Shown here in pieces: positions 1 through 39,744 of a stretch of 39,744 bases of DNA (position 1 is the first letter of the stretch; the number at the start of each line of letters is the position of its first letter). The DNA comes from a virus. Under the pieces are notes generated by a model that was given only the letters and a program-made list of their open reading frames with translations, was not told the origin of the DNA and searched no databases. The stretch lies in the IMG/VR virus record IMGVR_UViG_3300045741_000132, positions 1 through 39,744 of that record; one strand, 5' to 3'. Made by a program: the position numbers and the translations under genes.

Positions 1-50
1 CCGCGCGTCTTGCTCGCCTGAATCAAGCCACGGCTCTGATTGCCCGCCAT
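1..50 (-). CDS. Partial: N-terminus of small virion-region protein
   Basis: The first ~16 codons (starting MAGNQSRGLI) of the same gene that is complete at 39174-39476, cut by the window edge. The GGAGGA ribosome site just upstream of the ATG is kept. It is the gene directly downstream of the capsid gene, separated by a hairpin. It is not an extra gene if the genome is circular. Confidence 0.85.
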   Translation of the reverse strand, partial: MAGNQSRGLIQASKTR

Positions 51-67
51 GTGTCCTCCGTGGGTTA

Positions 68-87
68 GCGGGGGCCTAAGCCCCCGC
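68..87 (-). terminator. GC-rich hairpin downstream of the capsid gene
   Basis: Perfect 8-bp inverted repeat GCGGGGGC / GCCCCCGC around a 4-base loop, in the gap between the capsid stop and the next start. On the transcribed (-) strand the loop reads TTAG; in the other allele at 39494-39513 it reads TTCG. No T-run follows, so it is more likely an attenuator or mRNA-stabilising 3' hairpin for the abundant capsid message than a full terminator. Confidence 0.6.
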
Positions 88-107
88 CGCCCCGGTTGAA
101 CTACGTG

Positions 108-1073
108 CTACGCGTTGGTGATTCCGGTCATCGCCGCCCAGCTCGACGGATGATCGAGCTGCAGCGTCGCCTCGAACAGCACGATGCCGCGCGTGTGGTC
201 GCCCGACTTGCCCATCGGCTTGTGCTGCGGAGGCCGGTAGAAGGCGATCTTCGCCATCGAACGGTCGCCGATGTAGTACGCGCCGATAGCGCTCGACGTG
301 CTGATCGGGATGAAGCGATCCACGATCACCGCGTAGAGCTGGTTGAACGGCGTCTCGAACACGTCGATGTTCGCGACGAGCCGCTGGTCGGTCGCCGCGA
401 TGTTGCGGACGTTGCCCGAGCCCGAGGACACGGTGGCGTTGACGAACTGCCGCTTGCTCGCGGGCGCGAACCAGATCGAGTCGGGCTCCGCGCCGTTCTC
501 GAACAGGGTCTGCGACAGCGTGCAGATGTCGGCCGTGGTCACGCCGCCCGAAGCGCTGGACGAGGTCGTGATGCCGAAGCCGCGGAAGCCGGCCATGAGC
601 GGAGCGTTGGTCGCCGCTTCGGCGCCCGTCGCGGAGCCCGTCGAGTTGACGGCCCAGAGACGAGCCTCGCAGTTGCGCGCGAGGACCTTGAACTCCTTCA
701 TGATCTGGTGCTCGTACATGTCGCGGATGCCCGCGGGGTTCGCATCGCGCTCACGATCCGAGACGGCGACGTGACGCGAGAAGATCTGCGTACCGTTCAC
801 CAGCCGGGTCGGAGAGGTCAGCGTATCGCCGCTGAAATCCGCAGCTTCGACCACGCCGGCCGTCGACGTGGCGGCCAGGGTGTCGATCGTCCACGAGTGG
901 ACCACGTCGCGAGCGCGAATCTTCGGCGCCGACGAGAACATCGGCGTCTGGAACGAGTCGAGGATGGTCACGACATCGACCAGATCCTCGTGGTGAACGC
1001 CCGTCGCGTTGTTGAAGAACCCAACGTCGAAGGTCGAGAGAACACCGGAGAGAACACCCTGAGTACCGGGCAT
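108..1073 (-). CDS. Major capsid protein (SU10/DUF5309-like)
   Basis: 321 residues. The protein builds the icosahedral head. The middle part (FSRHVAVSDRERDANPAGIR, then a segment resembling the EFxxLxRxxEaaLW stretch of the family, then a GF/RGFGI loop) resembles the SU10-type/DUF5309 HK97-fold capsid family as I recall it. Size is normal for that family. A GGAGG ribosome site precedes the ATG. It lies directly after a scaffold-like gene and the portal, the standard order. The C-terminus exists in a second allele at the other end of the window with F to M, A to C and I to V changes. A stable hairpin follows the stop. Confidence 0.85.
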   Translation of the reverse strand: MPGTQGVLSGVLSTFDVGFFNNATGVHHEDLVDVVTILDSFQTPMFSSAPKIRARDVVHSWTIDTLAATSTAGVVEAADFSGDTLTSPTRLVNGTQIFSRHVAVSDRERDANPAGIRDMYEHQIMKEFKVLARNCEARLWAVNSTGSATGAEAATNAPLMAGFRGFGITTSSSASGGVTTADICTLSQTLFENGAEPDSIWFAPASKRQFVNATVSSGSGNVRNIAATDQRLVANIDVFETPFNQLYAVIVDRFIPISTSSAIGAYYIGDRSMAKIAFYRPPQHKPMGKSGDHTRGIVLFEATLQLDHPSSWAAMTGITNA

Positions 1074-1096
1074 TTTGGTCTACCTCCGACGAGCCC

Positions 1097-1810
1097 CTAC
1101 TGGTTCAGGAACTCGTCCTTGACGACACCATGCAGCCGGAGCTTGGCGTAGGCCTGCGCGTCCTTGCTGGATCCCGTGCGCTGGTAGCGCTCGTAGGCTT
1201 CCTGCAACGCCTGCGATCCATCGGGGGCGCGTCGACCTTCGCCAGCACGGCTCGAAGGAATAGCCGCGTCCGTGGGGTTTCCGATCCGCGAATCCGTCGC
1301 GGGATTGGCCCTGCGGCGCGAGTCTCCGAACTTGAGGAACGCATACTCCATCGCCCCGGCCGGGTCGGCTTCGAACATCTTCGGGTACCGCGCCGAGAGG
1401 TCCGGATCGTTGGCGATGAACTGCGAGACCTCGGTTTCGAACTGAACGTAGTCGGGATGGTCCGAGACCATTTTGCCGCGAGCCTGGATGCCGTTCGTCA
1501 GCGGGGTGAACGCCTGCTGGATCTCACGCCGGATGATCTCCGTCATGGCATCAGCGGGCACGCCCACTTCCGTCAGGCGATCCTCAGGAGAAGTCGCGCG
1601 CCGGTCGGGCACGCTCTGGCGTCCGTTCTGGAAGCCATTCATCAGCGCCTGCGAGAGCAGGGCGTCCTTCTTCTGGTTCTCGTCGTACAACCGCTTGGCC
1701 TCGACATCGCTGCTCCGCTTGGCGGCCACGAGGGCCTCCACCGTCGGATAGCCGGCGAGATCGGGGTTCAGGGGCTGCTGGACATTGGGATTCGCGGGAT
1801 CGAGAGACAT
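1097..1810 (-). CDS. Putative capsid scaffold protein
   Basis: 237 residues, rich in Q, E, R, A and D, with no cysteine and with predicted helical stretches (about 25-60 and 85-110). The C-terminal third is charged and low in complexity, ending in a basic/polar helix. Such composition, and the place between portal and major capsid genes, is typical of scaffolding proteins that direct head assembly and then leave. AAGGAAG precedes the ATG. No protease domain is visible, so scaffold removal may not need a phage protease. Function is inferred from context and composition. Confidence 0.7.
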   Translation of the reverse strand: MSLDPANPNVQQPLNPDLAGYPTVEALVAAKRSSDVEAKRLYDENQKKDALLSQALMNGFQNGRQSVPDRRATSPEDRLTEVGVPADAMTEIIRREIQQAFTPLTNGIQARGKMVSDHPDYVQFETEVSQFIANDPDLSARYPKMFEADPAGAMEYAFLKFGDSRRRANPATDSRIGNPTDAAIPSSRAGEGRRAPDGSQALQEAYERYQRTGSSKDAQAYAKLRLHGVVKDEFLNQ

Positions 1811-1828
1811 TCCGACTTCCTTTCCGGC

Positions 1829-2149
1829 CTACGCGTTCGGCGTGGCCGATCCTGAGGTTTCCGACTTGGCGTCGAGTTCGTCGCGCCGACGGTTGTAGTC
1901 CGCAACCTCGACTTCGTTCGACCAGACGGAGGTCATCCACGAGCAGTCACGAATGATCGCGCGCAGGATTTCGTCCTCGGTGTCGAAGTCGGTTCCCTTG
2001 AAGTCCACCGCCCGTTCGGAGCGCGAGAGACAAAGGGACTTGACCGCCTGATGCCCGCGGTTCGCGAGGGCAGGCAACATCACTTCCCTCCAGCCAGAAC
2101 TCGCCAGTACAAGCCGAATCTTCTGGATCTGCTCGCCGTTCAGGGCCAT
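1829..2149 (-). CDS. Hypothetical protein between portal and scaffold
   Basis: 106 residues. Start chosen at the ATG that overlaps the portal stop by one base (TAATG), implying translational coupling. The frame stays open upstream but that part lies inside the portal gene and is a shadow. Sequence is mixed alpha/beta-like with a DTEDEI acidic patch and W/C residues (DCSWMTSVWS). No family recognised. Position suggests a small head-assembly or virion accessory protein. Confidence 0.75.
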   Translation of the reverse strand: MALNGEQIQKIRLVLASSGWREVMLPALANRGHQAVKSLCLSRSERAVDFKGTDFDTEDEILRAIIRDCSWMTSVWSNEVEVADYNRRRDELDAKSETSGSATPNA

Positions 2150-4083
2150 TAGTTCTGCCCCGCCAGCGCGGGCATCACGCCCGCATTGCCCGTCTGCATC
2201 AGCCGCCCGAGCACCTCGGGAGTCAGTTGATCCAGCGGCTGCGACACCGCGTTCGCCACGTTCTGCGGGCTCAGGCCAGCCTGGTCGGCCACCTGGTTGA
2301 CCGCAGGAACCTTCTGGACGAGCAGCGAGTCGACGTTCTTGAAGTCGAACAGATCGAACGCCTGTCGCGCGAAGTTGCCCCAGTTGACGAGCTGGAGCAG
2401 CGCCGGGTTCGCCGACATCATCTGGAGCAGCGCCACGAGGTTTTGCTGGCGTACCGAGCGGCCCATCATCTGCGATGCGCCTACCGCACGAGCCCGGTAG
2501 TCGGGCACGAGATCGTCGTAGTCGATCGTGGTGCTGATCTGCTCGTAGGGCATTCCCGTCGTCGGGTCGGTCGTGGCGAGGCTGCCCAGGATCTTGATTT
2601 CGTGGGGCATCGTGAGCCACAGGCGGTCCATATGGCGGAAGGCGTCCGCGAGCGGCTCGATGAACCCTTCCTCGGCCAGACGAGTCTCCATCGCCAGCCG
2701 CGTCAGGGCGTTCTCTTGCCGCCCGAGGAAGCCGCGGGCCGTCTCGCGGCCCGGTCCAGCCTGACCCAGCAGGGATTCGGTCTCGCCGGTCCCCAGCTGC
2801 ATCATCTGGAACAACTGCCCGATCTCCGTGTACGCCGCCTGCAGCCCCTGCATGTTCGGCACGAGCGCCCGGATATTGCTCTCGTCCGCTGCCCCGTCCA
2901 CGAGGATGATCCGGCCGGCGCGGGTGAACAGGTGCTGCGTGTTGATGTTCGCCCCGCTCGAAGCCACGTACATCGGGTCGATGAGGGAGTCGAGGGCGTC
3001 GAGTTTCTGGTTGGCGAGCCGGTTGGCTGTCTGCTGCGGGCCGAATGCGATCTCCGTCTTTGCCACGCCGTCGAACGAATAGGGGTCGGGCATCGGGGCG
3101 TAGGAGGCGAACGTCATCTCGGTATTGCCAAGAGGGCCCTCGCGGTTCTTCATCACCACGCGGCCGTTGCCGATCGCAATGGTGCGGAATCGGATGCCGT
3201 CCGGGGCGAACTCGGCCGGGACGTACCCCTGCATCTCCCAGATCTCGACCGGCTTGGCGAACCGCTCGCCCTGCCGGGCCTGATAGTCGTACTCGCTGCG
3301 GTAGGACACACGGCGCTGGGAGTATTCCGCCGCAGCCGTGCCCTCGAGCGGGAAGTTGCGGAGCGCCTGTGTGGCTCCGGGGTCGAAGTAGGGGTTGGGA
3401 CCCGCGGCGTCGTTGAGCAGGTCATCCAGATCGACCCAGTAGCGGTGGATCGCCCACGCCATGTCCTTCAAGCGGACCTTGCCCGGCTGCTGCCAGAAAT
3501 CCAGCCGATCGACCGTCTCCCACGTCGGGCCGTCGAACATCGTCGCCATATATTCCCTGACAACGGGAACGGCGTAGCCGGGGGCGACCTGCTCGAGGCG
3601 TCGGACGCGGGTCTTGCGCGTGATGTTCTTCCAGCCGTAGCGGGCGACCGCGGTGCCGCAGATGTCCGCCTGCAGGAAGAAGTCAGCGGCCTTGATGATC
3701 GAATCGGCGTCCTTCATCTGCGCCGAGATCAGCACCTCGTTCTTGCGTGCCCGGGGCTCGTCCTTGGGGTCGTAGCCTTCGAACGAGACGATGGGCCACG
3801 AGCCGAACGAGGACTGGACCTTGCGCGCCACGTCCGACTGGATCATGGCGAAGGTGAAGGGAATGCTTACGTTGTTGCGGAACTGGGCGAGCCGCCCCTT
3901 CCACACGCCGCGGTACGTGTCGTACCACTGTTGGAGCTTGGAGAACGTGCCCCGGTTGTAGCGCAGCGAGTGCTGGCGCCGGGCGTCCACCAACTCGATG
4001 ATTCGCGCGGGAGACACACGCACGGCGGGGACGTTGGTTGTCCCTTTACCCGCGTTGGGATCTCCGTATCCGCTCTGGGCCAT
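2149..4083 (-). CDS. Portal protein
   Basis: 644 residues, in the range of podovirus portals. The portal forms the dodecameric ring at one head vertex through which DNA is packaged and ejected and to which the tail attaches. The N-terminal ~150 residues (RNNVSIPFTFAMIQSDVARK, then a long helix of about 110-130 and an ADICGTAVARYGW segment) look like clip/wing regions of portals. The middle contains a membrane-free alpha/beta core and the C-terminal part has Q/N/A-rich helices typical of barrel regions. It lies upstream of scaffold and capsid; ribosome site GGAGG-like precedes the ATG. Confidence 0.85.
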   Translation of the reverse strand: MAQSGYGDPNAGKGTTNVPAVRVSPARIIELVDARRQHSLRYNRGTFSKLQQWYDTYRGVWKGRLAQFRNNVSIPFTFAMIQSDVARKVQSSFGSWPIVSFEGYDPKDEPRARKNEVLISAQMKDADSIIKAADFFLQADICGTAVARYGWKNITRKTRVRRLEQVAPGYAVPVVREYMATMFDGPTWETVDRLDFWQQPGKVRLKDMAWAIHRYWVDLDDLLNDAAGPNPYFDPGATQALRNFPLEGTAAAEYSQRRVSYRSEYDYQARQGERFAKPVEIWEMQGYVPAEFAPDGIRFRTIAIGNGRVVMKNREGPLGNTEMTFASYAPMPDPYSFDGVAKTEIAFGPQQTANRLANQKLDALDSLIDPMYVASSGANINTQHLFTRAGRIILVDGAADESNIRALVPNMQGLQAAYTEIGQLFQMMQLGTGETESLLGQAGPGRETARGFLGRQENALTRLAMETRLAEEGFIEPLADAFRHMDRLWLTMPHEIKILGSLATTDPTTGMPYEQISTTIDYDDLVPDYRARAVGASQMMGRSVRQQNLVALLQMMSANPALLQLVNWGNFARQAFDLFDFKNVDSLLVQKVPAVNQVADQAGLSPQNVANAVSQPLDQLTPEVLGRLMQTGNAGVMPALAGQN

Positions 4084-4108
4084 TCCTTTGCCCCTCCGAG
4101 GCGGGAAT

Positions 4109-4960
4109 CTACGCCTGTGCAGCGCTCTCGTCTACTCCCAACAGGAACCTCTCCTTGAAAACAGGCCACTCCTTCCGCAGCCCGAGATGGGTGTCGTTGA
4201 GCTGATTGGCGCCCAGGTTGTTCCAGATCACCTTCGGGGCGTCGTTGGCGATGGGGTCGTGGACACGGATGGCCGGGACTTTCAGAGCCCCGGCCACCGT
4301 GATCGGGGCCGACCCACACCCGATCATCAGCCGGGATCCGGCAATGAACCGGGCCAGCTTCAAGAAATCCCCGCCGTCGTCGAAGGCCGTCCACTCCGGG
4401 TAGGTCATCCGCCCCACCTCGCGGTCAGCCGGCGAGCCCACGAACACGATCTCGGTGAACATCGTCTGGACTTCCTTGGCGATAGAGGCGAGGAAGCGCC
4501 ACATCGTCGGGGTCGAGCGCGTGTGCGGGCAAACCGACTGGCCGTGGATCACCAGCCGGTTCGCCTTCTGGACGCCGTCGACCACCAGGCTTGGCGTCTC
4601 CGCAAACTCCTCGACCTCCGCCTTCACCGGAACCTTCGAATCCTGGAGCACTTGCAGGCTGATCTGCCGGACAGGGAACGACCTCAGGCCGAGGTGGTAG
4701 ATCGTGTTCCCCTCGAACGCCGAGGTCGGAAGGTTCAGGTGAAACGGTTGGCCTCCGCAGTTGTAGTTCTCCACGCCGGGCATGAGTTTGACCGCCGAGA
4801 CCCCCGGCTGGGTCTCGAGCAGGGGTACGAGCGGAGCGCAGGTCTTTTCGTCCAGCCAGACTTCGAACGGCTCGCCGGTCTCGCGGTGCCAGTGGAACGC
4901 AACGGGCCACTGGAGGATGGCGTCACCCAGCTTGCCGGGCATCGTGAATACGGTGCTCAT
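4109..4960 (-). CDS. GT9-like glycosyltransferase
   Basis: 283 residues. The N-terminus (MPGKLGDAILQWP, about 7-19) resembles the LGDxil motif that opens heptosyltransferase (GT9) proteins. A second half-domain follows: VFVGSPADREVG (about 172-183), then a segment at about 201-230 with GCGSAPITVAGALKVPA that matches the family's GxDSGpxHlAaalgvP region. The acidic residue of that motif is absent, so donor use may differ or activity may be lost. Likely a cytoplasmic two-Rossmann (GT-B) sugar transferase. It overlaps the FkbM gene by an ATGA and lies in the structural operon between terminase and portal. Confidence 0.65.
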   Translation of the reverse strand: MSTVFTMPGKLGDAILQWPVAFHWHRETGEPFEVWLDEKTCAPLVPLLETQPGVSAVKLMPGVENYNCGGQPFHLNLPTSAFEGNTIYHLGLRSFPVRQISLQVLQDSKVPVKAEVEEFAETPSLVVDGVQKANRLVIHGQSVCPHTRSTPTMWRFLASIAKEVQTMFTEIVFVGSPADREVGRMTYPEWTAFDDGGDFLKLARFIAGSRLMIGCGSAPITVAGALKVPAIRVHDPIANDAPKVIWNNLGANQLNDTHLGLRKEWPVFKERFLLGVDESAAQA

Positions 4961-5589
4961 GCGGTCTCCTTGAGTTTCCAGCAGTCGTTGTGAACAGATC
5001 TCGCAGACTTCACGTAGCCGAACGACTCCAGGTAGGGGTCTATCGGTCCGACTTTATCCCAGCACTCCGTCACGATCACGCGCGGCTTCCAGCGCGCGAG
5101 GTCGCATCCCCTGAGCACGTCGAGTTCCGTACCCTCGGTGTCGACGCACAGCAGGTCGAGCCGCGGGAACTCCCAGAGAGCGAGCAGCCCGTCGACGGTC
5201 CAGATCGGAACCTCGATTGTGCGCCACTTCGCCTCGACAGCCACCGGAACGTTTCCAGCCCCTGGAACATCCGTCCGAGTCGTTGGCCTAAGCGAGGAGA
5301 ACGACTCCCAGTTGTCCTCGTTGATGTGGAACGTGCCCGATCCCTCCTCGCTGCTCACCGCGCACATTTGCACGCGCGCGCGGTGTTGCTTGAGCAGCGG
5401 GCCGAAGCCTGGGTTCGCCTCGACGGATAGGATCGTCCAGCGGTGCGAGGCTTCTAGCGCATACGTCGTGTTGATCGAGATGCCGTCGGATGCGCCCACG
5501 TCGACGCCCCAACCGATGTAGCCGGGCGGGAACTGGTCCAGGATCCACTGGGAGAGCGTGCCGTTGGGCGGCCAGATCTTGTGGTTCAT
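4957..5589 (-). CDS. FkbM-family SAM-dependent methyltransferase
   Basis: 210 residues. SAM-binding motif VDVGASDG at about 29-36, acidic ribose-binding E57 in SVEANP, and the family signature DTEGTELDVLRG at about 150-161. FkbM proteins O-methylate sugars or polyketide hydroxyls. Its stop overlaps the start of the GT9-like gene (ATGA), so a sugar substrate made or moved by the neighbour is plausible. About 80 bases separate it from the upstream C-methyltransferase gene. Confidence 0.85.
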   Translation of the reverse strand: MNHKIWPPNGTLSQWILDQFPPGYIGWGVDVGASDGISINTTYALEASHRWTILSVEANPGFGPLLKQHRARVQMCAVSSEEGSGTFHINEDNWESFSSLRPTTRTDVPGAGNVPVAVEAKWRTIEVPIWTVDGLLALWEFPRLDLLCVDTEGTELDVLRGCDLARWKPRVIVTECWDKVGPIDPYLESFGYVKSARSVHNDCWKLKETA

Positions 5590-5668
5590 ACGGCAGGCCC
5601 GGGGACGATCCCTGTCCCCACACGAGCGGTAGTCCCCTCGCTCGCTGACCCGCCTTCATTCGTCCGAC

Positions 5669-6943
5669 TCACAGCACGAACTCGATGTTCGGCAGCGGGA
5701 ACAGCATCGTCGTCCCCTGGTCCATGAGCGGCCGCTCGCGCTTCACGAACTCGTCGCGGAACGCCCACGGCAGCACGAACAGGTGCTTGGGCTGCTCCGC
5801 GCGCATCTCGTCCTCGGACATGATCGGCAGCCACGAGCCCGTCATCCGGAGCCCGAACTTCAGGGGGTTCCGGTCGGCGATGCCCGTGAACACCTGCGAG
5901 AGGTCGAGATACTGCAGGAGCGCACAGCCTTTGGTGCTCGCACCATAGGCCCAGAGACGGTTGCTGTAGGCCAGCGTTCCCGTGACCAGTTCAGTCATGC
6001 GCTCCCGCCACTTCTCCGTGCGCTGGGCGAACAGTTCCGCATCCCGCTCGCTCACGCGTTTGTGCCCGTGCGAAGCCACGGTGCGCGCCATGCTCGAGGG
6101 CTTCTCGGCGATCACGCGCATCGACCCTCCGTTCACCTCGTTGTAGGTGACGGTCAGGATGGAGAGCCCATGACGACGGTAAAGTGACTCCAGCGAGTGC
6201 AGGTCGTAGTAGCAGAGGTGCTCGTGGCAGATGGCGTCGAAGGCATTCCGCTGGAGCATGGTGGGCGAGTCGTTGAGCTGGTTGATCCAGATGCCGTTGT
6301 GGGAGAGAACGCTGGCGATGTCGTGGACGAGCTTGTTCGGGTCCTCAACGTCATAGAACATCGCGGCCGACGTGATGACATCGCAGCCTCCCTCGACGTG
6401 GAATCCCGTTCCCGTCGGAGCGTGCAGGCACTCGTGCTTCGCGGAGAAGAAGTCGCTGATGACGTGGTCGGCGATCTCGTGGAGTTCGTCCGCGAAGTTC
6501 AGCGCCGGCTCGCAGGCGATCTTCGTGAAGCCCGGAGGCACCTTGGAGAGCAGGAAGCCGTCGTTCGCGCCGATGTCCAGCCAGCGCCCCGAGTGGTGGT
6601 ACTGCAGCCCCGTCTTGACCACGTCCTCCAGCGCCGTCCGCATGGAGTCGTTGATCGCCGAGCGGTACCAGAACTCGCGGTAGAGCCGTTCGGGATCGAC
6701 CGTGTGCTCGAGCTGGAGCAGGCCGCACGACTTGCAGCGCATGAGATTCAGCGGGGAGCGCGGGGCGTTGAAGTCGATGTCCTTGACGAATCCGACGAGG
6801 TACTGGTTGCCGAGCGAGAGGACGGGGGCGAGCACTCCCTCGACGCACGAGCGACAGGTCGTGCGCGCTTTCGATACGGGCTGAACTTCGCTGATGGTCA
6901 TGCTTCCGTCCTTGGCCGCGGTGGCCTTCAACTGCGTCCTCAT
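5669..6943 (-). CDS. Sugar C-methyltransferase-like (zinc + SAM + C-terminal domain)
   Basis: 424 residues, the usual length of three-domain deoxysugar C-methyltransferases (TylC3/NovU type). An N-terminal zinc knuckle has C30/C33 and C70/C73 (CxxC pairs). The SAM motif is WLDIGANDGF at 121-130. The C-terminal part (about 330-424, with WAYGASTKGCALLQYLDL and ITGSWLP-like text) is the sugar-binding Rossmann-like domain. Known members methylate carbon 3 of NDP-4-keto-6-deoxysugars. No NDP-sugar synthesis genes are in the window, so the substrate would come from the host. Start 6943 is supported by an ATGA overlap with the upstream gene; MTISEV at about residue 15 is an alternative. Confidence 0.8.
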   Translation of the reverse strand: MRTQLKATAAKDGSMTISEVQPVSKARTTCRSCVEGVLAPVLSLGNQYLVGFVKDIDFNAPRSPLNLMRCKSCGLLQLEHTVDPERLYREFWYRSAINDSMRTALEDVVKTGLQYHHSGRWLDIGANDGFLLSKVPPGFTKIACEPALNFADELHEIADHVISDFFSAKHECLHAPTGTGFHVEGGCDVITSAAMFYDVEDPNKLVHDIASVLSHNGIWINQLNDSPTMLQRNAFDAICHEHLCYYDLHSLESLYRRHGLSILTVTYNEVNGGSMRVIAEKPSSMARTVASHGHKRVSERDAELFAQRTEKWRERMTELVTGTLAYSNRLWAYGASTKGCALLQYLDLSQVFTGIADRNPLKFGLRMTGSWLPIMSEDEMRAEQPKHLFVLPWAFRDEFVKRERPLMDQGTTMLFPLPNIEFVL

Positions 6944-7209
6944 CGAAACGCTCCGTATCTTTCGCGAAGGGCTTTTCTGTACGCAAACTTCGCCGCCTTC
7001 ATGGTCTGGAACTCTAGTTCGTCCAGAACTGTGTGCTTATCCTTGTCCCCAGCGATAGCGAACACCGCCGCATCGCCTTCGCCTTTCAGCGGCCATCCCT
7101 CGGGTCCGAAAGTGCAGACGATCGCCGCGTGGTGCGTGGCCGGGTTTCCGTCGATCGACACGGACACCAGGATGTTCTTGCATGTCTCCCGCGGGTCTTG
7201 CTGGCTCAT
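6940..7209 (-). CDS. Hypothetical protein, 89 residues
   Basis: Small soluble alpha/beta-like protein with a C-terminal basic helix (AKFAYRKALRERYG). No motif recognised. Its stop overlaps the start of the C-methyltransferase (ATGA), so the two are probably translated together; a role linked to the glycan-modification genes is only a guess. Confidence 0.7.
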   Translation of the reverse strand: MSQQDPRETCKNILVSVSIDGNPATHHAAIVCTFGPEGWPLKGEGDAAVFAIAGDKDKHTVLDELEFQTMKAAKFAYRKALRERYGAFR

Positions 7210-7225
7210 CGTGCGATTCCTTCCA

Positions 7226-7495
7226 TCAGCATCTCCATGCGGTTTCGATCGCTGCCTTTATCGCGTTCGAATATAGCGCTGCTGACGCATTACCCTTGAG
7301 ACCACCGGGAACCGACAGGGTGACGTACCCGTACTTTCTCATTCCCAACCACAATCGTCCCCGAATCATGCCATCGAGCGCCGGGAGCATCTCGTGCCGA
7401 ATCGGACCGGCCGACGTGCGGTGTCGCGAGTACGGGTGCAGCGTTGGCCGACTGTTCATCGTTCGAATCTCATGGTCGATCTGCGCGTATGTCAC
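7226..7495 (-). CDS. Hypothetical protein, 89 residues
   Basis: Start chosen at the GTG at 7495 because a GGGAGG ribosome site lies about 8 bases upstream and because the GTG overlaps the stop of a tiny upstream gene (GTGA). An in-frame ATG at 7531 has no good ribosome site. The protein has a basic N-terminus, several tyrosines and a GMRKYGYVTLSVPGG beta-rich centre. No family recognised. Confidence 0.65.
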   Translation of the reverse strand: MTYAQIDHEIRTMNSRPTLHPYSRHRTSAGPIRHEMLPALDGMIRGRLWLGMRKYGYVTLSVPGGLKGNASAALYSNAIKAAIETAWRC

Positions 7496-7578
7496 CGACT
7501 CATCCTCCCGGCGCGGAATCCCGCTTTCCATGCGAGCGCCGCGAACCAGAACCAGAACTTGAGATTCAACGCCTTCAT
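7492..7578 (-). CDS. 28-residue membrane micropeptide
   Basis: ATG overlaps the terminase stop (ATGA) and its own stop overlaps the next start (GTGA). The peptide has a KFWFWFAALAW hydrophobic core flanked by lysine at the N-side and an R/K-rich C-terminus: one short membrane helix with positive ends. Tight stop-start coupling on both sides supports that it is read. Function unknown; a small membrane-active or holin-like peptide is possible, but its place beside terminase is unusual for that. Confidence 0.55.
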   Translation of the reverse strand: MKALNLKFWFWFAALAWKAGFRAGRMSR

Positions 7579-9326
7579 CCAATGGGCTCGCGCGGCATGA
7601 TCGAGCGGTAACTACGTGTCTCGTCGTCCTCGTACATCGACTGGTCGATACCGTCCATGCTGATCGGGCTCGCGCCGCGGTCCAGTGGGCTCCGTTCGTT
7701 CCCCACGCGGCGCATGGGCTGGTAGATCTCAGACTGGAAGGCGTCGGAGTGCGCGTCGGCCCAGTCGATCTTGAGCCGCGGGTTGACGGCGTACTGCCCG
7801 ATGCGCGCCATCTGCTCGCACAGCCGGTCAACGCCCGGAGCCCCCTTGACGTAGCGAACGTGCCCGTCGACCCAGAACGTGCTCGCCGAGTGCAGGCGCT
7901 CGTACTTGCGGGTCGCTCCGCGTTCGAACTCGATGAAGCGGGGCATGGGCTCGTTGGCGTCGGCGAAGAAGTTGTTGAGCGCGAGTTTCCAGGCGTCCTT
8001 CTTACCGGCGCGGGTCTTTTCGTCGGTGATCGCCATGATGCGGAAACCCATCCGGCGATAGCGCTGGACCATCGAGACGAGCATCCGGCCGAAGTCCTCG
8101 GCTCTCAGGCTCGCATTGCCGTAGCCCTCGATCACGTACACGTCGCCGCTTCCATTCCTCGGATAGCCATGCACGATCAGCACCGTCTCGTCCTTCGTGC
8201 TGACCTTTGCCCCGTCGGAGAAGGCCGTGTCGCAGCAGATCGCGTACCGCAAGGCCGACCACGGGACCTCCTTCTTCTCGATCCCGCACTGGGCGATCTG
8301 CTCGCGGGTGATCGGATTCAGCTCGCTGATGGAGGGGTCGTTCATCACCTGGCTCGCGTATCGCAAGGGGTCGGTGCGCTGGTAGCGGAGCATCCGGGTG
8401 TGGGGCCAGACTTTCGGTGTAGTGGGACGCCCCTCGGGGAACTCCTCGCTGCGATCGGACGGATCTCGGCCAGCAAGGAAGTAGACGTGGATGTTCCCGT
8501 CGGGGGAAGGCTCCATGCCTTCGGGCACCATGCCGGCGATGCTGGCGATGCCCTGCTTCTCGATCATCTGTCCGAAGTGGTCCTCGGGGTCGTAGCGCGT
8601 GCCGACCGAGACCTGGAGCCCGTCACCTTGCAGCACGGGCACGAGGCTCGAGAGCTGTGAGATGACGGCCGCGATCCAGTTCGTGTCCGTGGTCAGGCGT
8701 TCGTAGGAGATCGGATCGTCGTAGAAGATGGCGTCGGGGTGGGCGCCGACGATGGACGTTTCCACGGCGAACGTGCCCATTGAGGGGTCGGCACGCGAGG
8801 TCTGGGTGCGGGCGGCGTGGGTGATCGACTCGCGGGCCCACTGGCGGGCGTCGATGCTCCAGTTGCCGTACAGGCGGGTGAAGAAGGCGTAGGGGTCGGA
8901 GCCGTCGATGACGCCGCGCATGACGTTCAGGATCTTGCGCGAGAGGTCCAGGGATTCCGAGCCGGTGAAGCTCGACAGTTCGGGGTCGAGCAGGTGCAGC
9001 CATAGCTGGCCCGCAGAGGTAATCATGCGGCTCTTGCCCACCTCGCGGTGGACGATCACAGCCAAATGCTTTTGCTCGACGCGCCCGGCCTCACGTCCCT
9101 CCATCCAATCCTCGACGTGGTGCTGGAACCAGCGGGCGAGGGGCTCGTGGATCTCGGGGTCGATCCACTTCTGGCCCTTGGGGCTGTTGCCGTCGCCGAA
9201 GGCGAACAGGAAGAAGTCCCAGAAACTCGTGCGACAGAAGTGGCGCAGCAGGTCGTACTCGGCGGGGTTGTCCCATCCGGCCTTGGTGCGAGCGCGCTTG
9301 GCGTAGGACGCCTTACTCGGCCGCAT
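7575..9326 (-). CDS. terL: Terminase large subunit
   Basis: 583 residues from the ATG at 9326, preceded by GAGGA; a longer GTG start at 9380 would lie further inside the upstream gene. The protein pumps DNA into the head and cuts it. The ATPase part has a Walker A-like HREVGKSRMIT at about 93-103 (Arg/Glu-rich variant) and Walker B-like IFYDD ending at about 204. The nuclease part opens at about 366 with CCDTAFSD, giving the first metal-binding aspartate. Overlaps the small-subunit-like gene by 14 bases. The packaging type cannot be told from the sequence. Confidence 0.9.
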   Translation of the reverse strand: MRPSKASYAKRARTKAGWDNPAEYDLLRHFCRTSFWDFFLFAFGDGNSPKGQKWIDPEIHEPLARWFQHHVEDWMEGREAGRVEQKHLAVIVHREVGKSRMITSAGQLWLHLLDPELSSFTGSESLDLSRKILNVMRGVIDGSDPYAFFTRLYGNWSIDARQWARESITHAARTQTSRADPSMGTFAVETSIVGAHPDAIFYDDPISYERLTTDTNWIAAVISQLSSLVPVLQGDGLQVSVGTRYDPEDHFGQMIEKQGIASIAGMVPEGMEPSPDGNIHVYFLAGRDPSDRSEEFPEGRPTTPKVWPHTRMLRYQRTDPLRYASQVMNDPSISELNPITREQIAQCGIEKKEVPWSALRYAICCDTAFSDGAKVSTKDETVLIVHGYPRNGSGDVYVIEGYGNASLRAEDFGRMLVSMVQRYRRMGFRIMAITDEKTRAGKKDAWKLALNNFFADANEPMPRFIEFERGATRKYERLHSASTFWVDGHVRYVKGAPGVDRLCEQMARIGQYAVNPRLKIDWADAHSDAFQSEIYQPMRRVGNERSPLDRGASPISMDGIDQSMYEDDETRSYRSIMPREPIG

Positions 9327-9834
9327 CGGAGTCCTCGGGAGCGGCTTCAATGGCGACCATGTCCATCTTGGCCTGTTCACGGTCGAGGATCATCTTCATC
9401 GCTTCGGCCTGGCACCACTCCTTCTTGGCGAGAAAGCCAGCCTTGGCGGGGTAGCCCTTGGGCACGCCGGGTCTACGGATCTCGGGGAACATGCGGTACA
9501 GGTCACGCAGGGTCCGCGGCAGGCTCGACTTATCGACGGGGGCGATGTCCGTCTCCGTGACCTTCGGCGCCGCGTGGTTGATCGGGCGTTTCGATGCGGG
9601 GAAGGCGCGGCGGTAGGCGAGCTGGCTGGCCGTGGGGCCTGCGGCGCGAATCAGCCGCGCGAGCCGCTCGATCACTTCGGCGTCGGTCAAGGGAGCCGGG
9701 ATGGCGTCCTGGCCCTCGTCTTTCGCCATGACCATCGCCAGGGCGCGCATCTGGTTCTTATGCCCATCGGTGCGGGCGATCTCGGCGATGAGGCGTTCGG
9801 CCTCGTCGAAGGTTAGTTTCTCGGGCTCGCTCAC
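9313..9834 (-). CDS. Putative terminase small subunit
   Basis: 173 residues from the GTG at 9834, which overlaps the upstream stop (GTGA); an upstream start at 9870 is possible. Mostly helical and charged, with a SEPEKLTFDEAERLIAEIAR helix at the start and a basic middle part. It lies directly before the large subunit, the usual place for the DNA-recognition subunit. No helix-turn-helix is clear by eye, so the call rests on position, size and composition. Confidence 0.55.
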   Translation of the reverse strand: MSEPEKLTFDEAERLIAEIARTDGHKNQMRALAMVMAKDEGQDAIPAPLTDAEVIERLARLIRAAGPTASQLAYRRAFPASKRPINHAAPKVTETDIAPVDKSSLPRTLRDLYRMFPEIRRPGVPKGYPAKAGFLAKKEWCQAEAMKMILDREQAKMDMVAIEAAPEDSDAAE

Positions 9835-10679
9835 GAGAGGTCCATGTACGTTGAGGTCGACGCGTTCCAATCACGGCCGACGGGGAAGATGGCGTTGAAC
9901 GCGGGGTCGGCTCCGGAGGTGATGAACCGGAAGTATTCGCGCAGGGTTTCGTTGCTGGTTGCGAGTCCTCCGGAGGTTCCGGCTGTTTGCCCGTCCGAAA
10001 ATCCGCCGGCGAGTCCGGTCTCAGCACCGTCAGTCGATGGTCCTTCGAATCCGACGAATACGAGGGCGATCTCGAACTGTTGTCCCAGCGGTCCGGTTGC
10101 TGCGGCGGTGACAGTCGTTCCCGTTCCGTTGGTGACGGACTTCTTATCGAGCGATGCGGCCGGGACGCTGGTGAGCATCGTGACAATCATGGCGGCGCGG
10201 CTCGAGTCTCCGAAGCTGCTGAAATCAGCGCTGACGGCGGCGGTGGCGGTAGCAGGAACATTCTGGATGACGTACAGGCCGAAGTCGGAGTTGGAGACGC
10301 TGTGCGCGTGAACCAGCGTCATGGCGATGCCGTTCCACGTCACGCCGTCGGAACCGAACCCGGTGGTGAGTGACTGCAGGGCGACGACGAGAGTCGAGCC
10401 GGTGACGACGGTGACGGCCGGGCTGTTGAAGGGCTGGGCTCCGTTCGTGCTCGTGGCCGAGAGAGGCGTCCGCGTGGCCTGCGGGATCGAGACGGGTGCC
10501 GTTGAAGGTCCGGCGCCGCGCAGGATGGAAGTGCGGCGGTCGCGGACGAGTTCCTCGGTGAGCGTTGTCTCGCCGCACGATGGGCACCAATAGCGGCTCA
10601 CCGGACCGAACGCAGGCATGTCGACCCGGGTGTGAGCCGGGGACAAACAGTACGGGCAGGCGAGCGATAGCGAACTCAT
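9831..10679 (-). CDS. Zinc-ribbon beta-domain protein, copy 1
   Basis: 282 residues from the ATG that overlaps the upstream stop (ATGA). Zinc ribbon at the N-terminus with C8/C11 and C32/C35, then a low-complexity linker, then a long Thr/Ser/Val-rich beta domain with GSTLVVALQSL, VTWNGIAMTLVHA and SDFGLYVIQNV segments. That beta pattern (a strand with TLVV, a TWNG/SFAG turn, a Y/LYV...NV strand) recurs in phage surface and secreted proteins. The next upstream gene is a paralogue with the same cysteine spacing. Function unknown; virion decoration is a guess. Confidence 0.75.
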   Translation of the reverse strand: MSSLSLACPYCLSPAHTRVDMPAFGPVSRYWCPSCGETTLTEELVRDRRTSILRGAGPSTAPVSIPQATRTPLSATSTNGAQPFNSPAVTVVTGSTLVVALQSLTTGFGSDGVTWNGIAMTLVHAHSVSNSDFGLYVIQNVPATATAAVSADFSSFGDSSRAAMIVTMLTSVPAASLDKKSVTNGTGTTVTAAATGPLGQQFEIALVFVGFEGPSTDGAETGLAGGFSDGQTAGTSGGLATSNETLREYFRFITSGADPAFNAIFPVGRDWNASTSTYMDLS

Positions 10680-11485
10680 GCGGTCCGGAACGTCGCGACG
10701 ATGGCGCCCCATGCGACGTTGGCGGCGCCGGTTTTCGCTGCCGTCTGGGCTCCGGTGGCGGTGACGCGAAGGAGGGCATCCTCGATCGAGAAGTTGGCGC
10801 CGAGGCTCGACTGACCGGCGACGAAGCCGCCCGACCAGTTTCCCGAGATGCTGCTGGTGTTCCATGCAACGCAACCGATGACGGTTTCCTTCGCTTGGGA
10901 CGTGGCTACGGTGGCGCCGCTGGAAGGGGTCGTCGAGGTGCCGGCGGCGTTGGCCTTTTTATCGAACGGGTTGCTGGTTGCGTTGTCGATCTCGTAGAGC
11001 GTGATGGCCCATTCGGGAATGTTGGTGGCCGTGGCGGCGTTGATCGTCAGGGCGCCGGGTCCGACGGCGACGTTGGCGAGCGAGTAGACGTAGATCCCGC
11101 CCGAGAGCCCGACGCTGGTGGTGGCGCGCTGGGTCAATGCGGTGCCGGCGAAGGAGAGAGAGTCGGGGTCGCCGTTGATGGCGTCGGTCGTCATGCACAC
11201 GACGAGCGTGGAGCCTTTACCGACGGACAGGTAGGGGACGAGCGTGGCGGCGGCGCCGGTGCTGACCCCGTTGGCCTTACCCAGCGGGATCACGTCGGGG
11301 GGAACGAAACCGCCTCCGACCCAACTCGCGATGTTCATATCGGTGCGCTCGACCAACTTCGTGATGTCGACGCGGGCGTTGCACTGGGCGCATCGCTTCC
11401 AGTTCGGATCCAACGCCGGGCGGATCTCAACGCGGGTCTGGAAGGGCAGGTCGCACTCGGGGCAGACGAGTATGAGGCGGCTCAC
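10676..11485 (-). CDS. Zinc-ribbon beta-domain protein, copy 2
   Basis: 269 residues, GTG start overlapping the DUF6496 stop (GTGA). N-terminal zinc ribbon with C8/C11 and C32/C35 at exactly the spacing of the neighbour, with a shared TRV at 17-19. Linker, then a beta domain with GSTLVVCMTT, SLSFAGTALTQRA and GGIYVYSLANV segments that align by eye to copy 1. Tandem position suggests duplication and strong divergence. No catalytic motif was seen. Confidence 0.75.
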   Translation of the reverse strand: MSRLILVCPECDLPFQTRVEIRPALDPNWKRCAQCNARVDITKLVERTDMNIASWVGGGFVPPDVIPLGKANGVSTGAAATLVPYLSVGKGSTLVVCMTTDAINGDPDSLSFAGTALTQRATTSVGLSGGIYVYSLANVAVGPGALTINAATATNIPEWAITLYEIDNATSNPFDKKANAAGTSTTPSSGATVATSQAKETVIGCVAWNTSSISGNWSGGFVAGQSSLGANFSIEDALLRVTATGAQTAAKTGAANVAWGAIVATFRTA

Positions 11486-11676
11486 CGTGGGCTCCTCGAG
11501 GGCTTCCGCATACGCTTCGAGCGGGTCATGGCCTCGTCGGCGTCGGGAGATTCGTGCGCCTTCTCGGAGAGCATGATGGCGATGGCCTGTTTGCGGTTCT
11601 TCACGAGCGGACCGCTCTTGGACCCCGAGTGAAGCGTGCCGTGCTTGAACTCGTGCATGACCTTGGCGGATGGCAT
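11482..11676 (-). CDS. DUF6496-like small basic protein
   Basis: 64 residues. The KVMHEFKHGTLHSG...VKNRKQAIAIMLSEK pattern matches the small DUF6496-type proteins common in phage and bacterial genomes. GGAGG precedes the ATG. The C-terminus is very basic (TRSKRMRKPSRSPR), hinting at nucleic-acid binding. Function of the family is unknown to me. Confidence 0.75.
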   Translation of the reverse strand: MPSAKVMHEFKHGTLHSGSKSGPLVKNRKQAIAIMLSEKAHESPDADEAMTRSKRMRKPSRSPR

Positions 11677-11798
11677 GTGGACCTCCGTGTCGATCGAAGT
11701 GGCGTCGCGGCGGGTGTGTGCCGGGGTGGTGGTCCCATCTTAAGCCCACGTTTCGGCCCGCGACGCCGGGGGCAATCTGCTCGCGGAATCCTACGTCG
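11677..11798. other. Short intergenic gap
   Basis: 122 bases between two leftward genes. It holds the GGAGG ribosome site of the DUF6496-like gene. No promoter hexamers or hairpin that I trust were seen. Confidence 0.5.
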
Positions 11799-12314
11799 TC
11801 AAGCGGCGGATGACGAGTGCGGGATTCCGGAGGGATGAACGCGGCAGGCTCCCGTCATCGGCGGATGCTCCAAACCGTATGCCGACACGTCGAGGTGGGC
11901 GAATCGGCATTCGTAGCCGTGGAAGCGTTCGGCGGCTTCGAAATAAGCAGCCAGGGCGTTGTCGTCGTCTCGAGCAGGAGTGGCCCATGCTTTTAGGGTC
12001 TGTTCGGCCGACGTGGAAGTCTGGGCGGCGGGCCAGTGCCAGGGTCTCGAGAGGGTGGACCACTGGCTGATCTGGGGGAAGGCCGAGCGGACGTACTCGG
12101 GCTGGATCCGCAGCAGGAGTTCCACGTCGGCGGGGGCCATGAACTTCTCGCGGAGCATCGAGCGGGTGTCGTGCAAGAAGCCGGTCACGGCGTTCAAGAC
12201 GGGGGTCTCGGAGCGGAAGAAACTCCCGCGGTCCGTCCAGCCCCAGTACGGCTTTTCGACGGCTGCTGCGGACGGCTTATTAGCGCGATTGTTGTCCGTT
12301 CTCGGAAAGCTCAT
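11799..12314 (-). CDS. Hypothetical protein, 171 residues
   Basis: The ATG overlaps the stop of the loader-like gene (ATGA). Trp-rich soluble protein (PYWGWTDRG, WSTLSRPWHWP) with several His and Cys residues near the C-terminus. No family recognised. Position in an operon with the loader-like gene suggests a role near replication, but nothing in the sequence shows this. Confidence 0.65.
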   Translation of the reverse strand: MSFPRTDNNRANKPSAAAVEKPYWGWTDRGSFFRSETPVLNAVTGFLHDTRSMLREKFMAPADVELLLRIQPEYVRSAFPQISQWSTLSRPWHWPAAQTSTSAEQTLKAWATPARDDDNALAAYFEAAERFHGYECRFAHLDVSAYGLEHPPMTGACRVHPSGIPHSSSAA

Positions 12315-13075
12315 CGGGGCGAATCCTCCCAGGGTCGTCGGTTGATCCAGGTGGCCGGATAGGGGATGAACTTAGGGCCGTCGTCAGCGTGATCCCCCTT
12401 CCAGCGCTCGAGCGCGTCCATCACGCGGTTGAAAAACTCCGCCCCTCCGGCCATCGCCTCAGGCGTGAGCCCTAACTTCCCCCAGGCGGACAGGGCGTCT
12501 GCCTTCCCCTCATGCCGCGGGTAGGCCGGCCAGAAGTGCTCCCCGAAACTCTCCATCCAGTCCTGAGAGGGTTTTGGCCTCGAGGCGCGGGGTTTCGTGC
12601 CGTTCCGAGCAGGAACAGGTGGCTCGTCCCCAACGGAAGTTGGGGGAGAGTCTTTAGGTTCTTCCTCAGTCTTAGTCTTAATCTGAGTCTGCATTGCCCG
12701 AGCATGCCCGAGCATTGCCCGAGCATACCCGGGCATCCAGCGGTGCCTGGCCCCAACACCCCCATGCTCGCTCCGTGCTCGAGCATGCCCCACCTCGTCC
12801 ACCATCCGGCGCTGGATCCACAGCTCGCCCTCTATGGCAAACGCCCCAGCAAACACCTCCCGCTGGCTTTCCCACTCCGCGGCGCTGTACCCCAACAACT
12901 TGCGCCACTCGTCCTCCGGCCCTACCCCCGGAGTGTCCCCCATCCACGAGAAGTCCAGCGCCTCCCGATACCTCCAGCGCTGCTCCGCCGCCATCCTCGC
13001 CACAACCGGGTCCGCATAGAAGTCCTGCGGGCTCCAGCGCATCCACGGCAACGTCCTGCGTCCTTCCCTGGGCAT
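12311..13075 (-). CDS. Replication/helicase-loader-like protein (DUF1376-type)
   Basis: 254 residues from the ATG at 13075, chosen for its AGGAG site 6 bases away and because the protein then opens with RTLPWMRWSPQDFYAD, typical of DUF1376 starts. Residues 15-100 look like that winged-helix-type domain. A charged linker (about 105-160) has tandem GHARAM/GYARAM repeats and an RKTEEE-like tract. The C-terminal ~90 residues (FWPAYPRHEGKADALSAWGK ... KFIPYPATWINRRPWED) match the tail of phage replication proteins that recruit host helicase. It probably starts phage DNA replication with host enzymes. First gene of the leftward unit. Confidence 0.7.
   Translation of the reverse strand: MPREGRRTLPWMRWSPQDFYADPVVARMAAEQRWRYREALDFSWMGDTPGVGPEDEWRKLLGYSAAEWESQREVFAGAFAIEGELWIQRRMVDEVGHARARSEHGGVGARHRWMPGYARAMLGHARAMQTQIKTKTEEEPKDSPPTSVGDEPPVPARNGTKPRASRPKPSQDWMESFGEHFWPAYPRHEGKADALSAWGKLGLTPEAMAGGAEFFNRVMDALERWKGDHADDGPKFIPYPATWINRRPWEDSPR
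12661..12790. other. Iteron-like array next to A/T-richer tract (possible origin)
   Basis: Inside the loader-like gene. Four contiguous 10-11-base units GCAT(T/A)GCCCGA-like start at 12691, 12702, 12712 and 12723. A fifth, GAGCATGCCC, is at 12781-12790 and an inverted CATGCTCG at 12763-12770. Beside them (12661-12690) is a strand-asymmetric, A/T-richer stretch with the repeat AGTCTT. Iterons plus an asymmetric melting tract inside the initiator gene is the arrangement of the lambda origin in gene O. Inference only. Confidence 0.4.
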
Positions 13076-13248
13076 GTGAGTCTCCTCGTTCACTGCGCTC
13101 GAGCACTCTGCGGGCCCGCTTCCGGGCGGGAGACCCACTGCTGCGCGGGGCCAGCCGTTCAGCATGACCCGGCCGCAAGGCCCGCAAAGTGCTCATTGTC
13201 CTGGCCGACACCCGCAAGATTGTCCCGATCGTTCCGTTCGTCAACTGG

Positions 13249-13279
13249 TAATCTTTTTGCCGCCTAATCTTTGGCCGCC
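13249..13279. repeat. Tandem direct repeat, 15-16 bases
   Basis: TAATCTTTTTGCCGCC followed at once by TAATCTTTGGCCGCC. The T-rich halves stand out in a GC-rich region. Could be a protein-binding site or part of an origin or promoter; nothing decides between these. Confidence 0.6.
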
Positions 13280-13424
13280 CTCGCGTTTTTCGCCGGACTT
13301 CCGCGCGCAGGTTACTCTCATGCGCTCGCTCGCCGGCGGGGGCCCCCCGGTGCCCGCATCGCCCGCAAGCGGCTGTCTTGCAGCGTCATGCGCGTGCGTC
13401 GACGCTGCTGCTGCTGCGTGCGAG

Positions 13425-13442
13425 CGTGTCAATGCTGACACG
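13425..13442. promoter_or_regulatory. Putative operator site 1 (GTGTC-N6-GACAC)
   Basis: Perfect 7-base arms CGTGTCA / TGACACG around 4 central bases. Its centre lies 31 bases (about three helical turns) from a second site with the same GTGTC-N6-GACAC plan. A TTGACA hexamer points leftward from within it but no -10 box follows at the right distance. Suits a dimeric repressor such as the XRE protein at 15557. Confidence 0.55.
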
Positions 13443-13455
13443 ATGCATCCTGGAA

Positions 13456-13472
13456 CGTGTCCGTTTTGACAC
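13456..13472. promoter_or_regulatory. Putative operator site 2 (GTGTC-N6-GACAC)
   Basis: Arms GTGTC (13457-13461) and GACAC (13468-13472) with a 6-base spacer, matching site 1. A rightward TTGACA (13466-13471) overlaps it but lacks a -10 partner. Same side of the helix as site 1. Confidence 0.5.
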
Positions 13473-13563
13473 ACTGCGAGCACGATACCCTGCGGCGCTC
13501 GTGCGTCGTCGTCAGCGTCGGGCACGCGCACCTCATGCGAGCGGGCGCAGGTTTCCTTCCCTA

Positions 13564-13592
13564 GTCTCCTACCTTCCCTGATAGGAGGAGAC
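13564..13592. repeat. Inverted repeat with purine/pyrimidine arms
   Basis: GTCTCCT (13564-13570) pairs with AGGAGAC (13586-13592) across 15 bases. No T-run follows. It could fold as a hairpin in a leftward or rightward leader RNA or bind a protein; unassigned. Confidence 0.4.
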
Positions 13593-13719
13593 GAGGCTAG
13601 GCGGGCGCGGCCAGGGTGTAGCCCGTGCGAGGCGCATTCGGCGCGGGGCGGGACGGTGCGAGCGAGCTCCCGCCCGAACCCCACGCTAAAGAAAAAGCAC
13701 ACCCTCGCCGATAATGCCA

Positions 13720-13748
13720 TTGACACGGCTAATCGGCCGTGCTTTAAT
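13720..13748 (+). promoter_or_regulatory. Early rightward sigma70 promoter with internal palindrome
   Basis: TTGACA (13720-13725), a 17-base spacer and TTTAAT (13743-13748): a near-consensus host promoter aimed at the early genes. Between the boxes lies a palindrome, CACGGC-N6-GCCGTG (13724-13741), in a place where a bound repressor would block RNA polymerase. The leader to the first gene is about 50 bases. Confidence 0.8.
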
Positions 13749-13806
13749 GCTCGTGTTGCACGGAGACGCTTCCGCAGTTAGGCCAGTAACGACGGAGGAA
13801 AGCACG

Positions 13807-14052
13807 ATGCATACGCCCGTGAAATGCGCTTGTGGTCAGGTTCCGGTTGAGTATGGCGGCGCTCCCGTGAATGAACTGCACACCGCCGACTACGAGCAGG
13901 GGCTGCACGCCTATCACCGCTGCGCCACCTTCAACCCGCTTGAAGGTTGGATGGACTACCAGCCCGGCGCGGAAATCGCCTCGCTTGACGGTCCGCCCGC
14001 TTGGGTTCTGCCCTACCTCAATGCTCCGGTGGTTGGCGAGGCTAGGTCATGA
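13807..14052 (+). CDS. Early hypothetical protein, 81 residues
   Basis: First early gene. The ATG at 13807 follows a GGAGG site by 8 bases and lies downstream of the promoter; an upstream in-frame start would begin before the promoter and is rejected. CACG near the start, further Cys and His downstream. No family recognised. Probably among the earliest proteins made after infection. Confidence 0.75.
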   Translation: MHTPVKCACGQVPVEYGGAPVNELHTADYEQGLHAYHRCATFNPLEGWMDYQPGAEIASLDGPPAWVLPYLNAPVVGEARS

Positions 14053-14390
14053 CCCCGCGCACGATTTGCCGATGCGGGAACTATGACCTTGGGAACAACC
14101 CGCCCCACACGGTCAACGGCGACCCTGCCGAGGTTTCCTATCAGGTCATGGGCGCGCCGCAGTACGGGCGCGAGGCGCACACGGTCCGCGAGTGTTACCG
14201 CGAAGTCCCCGTGTCTGAGGCATGGGCGGCCGCGCTCGCCGAATGGAAGGAATCGCTCGCCGAGGGCCGCGAAACGACCATCCCCGCGCCAATGCCAGTC
14301 GGGCACATCATGTTCAACGCGATCCCGGGTTCCCCTGCGCTGTCTCGCCGCGACAATGCCGCCCGCGCCCGCTCCGAGCGTGCGTCATGA
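14049..14390 (+). CDS. Early hypothetical protein, 113 residues
   Basis: Overlaps the previous gene by ATGA. Starts with a CRCGNYDLGNN segment, has a charged helix in the middle (AWAAALAEWKESLAEGRE) and a Pro-rich PIPAPMPVG-like turn. The CxC and the later Cys could bind a metal. No family recognised. Confidence 0.65.
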   Translation: MTPRTICRCGNYDLGNNPPHTVNGDPAEVSYQVMGAPQYGREAHTVRECYREVPVSEAWAAALAEWKESLAEGRETTIPAPMPVGHIMFNAIPGSPALSRRDNAARARSERAS

Positions 14391-14584
14391 GCGGGCCCGC
14401 GACGATCAAGGCGAAGGTAATCGTTACCGTTGTCGGTGGAGTGGCCGAAGTCCGGAGCATCGACTGCCCGCACAACGTCTATGTTGACGTTGAAATCCAT
14501 GACTACGATAACGGCGAGGCTCTGCCCGTTGGCGATCCGCGCAAGCTCACCGACCCCGCAGGCGACTGCTACGCCATTTCTTAG
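14387..14584 (+). CDS. Early hypothetical protein, 65 residues
   Basis: Start ATG overlaps the previous stop (ATGA). A compact beta-rich sequence (KAKVIVTVVGGVAEV, YVDVEIHDYDNG) without membrane segment. No family recognised. Confidence 0.65.
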   Translation: MSGPATIKAKVIVTVVGGVAEVRSIDCPHNVYVDVEIHDYDNGEALPVGDPRKLTDPAGDCYAIS

Positions 14585-14621
14585 CCTCATTCCGCGCCAC
14601 TGGCGCAGGAGAAAGCACGCC

Positions 14622-15125
14622 ATGACCGATTACCTGCCCTATCAGGAGTCCGTTAAGATGCTGCGCGATGCCATCAAGCGAAACTTCCCAGAGGTTCGCT
14701 TCTCTGTCGCCAAGAGCTATCAGCGAGGGACGAGCGTGCGCGTCCGCTACGCCTACGGGCCGCCCGTATCCGTTGTGGATCGCATCGCGCAGCGTTTCCA
14801 CGGCCGCGACTTCGACGGGATGACCGATTCGAACTCCTATCCGTCCGCGCTCCTGGCGGATGCCGCCGGAAACGTGCGCGAGGTGAAGCACGGAATCGGA
14901 TTCGTTTTCGTCGAGCGCGAAATCCCGGACACCTACTTCGCTGCCGTTGTCGCCGAGCTGGGAAAGACCTGGAACCCCGCCCAGTGGTCCGCCATGCAGC
15001 CTTGGGACCGTGAGCGCGAGGCGCGCGAAGGACTGTCTCGCATCATCACGCGCGAAGGCGAGGATCTGGCCGACATGGCCCGGCGGGCCGTTGCCGCCAA
15101 GTTCGCCCCCGTAGGTGTCCGCTGA
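14622..15125 (+). CDS. LPD29-like protein
   Basis: 167 residues from the ATG at 14622, with AGGAG about 12 bases upstream. The start (ESVKMLRDAIKRNFPEVRF, then SVAKSYQRGTSVRVRYAYGP) matches the LPD29 domain found in large polyvalent proteins and as a free-standing phage protein; its role is unknown. The second half is a helical extension (about 95-167). The AAAGCACG upstream of the start resembles the leader of the first early gene. Confidence 0.7.
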   Translation: MTDYLPYQESVKMLRDAIKRNFPEVRFSVAKSYQRGTSVRVRYAYGPPVSVVDRIAQRFHGRDFDGMTDSNSYPSALLADAAGNVREVKHGIGFVFVEREIPDTYFAAVVAELGKTWNPAQWSAMQPWDREREAREGLSRIITREGEDLADMARRAVAAKFAPVGVR

Positions 15126-15241
15126 TGCGCGACCCGAGCCAGCCCACGCGCACCGAGCTGGTGTGCTCTGCCATCTTGGCTGCCGCAATCGTAGCCCTGT
15201 GGATCGCCGCAATGCTCCTGATGCCTCAACCGAACCTTTAA
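15125..15241 (+). CDS. Single-pass membrane micropeptide, 38 residues
   Basis: The ATG overlaps the stop of the LPD29-like gene by one base (TGATG). A polar N-terminus with Arg, then one membrane helix (CSAILAAAIVALWIAAMLLM) and a short PQPNL tail. Typical of small phage membrane proteins; function unknown. Confidence 0.65.
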   Translation: MRDPSQPTRTELVCSAILAAAIVALWIAAMLLMPQPNL

Positions 15242-15261
15242 ACGGATAGGGGGAAAGTTAA

Positions 15262-15525
15262 ATGCTCATGCTGACAGCCGAAACCCTGCGAATCCAGGAG
15301 CGCCGCATTCACCGGGCGCGCCGCATCGCGCAGCACGCCGAACGCGCCGACCAAATCGCCCGCTACCACGCAACGGCGCGCGAGTTGCTCACGCCCGAGG
15401 ACTTGCGCGCTACCGATCGCATCCTCGAGCGGAACCGCATTCACACCAATCGCGCCTACCGCGGATTCGACCTGTCGCGCAAGCTGTTCGACCTCGCCGA
15501 GAAGGTCCGCCGGGGCCTCGCATGA
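15262..15525 (+). CDS. Basic helical protein, 87 residues
   Basis: GGGGGA lies upstream of the ATG. Almost entirely helical, rich in Arg, Ala, Leu and Glu, with a net positive charge (RRIHRARRIAQHAERADQ). Could bind nucleic acid or form a coiled coil. Next downstream genes are a 12-codon bridge and the XRE regulator. Confidence 0.65.
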   Translation: MLMLTAETLRIQERRIHRARRIAQHAERADQIARYHATARELLTPEDLRATDRILERNRIHTNRAYRGFDLSRKLFDLAEKVRRGLA

Positions 15526-15560
15526 CCCCGCCAGCCACCCCCGAGAACTGGAAACCATGA
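15522..15560 (+). CDS. 12-residue bridging reading frame
   Basis: Starts by ATGA overlap with the 87-residue gene and ends by ATGA overlap with the XRE gene. Pro-rich peptide (MTPPATPENWKP). Such a frame may serve only to carry ribosomes from one gene to the next. Not proven to be a gene. Confidence 0.3.
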   Translation: MTPPATPENWKP

Positions 15561-15835
15561 CACTTTCCCGTATGCGCCTCACCCGCTCACCTCTGGGCGC
15601 CCTCGGACAGGCGGCCGGCTTCGAATCCCGCGTGGCTCGTGCCGCTGCCCTGGGCATCAGCGTCTCCCACCTCTCGCACGTCGAACGCGGCGACGTGCGG
15701 GCTTCCGTTGACCTCATGGATCGTATGGCCGAGGTCTACAAGGTCCACGCCGCCAAGGTCGAACGCGCCGCCAACCTGTGCCGCGAGGAACTCGCTCGTC
15801 AGGTAATCGCCCGCGTTCGTGGAGTAGCCGATTAG
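15557..15835 (+). CDS. XRE-family helix-turn-helix regulator
   Basis: 92 residues. Residues about 14-60 (LGALGQAAGFESRVARAAALG, then SVSHLSHVERGDVRAS) fit a Cro/C1-type helix-turn-helix, with SHLSHVERG as the usual recognition-helix end. The C-terminal part is a helix, perhaps for dimer contacts. No cleavage (S24) domain, so it resembles a Cro-size repressor. Palindromes at 13425, 13456, 13724 and 15848 are candidate targets. Confidence 0.75.
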   Translation: MTLSRMRLTRSPLGALGQAAGFESRVARAAALGISVSHLSHVERGDVRASVDLMDRMAEVYKVHAAKVERAANLCREELARQVIARVRGVAD

Positions 15836-15863
15836 ACGGACAACTGGCCGCACTATACTGCGG
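15832..15863 (+). promoter_or_regulatory. Weak promoter with palindrome over the -10 box
   Basis: TATACT (15854-15859) is a good -10 box; the -35 region (TTAGAC, 15832-15837, spacer 16) is poor. A palindrome CCGCA-N6-TGCGG (15848-15863) covers the -10. It lies directly after the XRE gene and before the zinc-motif protein and nuclease genes, so it may be controlled by XRE. Confidence 0.4.
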
Positions 15864-15919
15864 ACTGAGACGACAACCGAACAACCCCGCAAGTCCTTTG
15901 CTTTCAACGGAGGTTCCAC

Positions 15920-16231
15920 GTGGCACCTATTCCGACCTGTCCCGTTCACGGCAAGCCCATGCGCCAGGGCAAGGGCAACGGCTACTTCTGCGCCTCCAAG
16001 ATGCCCGATGGCTCGTGGTGTTCCCAGAAAGCCGCTGGCGAGGTCGCTGCGGCCCCCGCTGGCCTCCCTGCGGCGATGGGCCAGTCCAACGGCAACAACG
16101 CAACCCCGAAGCTCCTGCTCATCCTGGGGGCCCTCGACTTCGCGGCCAAGGTCTACCAGGGCACCGGGCAGGCCGATGACGCCGTGATGCTCGCGAACCA
16201 GACGTTCGCCGGCTGGAAGGACGAAGCATGA
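15920..16231 (+). CDS. Small zinc-motif protein before the nuclease
   Basis: 103 residues, GTG start with GGAGG upstream. N-terminus CPVHGKPM ... YFCASK ... WCSQK gives a CxxH...C...C zinc-binding pattern. The rest is Ala/Gly-rich and then helical. It overlaps the RecB/Cas4-like nuclease gene (ATGA). Similar small Cys/His proteins often sit next to such nucleases, maybe as single-strand binding or partner proteins; this is inference. Confidence 0.7.
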   Translation: MAPIPTCPVHGKPMRQGKGNGYFCASKMPDGSWCSQKAAGEVAAAPAGLPAAMGQSNGNNATPKLLLILGALDFAAKVYQGTGQADDAVMLANQTFAGWKDEA

Positions 16232-17046
16232 ACGCCTTCAAGGACCAACTTCTGACCGGCTGGCCCGACGCCTCGAGCGCCACCATCTCGAGCAAGGGAT
16301 TCCGCCACTACCGCACGCCCGACGGCAACTTCCCCTCCGTCACGACCGTGCTCAAGACGCTGGGCACGGGTACGGAAGGGCTCATCAAGTGGTCGGCCAC
16401 CGAGGAACGTAAGGCGTGCCTGCTCGCCGCGGCCGAGGTCTACGCCGCCGGTGACGCGGACGGGCCGCAGGCGTTCGCCGATGCCGTAGAGGCCCACCTT
16501 GGCGCCGCCCGCAGCCACCAGAAGATCCTCAACAAGGCCGGGGAGATCGGCACGAGCATTCACGAGATGATCCAGTGGACGCTCCGCACCGAGCTGGGCG
16601 AGACCGCTGGCCCCGAGCCCGGCCTGTCCGACGCTGCCCTGTGGGGGTTTATGGCGTGGCAGGACTGGTGGAAGGCATCGGGGCTCGTTCCCGTCCGGAT
16701 CGAGCAGCCCATTTGGGACCCCGAGATCGGCTACGCGGGCACGATCGACCTGATCGCCCAGGGCCCCAACGGGCTCGAACTGCTCGACTGGAAAACCGGC
16801 AAGGGCATTTACGAGGCGTACCACCTGCAGGTCGCCGCCTACGCCTACGCCGCGAGGCGCTGGGCTGAGGTCGGGCGCTGCCGGATCGTCCGGCTGCCCA
16901 AGGTCATCGGCGATCCGCAGTTCGACGTGGCCGAGCTGGGGGATTTGTACGGGGGTCTCCGCCTCGAGGAGCCCCAACTGTTCGCCGCCTTCCGCTGCAC
17001 CCTCGACCTGTGGAACCTGCTCGTTCGCCCCATCGGAAAGGACTAG
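16228..17046 (+). CDS. RecB/Cas4-like PD-(D/E)XK nuclease
   Basis: 272 residues. Motifs in order: GTSIHEMIQ (H112, E113), YAGTIDLIA (D174), LLDWKTGKG (D187, K189) and YHLQVAAYAYA (Q201, Y-motif). This is the arrangement of RecB/Cas4/lambda-exo-type nucleases, acting on DNA ends during recombination or phage DNA processing. No Cys cluster for a 4Fe-4S centre is seen, unlike true Cas4. Overlaps the preceding gene by ATGA. Confidence 0.8.
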   Translation: MNAFKDQLLTGWPDASSATISSKGFRHYRTPDGNFPSVTTVLKTLGTGTEGLIKWSATEERKACLLAAAEVYAAGDADGPQAFADAVEAHLGAARSHQKILNKAGEIGTSIHEMIQWTLRTELGETAGPEPGLSDAALWGFMAWQDWWKASGLVPVRIEQPIWDPEIGYAGTIDLIAQGPNGLELLDWKTGKGIYEAYHLQVAAYAYAARRWAEVGRCRIVRLPKVIGDPQFDVAELGDLYGGLRLEEPQLFAAFRCTLDLWNLLVRPIGKD

Positions 17047-17049
17047 CCC

Positions 17050-17541
17050 GTGTCTGACCTGAACCAGCGCCTCGAGCAGATCCGCGAAATGCAGGGCAAG
17101 CCCCCCATGCCCAATCCCATGTTCATTCAGGGGTTCGAGCCCGGGTCTACCCCACCGCCGCCGCTGCACCCGCTCGAGATCCCGCCCGACGATCCCATGG
17201 CCGATGAGTTCCTGGACGGCGACCCGCCTGCTCCGGTGCCCGCCAGCCCGCTCGTGCCCCGGAGGCCGGCACCGCCCGCCCCGGCAGCCCCACCCATCCC
17301 TCCGATCGCCTTCCAACTCGTCGTGGCCGATGGAGTGGCCGCGTGGAAGGGGCGGGACGTGATCCTGACGGTAGAGGAGTCCAACGCGATCAAGGCGGTG
17401 GTGCTGGGAGCGCTCCAGCGCGAACTGCGGGCCGACCTGGCGACCGTGGGGCGCAAGCGCATCCGGAAGGCCAAGGCGGCGCCCGAGGCCGCCAGCTCCC
17501 AACCTCGCAAGCCTGGGCGGCCCCGGAAGGTGACGCCGTGA
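17050..17541 (+). CDS. Pro-rich protein with C-terminal AT-hook-like tail
   Basis: 163 residues, GTG start 4 bases after the nuclease stop. An N-terminal helix, a long Pro/Ala-rich stretch (about 50-80), a small alpha/beta part, then a basic tail ending RKPGRPRKVTP with a GRPRK core. AT-hooks bind the minor groove of A/T-rich DNA. A neighbour at 17744 ends the same way. Role unknown; DNA binding likely. Confidence 0.65.
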   Translation: MSDLNQRLEQIREMQGKPPMPNPMFIQGFEPGSTPPPPLHPLEIPPDDPMADEFLDGDPPAPVPASPLVPRRPAPPAPAAPPIPPIAFQLVVADGVAAWKGRDVILTVEESNAIKAVVLGALQRELRADLATVGRKRIRKAKAAPEAASSQPRKPGRPRKVTP

Positions 17542-17762
17542 GCCTGCGCGAAAAAATGGTGACCAGACTCCAAGAATGGCAATGCGCCCAATGCGACATG
17601 CCGTTGTCGTTCTGGCAGAGTCTGGCAGACGAGTGCATCCGGCAGATGGAGTGGGCGCGGCGTCAGGAATGGGTCACGGAAGAAATGTTTCGCACGGCCC
17701 GCATCGCTCGTCCGCTCACCCTCGCTCCGGAGGACTGGAAGCCATGGCCCGCAAGATTGTAG
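17538..17762 (+). CDS. Small Cys/Trp-rich protein, 74 residues
   Basis: GTG overlaps the previous stop (GTGA). CAQC near residue 16-19 and many Trp residues; one more Cys further on, so a full zinc site is not clear. Helical middle. No family recognised. Part of the coupled early chain. Confidence 0.65.
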   Translation: MSLREKMVTRLQEWQCAQCDMPLSFWQSLADECIRQMEWARRQEWVTEEMFRTARIARPLTLAPEDWKPWPARL

Positions 17763-18064
17763 CGATCTCCGGCCCGTTCGCGCTCGCGGATGACGGTACG
17801 GGCTGGCAATGGACCGACGCCGGGTGGATCCCGTGGGGTCGCGGGACGCTTCCCCCCGAGACGCCGGAGGAGTTTCAGGCCCGGATCGCCAGCGGGAAGG
17901 AGAACTACGACCGGCTCTATCCGCCGGAGACTCGCATGACTGGGCGGGACCTGATCGCCACCACGGGAGATCCATTCGTGGACAAGGCCTCCAAGAGTGA
18001 GCACGAGGTCGCCGCCGTTCCCCCTAAGCGCGGTCCCGGGCGCCCGAGGAAGGTCCAGCCATGA
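17744..18064 (+). CDS. Protein with C-terminal AT-hook-like tail, 106 residues
   Basis: ATG at 17744, 19 bases inside the previous gene, with GGAGG upstream. A Trp/Gly-rich beta-like N-terminus (WQWTDAGWIPWGRG), a charged centre and a tail GPGRPRKVQP nearly equal to that of the 17050 protein. Two different proteins with one tail suggests a shared DNA-binding or partner function. Confidence 0.65.
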   Translation: MARKIVAISGPFALADDGTGWQWTDAGWIPWGRGTLPPETPEEFQARIASGKENYDRLYPPETRMTGRDLIATTGDPFVDKASKSEHEVAAVPPKRGPGRPRKVQP

Positions 18065-18228
18065 GCCCCGCCCGCGAACTTTGGAGGGGACACCTCTACG
18101 CCGGGGTCATGTGGACCCGCTGGTTGTTCGGGTTCTGGTGTGGTCGCCGTGACCACGAGGGCAAGGCGACCACATGGCTGCACCTGTACATCGGCCCGCT
18201 CTGTCTCGATTTCTGGAGTCTCCAATGA
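18061..18228 (+). CDS. Trp-rich hypothetical protein, 55 residues
   Basis: Both ends overlap neighbours (ATGA). Aromatic and Arg-rich (MWTRWLFGFWCGRRD). It may touch the membrane but no clear long helix is present. Function unknown. Confidence 0.6.
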   Translation: MSPARELWRGHLYAGVMWTRWLFGFWCGRRDHEGKATTWLHLYIGPLCLDFWSLQ

Positions 18229-18620
18229 CCTACGCCGCCACTACCACCGTCACCGAGCGCGAGTCCCGCGCCCAGATCGAAGCGCTGCTCGCCCGCTACG
18301 GGGCCGTCTGGTCCGAGGTCGGGCTCAACGCTCACGGGCACGCTGTCGTGAAGTTCTCTGCCTCAGGAAGGGAAGTCCGCATGATGGTCCACATGCCGCC
18401 GGAGGGGTCGCGCGAGCGGCCCCGCCGCTGGCGAGTCCTCGGCCTGCTCTTGAAGGCCAAGCTGGAGGCCGTCGACTCCGGCCTCGCCACGTTCGAGCAC
18501 GAGTTCCTTGCCCATATCTCCCTGCCCAACGGTAAGACCGTGGGCCAGTCCATCACCCCGCACCTGGAGTCCGCCTACTTGACCGGCCGGACCCCGGCGC
18601 AGATCGGAGGCCCCGCGTGA
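18225..18620 (+). CDS. Conserved phage protein, 131 residues
   Basis: Start ATG overlaps the previous stop. The layout, with TVTERESRAQIEALLARYGA, then KFSASGREVRMMVHMP, RRWRVLGLLLKAKLEAVDSG and LPNGKTVGQ, matches a protein common in phages of Proteobacteria whose function I do not know. Mixed alpha/beta, no catalytic motif seen. Its conservation supports a core early role. Confidence 0.75.
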   Translation: MTYAATTTVTERESRAQIEALLARYGAVWSEVGLNAHGHAVVKFSASGREVRMMVHMPPEGSRERPRRWRVLGLLLKAKLEAVDSGLATFEHEFLAHISLPNGKTVGQSITPHLESAYLTGRTPAQIGGPA

Positions 18621-18787
18621 CCGAGATTCTGTTTCTCTCAGCCCTTTTTCTAACGTGCGCGTGGGGATGGTCGGTCCAGCGCACAGGCTGGACCTGCGAG
18701 AAGTGCGGCCAGCCGCAGGACTTCTTCGCAACACCGTGGCTGACCCAAGACGGCTGCGTGTGCATCGAGTGCGGAGGCCGCCAGTGA
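18617..18787 (+). CDS. Membrane-anchored zinc-ribbon peptide, 56 residues
   Basis: GTG start and stop both overlap neighbours (GTGA). N-terminal hydrophobic segment (about 4-19, ILFLSALFLTCAWGW) then CEKC (27-30) and CVC...C (47-52), giving four Cys for a zinc site. It may be a membrane-tethered zinc ribbon. Confidence 0.6.
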   Translation: MTEILFLSALFLTCAWGWSVQRTGWTCEKCGQPQDFFATPWLTQDGCVCIECGGRQ

Positions 18788-19083
18788 CCGACCTCCCGCT
18801 GTTCATGCGTGACGCACCCCACAACGGCACCCGCACGAGCCGCAACGCTGCAGCGGCCGTACGCTCCAGACTGCCCGTGCTCGAGGGCCGAGTGCTCGTC
18901 TACCTCGCCGGCTGCCCGCTGGGGGCCACGAACGACGAGCTGGAGGTCGCTCTCAAGATCTCTGGCAACACGCTCCGGCCGCGGGTTGTGGAACTGCGCG
19001 CTCGTGGCCTGATTCGCGACACGGGTAGCACCCGAAAAACACGATCGGGCCGTTCTGCGATCGTATGGGAGATCACACGATGA
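18784..19083 (+). CDS. Winged-helix DNA-binding protein
   Basis: 99 residues, GTG start overlapping the previous stop (GTGA). Residues about 35-95 (RVLVYLAGCPLGATNDELEV ... ISGNTLRPRVVELRARGLIR ... GRSAIVWEI) form the helix-turn-helix and wing of a MarR-like small regulator. Likely controls phage or host transcription; target unknown. Confidence 0.7.
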   Translation: MTDLPLFMRDAPHNGTRTSRNAAAAVRSRLPVLEGRVLVYLAGCPLGATNDELEVALKISGNTLRPRVVELRARGLIRDTGSTRKTRSGRSAIVWEITR

Positions 19084-19442
19084 ACCTCGCCGCCTATCTG
19101 GACGGATTCGTGGCCTGCGCGAAGGTCGCGCGCGCAGGCGCCGGGCATCCGATGGATGCCGCTATCACGACGTTCGCTACCGATTACGCGGACGGCTGGC
19201 GCGACTGCCTGCCGCACGCAACGTCCTATCGTTGTATGCGAGAGGACTACTTCCAGGAGATGATCTACGAGGATGCGCGCATGGCCGCAGCGCTTCGCTC
19301 CCCCACTGTGCGCCAGCACAAGCCATGCATGGGCACGGGTACTCGGCTGCTCGCCTGCAACGATCCTGAGGACTTCGACATGGACATCTGCACCTGTGTC
19401 GACGCCGCGCTCGAGGAGATCGAGCGGGAGTGCCCGCGGTGA
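19080..19442 (+). CDS. Hypothetical protein, 120 residues
   Basis: Overlaps both neighbours. Soluble, mixed alpha/beta, with several Cys and Met residues (SYRCMRED, KPCMGTG, DICTCVDA). No family recognised. Confidence 0.65.
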   Translation: MNLAAYLDGFVACAKVARAGAGHPMDAAITTFATDYADGWRDCLPHATSYRCMREDYFQEMIYEDARMAAALRSPTVRQHKPCMGTGTRLLACNDPEDFDMDICTCVDAALEEIERECPR

Positions 19443-19603
19443 AACTCCTCCTCGGATTCGTGCTCCTGCTGGGAGGACTTGGGCTGCAGATCGGCGCCAT
19501 GTATCGCATGTCGAGGCTTGACCTACTCGAGCGCTGCCTCTTCGCGGTCTTTGCCGCGGTTCTCATGATCTGCGGACTCGTGGTGCTCGGGAGCCGTCCA
19601 TGA
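19439..19603 (+). CDS. Two-helix membrane protein, 54 residues
   Basis: GTG start, ATGA end. Two hydrophobic helices (about 3-17 and 31-49) separated by YRMSRLDLLER. No holin hallmark known to me. It lies amid soluble early genes, so an effect on the host membrane is possible. Confidence 0.6.
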   Translation: MKLLLGFVLLLGGLGLQIGAMYRMSRLDLLERCLFAVFAAVLMICGLVVLGSRP

Positions 19604-19776
19604 CCCGCTACCTGGTCCTCTCCTACTGCGCGCGCTGGATTAGTCGGAATCCGCACATCGACGTGTGCGATACCCGCGAGGAGGCCATCGCTGCGGCCGT
19701 CAAGACCAAACTCGATCATGCGCGCGATGGCTATCCGCTGGCTTACTGCATCGTGATCGAAGGAGTGGAACCATGA
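19600..19776 (+). CDS. Hypothetical protein, 58 residues
   Basis: ATGA overlaps at both ends. A compact beta-alpha-beta sequence (RYLVLSYCARW, DTREEAIAAAVKTKL, PLAYCIVIEG). No family recognised. Confidence 0.6.
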   Translation: MTRYLVLSYCARWISRNPHIDVCDTREEAIAAAVKTKLDHARDGYPLAYCIVIEGVEP

Positions 19777-19871
19777 GCGAAACCTGGGGAATTATCTTGC
19801 TGACCGTCATGGTGATTTCGGCCTTCATTCTCACGATCACGCTGGCCGTGGTCATGCTCAGAAAGAGGTGA
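19773..19871 (+). CDS. Single-pass membrane micropeptide, 32 residues
   Basis: ATGA overlap with the previous gene. One hydrophobic helix (GIILLTVMVISAFILTITLA) and an RKR end, a membrane peptide with a positive cytoplasmic tail. Function unknown. Confidence 0.6.
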   Translation: MSETWGIILLTVMVISAFILTITLAVVMLRKR

Positions 19872-19875
19872 TCCG

Positions 19876-20328
19876 ATGAGCGACAAGAGCGTGGTCGAGC
19901 GGGCGATTGTGGTGGCGGAAAAATATATCGCCGGAGGTGAAATCTTCTACTTCAACGACCCGTCGCAGGGAGTTCCGGTTGGCCGGCGCGTGGAGGACAT
20001 GGTTCACAAGATCGCAGACGCCGGGCTCCTCGCCGATCCGCTGCTCGTGAGGGCGGGAGAGGCCGCGAAACTGTATGCGAAGTGGCAGGGGAGCTTAGCG
20101 CCACTCTTTGATCCGCCAAAGACGGTCTACGACATCGGCCGCGAACTGCTGGCGCGCAAGGAGCAGGAGCGGAATAAGTGGAGAGTCTGCGAGCGCCGAG
20201 ACAATAAAGCACGCCTGATCGGCTGGTTAGTGATCTTCGAGCTTACCGAACATGGTCCGTTCACCGAGGCGCAGGCCCACGCCGTCGCCGCAGCCCTGAA
20301 CGCCCTCGACGCGAGAGGTGCGGAGTGA
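19876..20328 (+). CDS. Hypothetical protein, 150 residues
   Basis: ATG five bases after the previous stop, with AGGTGA-like site. Helical and soluble, with a second half (ELLARKEQERNKWRVCERRD) that is charged. No family recognised. Overlaps the next gene by GTGA. Confidence 0.65.
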   Translation: MSDKSVVERAIVVAEKYIAGGEIFYFNDPSQGVPVGRRVEDMVHKIADAGLLADPLLVRAGEAAKLYAKWQGSLAPLFDPPKTVYDIGRELLARKEQERNKWRVCERRDNKARLIGWLVIFELTEHGPFTEAQAHAVAAALNALDARGAE

Positions 20329-20546
20329 GCGGTGCCACGCCGTACACGAGCGAGGAACTGAGGCGTGTTCAACGCCAGATAGCCGCGTGGGCGAACCAGT
20401 GCAACGTCGCCGAGCTTCCGGCTAGCCGCTGGCTCGCCACCATCGCCGAGCGTGACGCGCGGATCGCGGAGTTGGAGGTGCTACTTCGCGAGGCGTCCGA
20501 AGTGATCGATGCTGGCGTCCGTGCTGTGATGGAGAATCGGACATGA
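20325..20546 (+). CDS. Helical hypothetical protein, 73 residues
   Basis: GTG start in the coupled chain. The second half looks like a coiled coil (AERDARIAELEVLLREASEV). No further clue. Confidence 0.6.
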   Translation: MSGATPYTSEELRRVQRQIAAWANQCNVAELPASRWLATIAERDARIAELEVLLREASEVIDAGVRAVMENRT

Positions 20547-20761
20547 GCGCAAAACACGAATGCCACGAAGCCCATGTGTGTGTTTGTTATCAGCTTGCGG
20601 ACGAGCCTAACGAATCGTGTCCGGTTCATGGCCTTGGTCCGTGGCCGCCTCGCTGTGAGGAATGCGGCAGACTTCTACCGTGGAGCGTCCGCTCGTCTGA
20701 GAACGCCGCAAAGGCCATGCTACATGCGGCGAAGCCCATTGACCACGGGGTGAACCCGTGA
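20543..20761 (+). CDS. Cys/His-rich small protein, 72 residues
   Basis: ATGA start. HECHEAHVCVCYQ, SCPVHG and CEECGRLLPW give up to eight Cys and several His, so one or two zinc sites are likely. No family recognised. Confidence 0.65.
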   Translation: MSAKHECHEAHVCVCYQLADEPNESCPVHGLGPWPPRCEECGRLLPWSVRSSENAAKAMLHAAKPIDHGVNP

Positions 20762-21057
20762 GCGCGAAGCCGACGCAGGAGCAGCGGGAGAGGGCATACG
20801 CGCTCTACCGTGACGATGGATGTCCATTCACGCATTGCAGTTATGGGCACGTTACGGGCGTATGCGAGAACTGCGACGAGGAGGTTGGGTGGATCGCCGC
20901 TGCTCTCGCCGCCGAGGCGGAACGCGCGCGGGCAGAGGAACGAGAGGCGTGCGCGCTCACGGTTGAGGCGTTGGCCTACGAGCATCAGCCGCGCGAGTGC
21001 TCGGCCGGAGAGTTCGCCGCCGCGATCCGCGCCCGTTCGGAAGGGGGCAAGCCATGA
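20758..21057 (+). CDS. Hypothetical protein with Cys cluster, 99 residues
   Basis: GTG start. An N-terminal CPFTHCSYGHVTGVCENC cluster fits one zinc site, followed by a long charged helix. MSAKxxx opening equals that of the preceding protein. Function unknown. Confidence 0.6.
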   Translation: MSAKPTQEQRERAYALYRDDGCPFTHCSYGHVTGVCENCDEEVGWIAAALAAEAERARAEEREACALTVEALAYEHQPRECSAGEFAAAIRARSEGGKP

Positions 21058-21260
21058 AGCGGCTGCGCGTATGGTTCTTGGTCTGGTGGCGCTACCACCG
21101 GCGCGGGAACGCTCCGACCGTCGAGCAGTTGGTGGACGTTCTCGTTGAGGTTGGGGAAGTCAAACAGGCAGAGCGCGAGGAGGCCGAGCAGTTCTTCTAC
21201 CTTCAGCGTATTTCTGAAGCGGCTCGCTCCATCGCGGACCACCTGGGGGGCAAGCCATGA
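21054..21260 (+). CDS. Hypothetical protein, 68 residues
   Basis: ATGA overlaps at both ends. A basic, Trp-rich N-terminus (RLRVWFLVWWRYHRRG) that may lie on a membrane, then an acidic helix. No family recognised. Confidence 0.6.
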   Translation: MKRLRVWFLVWWRYHRRGNAPTVEQLVDVLVEVGEVKQAEREEAEQFFYLQRISEAARSIADHLGGKP

Positions 21261-21505
21261 CGCCCGCCGACAGGCTGCGGGAGATTCACGCCGAATGGCA
21301 GACTGGCACGGTGCGGAAGCTGACGCTAATGCACGACGCCCTGCCCGCCCTCGCGCGCGTGCTCGACGCGGCGGACGCGATGCGTACTCCTGATCCTTGC
21401 CGGTCGGTAACGCTTGCAGAGCACACGATCAACGTCCATCGCAACGCTCAGGAGTACGACGCCGCGCTGGCGGAACTGGCGAAGGCGCTGGGAGGTGACG
21501 CATGA
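21257..21505 (+). CDS. Helical hypothetical protein, 82 residues
   Basis: Part of the coupled chain. Two or three helices, soluble. No family recognised. Confidence 0.6.
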   Translation: MTPADRLREIHAEWQTGTVRKLTLMHDALPALARVLDAADAMRTPDPCRSVTLAEHTINVHRNAQEYDAALAELAKALGGDA

Positions 21506-22026
21506 GCCCGATCACGATGAGCGAGAGCGACGAAAGGGAGGATCGTTTCGCCGCCAAGGACAAGAGCGGCTCAGGCACCTGCGATCCGTACCGACTAGAA
21601 TGCTCGTGGGCCGAGATCGACGCCACGCGCGCCCGGCTCGCGGAGGTCGAGCGGGAGAACGCTGTCCTGCGCGGGCTGCTCGTGCAGTACCAGTGCCCTT
21701 ACGGGGAAAAGTCTCTGGGAGAGTGCTCGCGCGGGTTTCCCGGTTGCGCGTGCGCCGATGACATGCTGGCCTGCATGGTTTCTGGTCCCGACGACCCAGC
21801 TGCTGCAGCCGAGAGGTTGCGCGCCTCCCGTGACGCCGCGCTGGCCCACAACGCGAAGCTGCGCGAGGCGCTGGAGGAGTGCGCCGAATACTTCGACCAG
21901 CGCGCCGACGCGGAGATCGCGCCAGACGGTCAGGGATTCATCACCAACGCTGCGGGCGTCATGTACGGCGTCTGCAAGCGCGCCCTCGCCGACACGGGCG
22001 CTCCGGGGAAAGGGAGGACGACCTAA
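21502..22026 (+). CDS. Coiled-coil Cys-rich protein, 174 residues
   Basis: A charged N-terminal third, a coiled-coil-like stretch (EIDATRARLAEVERENAVLR), a Cys-rich loop (YQCPYGEKSLGECSRGFPGC) and a second helix. Cys spacing is irregular. TAATG overlap with the next gene. No family recognised. Confidence 0.6.
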   Translation: MSPITMSESDEREDRFAAKDKSGSGTCDPYRLECSWAEIDATRARLAEVERENAVLRGLLVQYQCPYGEKSLGECSRGFPGCACADDMLACMVSGPDDPAAAAERLRASRDAALAHNAKLREALEECAEYFDQRADAEIAPDGQGFITNAAGVMYGVCKRALADTGAPGKGRTT

Positions 22027-22292
22027 TGGAACTGCCGGACGAGTTCGCCGACATCGGCAATGGACACGCCATCAGCATCCGCGAGGAAGGCGGCACCGTT
22101 TTCGGTGTGTGGGTGCGCCACGAGTGCGCGATCAAAGACCACCACGGCAAGCACGGAGCCTACATTCCGCTCGTCGGACCGAACGCGTGGACGATGGTTC
22201 AGCGCGAGCCGCTCACCATCACGCCGTCGATCCACGTCACGGACTGCGGCGACCACGGGTTCATCACGAACGGGCGATGGGTGAAAGCGTGA
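22026..22292 (+). CDS. DUF6527-like protein, 88 residues
   Basis: ATG overlaps the previous stop by one base. GVWVRHECAI ... YIPLV ... TMVQREPLTITPSI ... CGDHGFITNGRW matches the DUF6527 family, small proteins with a PSI...C..H.F..NG ending. His and Cys suggest metal binding. Their role is unknown. Confidence 0.7.
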   Translation: MELPDEFADIGNGHAISIREEGGTVFGVWVRHECAIKDHHGKHGAYIPLVGPNAWTMVQREPLTITPSIHVTDCGDHGFITNGRWVKA

Positions 22293-22333
22293 GCGCCGCC
22301 CTTGAGTCCCGCGCAACGGAGGGGAAGCCATGA
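22289..22333 (+). CDS. 14-residue bridging reading frame
   Basis: GTG overlaps the DUF6527 stop (GTGA) and its own stop overlaps the ATG of the next gene (ATGA). It fills the only gap in this part of the chain exactly. The GGAGGGG site of the next gene lies within it. May exist for coupling only. Confidence 0.25.
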   Translation: MSAALESRATEGKP

Positions 22334-22827
22334 TCCCCGCCCTCGTGCTCGCGGCGACGCTGACGCATTCTCAGGCCATCTCCGACTGGCGCGCCCGCGT
22401 GTGGGCCGCCACGGGCCCGGCGCAGGTTCAGGCGGTCGGCACGCTCACCTGGACGAATCCCGCGTGCCTCGCCGATACGCTCTCGCCCTGCGCGCTGACC
22501 TATACCGAATTCTGCCACGCCGGGCCGGATCTCGCACGACCCCTGCTCGACCTGGCGTCGGTCGAGGTCTGGAGCGTCAACCCGGGGCGCGTGCCAGCGC
22601 CCTACACGTTCGCGGACATGCTCGCGTCGGACTCGCTCTGGGCCGCGCTCTGGCCCGCGGTGGCCGCGGACGCGCAGCCGAAGCTCTACGCCACGCTCGT
22701 TCGCGTCCCGGGCATGGTGGGCAAGCGCGACAGCCTCACGGGCGTGCCATCGGGCTTCTACTTCGTCGTGGCCAAGCGCGCGAGCGGGCGCAGACCGTGC
22801 GCGAGCAACATCGTGGGAGTGCCATGA
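22330..22827 (+). CDS. Possibly exported hypothetical protein, 165 residues
   Basis: GGAGGGG precedes the ATG. A short hydrophobic N-terminus (MIPALVLAATLTHSQA) looks like a signal peptide with a possible A-x-A-like cut site. Four or five Cys residues follow, as in exported proteins with disulphides. No family recognised. Confidence 0.6.
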   Translation: MIPALVLAATLTHSQAISDWRARVWAATGPAQVQAVGTLTWTNPACLADTLSPCALTYTEFCHAGPDLARPLLDLASVEVWSVNPGRVPAPYTFADMLASDSLWAALWPAVAADAQPKLYATLVRVPGMVGKRDSLTGVPSGFYFVVAKRASGRRPCASNIVGVP

Positions 22828-23093
22828 CGCACGCAGAGCGCATCCGTGACGCGGAGAGGGCGGTGGTCGAGGCGGCGACCGGGCTCATTCAGAGCCAGGC
22901 CGGACTTCTTGCCGCCGCAAAGTATGTAGTGCTTGAGCGCGCAGTGGATGCTCTCGTCGTTCTTCGCGCCGAGTGCTGCCCGGAGTGCAAGGGGACGGGA
23001 TACGTAGCGCGTAGGGATGACGGAATGAACGAGTGCGACGAGTACGGCGATCCTGTCTGTCCCGCCCACTGTGACGCGGGCAGGCGCAGGTAG
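22824..23093 (+). CDS. Helix plus zinc-motif protein, 89 residues
   Basis: ATGA start. A long N-terminal helix and then CCPECKGTGY ... CDEYGDPVCPAHC, like a DnaJ-type CxxCxGxG zinc knuckle with a second Cys/His pair. Last gene of the overlapping chain. Confidence 0.65.
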   Translation: MTHAERIRDAERAVVEAATGLIQSQAGLLAAAKYVVLERAVDALVVLRAECCPECKGTGYVARRDDGMNECDEYGDPVCPAHCDAGRRR

Positions 23094-23173
23094 TAGAGCC
23101 AGGTAGAAGGCTGGCGGCGGCGGGGAAAGCAGACCCGCACGGACCAAGTAGGGGAATGAGGTAACAGCACACC

Positions 23174-23374
23174 ATGAGTTCCGACCGTAGACACGGCAAT
23201 CCGGGAAGACGCGAGCGGGCGGCTAGAAACCGTCACCGCCGGTGCGTAGTCAGCGTCGGCGTTGGCTCGGAGTGGAGGACGTACAAGCTCGGTCGTCGCC
23301 ATTCTTGGAAGGTCGCAAAGGGACTCGCGGTCAAGGCTGTGGCTGACCCCGAACACCGTGGTGGCGAGCACTAG
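23174..23374 (+). CDS. Small very basic protein, 66 residues
   Basis: ATG 80 bases after the previous stop. Arg-rich start (DRRHGNPGRRERAARNRHRR), later a small beta-like part. Probably binds nucleic acid. The ribosome site is weak, so the call is not firm. The following 92 bases (23375-23466) hold only a 10-base direct repeat CCACCAGCCG. Confidence 0.5.
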   Translation: MSSDRRHGNPGRRERAARNRHRRCVVSVGVGSEWRTYKLGRRHSWKVAKGLAVKAVADPEHRGGEH

Positions 23375-23466
23375 TGCCTCCACTGTAGGACCACCAGCCG
23401 GAGTAGCGCCCGGCCCACCAGCCGAGTTCACCGCCGCGCGATCGGCACTTACCAGAGGAGGATGGA

Positions 23467-23784
23467 ATGGCAACGAAGAAGGTGGCTAAACTCAAGAAGG
23501 TCGGAAAGTACGTGATCGTCCGCACCTGCTCTGCTGGCGTGTTCGCTGGCAACCTGGAATCGCGCAACGGGCAGGAGGTCGTGCTTCGCAACGCGCGGCG
23601 CATCTGGTACTGGAAGGGTGCGGCCACGCTCTCGCAGCTGGGCACCGATGGCACGAGCGCGCCGAAGGAGTGCAAGTTCCCGTGCGAGGTGGATCGCGTC
23701 GAACTGTTGCAGGCAATCGAAATCCTCGACGTGACCGAGGCGGCCGAAGCCTCGATCAAGGCGGTGCCGGTATGGAAAAACTGA
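23467..23784 (+). CDS. DUF6948-like protein
   Basis: 105 residues with a GAGGAGGA ribosome site. GKYVIVRTCSAGVFAGNLES ... NARRIWYWKGAATLSQLGTDG ... KFPCEVD ... LLQAIEI is the DUF6948 pattern, widespread in phages and plasmids; function unknown. It overlaps the start of a Gly-X repeat gene in another frame by 13 bases. Confidence 0.8.
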   Translation: MATKKVAKLKKVGKYVIVRTCSAGVFAGNLESRNGQEVVLRNARRIWYWKGAATLSQLGTDGTSAPKECKFPCEVDRVELLQAIEILDVTEAAEASIKAVPVWKN

Positions 23785-24098
23785 TCGGGTCCGGGGACGG
23801 GTACGGGTACGGGGACGGGTACAGGTACGGGGACGGGTCCGGGGACTGGTACGGGTACGGGTACGGGTACGGGTACGGGTCCGGGTACGGGTACGGGGAC
23901 GGGTCCGGGTCCGGGTACAGGTACGGGGACGGGGACGGGGACGGGTCCGGGGACGGGTACGGGTACGGGTCCGGGTCCGGGTACGGGTACGGGGACGGGT
24001 ACAGGTACGGGGACGGGGACGGGTCCGGGGACGGGTACGGGTACGGGTACGGGTACGGGTACGGGTCCGGGTACGGGTCCGGGTACGGGTACGGGTAG
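23772..24098 (+). CDS. Gly-X repeat protein (GY/GD/GS)
   Basis: 108 residues: a 5-residue head (MEKLI) then ~51 dipeptides G-(Y, D or S) to the end. Every second codon is GGG; the others are TAC, GAC or TCC. Only four positions break the Gly: three AGG (Arg) and one TGG (Trp), all single-base changes. Translation is not certain, but the unbroken frame, its ATG overlapping the DUF6948-like gene and the frame-preserving hexamer repeat support it. Would be flexible and acidic/aromatic, like phase-separating or adhesive low-complexity proteins. Confidence 0.55.
   Translation: MEKLIGSGDGYGYGDGYRYGDGSGDWYGYGYGYGYGSGYGYGDGSGSGYRYGDGDGDGSGDGYGYGSGSGYGYGDGYRYGDGDGSGDGYGYGYGYGYGSGYGSGYGYG
23787..24095 (+). 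repeat. GGGNNC hexamer array (G-quadruplex type)
   Basis: About 51 tandem 6-base units GGGTAC, GGGGAC or GGGTCC with G-runs at regular 6-base spacing. The G3-N3-G3 pattern meets the usual rule for four-stranded G structures on the + (sense) strand and its RNA. Larger blocks recur (three AGG-containing units in the same context), which points to past unequal slippage. The opposite strand also stays open (Pro-Tyr/Asp/Ser), which is a by-product of the repeat. Confidence 0.9.
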
Positions 24099-24140
24099 TC
24101 CACGTTAGCCGCGCGAGCGGCAGAAGGGAGCGCAGAGAGG

Positions 24141-24539
24141 ATGGATGCGACGATCCGCGACCAGTTGAGTGATTACGACTGGGACGCCGTATTCGCGGCG
24201 ACCGGGGCCAAGGACTCCAATGGTTGTGGCAACATCTCGTGCGACATTCGCCCCGTTCCGCCGACTGAGAAGGTTTCTACGGCCCCGTTCGACCGCGAGG
24301 ACATCGCCGAACTCATCGGAACGTCGGAGGGCGAGAACGAAGGACCGGACTGGTTGTGTGCGGGACGCCTCACCGATGGACGGTGGTTCCTCGTTTCCGC
24401 AGGCTGCGACTACACGGGATGGGACTGTCAGGCGAGCGGAGTTTGCCACGTCGCTAAGTCGCGCGAGGACCTGCTTCAGTTCGGCATGGATGCTAACGAA
24501 CGCTCGCGTCTGGGATGCTCTGACCATGCGCCCCGATAG
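24141..24539 (+). CDS. Conserved hypothetical protein, 132 residues
   Basis: GAGAGG precedes the ATG. GRWFLVSAGCDYTGWDCQAS is a segment I have seen in phage and plasmid proteins of unknown role. Acidic N-terminus. Overlaps the next gene by 14 bases. Confidence 0.7.
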   Translation: MDATIRDQLSDYDWDAVFAATGAKDSNGCGNISCDIRPVPPTEKVSTAPFDREDIAELIGTSEGENEGPDWLCAGRLTDGRWFLVSAGCDYTGWDCQASGVCHVAKSREDLLQFGMDANERSRLGCSDHAPR

Positions 24540-24726
24540 CCCGGAGGTCGCCCGGCTCAAGGCGACGATCAGGTCCAAGACGAAGGAGATCGCCACGCTG
24601 AACGCTGCGCTGCTCAAGTCGCAGGACGAGTGCGCCAAACTTAGGAGGGACTTCGACGCTGCTATTGTTGCCGCAGATCCAAGCAAGCGAACCGTGAATG
24701 AAAGAACGTTCTTCGGGAGGCTATGA
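24526..24726 (+). CDS. Coiled-coil protein, 66 residues
   Basis: ATG inside the end of the previous gene. Long helix (ATIRSKTKEIATLNAALLKS) with heptad-like spacing. Stop overlaps the next ATG. Confidence 0.6.
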   Translation: MRPDSPEVARLKATIRSKTKEIATLNAALLKSQDECAKLRRDFDAAIVAADPSKRTVNERTFFGRL

Positions 24727-24836
24727 TGGACGAGTTCCGCGGTGTCATGCTGGCCCTCACAGTGCTGTGGTGCGAGAACCACCTCGGCTGGCGGTCGTAC
24801 GACGGGCTGCCGGATTTGCTGTGGTACATCCGCTGA
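24723..24836 (+). CDS. Micropeptide, 37 residues
   Basis: ATGA overlap with the previous gene. Partly hydrophobic (FRGVMLALTVLW) with Trp/His later (CENHLGWRSYDG). No family recognised. Confidence 0.55.
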   Translation: MMDEFRGVMLALTVLWCENHLGWRSYDGLPDLLWYIR

Positions 24837-24850
24837 CGGTCAAGCGCACG

Positions 24851-25084
24851 ATGAGTGCGTGGCCGCCGCCCATCGAGCGGGGGATCAAGATGCCGCCCAA
24901 GGCAGGCCCCCGCTCGCCGTTGCGTGAGCAGCTTTGCCGAATGGACTGCGGGGATAGCATCCTGGTCCCTCATCCGCGCGCTGGGGCAACTCGTTCCATC
25001 GCCTCGGCGCTAGCCCGGAAACTGGGCTGGAGTTTCGAATCCAGAAGGCTGCCCGAAGGTGTCCGAATCTGGAGGGTCAAGTAA
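24851..25084 (+). CDS. Small phage protein ending in VRIWRVK, 77 residues
   Basis: ATG at 24851 chosen over in-frame upstream codons that lie in the previous genes. Pattern IERGIKMPP ... MDCGDSILVPHP ... LGWSFESRRLPEGVRIWRV resembles a common small phage protein (DUF7303 type, by memory). Beta-rich, maybe nucleic-acid binding. Confidence 0.65.
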   Translation: MSAWPPPIERGIKMPPKAGPRSPLREQLCRMDCGDSILVPHPRAGATRSIASALARKLGWSFESRRLPEGVRIWRVK

Positions 25085-25359
25085 TGGCCGCATTCGTCTT
25101 GGGTCGCCTACCAGGCCCCAAGCAGAGGAGCCGCCGCCCCGAGCCCGCGCCGACCGCGGCCGAGATCGCGGAGATGATCGGGCGCTCGTTCCTGACCGTG
25201 CAGGAGGCCAAGCGGATCGCGTTCCTCGCCTTGTGCCGTCCGCTCGAGTGGCAGGGGCCATCGGATCCGACCAATCCGAAACTTCGGCGTGACGCGCCGG
25301 AGGATGAGGACGACGTGCCCGAGGACGAGAACCCGGACGGCGAGACGGCTGGCGCATGA
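25084..25359 (+). CDS. Hypothetical protein with acidic tail, 91 residues
   Basis: TAATG overlap. Basic N-terminus with Pro and Arg, a central helix, and a very acidic end (EDEDDVPEDENPDGE). No family recognised. Precedes the VRR-NUC gene with an ATGA overlap. Confidence 0.6.
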   Translation: MAAFVLGRLPGPKQRSRRPEPAPTAAEIAEMIGRSFLTVQEAKRIAFLALCRPLEWQGPSDPTNPKLRRDAPEDEDDVPEDENPDGETAGA

Positions 25360-25655
25360 GGCTCCGCGCCGCCCGCGTGGACGAGAACCATCGCGAGATC
25401 GTCGACGCCCTGCGCGCCGCCGGCTGCTCCGTCCTTTCCCTGGCTGCGATGGGCTCCGGCGTTCCTGACCTGCTCGTGGCCCGCAACGGCCACATGTGGC
25501 TCGTGGAGGTCAAGAAGCGGGGCGCCCGCGGGAACCTATCGAGCGGGGCCGCCCGCAGCCTCAAGGGACAGACCGAGTGGGCGGAAAGCTGGCGCGGCCC
25601 TGTCCACTTCGTTGACAGCGTCGAGGCCGCTTTGGCCCTCGTGGGGGCCCGGTGA
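25356..25655 (+). CDS. VRR-NUC nuclease
   Basis: 99 residues, ATGA start. Motifs GVPDLLVAR (D38) and MWLVEVKKRG (E51, K53) with a Gln-rich end helix are the PD-(D/E)XK core of VRR-NUC domains, often found alone in phages. May resolve branched DNA. Partner HNH gene follows with a GTGA overlap. Confidence 0.85.
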   Translation: MRLRAARVDENHREIVDALRAAGCSVLSLAAMGSGVPDLLVARNGHMWLVEVKKRGARGNLSSGAARSLKGQTEWAESWRGPVHFVDSVEAALALVGAR

Positions 25656-25993
25656 AGCGCTCCGGCTGGATCCGGAGGTCGACAGGATTGCGCCGTGCGA
25701 GCCCCAGGAGGCGTCAGGAGGTCGCGATGGACCAGCAGGCACGGCTGGCCTGCCTGATGGCTGCCGGGGGCTGCTGCGAGCGCTGTGGGGCTTCCAGCGG
25801 GGCTCTGGAGCAACACCACGTCCTCTCCCGCCGGATCCGGGCGACCCGCTGGCTGCCGCAGAACGCCGTGTGCCTGTGCCAGCCCTGCCATAGGTGGTGG
25901 CACGCTTCGCCGCGACGGGGGCTGGCGTGGTTCGTGGAGCGGTTCGGGCAGGCGCGGCTGGACCTGATCCGCAGCCTGCGCCGCGGGGCATGA
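25652..25993 (+). CDS. HNH / NinG-like protein
   Basis: 113 residues, GTG start. CERCG (42-46), EQHHVLSR (H55/H56), NAVCLCQPCHRWWH (N71, C76, C79, H80, H84) gives the zinc-stabilised HNH fold. The layout is like NinG/Rap-type recombination nucleases or small HNH proteins. Last gene of the early unit; a hairpin follows. Confidence 0.75.
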   Translation: MKRSGWIRRSTGLRRASPRRRQEVAMDQQARLACLMAAGGCCERCGASSGALEQHHVLSRRIRATRWLPQNAVCLCQPCHRWWHASPRRGLAWFVERFGQARLDLIRSLRRGA

Positions 25994-25996
25994 CGA

Positions 25997-26021
25997 AGGG
26001 CCCGGCAGACAACCGGGCCCT
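25997..26021 (+). terminator. Strong GC hairpin between converging units
   Basis: AGGGCCCGG (25997-26005), 7-base loop, CCGGGCCCT (26013-26021): 9 perfect pairs, 5 bases after the HNH stop. Downstream bases (TCGTTGTG) have few T, so release may be incomplete or Rho-aided. Placed where a bidirectional stop is expected. Confidence 0.75.
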
Positions 26022-26045
26022 CGTTGTGCCGCTAGTCCGCCAGAA

Positions 26046-26081
26046 CTAGCAGCCCTTCTTCCCCTTCTTGGGCTTCTTCAT
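26046..26081 (-). CDS. 11-residue Lys-rich micro reading frame
   Basis: MKKPKKGKKGC with GAGGAA seven bases before the ATG. Follows the 33-residue frame by 4 bases. Very basic, one Cys. If translated, it would be the last peptide of the late unit. Could be chance. Confidence 0.35.
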   Translation of the reverse strand: MKKPKKGKKGC

Positions 26082-26085
26082 CGGA

Positions 26086-26187
26086 TCATTCCTCGATGGG
26101 TTTCTCGACCGGGGCGGGCTCGAGCGGTTGGGCCCCGGGTTCCCCACTACCCGGGAGTGGACGCGCGGGAACCTCGGGCTCCCTCAT
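26086..26187 (-). CDS. Pro/Glu-rich small protein, 33 residues
   Basis: ATGA overlap with the 51-residue gene. Contains many Pro and Glu (PGAQPLEPAPVEKPIEE). No structure or family seen. Confidence 0.45.
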   Translation of the reverse strand: MREPEVPARPLPGSGEPGAQPLEPAPVEKPIEE

Positions 26188-26339
26188 GCCGGCGCGTACT
26201 TCGCCTGGAAGTCGGCGTCGGTGAGTTCCTCCCACGTCGTCACGTCCGAGCTGAGAACGATCCAGTCCGTGTTGGGCAACTGGAACGCCTTGATCGGGGT
26301 GCTGCGTGGGACGAAAACGGAGATCGGTGCGCTGCTCAT
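26184..26339 (-). CDS. Hypothetical protein, 51 residues
   Basis: ATGA overlap with the DUF6582-like gene upstream. Beta-like (SAPISVFVPRSTPIKAFQLP, then WIVLSSDVTTWEEL). Short proteins of this pattern appear near phage lysis genes, but I do not recognise it. Confidence 0.6.
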   Translation of the reverse strand: MSSAPISVFVPRSTPIKAFQLPNTDWIVLSSDVTTWEELTDADFQAKYAPA

Positions 26340-26548
26340 CGTTTGCTCCTTTTGGGTTTCCCCATGCGGGGGTACTTCTCGGTCACGGCCTCCCGGACAT
26401 CGTCTTTCTCCGACTCCGTCCCGTACTGCGACACTCGTGCGAGCGCGTTGCGAGCATGGCTGGCGTCCTCGATTGGGTAGCGCCTGCCCGGGAGCGCGAA
26501 CTTGCTCGTCGGGATCTTCTTGCGTGCTGCTGTCGTCAGTTTCGCCAC
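26336..26548 (-). CDS. DUF6582-like small basic protein, 70 residues
   Basis: GTG start with GGAGG upstream. ARKKIPTSKFALPGRRYPIE ... SHARNALARVSQYGT ... KYPRMGK matches a small phage family (DUF6582, from memory). Basic, helical. Function unknown. Confidence 0.7.
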   Translation of the reverse strand: MAKLTTAARKKIPTSKFALPGRRYPIEDASHARNALARVSQYGTESEKDDVREAVTEKYPRMGKPKRSKR

Positions 26549-26561
26549 CGGGAACCTCCAG

Positions 26562-27083
26562 TCACTTCTGCGAAGCGATCCGGCCGATCACCGCGTCCTT
26601 GGCCTTCGACCCGCTGCTGGTTCCAAAGTAGTAGCCGAGCACGTTGCCCACGGCCATGTAGAGCACGCCGACCAACTGGTTCGCCGCATCGCGGTTCTCG
26701 TTCGGGATCGCGTGCTGGGTGAGCAGCCACATCTGGATCCCGAAGAAGGCGAGCACGCAGTAGGCGAGGACGCGGGTTGTCAGGTCGTGCGTGTCGATCT
26801 CGCGCTTGCGGGCGTCGGCACGGTCGGCCGATTCGATCTGCTCGAGCGCCGTTGCCTTGTCGACCAGCGAGAGGGTGAACTCCTGGTCCAACTTCTTGAG
26901 CGACTCGATCTGCTCCGGCGTGGCTCCCGCGATCGCCGCGGCGACTTCCTCCGGCGTGCCGTTCTCGTGCCCGAGCAGCTTGGCGCTGATGGCCTTGACC
27001 GCCAGCCCGGCCGCAGGGCCACCGAGGGCCGTGGCGAGTGTCGGGGCGATACCGCCGAGGATGCCCTTCCAATCAAAGGCCAT
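26562..27083 (-). CDS. 3TM holin-like protein
   Basis: 173 residues, AGGAG start. GGIAPTLATALGGPAAGLAV then ATPEQIESLKKLDQEF ... LEQIESADRADARKR are the soluble part of GTA_holin_3TM proteins. Hydrophobic helices follow at about 103-122 and 136-153. Likely opens the membrane for the muramidase at 27611. It lies near the end of the late unit, within the lysis group. Confidence 0.75.
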   Translation of the reverse strand: MAFDWKGILGGIAPTLATALGGPAAGLAVKAISAKLLGHENGTPEEVAAAIAGATPEQIESLKKLDQEFTLSLVDKATALEQIESADRADARKREIDTHDLTTRVLAYCVLAFFGIQMWLLTQHAIPNENRDAANQLVGVLYMAVGNVLGYYFGTSSGSKAKDAVIGRIASQK

Positions 27084-27091
27084 GCAGTCTC

Positions 27092-27394
27092 CTATGGGTT
27101 GATGCGGCTCTCGATCTTGTCGGTGCGGTGCTCGAGCGCCTTGAGCCTGCCGCCGTGAACGGTGAGCGCCGGGGCCACTTCGTCGTGCCGCCAGTCGCGC
27201 AGGCGATTGATCTCGCGTTCCGCATGTTCGACGAGCGCATCGTTCGCCTCCATGCGGGCGTCCACCAGCGCCTTATGCCCGTTGAACCTTTCCTCGAGCA
27301 CGGCGATGGCAACGCGCACGATGACCCAAGCGGTCATGATCGGGGAAAGAACCCCGGCAACCCCGATGAGGACCATCCACTCCTGAGGGCTCAT
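27092..27394 (-). CDS. Membrane-anchored coiled-coil protein, 100 residues
   Basis: One membrane helix (about 6-30) then a charged coiled coil (about 35-75, EERFNGHKALVDARMEANDA). It overlaps the Thivi_2564-like gene (ATGA). The shape is that of an inner-membrane spanin or a holin-partner; no outer-membrane spanin partner was seen. Confidence 0.65.
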   Translation of the reverse strand: MSPQEWMVLIGVAGVLSPIMTAWVIVRVAIAVLEERFNGHKALVDARMEANDALVEHAEREINRLRDWRHDEVAPALTVHGGRLKALEHRTDKIESRINP

Positions 27395-27597
27395 TGACGA
27401 ATCTTGCCCACGCTGACGTTGTTGGCGGCGGCCATCCAGCCCGGGAACACGGCGGCCAGGAGCCACAGGCAGACGATGACGATGACCGCGATGTTCAGCA
27501 CCTTCTTGATCTTCGCGTCCATCGGCACGTAGGTGTTCACCAGCCACAGCAGCACGCCGACTACGATCAGGGTCACGAACAGCGAGATGAGCGTCAT
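27391..27597 (-). CDS. Thivi_2564-like membrane protein
   Basis: 68 residues, GGAGG start. Two hydrophobic segments (about 3-22 and 34-53) around VNTYVPMDAKIKKVLN, the signature of this small family. Found in many phage lysis cassettes; may be a holin or holin-assistant. Confidence 0.75.
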   Translation of the reverse strand: MTLISLFVTLIVVGVLLWLVNTYVPMDAKIKKVLNIAVIVIVCLWLLAAVFPGWMAAANNVSVGKIRQ

Positions 27598-27610
27598 GGG
27601 ATCCCTCCGG

Positions 27611-28147
27611 TTATGCGACGGTGCGAAGTTTTGCGGCCAGTCGGTTCAGGTACCCGGGGAGGAACTCCAACTGGTCGGGCTTTCCGTCCTTGTCGGCGTC
27701 CGTGAGATTACCTGCTGCCAGTCGCCCGTAGAACAGCATCTGCTCGACACCAAACAGCCGACACAACTTCGACCCGTCCAAATAGGGGGTGGCCGCCAGC
27801 GTCACGGGGCCCAGAACCCCATCGTCCTTCACGCTCAACGCCCGCTGGAGTAGCTTTACCGCCTGCGCCGTGCCCATGTGGACGGCGGCATCGAACACGA
27901 ACCAGCGGACCATGTCGTTCGTGATCTGGCCGATCTTCGTGGAGGTCATCAGCCAGCCGTAGAAGATGCTGGCGTCCTCAAACGTGAGGTTGGCGATGTC
28001 GTCGCGGGTCGCCTCGGGCTTCAAGTCCCGGTAGCCGCGCAGCGTGATCCCGAACTTGGTGGCGCCGCCGGGGTCGGCCGGGTTGTCCGTGAACTTCTCC
28101 CCGCCCTCGTCCTGGATGACGTGGTCGATGATGTTGGCGTTGGTCAT
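27611..28147 (-). CDS. GH108-type muramidase (endolysin)
   Basis: 178 residues. VIQDEGGEKFTDNPADPGGA holds the catalytic Glu (E14) and the EGG..NPxDPGGAT motif of GH108 muramidases; TKFGIT follows. The second half (about 90-178) fits the family's peptidoglycan-binding domain. Cuts the MurNAc-GlcNAc bond of the cell wall. No signal peptide, so it relies on a holin. Confidence 0.9.
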   Translation of the reverse strand: MTNANIIDHVIQDEGGEKFTDNPADPGGATKFGITLRGYRDLKPEATRDDIANLTFEDASIFYGWLMTSTKIGQITNDMVRWFVFDAAVHMGTAQAVKLLQRALSVKDDGVLGPVTLAATPYLDGSKLCRLFGVEQMLFYGRLAAGNLTDADKDGKPDQLEFLPGYLNRLAAKLRTVA

Positions 28148-28956
28148 TTCAGGCTCACCTGTTCGTGTGGGTACCAGTAGATCTTGACCTGATGCGGAGT
28201 CTTGCCGACAAACTTGCCGCCGACATGCGTGAACCCTCCGTATCCCTCGCCCTCCAGCGCCGCCTTGATTACGTCGATGGCCTCAACGACATGGTCTGCT
28301 GATTCGCCGTACTCAGGAGACATTTGGCGCATGTGGTCAATCGCCTCTGCGAGCGTCTTGACCTCGCCAGAGTGGATCATCGAGAGAGCATCCTCGGCAG
28401 ACTGGGACCACCGGGAGGCGCTTTCAATGCCCTTCATTGCCGCGCCGGAGAGGGGTCCGTTGAGGTCGTACATCTTCACCGGAACCTTCTCCACCACGCG
28501 GGACACGGTGGGGCTGGTCTGTTCGCCAAGTTTGCGCGCGCCCTTCCTCACGTAGGATCCTGCGACAGCGCTGTTGTCCGTTGAATAGAGGCCCTCGCCG
28601 TAGATGTTCCGGCCCGAGTAGTACGCATCGGTCAGTGGCCCCGGAGGCTTGGGAGACCCGTGATAGAACGCGCCTGCGGGCCCAGGGATCTGCCGTTCGG
28701 GACCGATCATCCCCACCGAGGCCCCGCCAGCAACCAGCGGCATCAGCGCCGCGAGGTAGTCTGGCTTGGGTCCAGAGAGCGCCTGTCCTACCTGGGCCGC
28801 AGACTGCCTGATCTGCGCGGCCGGGTTTGGAATCAGCGCAGAAACGGGATCTTGGCGCACCGCCTGCCCGAGGGGTCCGAACGTCTGGTAGAACGGACGG
28901 AGTAGGCCCGCGAGCGCTTCAAGCACACGCGGGTCTCCCTGGGCGGCGTTGGTCAT
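28144..28956 (-). CDS. Putative ADP-ribosyltransferase-like virion protein
   Basis: 270 residues. N-terminal ~90 residues are Ala/Pro-rich and linker-like. From about 97: AFYHGSPKPPG (H99), YGEGLYSTDNSAVAGSY (Y124), then VVEKVPVKMYDLNGPL, GGFTHVGG and at the end IYWYPHEQV (E265). This H-Y-E order and the FYHGs.../GxGLYxTD motifs resemble ADP-ribosyltransferase domains of phage virion proteins. It overlaps the preceding internal-virion-type gene. Possibly ejected with DNA to modify a host protein; activity unproven. Confidence 0.55.
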   Translation of the reverse strand: MTNAAQGDPRVLEALAGLLRPFYQTFGPLGQAVRQDPVSALIPNPAAQIRQSAAQVGQALSGPKPDYLAALMPLVAGGASVGMIGPERQIPGPAGAFYHGSPKPPGPLTDAYYSGRNIYGEGLYSTDNSAVAGSYVRKGARKLGEQTSPTVSRVVEKVPVKMYDLNGPLSGAAMKGIESASRWSQSAEDALSMIHSGEVKTLAEAIDHMRQMSPEYGESADHVVEAIDVIKAALEGEGYGGFTHVGGKFVGKTPHQVKIYWYPHEQVSLK

Positions 28957-30374
28957 TGGGCGATCGCTCCGATGCCGCGGGGAACCTGACGTAGCGTGGC
29001 TGCCAGCGCCGGGCTGTTCAGCATGAGCGCCAGCCGCGAAAGCATCTCGGGCGAAAGGGCGACACCTCCTGCAGCCCCGACAGCGGCGCCCTCAGCGGCG
29101 TTCCGCATCCGGTTCCCCGGAAGCACGGCCCCGACTCCAGCACCGACCGCGGACGGGCCAACTCGGGCGACGATCTTCGCGCCGACTCCCGGCGCCTTCT
29201 TGATGTCGGGGAAAGCCTCGCCCTTGAGCTTGATGAGGTCCTGCGCCGCCTTGTTGATCTCCTCGTAGCTCACCGGACGGCCCTTGATGATCTGGTCGGG
29301 AACGGAGGCGCGCAGGTAGGCGCGGCCCTGGTCCGCCTGCTCCTTGTACCAGAGCAGTTCGGCGTTCTCGGTGCCCGTGAGCTTCCCGCCCGCTTCGAGG
29401 ATGCGCCGCAGCGGCTTGGAGATGGCATCCGCCTTATCGACGATCTTCTGCACCTCCAACGGGGTCATCATCGGGTTCTTGCGGTTGTCGGCCATGAACG
29501 TGTTCGTGAGCTGGTCGAACTTCGCCTTCATCTCGCCCGCCTCGGGCAACCGGCTGGCTGCGGGATCCCCGTACTGGTTGTGCGTGAACATCTCGTCGAG
29601 GTTCTTCTGCACGGCCGCCATGAACTGATTCGCGTTGACCTGATTGCCCGAGGCCGTGGCCTGGCGAAGCGCGGAGAACTTGGCTGCGCCGTACTCACCG
29701 AGACGCTGCCCAAGCCTTTGCATTCCGCCGCGGGTCATCGTGATTCCCTCGCGAATCGCCGCCTGTGCCGCCTCGGGTGTCAGGCTGCGAGCCGCTCCCA
29801 TGAGGGCTCCCCCGCCAAGGCGGGCTCCCGTGGAGAGAACCCCGCCAGCGGATTCGTAGGTGCCCTGCTTGAGGGCCTGATCGCCGATGCGGGTAAGAGC
29901 CTCTCCGAGATTGGCCGGGGCGTTGTCCGTACCCATCGCAGCGTCGACCGCCTGGCGAACAGCCTCGAGGACACCGCCTGCGAGCATGGCTCCGCCGACA
30001 CCTCCGAGTTCCTGCCCGGCGACAGCGCCAACAGTGGCCCCGGGAACGGCCCCGATGCCTGCCGCCGGAGCGCCCGAGATGGCACCCATGACCCCGCCGC
30101 CTGTGCCACCGAGCATCCGTCCCGTAACCCCTCCGGCCATCGAACCGCCCTGTACGAGCGGCTCAAGAAAGGCGGGCTCCTTGGGGCGAACCCTGGGACG
30201 ATTGCGGGAGTGGGCCGAGACCATGACGAGTTCCGGAGCGGCGCCAGAGAAGTCGGCGTAGTCCTGCGGGTACTTGGCCTTCGTGCGCCGCCCGAGTTCG
30301 ATGTCCGACATGTCATCGTACTGGCCCGGGTACTTGGCCTTCACCTTCTTGCCGAGGTCGTTGAGGGTAGCCAT
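28953..30374 (-). CDS. Internal virion-type protein with repeated KYP motif
   Basis: 473 residues. The first 45 residues hold two copies of a KxKAKYPxxYxDxSD-like motif. Then a Gly/Ala-rich hydrophobic stretch (about 75-135, with GGVTGRMLGGTGGGVMG), which may insert into or cross a membrane. The rest is helical with a Gly/Ala-rich end. Similar proteins in podoviruses leave the head with the DNA. Its place before the ART-like gene agrees with that. Confidence 0.65.
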   Translation of the reverse strand: MATLNDLGKKVKAKYPGQYDDMSDIELGRRTKAKYPQDYADFSGAAPELVMVSAHSRNRPRVRPKEPAFLEPLVQGGSMAGGVTGRMLGGTGGGVMGAISGAPAAGIGAVPGATVGAVAGQELGGVGGAMLAGGVLEAVRQAVDAAMGTDNAPANLGEALTRIGDQALKQGTYESAGGVLSTGARLGGGALMGAARSLTPEAAQAAIREGITMTRGGMQRLGQRLGEYGAAKFSALRQATASGNQVNANQFMAAVQKNLDEMFTHNQYGDPAASRLPEAGEMKAKFDQLTNTFMADNRKNPMMTPLEVQKIVDKADAISKPLRRILEAGGKLTGTENAELLWYKEQADQGRAYLRASVPDQIIKGRPVSYEEINKAAQDLIKLKGEAFPDIKKAPGVGAKIVARVGPSAVGAGVGAVLPGNRMRNAAEGAAVGAAGGVALSPEMLSRLALMLNSPALAATLRQVPRGIGAIAQ

Positions 30375-31618
30375 CAGCGGATCCCCAGAGGATCAGAGGT
30401 CTTGGCCGTGGAGTTGGCCGATCCGCCCGCGCGCAGCTTGCGAACGTCCGAGAGAACTCGGTCGACTTCCGCCTGAGAGGGCGGGTGCCCGAGTGCCGCC
30501 TTCTCCATGTGGTCCAGCATCAGCCCGAGGATGCGGAACTTCTCCTTGGCCGTCGCCTGGTTGTCGTCGATGCGCGGGTAGTCGAAGTTCTGCGCTGCCG
30601 CGATCTCGGCCTGGTTGATCCGCAGCCCCTTGCCGAGAGCCGCGAGCGTCTGGATCGTCTTGATCGCGGCCGTGCGATAGGCCGGGTATCCCGAGAGCAC
30701 CGCGTCGTTCTGCCAGATCGCGTTCCACCGATTCGCGGCGCCGCCCTTGATCCTGCCGAGCCCGCCGGTGTTGGGCAACTTCGGAATCAAGTCGTTGGTA
30801 ACGCTCTGGAGATCTCCGCGCACCGAGTCGAGCAACTGGAACACATTGGCTTCCCGGTCCCCGAGCACTGCGATTCCCGCCTTGCGCGCCTCGGCCGTCA
30901 ACTGGTCGCGCATCTTCGGGGTCTTGATCTGACCCGCGTTCAGGTATGGGACTTCCGTTCCGTCAGGCAACTTGCGGATGTCGACCCAGTCAGGGAGCGA
31001 GTTGCCCGCAGTCGTCCCGGGCGTGGCGACTGTCTTCGTCTGCCGTGCTTGCGCTCCCGTGGCTGCAATCTCGGACAGCCGGTTCTGATGCGTCGTCTTG
31101 AGGTTCGCCGCCGCGGCGTCCTCGCGCTGCTTCTGCAGGATCGCGTCCATCGTCTTGCTGAACTTCTCGACCGCGACCTTCTGCTTGAACGCCCCCTCGA
31201 GGTCTCCCGCGTCCGCCGCAGCCTTGGCCTTGAGCGTGGCGTCATCGCGCAACGCGCTCAGGTTCTGCAGCCTGGCGGTCATCAGGTCGTTCTGCTGGCG
31301 CGTCACATCCTGGTGGGCCCTCAGTGCGTAACCGGGATCCTTGGTGAGGATGCTCGCGACGTTGCCCGTCAACTGGGGCAGGCTCTGGGCGAGCGGGTCC
31401 AACTGGGGCGGGGGCGCAGCGGCTGCCGTCGAATACGTTGTCCCGGCGGCCGAAGCGGCCTGTGAAGCCGCTTGGGTCTGCCGGGCGAGTTCGGCGGCCT
31501 GCTTCGCGGACTGGGCATCGAACTGGCTGATGAGCCCCGCGGGGGTCAGCGTGTTCTGCAGGCTCGCCAGTACCGAGGGGTCGGAGAGCATGGCGAGCAC
31601 GCTGTTGTCGAGGTTCAT
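30374..31618 (-). CDS. Helical internal virion-type protein
   Basis: 414 residues, mostly helix, rich in Ala, Gln, Thr and Asp. A coiled-coil region at about 95-175 (RQQNDLMTARLQNLSALRDD). One-base overlap with the next gene (TGATG). No enzymatic motif. Likely an ejection or head-internal protein; inferred from place and composition. Confidence 0.6.
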   Translation of the reverse strand: MNLDNSVLAMLSDPSVLASLQNTLTPAGLISQFDAQSAKQAAELARQTQAASQAASAAGTTYSTAAAAPPPQLDPLAQSLPQLTGNVASILTKDPGYALRAHQDVTRQQNDLMTARLQNLSALRDDATLKAKAAADAGDLEGAFKQKVAVEKFSKTMDAILQKQREDAAAANLKTTHQNRLSEIAATGAQARQTKTVATPGTTAGNSLPDWVDIRKLPDGTEVPYLNAGQIKTPKMRDQLTAEARKAGIAVLGDREANVFQLLDSVRGDLQSVTNDLIPKLPNTGGLGRIKGGAANRWNAIWQNDAVLSGYPAYRTAAIKTIQTLAALGKGLRINQAEIAAAQNFDYPRIDDNQATAKEKFRILGLMLDHMEKAALGHPPSQAEVDRVLSDVRKLRAGGSANSTAKTSDPLGIR

Positions 31619-32199
31619 GCCGCCGCCTTGGGCAGTCCCACGGTGGAGAACTGCGGGTAGCGGCTCCGCAGGTACGCCTGCAGATAGGGCTGGAAGCTCT
31701 CCAGACCCGCGCCGAACAACTGCATCGACTGCGACGGGCCGGAAGTCCCCGTGAGGTTGCTGATCTGCTGCTGGATGTTCCCCTGCGCCAACTGGGCCGC
31801 CTGGTTGCTTACGTCCGTCCGCAGTTTAGCGATCTGGCTGCCGACGAGGCTGGGCGTCAGACCCGAGAGGACGGCGCCGGTGCCGCTCGTGCCGATTCCG
31901 CGGGCAGCGAGGTTCGCCGCCACGTCGTTCGCCGTCTGGTTGGCTCCCGTGGCGATGGCCCCCTGCGCCTGCGAGAACTGCGGGCTCTGCTGCAGGATCT
32001 GCGAATACTGGGCGTGGAGCCGGGCGAGGTTGTCAGGCGAGATCAGGGCGTTGAGCTTGTGGCGCAGGTCAGCCTGCGGGTCGTGGCCGAGCAGTTTGCT
32101 CAGGATCGACGGGCCGAAGCTCATCAGCAGGGGAAGGAGCAGGCTCATGCCGCCCGTAGCGGGCGCGGCAGCGGTCGCGGCAGGAAGTGCAGCACTCAT
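31615..32199 (-). CDS. Internal virion-type protein, 194 residues
   Basis: Start with an Ala-rich, then hydrophobic helix (GMSLLLPLLMSFGPSILSKL), possibly membrane-active, followed by Gln/Asn/Ala-rich helices. ATGA overlap with the 414-residue gene. The set of three proteins resembles the internal-protein trio of podoviruses. Confidence 0.6.
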   Translation of the reverse strand: MSAALPAATAAAPATGGMSLLLPLLMSFGPSILSKLLGHDPQADLRHKLNALISPDNLARLHAQYSQILQQSPQFSQAQGAIATGANQTANDVAANLAARGIGTSGTGAVLSGLTPSLVGSQIAKLRTDVSNQAAQLAQGNIQQQISNLTGTSGPSQSMQLFGAGLESFQPYLQAYLRSRYPQFSTVGLPKAAA

Positions 32200-32234
32200 C
32201 AGGGGTCCCTCCCTTAGCGGGGAATCTACAGCGC

Positions 32235-33428
32235 TTAACCGAGCGCTTCAATGCGAACGTGGATCTCGTACTGGGGGCTGCCGGTTTTCGTCACGGTCGT
32301 CGTGTACGTGATGTTCTGGCTGGCCGCGACGTTGAGCACGATCGAGCCCTGCGAATGGGCGTTGTTCGTCGCCAGGTCGTGATTGTTGAAGATCACCGTT
32401 GCCGATTCGAACGGCATGTCCAGCGTCTGCGCTGCCCCGTCGTTCCACGAGACCGTCATCTTGACGACATCGGCCGGGTTGCCCGCGGTCGTCGTCTTGA
32501 CGTAGGCCGACACGCGGAACATTCCAGCGGTATCCGCAGCACCCGTCAGCAGGGTCGTAGAGCCGATGCTCACCGTCTGTGCCGTCAGGTTGCTGCTGCC
32601 CAGAACTCCCGCCGCGCTCGTCGTGTTGCCGACCAGCAGGGGCTGTCCCGACAACGTCGGGCTGGTAGCGACCGGGGCGAGCGTGAGAGTCCCGCTCGTG
32701 GAGCCGTTGAGCTGGAGTCCCGTTCCGTTGAACGCGCCCGCGTTCGTTACCTTGGCGACGATCGTGTTCTCAGGGCTCGCACAAGCAATCAGAGGTCCTG
32801 TCCCGGATCCGATGTTCCCGACCAGCAGTCCGGCCGCAGTCGATCCCGACATGTTCGCGCGAACGTATGCTCCGAATGAAACTGCCGACGTTATCCCGCT
32901 TCCACTTCCGGTGCTGGCGACATAGATCGACGTAGTGCCACTAAGATTCGTGGTCAATCGCAGAGCCGCGTATGCCTGCAACACGTAAGCCGTGGTCGAC
33001 GCATTCTGGATCTCCGTAATCCCGCGGGCGCCGTAGATCGCGTTGTCCACATCGCTGCCCATCTGAATCTGTGACGTGGCCTTGAGCCTCGCCAGGATTC
33101 CTCCGGAACTGTCGAGGACACGAAAGAAGTCCCCGCTGGGAACCGCCGTGGACTGGATCGAAAGCACGTTGTCCGATGACGCTGTGCTGGCAATCGTCTG
33201 GCCGCCGGATCGCCCCGACAGTTTGAGGTAGTCCGACAGATCAGGAGGAGACGCGATCGGTGTTCCGGACCCGCTGGGCGCCTGCCCGGCCTGAATCCTG
33301 GCGAATCCGAAGCTGGCATCGCGCAGGAAAATGTCGATCGTCGACAGCATGTTCCGCAGCCGGGGCGTGAAGTCCTCGGCCTTGGGATCCGGCACGGAGA
33401 ACGCGGCGATGCCCGTGTATTCGCGCAC
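32235..33428 (-). CDS. Virion appendage / tail-fibre-like protein
   Basis: 397 residues, GTG start with GGGAGG 5 bases upstream. A short N-terminal part (about 1-55, perhaps attachment), then Gly/Ser/Thr/Ala-rich repeats of beta type (about 70-300), and a C-terminal beta-rich domain. This composition fits a fibre or spike with trimer-like beta repeats that meets the host. No depolymerase motif was seen. Confidence 0.6.
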   Translation of the reverse strand: MREYTGIAAFSVPDPKAEDFTPRLRNMLSTIDIFLRDASFGFARIQAGQAPSGSGTPIASPPDLSDYLKLSGRSGGQTIASTASSDNVLSIQSTAVPSGDFFRVLDSSGGILARLKATSQIQMGSDVDNAIYGARGITEIQNASTTAYVLQAYAALRLTTNLSGTTSIYVASTGSGSGITSAVSFGAYVRANMSGSTAAGLLVGNIGSGTGPLIACASPENTIVAKVTNAGAFNGTGLQLNGSTSGTLTLAPVATSPTLSGQPLLVGNTTSAAGVLGSSNLTAQTVSIGSTTLLTGAADTAGMFRVSAYVKTTTAGNPADVVKMTVSWNDGAAQTLDMPFESATVIFNNHDLATNNAHSQGSIVLNVAASQNITYTTTVTKTGSPQYEIHVRIEALG

Positions 33429-33430
33429 GG

Positions 33431-35959
33431 CTACCTCCCGCTGTCCTCTCGCCCGTAGGACGTGTCGCCCCAGACGAGCATCTCCTGCATGAACGTCCCG
33501 GCACCCGAAGCCTGCATCGTGATCCGCAGCCCCTCGACCTGCACCTTCGGCGTGACCTTGTGCAGCCGCTGGCCGCCGAGCGTGATCGTCTTGACCCCGC
33601 GCGTCGTCTCGCCACCGTCGTTGGTCTTGGTGCCCTTGAACGTGTAGGTCAGCAGCGGAGAGCCCGAGTAGCTCCCGCAGTAGCCGTACAGGTCATCGAG
33701 CATCCACTCGCCCGTGATCCCCGCGTCGTAGATGCGGCGCGTCGTGTACTGCGCCGTGTCGTCGTTGGACGGGATCGCCGTGCCGGTCTCGAAGTACACC
33801 TTCCCGGCCCCGGCCGCTGTGCTCGTGCCGCCGTAGCCGATGTAGATGCCAGTGTTCCCGTTGCTGCGCGGCACCGCCCACGCCGACTCCACGCTCGCGT
33901 AAGTGCCGCCTCCCGCTTCGAAGTTACGCGAGTGAACGGGCCCGGAGGCTTTGAAACTCCCCTCGGAGTCGATGTCCGTCGCGTCGTAGGACAGGTGCAG
34001 GCACATGTACGTCTCGTTGCCGAGCGAGTCGTTGCGGTAGAAGAAGCGCAGGCTCCGGTTCTCGGGGTCGTTCAGCAGCGCAATCGGCGTGCTCGTGGAG
34101 GTCAACGAGATGAAGTTGCGCCACGTCTGGTTCTTCGTCCGCGTGATGAAGTTGTAGCCGTCCGTCGTGTGGATGCCCTTGTAGCTGACGAACGCCAGTT
34201 GCTCCGTCTGGCCGTCGATCGTGAACGTGCAGGCACACATCGGGTTCACGATGCCGAACGAGCGCGAGATCATCTCGATCGCCTTGCCGCGGTCGAAGGA
34301 GGCGTCCCGCTCGCTGGGCAGATAGTTCACCCGCCACAGGCTCGTGTCGAGCCCGACGACGAGCCGGTTGTTCACGACTCGGATGTGCCGCACCTGGTCG
34401 TTCTCGCGCGTCTCGAAGTCGATGAAGTAAGTCGGCGGGAACGCCTCCACATCGCCCGGGAACGAGTAGCGGATCAGCGAGGCGTTGCTCTTGTCGTTGA
34501 CGACCAGCGAATCCTGGTAGAGGTCGCCCGTGTCGCTAGAGGGCGGCGGGAAGTTCTTGCTGACCTGCGAAACGATGTCACCGAACGTGTAGACGACCGT
34601 TGGGTAGACCACCGTCGAGTCGATGCTGGCGGCGTAGTAGACGTAGACCTTGACGTAGTCGATCCCGATGGATGCCCCGGGCTTGGACGCCTCAAGGACA
34701 ACCATGAAGTTGCTGTCGAAGTCGGTGTCTACGAAGGGAGGAATCAGCGCCGTGTTGCCCCAGCGGTCCGTCGATCCGCCGACCGTGAACGTCGTCGGAG
34801 CACCGGCATTCGTGCTCGTGAGCACGCCGGACTTGGAGAGCCCCAGGATATTGAACAGCGCCGTGTCGAGCGATCCGTTCGCCTTGCGCCGACCGATCGC
34901 CACGTTCACGGGCACAGGGGCCGAGCCGGCGCTGACGTACCCCTGCACCTCGACGGCGATGCCCTTGATTGCACCCGCAACGGCTCCGAGCGAAAACCCG
35001 TAAATGCCCTGCTGCTGGGTCGCGAACTGCGCCGGCATCGTCGCCGAAGCATAGGCCCCATCGTCAGCGGTCACGCTCGAGGCGCTCGCAAACGCGGAGT
35101 AGTATCCGCTCGTGTTGACGCTACTGGGGAAGGACGAGGCCGAGGCAACGGCCGTTGTGTCGGCGTGGGCTGAGACTCCGGTGGCAAGTTCGGCGATCAT
35201 GTACCCGATGGGGAACAACTTGTCCGAGAACTTGGTCTTGGCCGCGCTGCGGTAGATGCGCCAGTGGGTCGTGGTCGAGTTGCGCGGAGCCCCGAGTTGG
35301 ACGAGTGCCTGCTGGCTTCCCGTCGCGGAGATCTGAACGGTCGTCACGCCATTGTCGGACGAGAAGGCGCCCTCAATCGCCGTCGCCACGCCGTCAGCCG
35401 TGTAGCGGTAGACCTCCGTGACCCAGTATTCGTAGAACCCCGTGGCCGCCTGAGAGAACACTCCGGCCGCCGTCACGACCGTTGGCGCCGAAATCACGGG
35501 CAACATTCCGTGCTGGCGAACGGTGGGAGCCAGGCCGACAGACGTAGCCGTTAGGTAAACCACTTTGTTCGTCCCGATCGACGAGGAGTCTGCCGTCGCC
35601 CCGTTCATCAGGAAGAAGCGGTTGCGGTAGTGGACGACCTCCAGGCTCGTTCCGGCCGTGATGTTCGCAAGGTCGGTGAACGTGCCCGTATCGCCCATCG
35701 GGGCGTAGCGGTACTTCGTGCCCGCCATCGCGATCAGGTAGTGGTCGCCGTTGTCGAAGTGGGCATCCCGCAGCCCGACGACACCCGTGGCCGTCGCCGA
35801 GACCACCCCGAACACCGCTCGTCCCGCCGCACGCTCCAGCCCGACGGCGCCGTTGCGATAGACCATGTTGCGAATGTCGGAGAGTTGCCCCGGCTTCAAG
35901 AGCGCAGGGTCGCGGTCGGTGACGAGCCCACCAGTAAGGGGCTCAGTGCGGCGCGGCAT
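33431..35959 (-). CDS. Tail tubular protein B-like (tail nozzle) protein
   Basis: 842 residues with a GGGAGGGG ribosome site. MPRRTEPLTGGLVTDRDPAL ... GQLSDIRNMVYRNGAVG resembles the N-terminus of podovirus tail-tube B proteins. The long Ser/Thr/Tyr-rich body is beta-rich, as in nozzle propellers. It comes directly after the tubular A-like gene. Length is normal for this role. Confidence 0.7.
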   Translation of the reverse strand: MPRRTEPLTGGLVTDRDPALLKPGQLSDIRNMVYRNGAVGLERAAGRAVFGVVSATATGVVGLRDAHFDNGDHYLIAMAGTKYRYAPMGDTGTFTDLANITAGTSLEVVHYRNRFFLMNGATADSSSIGTNKVVYLTATSVGLAPTVRQHGMLPVISAPTVVTAAGVFSQAATGFYEYWVTEVYRYTADGVATAIEGAFSSDNGVTTVQISATGSQQALVQLGAPRNSTTTHWRIYRSAAKTKFSDKLFPIGYMIAELATGVSAHADTTAVASASSFPSSVNTSGYYSAFASASSVTADDGAYASATMPAQFATQQQGIYGFSLGAVAGAIKGIAVEVQGYVSAGSAPVPVNVAIGRRKANGSLDTALFNILGLSKSGVLTSTNAGAPTTFTVGGSTDRWGNTALIPPFVDTDFDSNFMVVLEASKPGASIGIDYVKVYVYYAASIDSTVVYPTVVYTFGDIVSQVSKNFPPPSSDTGDLYQDSLVVNDKSNASLIRYSFPGDVEAFPPTYFIDFETRENDQVRHIRVVNNRLVVGLDTSLWRVNYLPSERDASFDRGKAIEMISRSFGIVNPMCACTFTIDGQTEQLAFVSYKGIHTTDGYNFITRTKNQTWRNFISLTSTSTPIALLNDPENRSLRFFYRNDSLGNETYMCLHLSYDATDIDSEGSFKASGPVHSRNFEAGGGTYASVESAWAVPRSNGNTGIYIGYGGTSTAAGAGKVYFETGTAIPSNDDTAQYTTRRIYDAGITGEWMLDDLYGYCGSYSGSPLLTYTFKGTKTNDGGETTRGVKTITLGGQRLHKVTPKVQVEGLRITMQASGAGTFMQEMLVWGDTSYGREDSGR

Positions 35960-35971
35960 CTTTACCCCTCC

Positions 35972-36895
35972 CTAATAATCGTAGTTCAGCCAGCGGGTCG
36001 TCGTGTCGCTCCAGTTGCCGAACGACGCATGGCCGGGGATGAACATGAGCCCCTCGTCGGGAATCCGGGTCTGGTCGCGGAGCATCGTCTTGAGCCCCTC
36101 CTGCGACATCACGAACCACGTTTTCATCTGCTCGCCCCGGCCTTCCCCCTTATCGAGCAGGAAGTGCCACTTCGCCCACGCGATCAGGTACGGCTCGTAG
36201 TCCTGCACGATGTCCACGACATCCGCCGTAGCCGTCGCCGTCGGGATCGTCATGCGCCGGTAGTAGCGCAGTTGCAGGATGTCGGCCGCCGTCGGGGGAG
36301 TCAGCAGCCGGATCTTCCCGCGCGAGCCCACGAGGAACAGGTCGTACCAGTAGGGGGTCGACACCGTCTGCTCGTTGGCCCCCTGGCGGTCGTACAGGCG
36401 GCGCCCGACGTAGCGCAGGTCCACCTGAGAAATCAGCAGCCGGGCCGTGTACGGGGCCTTCCAGTCGGAGGGCAGGTCGTACATGTCGCGTGAGGCCGTG
36501 GCCGAGAGGACGTTCACGCCCGCGGCAAGCCCGGTGACGGTGCCGTAGATGCCGAATCCGGAGGCGGCCGTGGCCGAGATGCGCGTGCCCGCGGCGAAGC
36601 CCGAGCCGGAGATGAAGTCGTCGGGCTTGAGCCCGTGTCCGGCCGGGGCCGCGGCCGACGCCTGTCCCGCAGACGCCGAGACTCCCGTGACGCCGAAGGG
36701 AGCGAAGATGGTGATGGGCGCTGCCTCGGTGCGGAGGAAGTCCCAGTTGGCGGTGTTGTTGAAGTGCTGCAGGCCGGCGAAAAGCGAGCGCCCGGCACGA
36801 GTGGTCATCTCCCCGTCGCCGGACGCCCCGACCGTGTCAGCGATTTCCTGGCAGGCGGCGCTAACCGCTTTCGTTGAGGGCTGGAACAGGCTCAT
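35972..36895 (-). CDS. Tail tubular protein A-like (head-tail adaptor)
   Basis: 307 residues. QEIADTVGASGD at the N-terminus, WDFLRTEAAPITI, YDLPSDWKAPY and YYRRMTIPTATATADVVDIV ... YLIAWAKWHFLLDKGEG match the general form of podovirus gp11-type adaptors. An Ala/Ser/Gly-rich insertion (about 68-130) interrupts it. Overlaps the glycosyltransferase gene by 35 bases. Confidence 0.7.
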   Translation of the reverse strand: MSLFQPSTKAVSAACQEIADTVGASGDGEMTTRAGRSLFAGLQHFNNTANWDFLRTEAAPITIFAPFGVTGVSASAGQASAAAPAGHGLKPDDFISGSGFAAGTRISATAASGFGIYGTVTGLAAGVNVLSATASRDMYDLPSDWKAPYTARLLISQVDLRYVGRRLYDRQGANEQTVSTPYWYDLFLVGSRGKIRLLTPPTAADILQLRYYRRMTIPTATATADVVDIVQDYEPYLIAWAKWHFLLDKGEGRGEQMKTWFVMSQEGLKTMLRDQTRIPDEGLMFIPGHASFGNWSDTTTRWLNYDY

Positions 36896-38201
36896 TGGCG
36901 ATCACCCCTTGCGCTTCGGCTTCGCGGCGCTGCTCCGCCTCGTCCTCGGCGACGATCTGCTCCCACTGGGCATCCGTCGGGCGGGGCTGTTCGCGCCTGC
37001 GCTCCTCGCGAATCTCCTCCCACGACTGGATGATCTTCGGCACTTCCTTCATCGCGTCACGGTTCTGCGAGACCCAGTCCTTCGCGTTCGCCGCCACCTC
37101 GCGCCGGAACTTCACGTCCTCGATCAGCAGCGAGAGCTTGTCCTCGAACTCCTTCGGGTCGTTGAACAGCAGCCCCGTGCGGTTGTCCTCGATCTCGTCC
37201 CGGTACGGGCCCGTGTTCTGCGCCAGCGTGGCCGCGGGCTTGCGGAGCACCGAAGCCTCGTACCACTTGATCGCCGAGCGGCACTTGTTGAACACGTTGT
37301 CCGACAGCGGGGCGAGCGAGATGTCGTGGTCCATCATCACCAGCCGCAGCTTGTACTCCTGGTAGGGGCACCAGTCATGGAACGTGTAGCGGTGCGGCGG
37401 GATGAGTTCGTTGACCCACGGGTACTGGGCGCCCCAGATGATCCAGTGAACTTCCGGGTAGCGCTTCGTGATGTTCCCGAGCGCCTCGCGCAGGGGATAC
37501 CAGTCCTCGTAGTGGGCGATGCCGCCCTGCCAGAGGATCTTGATTTTGTCCGGCTCCTGCTGGATCGCCACCTGCGGGTAGTGGTCGAGCCGCATCAGGT
37601 TGGGGAACACGCGCAGGCGCCGCGGCGTCACTTCGCGCTGGATCGCCTCGGCGACGTGCGGGGTCGAGCACTGAACCTGGTCAGCCATCTCGAGGATCTT
37701 GCGCCAGCTCGCGATCGTCTGGCGGTTCTTCGCCAGCGAGAAGCCGTTCTCCCCGTCCTTCCAGAGCACCTTCTTCTCCCCGTCCTGCACGACGCCGATG
37801 TGGTGTCCGAGCGGGATCAGGTTGCCGTCCATGTCGCGGATGCCGAGGCTCTTGAACGCCTGGTTCAGTGGGCTGACGTTCATGATGTTGTCGTCCGACT
37901 CGACGATGATCGACGGCGGGTACTTCCACTCGCCATCCCGCTTTGAGGGCAGGAACGAGTTCAACCCGCGGAAGTTGTTGACCGGCTGCTCGCCGACGGG
38001 CTGGTAGAGGTAGACGATGTCCGCCTCGCAGAACTGCGCGATGCGCTCCTGCGCCGAGACGCCGGCATCGTTCACGTCGATGATCGACTTGACCGGAAGT
38101 CCGAGCACGGCCGCGGTGTCGAGCGGCACGCGCAGGCGGTATTCGAACGAGGCGCTGTGTCGGTGCGGGATCAGGGTGTAGACCGTCATCGGCTTGCTCA
38201 T
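36861..38201 (-). CDS. GT4-like glycosyltransferase
   Basis: 446 residues. A Rossmann-type N-terminal half, then ILWQGGIAHYEDWYPLREAL (about 230-250), a sugar-nucleotide-type segment IKWYEASVLRKPAATLAQNT and a GPYRDEIEDNRTGLLFNDP run (about 350) typical of GT-B (GT4) enzymes. A charged C-terminal tail (about 390-446) is extra. No membrane segment. Its ATG overlaps the upstream stop. Sits among tail genes, away from the other sugar genes. Confidence 0.75.
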   Translation of the reverse strand: MSKPMTVYTLIPHRHSASFEYRLRVPLDTAAVLGLPVKSIIDVNDAGVSAQERIAQFCEADIVYLYQPVGEQPVNNFRGLNSFLPSKRDGEWKYPPSIIVESDDNIMNVSPLNQAFKSLGIRDMDGNLIPLGHHIGVVQDGEKKVLWKDGENGFSLAKNRQTIASWRKILEMADQVQCSTPHVAEAIQREVTPRRLRVFPNLMRLDHYPQVAIQQEPDKIKILWQGGIAHYEDWYPLREALGNITKRYPEVHWIIWGAQYPWVNELIPPHRYTFHDWCPYQEYKLRLVMMDHDISLAPLSDNVFNKCRSAIKWYEASVLRKPAATLAQNTGPYRDEIEDNRTGLLFNDPKEFEDKLSLLIEDVKFRREVAANAKDWVSQNRDAMKEVPKIIQSWEEIREERRREQPRPTDAQWEQIVAEDEAEQRREAEAQGVIANEPVPALNESG

Positions 38202-38665
38202 GCGATAGGCTCCGTATCGGTGGCTGGCCCCATCGAGTTTTCGCCCACGGGTTCGGCAGGGATTTCGACAACTTCAAAATCCTCGACGGTCTTGGGCGCG
38301 CCCGGATAATCGAGCCCTAGAGCCGAGAGGGGAAGTTTCAGGTCGTCCCGCGCTGTGCCCCTGCCGCCGTTCCTGCGCTGGTAGGCCACGTACTGCGGGT
38401 GCTTGTCGATGAAGGCGTAGAATCGCTTCTTGTCCTTGAGGAAGGCCGGATCTTCCAGCTTCGCGGCGAGGAACATGGGCACGTTGACGAACGAAGCCAC
38501 GCGGCGGAACTCCTGCCCCGCGTAGCCCGTTCCGTCATCCTTCTCCCGCATTTCCTTGATCGCTTCGAACCGCGGGGCGTAGTAGTCCGCGTTCGACTTG
38601 AGCATCGTCTCGGGGGAGAGAATGAAGTCGAGTGGATCCTCGTTCTTCGCCACGTAGAACGCCAT
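38198..38665 (-). CDS. Hypothetical virion-region protein, 155 residues
   Basis: Start at the ATG at 38665; the longer frame to 38953 lies over the neighbour and is rejected. Soluble, charged (KDKKRFYAFIDKHPQYVAYQ). ATGA overlap with the glycosyltransferase. No family recognised. Confidence 0.65.
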   Translation of the reverse strand: MAFYVAKNEDPLDFILSPETMLKSNADYYAPRFEAIKEMREKDDGTGYAGQEFRRVASFVNVPMFLAAKLEDPAFLKDKKRFYAFIDKHPQYVAYQRRNGGRGTARDDLKLPLSALGLDYPGAPKTVEDFEVVEIPAEPVGENSMGPATDTEPIA

Positions 38666-38666
38666 G

Positions 38667-38996
38667 TCAGTGCCCTGCCGTCGCCGGACCACCAGAGGTG
38701 CCCGAGCTAGGAGCGCCCTTGAACACGGACTCATCGCCCGAGTTCGGACCCAGGCCGACCACGTCCTGCTGCTGGATGTCGCTCGAGCCCTTGGGAATCG
38801 TTCCGCCCGTGGGCATGAAGTCCGGCGTCCGGGTCTGCGCGTGCGGCCGGAAGTTGCCAGCAAAGAGGTTGACCGTCGAAGCGATCGGACCGCTGGTTTC
38901 CGTGTTGAGCACGGGCTGGGCGCTGCCGCTGCTGGGCACCGGGGGAAGCGCATCCTCGCGGTTGCCGCTGGTACCGCCCTTGAACACGACGGGCAT
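38667..38996 (-). CDS. Ser/Gly/Pro-rich small protein, 109 residues
   Basis: GGAGAG before the ATG. Low-complexity, with a VFKG motif twice (near the start and ESVFKGAPSSG at about 90-100). The second motif recurs in the next upstream protein. Position suggests a minor virion part; function unknown. Confidence 0.65.
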   Translation of the reverse strand: MPVVFKGGTSGNREDALPPVPSSGSAQPVLNTETSGPIASTVNLFAGNFRPHAQTRTPDFMPTGGTIPKGSSDIQQQDVVGLGPNSGDESVFKGAPSSGTSGGPATAGH

Positions 38997-39004
38997 GGTC
39001 TCTC

Positions 39005-39163
39005 CTACTGGTTGAGCGCGGAGCCAAGCTCCGGCGAGGTGACGGGCCCCGTGTTGGCGCCGAGGTTCGGCGCGCCCTTGAACACGGTTCCCTCTCCCTT
39101 GGCGAGCACCTGCTCCGGAGAATAGGTGGTCGTCTGCTCCTGCGTGACTTCCACTCGGATCAT
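39005..39163 (-). CDS. Small protein, 52 residues, VFKGAP motif
   Basis: AAGGAGG and 5 bases before the ATG. Sequence ends with GTVFKGAPNLGANTGPVTSP, sharing VFKGAP with the downstream 109-residue protein. May be a duplicated binding tag. No family recognised. Confidence 0.65.
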   Translation of the reverse strand: MIRVEVTQEQTTTYSPEQVLAKGEGTVFKGAPNLGANTGPVTSPELGSALNQ

Positions 39164-39173
39164 CGTACCCTCC

Positions 39174-39476
39174 TTACGCGCCCGGCATGTTGGGCGTCGG
39201 ATCGGCGTTGCGCGTGCGGCGGTTCACGTTCTCCTTGAGCGACGGAGAGCTGAACGTCGGGTTCGCGCCGGAGTCGAGCTTGAGTCCGCCCATCTCGAGC
39301 CCGTCCTGCCATGCATCGACGGGGCCGCCCGGGAGTTCGCCCACAGGCTTGCCTGCGAGGTTGCCCTGGTCCTTGTCGAAGTTCGGCAGGATGCTGCCCT
39401 CACCCGGGATCTGCGTCGGATCCCAGCCGCGCGTCTTGCTCGCCTGAATCAAGCCACGGCTCTGATTGCCCGCCAT
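39174..39476 (-). CDS. Gly/Pro-rich protein after the capsid gene, 100 residues
   Basis: Start at the ATG at 39476 with GGAGGA; the longer frame to 39590 lies in the capsid gene's shadow. Low-complexity and flexible (GELPGGPVDAWQDGLEMGGL). Directly downstream of the capsid gene, so a minor capsid or decoration role is possible. The left end of the window holds the start of the same gene. Confidence 0.7.
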   Translation of the reverse strand: MAGNQSRGLIQASKTRGWDPTQIPGEGSILPNFDKDQGNLAGKPVGELPGGPVDAWQDGLEMGGLKLDSGANPTFSSPSLKENVNRRTRNADPTPNMPGA

Positions 39477-39493
39477 GTGTCCTCCGTGGGTTA

Positions 39494-39513
39494 GCGGGGG
39501 CCGAAGCCCCCGC
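39494..39513 (-). terminator. GC hairpin after the capsid gene, UUCG allele
   Basis: 8-bp stem GCGGGGGC / GCCCCCGC; on the transcribed strand the loop is C(TTCG)G, the very stable tetraloop. The left copy has TTAG in the loop. Confidence 0.6.
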
Positions 39514-39526
39514 CGTCCCGGTTGAA

Positions 39527-39744
39527 CTACGCGTTCGTCACGCCCGTCATCGCCGCCCAGCTCGACGGATGATCGAGCTGCAGCGTGCATTCCATGAGCA
39601 CGATGCCGCGCGTGTGATCGCCCGACTTGCCCATCGGCTTGTGCTGCGGAGGCCGGTAGAAGGCGATCTTCGCCATCGAACGGTCGCCGATGTAGTACGC
39701 GCCGATAGCGCTCGACGTGCTGATCGGGATGAAGCGATCCACGA
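39527..39744 (-). CDS. Partial: C-terminus of major capsid protein (second allele)
   Basis: The last ~72 codons of the capsid protein, cut by the window edge. Compared with the complete gene at 108-1073 the protein changes are F to M, A to C and I to V near the end; the third bases also differ. In the circular reading this is the same gene as 108-1073. Confidence 0.8.
   Translation of the reverse strand, partial: VDRFIPISTSSAIGAYYIGDRSMAKIAFYRPPQHKPMGKSGDHTRGIVLMECTLQLDHPSSWAAMTGVTNA

Follow-up and report, generated by a model that had tools for sequence, protein, structure and literature searches.

The window analyzed, the whole 39,744-nt stretch of IMG/VR virus record IMGVR_UViG_3300045741_000132 (65.2% GC), contains a gene for a DUF6948 protein and, directly behind and overlapping it, an open reading frame (ORF) that consists of a short leader and an array of GGGNNC hexamers (Table 1). 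The encoded low-complexity protein, in which glycine alternates with a residue X, is referred to below as Gly-X; it is acidic (pI about 4.05), and the position of its ORF and the type of its leader were the same in relatives. The original prediction had described about 51 such hexamers in the sense frame, directly following and overlapping a DUF6948-like gene, and both parts held: 52 units were counted in frame, with zero interruptions, and the upstream gene scored 112.6 bits (E = 1e-32) against PF22253, for which the gathering cut-off is 27 bits. The upstream gene is thus a clear member of DUF6948. Pfam covers the domain only, and the literature searched gave no description of the Gly-X partner.

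The first codons of the array were GGG (48 units), AGG (3 units), and TGG (1 unit), and all four non-glycine codons were therefore one-base changes, as had been claimed; the second codons were TAC (27 units), GAC (13 units), TCC (11 units), and TAG (1 unit), and GGGGCC (Gly-Ala) units were absent from the 52 hexamers. TRF detected the array with a period of 6 and 52 copies. The pattern (GGGNNC)x3 occurred 37 times in the whole record versus 0.07 times expected from dinucleotide shuffles, which excludes a chance origin of the array. In 20 other genes of the record, GGG accounted for only 28% of the Gly codons and GGC for 45%, indicating that the array was homogenized to one codon and does not follow a genome preference. 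Recent block duplications within the array were considered and rejected, the longest repeated block (6 units) not exceeding that in shuffles (P = 0.43). Searches of the Gly-X protein against Pfam, PHROG, NCBIfam, and PADLOC gave no meaningful match, with TrAA12 below the cut-off, and neither did an Rfam search of the whole record. The repeat at the two ends of the record points either to an assembly join or to a genome that is circular or has terminal redundancy and was closed over strain variation.

Table 1. Features of the window, with positions in the 39,744-nt record
Feature	Position	Strand	Remarks
DUF6948 gene, 105 aa	23467..23784	+	First gene of the pair; PF22253; predicted Sm/LSm-like fold
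Possible weak Shine-Dalgarno sequence, AAGGCGG	23758..23764	+	Precedes ATG 23772; seen by eye
Gly-X low-complexity protein ORF, 108 aa	23772..24098	+	Start ATG 23772, stop TAG 24098; MEKLI, 51 Gly-X-type dipeptides, and a final Gly
Overlap of Gly-X ORF and DUF6948 gene, 13 nt	23772..23784	+	ATG overlaps a Trp codon of DUF6948 (TGG 23773-23775) that is near-invariant
(GGGNNC)n hexamer array, 52 units	23787..24098	+	X = Tyr/Asp/Ser; last unit, GGGTAG, gives the stop
Short imperfect tandem repeat	12691..12736		10-11 nt unit GCATTGCCCGA; inside a minus-strand ORF
tRNA-His (GTG)	31426..31511	+	ARAGORN; antisense to a long minus-strand ORF
End repeat of the record	1..330 and 39480..39744		Repeats the 3' part of a major capsid-like gene (minus strand), with several mismatches

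Pairing of DUF6948 and Gly-X genes across phages

A scan of IMG/VR with (GGGKMC)x6 returned at least 119 stretches. Among the arrays listed, GGG made up 3002 of about 3085 first codons, and the second codons were TAC, TCC, and GAC, with fewer GCC, AAC, TTC, and CAC; where upstream sequence existed, the preceding ORF was almost always DUF6948-like. For the reverse search, array-linked genes served as the seed of a DUF6948 profile, and the 80 highest-scoring matches of each scan were read. Three diverged types of DUF6948, designated A1 (SAGV), A2 (TTEHRGVFFG), and A3 (DRGFVYVG), were linked by hhalign (A1 with A2, E = 2.6e-13; A3 with A1, E = 4.7e-5), and PF22253 scored 72 bits on A2 and 24.4 and 21.7 bits, slightly under the cut-off, on A3. 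Among the loci counted, which are mutually related and hence phylogenetically non-independent, the next ORF encoded Gly-X in 77 of 80 A1 loci, 76 of 79 A2 loci, and 75 of 76 A3 loci. Two of the A2 negatives carried an inserted HNH-like endonuclease, and the A3 negative looked alike by eye. As a control, the A1 loci (338 kb, 4209 ORFs) contained 18 other Gly-X ORFs, mostly tandem copies just downstream.

On genome and MAG contigs, Gly-X lay beside DUF6948 in about 57 of the 62 loci with sufficient downstream sequence; these loci came from many phyla, with identities down to about 34%. The pair was also present in seven Pectobacterium phages (Ymer genus included), Dickeya phage Setonix, Vibrio IKEMa6-1, Chlorobiaceae CV-1-33, and Iodobacter PhiPLPE, in the last of which the Gly-X ORF is unannotated; no A2-type DUF6948 homologue was found among isolate phages. 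Across loci with the pair, GC content ranged from about 0.26 to about 0.7. The near-constant pairing across such different phages points to an undescribed two-gene module and not to a DNA G-quadruplex element, and both the pairing and its translation are almost certainly real, as judged from the sequences compared. This near-obligate pairing, together with the hypervariability of the arrays, is the main point of the analysis, and both were absent from the original prediction.

Gly-X started at an offset of -13, counted from where the DUF6948 stop ends, in 58 of 78 related A1 loci, and the Gly-X frame relative to DUF6948 was -1 in 74 of 76 A2 loci and 68 of 75 A3 loci with a neighbor. This near-constant frame suggested a programmed -1 frameshift joining both proteins, a candidate that is less favored, since no shared slippery site was seen by eye and a start codon is kept at the overlap; coupled initiation is preferred. 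No DUF6948-Gly-X fusion within a single ORF was present among the arrays examined. The leaders differed between types: an (L/V)RGxxP-like motif occurred in 54 of 74 A2 loci, 0 of 77 A1 loci, and 3 of 76 A3 loci, and an xLD motif just before the array occurred in 44 of 76 A3 loci, 7 of 77 A1 loci, and 1 of 74 A2 loci. Leaders that track the DUF6948 type would fit docking and also common descent; the pairing itself could stem from co-inheritance instead of binding.

The neighbors of DUF6948 loci included SSB, RecE, RecT/ERF/Sak4 annealing proteins, YqaJ exonuclease, DnaB, and regulators, which places the pair in the early replication region. One neighbor gene contained a TROVE (Ro60-type RNA-binding) domain (E = 2e-13). 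Some loci (L171, L185, L186, L190, L204, and L205) carried two to four tandem Gly-X genes behind a single DUF6948 gene. In others (L035, L377, L416, and L506), an HNH-type endonuclease ORF lay between DUF6948 and the Gly-X site, as if homing endonucleases target the junction.

Variation within and between arrays

Each of the 123 DUF6948-linked arrays used one Gly codon (mean share, 94%), the dominant codon being GGC in 86 arrays, GGT in 19, GGG in 12, and GGA in 6. Heterozygosity within the 123 arrays was 0.088 and 0.096 at silent positions 3 and 6, respectively, versus 0.439 and 0.475 at replacement positions 4 and 5. The X residues were Ser, Tyr, and Asp, followed by Asn, Phe, His, and Cys, encoded mostly by TAY and its one-step neighbors. 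Mutation bias (T-to-G and A-to-C) was considered as the origin of the Asp and Ser units and was rejected, because silent T-to-G changes were rare in GGT arrays (6 of 726 codons); the mixed X composition is therefore not attributed to such a bias.

Isolate phages bore out the earlier suggestion that array length can shift by 6-nt units without a frameshift. In phages Ymer and Amona, the 399 nt upstream and the 400 nt downstream of the array were identical, and the arrays themselves (222 nt in Ymer versus 204 nt in Amona) were 12 unit edits apart and differed in order, the exact unit order of the isolate arrays being less certain because the Ymer-genus genomes were assembled with metaSPAdes from short NextSeq 300-cycle Illumina reads (PMC11445585). 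Other arrays of this genus measured 162, 258, and 270 nt, and all differences were multiples of 6. Similarly, in two metagenomic loci whose 600 upstream nucleotides were identical, the Gly-X ORFs were 31 and 67 aa long. Phase-variable ON/OFF contingency relies on a unit that is not a multiple of 3, so that slippage disrupts the reading frame; the array, with its 6-nt unit, does not fit such a locus. In IMG/VR loci, the arrays stood very often at contig ends (for example, in L011, L015, L028, L034, and L043), which suggests that the repeat interrupts the assembly of these phage genomes. By comparison of the arrays, what is kept is composition, with glycine alternating with Ser, Tyr, or Asp, and what is free is order, length, and codon.

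Predicted fold of DUF6948 and domains fused to Gly-X repeats

An AlphaFold model of DUF6948 based on 141 sequences (pLDDT, 92.6; pTM, 0.82) contained an Sm-type five-stranded barrel, a class assignment that describes resemblance of the predicted model only. The best 50 Foldseek matches listed from the PDB were all Sm/LSm proteins, with a probability of 1.00 and a best E value of 1.7e-3, and the best VIA-align score against Sm/LSm proteins was Z = 7.3, below 8 (rmsd, 2.8; 62 residues aligned). The model thus resembles Sm/LSm proteins such as archaeal SmAP and Lsm2-8, but DUF6948 differs from them in its low identity (about 10-25%), in two additional helices, one lying between strands 3 and 4 and the other C-terminal, and at the sequence-profile level, where the profile of the 141 sequences matched no Sm chain in the PDB up to E = 10. 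The signature of an Sm1 Asp/Asn and an Sm2 Arg-Gly was, by eye, not conserved in the DUF6948 consensus, with no RG at the Sm2 position. DUF6948 therefore probably adopts an Sm/LSm-like fold according to the model and, given the lack of a sequence-level match, is called Sm-like in fold only and not a member of the Sm family.

Gly-X repeats also occurred joined to other domains. Among 80 loci retrieved by a conserved C-terminal domain alone, Gly-X preceded the domain in frame in 79, and the remaining locus, which is cut by a contig edge, also reads Gly-X; such in-frame fusion indicates that the repeat is translated. The frame was likewise kept in the DUF6948-linked relatives, and the test by which frameshifts or stops in related copies would speak against a protein role thus came out in favor of the protein. 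The C-terminal domain (L070:362-709 and 69 relatives, alignment A6) was found only behind Gly-X repeats. It had no match in Pfam, in NCBIfam, or among PDB sequences (A5/A6), and its best Foldseek E value was only 0.99. The best of its weak VIA-align matches were mostly ADP-ribosyltransferases (Arr, Z = 6.3; PARP16, Z = 4.7; PARP15, Z = 3.6), a faint resemblance of the model that is a lead only. A near-invariant LH(A/G)T motif in this domain recalls the ART His motif.

In gut phages (L237, L238, L239, L246, L253, L255, L269, L280, and L281), the repeat was joined to a different domain of ~150 aa (...FAHGETL...HHRLTGSC..GR..F...YGG), for which no Pfam, PHROG, or NCBIfam family was found. In L046, L051, and L084, upstream of which no DUF6948 gene was found, Gly-X tails followed unrelated N-terminal domains; that of L051 and L084 reads WPHYRER(V/L)TV.D.LE.G.

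Proposed function of the pair and alternatives

The original prediction had also proposed that the array forms a G-quadruplex track. The record's own array does contain a canonical G3 quadruplex motif (four G3 tracts with short loops), its 48 GGG units standing in G3N3 register, but the quadruplex was not supported as a conserved feature: a three-quartet (G3) motif was present in only 14 of the 123 linked arrays, and a G3 quadruplex as the conserved function was rejected on the Gly codon use of relatives. A purely nucleic-acid element, in which a G3 quadruplex of the DNA or the mRNA would stall replication, transcription, or translation and the protein would be incidental, can draw on that register and on the GGGKMC stretches in IMG/VR, but GGG dominates in a minority of arrays, those built on GGT, GGA, or GGC encode the same protein, and such an element would have no need of a conserved frame, start site, and leader or of a conserved C-terminal domain fused to the array, which makes this reading highly improbable. 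Glycine-rich coding makes G-rich mRNA, so that protein and RNA properties are coupled (PMC11789052). Every Gly-X array has a GG at intervals of 6 nt, which suffices for a weak two-quartet RNA quadruplex and builds it into the coding (cf. PMC11789052); being written into the coding, this motif is inseparable from protein selection by sequence comparison. The phage protein shares with the RNA G-quadruplex/RGG link the G-rich mRNA of glycine-rich coding (PMC11789052) but differs in having no RGG motif and no conserved three-quartet motifs. The comparisons thus indicate that the Gly-X protein and its partner gene are conserved, and not the quadruplex. An equally remote reading makes the array mainly a recombination hot spot, at which near-identical hexamers let co-infecting phages swap modules and the protein is tolerated filler; annealing and exonuclease genes do adjoin, and arrays are swapped or reshuffled while the flanks stay intact, but the Gly codon differs between phages, whose arrays would therefore pair poorly, and the leader and C-terminal domains are conserved, as is the frame throughout the three DUF6948 subfamilies.

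Two further readings give the protein another role. Strict alternation with glycine is the pattern of silk fibroin, and a fibrous structural protein whose alternating strands pack their Gly faces would also tolerate variable length and order. Nevertheless, X is dominated by Ser, Tyr, and Asp, where silk-like proteins have mostly Ala and Ser, Ala is almost absent (7 of about 3700), Asp would disfavor tight sheet packing, some copies are only 16-31 aa, and the neighbors are early replication genes rather than virion genes, so that a silk-like role is unlikely. Only marginally more credible is a conflict module, in which a diversifying, hypervariable Gly-X would serve as decoy, inhibitor, or sponge against host defense with DUF6948 as its partner. 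The acidity of the protein, the very wide spread of these small early genes, their fast change between unchanged flanks, and the variable appended domains, one of them weakly ADP-ribosyltransferase-like with its LH(A/G)T motif, are compatible with conflict, but there was no PADLOC match, Asp is rare in some arrays so that charge mimicry is not constant, and a conserved composition with free order is unlike an interface under escape selection.

The reading that we tentatively prefer, somewhat short of an even chance, is that the array codes for the second protein of a conserved, translationally coupled DUF6948/Gly-X phage cassette, with Gly-X as the partner of an Sm-like core. Hexamer slippage or recombination would continually reshuffle and homogenize the array, yielding uniform silent sites, while selection on the protein would keep a mixed composition of stickers (Tyr/Phe) and spacers (Gly/Ser/Asp). 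The DUF6948 protein may assemble into a nucleic-acid-binding ring or oligomer, and Gly-X, supplied in trans, would be its disordered, multivalent low-complexity partner, docking via the short leader and gathering RNA, single-stranded DNA, or replication and recombination proteins early in infection. Nucleic-acid binding by DUF6948 and a scaffold or condensate function of Gly-X are possible, at roughly one chance in three.

Prion-like low-complexity domains of the hnRNP/FUS type combine Gly with Ser, Tyr, Asn, Asp, and Phe and tolerate changes of order. Gly-X shares this composition and tolerance but differs in its strict dipeptide period, its near lack of Arg and Gln, its viral origin, and its bacterial host. 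By analogy, the closest tested system is Acinetobacter Hfq, in which the number of GGFGGQ repeats in the C-terminal tail matters for function (PMC11617691). Both combine an Sm-type core, predicted in the phage case, with a glycine-rich, disordered region that in Hfq is sensitive to repeat number (PMC11617691). In Hfq, however, the repeats belong to one chain with the core and are not strictly Gly-X, whereas in the phages they form a separate overlapping gene, X is Ser, Tyr, or Asp, and DUF6948 has no detectable Sm sequence signature; more generally, Hfq and LSm proteins with glycine-rich tails are one chain, and the phage arrangement is split into two genes. In the literature searched, which lay largely outside subscription journals and preprints, we found no paper naming DUF6948, no description of the DUF6948/Gly-X pair, and nothing close on phage glycine-rich repeat proteins or phage Sm-like proteins.

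In its widest form, the proposal is that an undescribed two-gene module for RNA or DNA handling occurs in phages of many bacterial phyla, and that in this module an Sm-like ring and a hypervariable Gly-[Ser/Tyr/Asp] protein, selected for composition and not order, would make a viral condensate or multivalent scaffold for early expression or replication, possibly autoregulated via its own G-rich mRNA; this form is speculative, and we hold it with considerable doubt. A pair that is widespread and apparently undescribed would open a large class of "hypothetical" phage genes to testing, and the frequent placement of its arrays at metagenomic contig ends matters for estimates of phage genome completeness. 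The arrays are also a natural experiment on what low-complexity sequences must keep, since glycine alternation and composition are held while order, length, and codons are free. If DUF6948 is a working Sm-like protein, the principle of an Sm core with a glycine-rich disordered partner would extend to phages, split into two genes.
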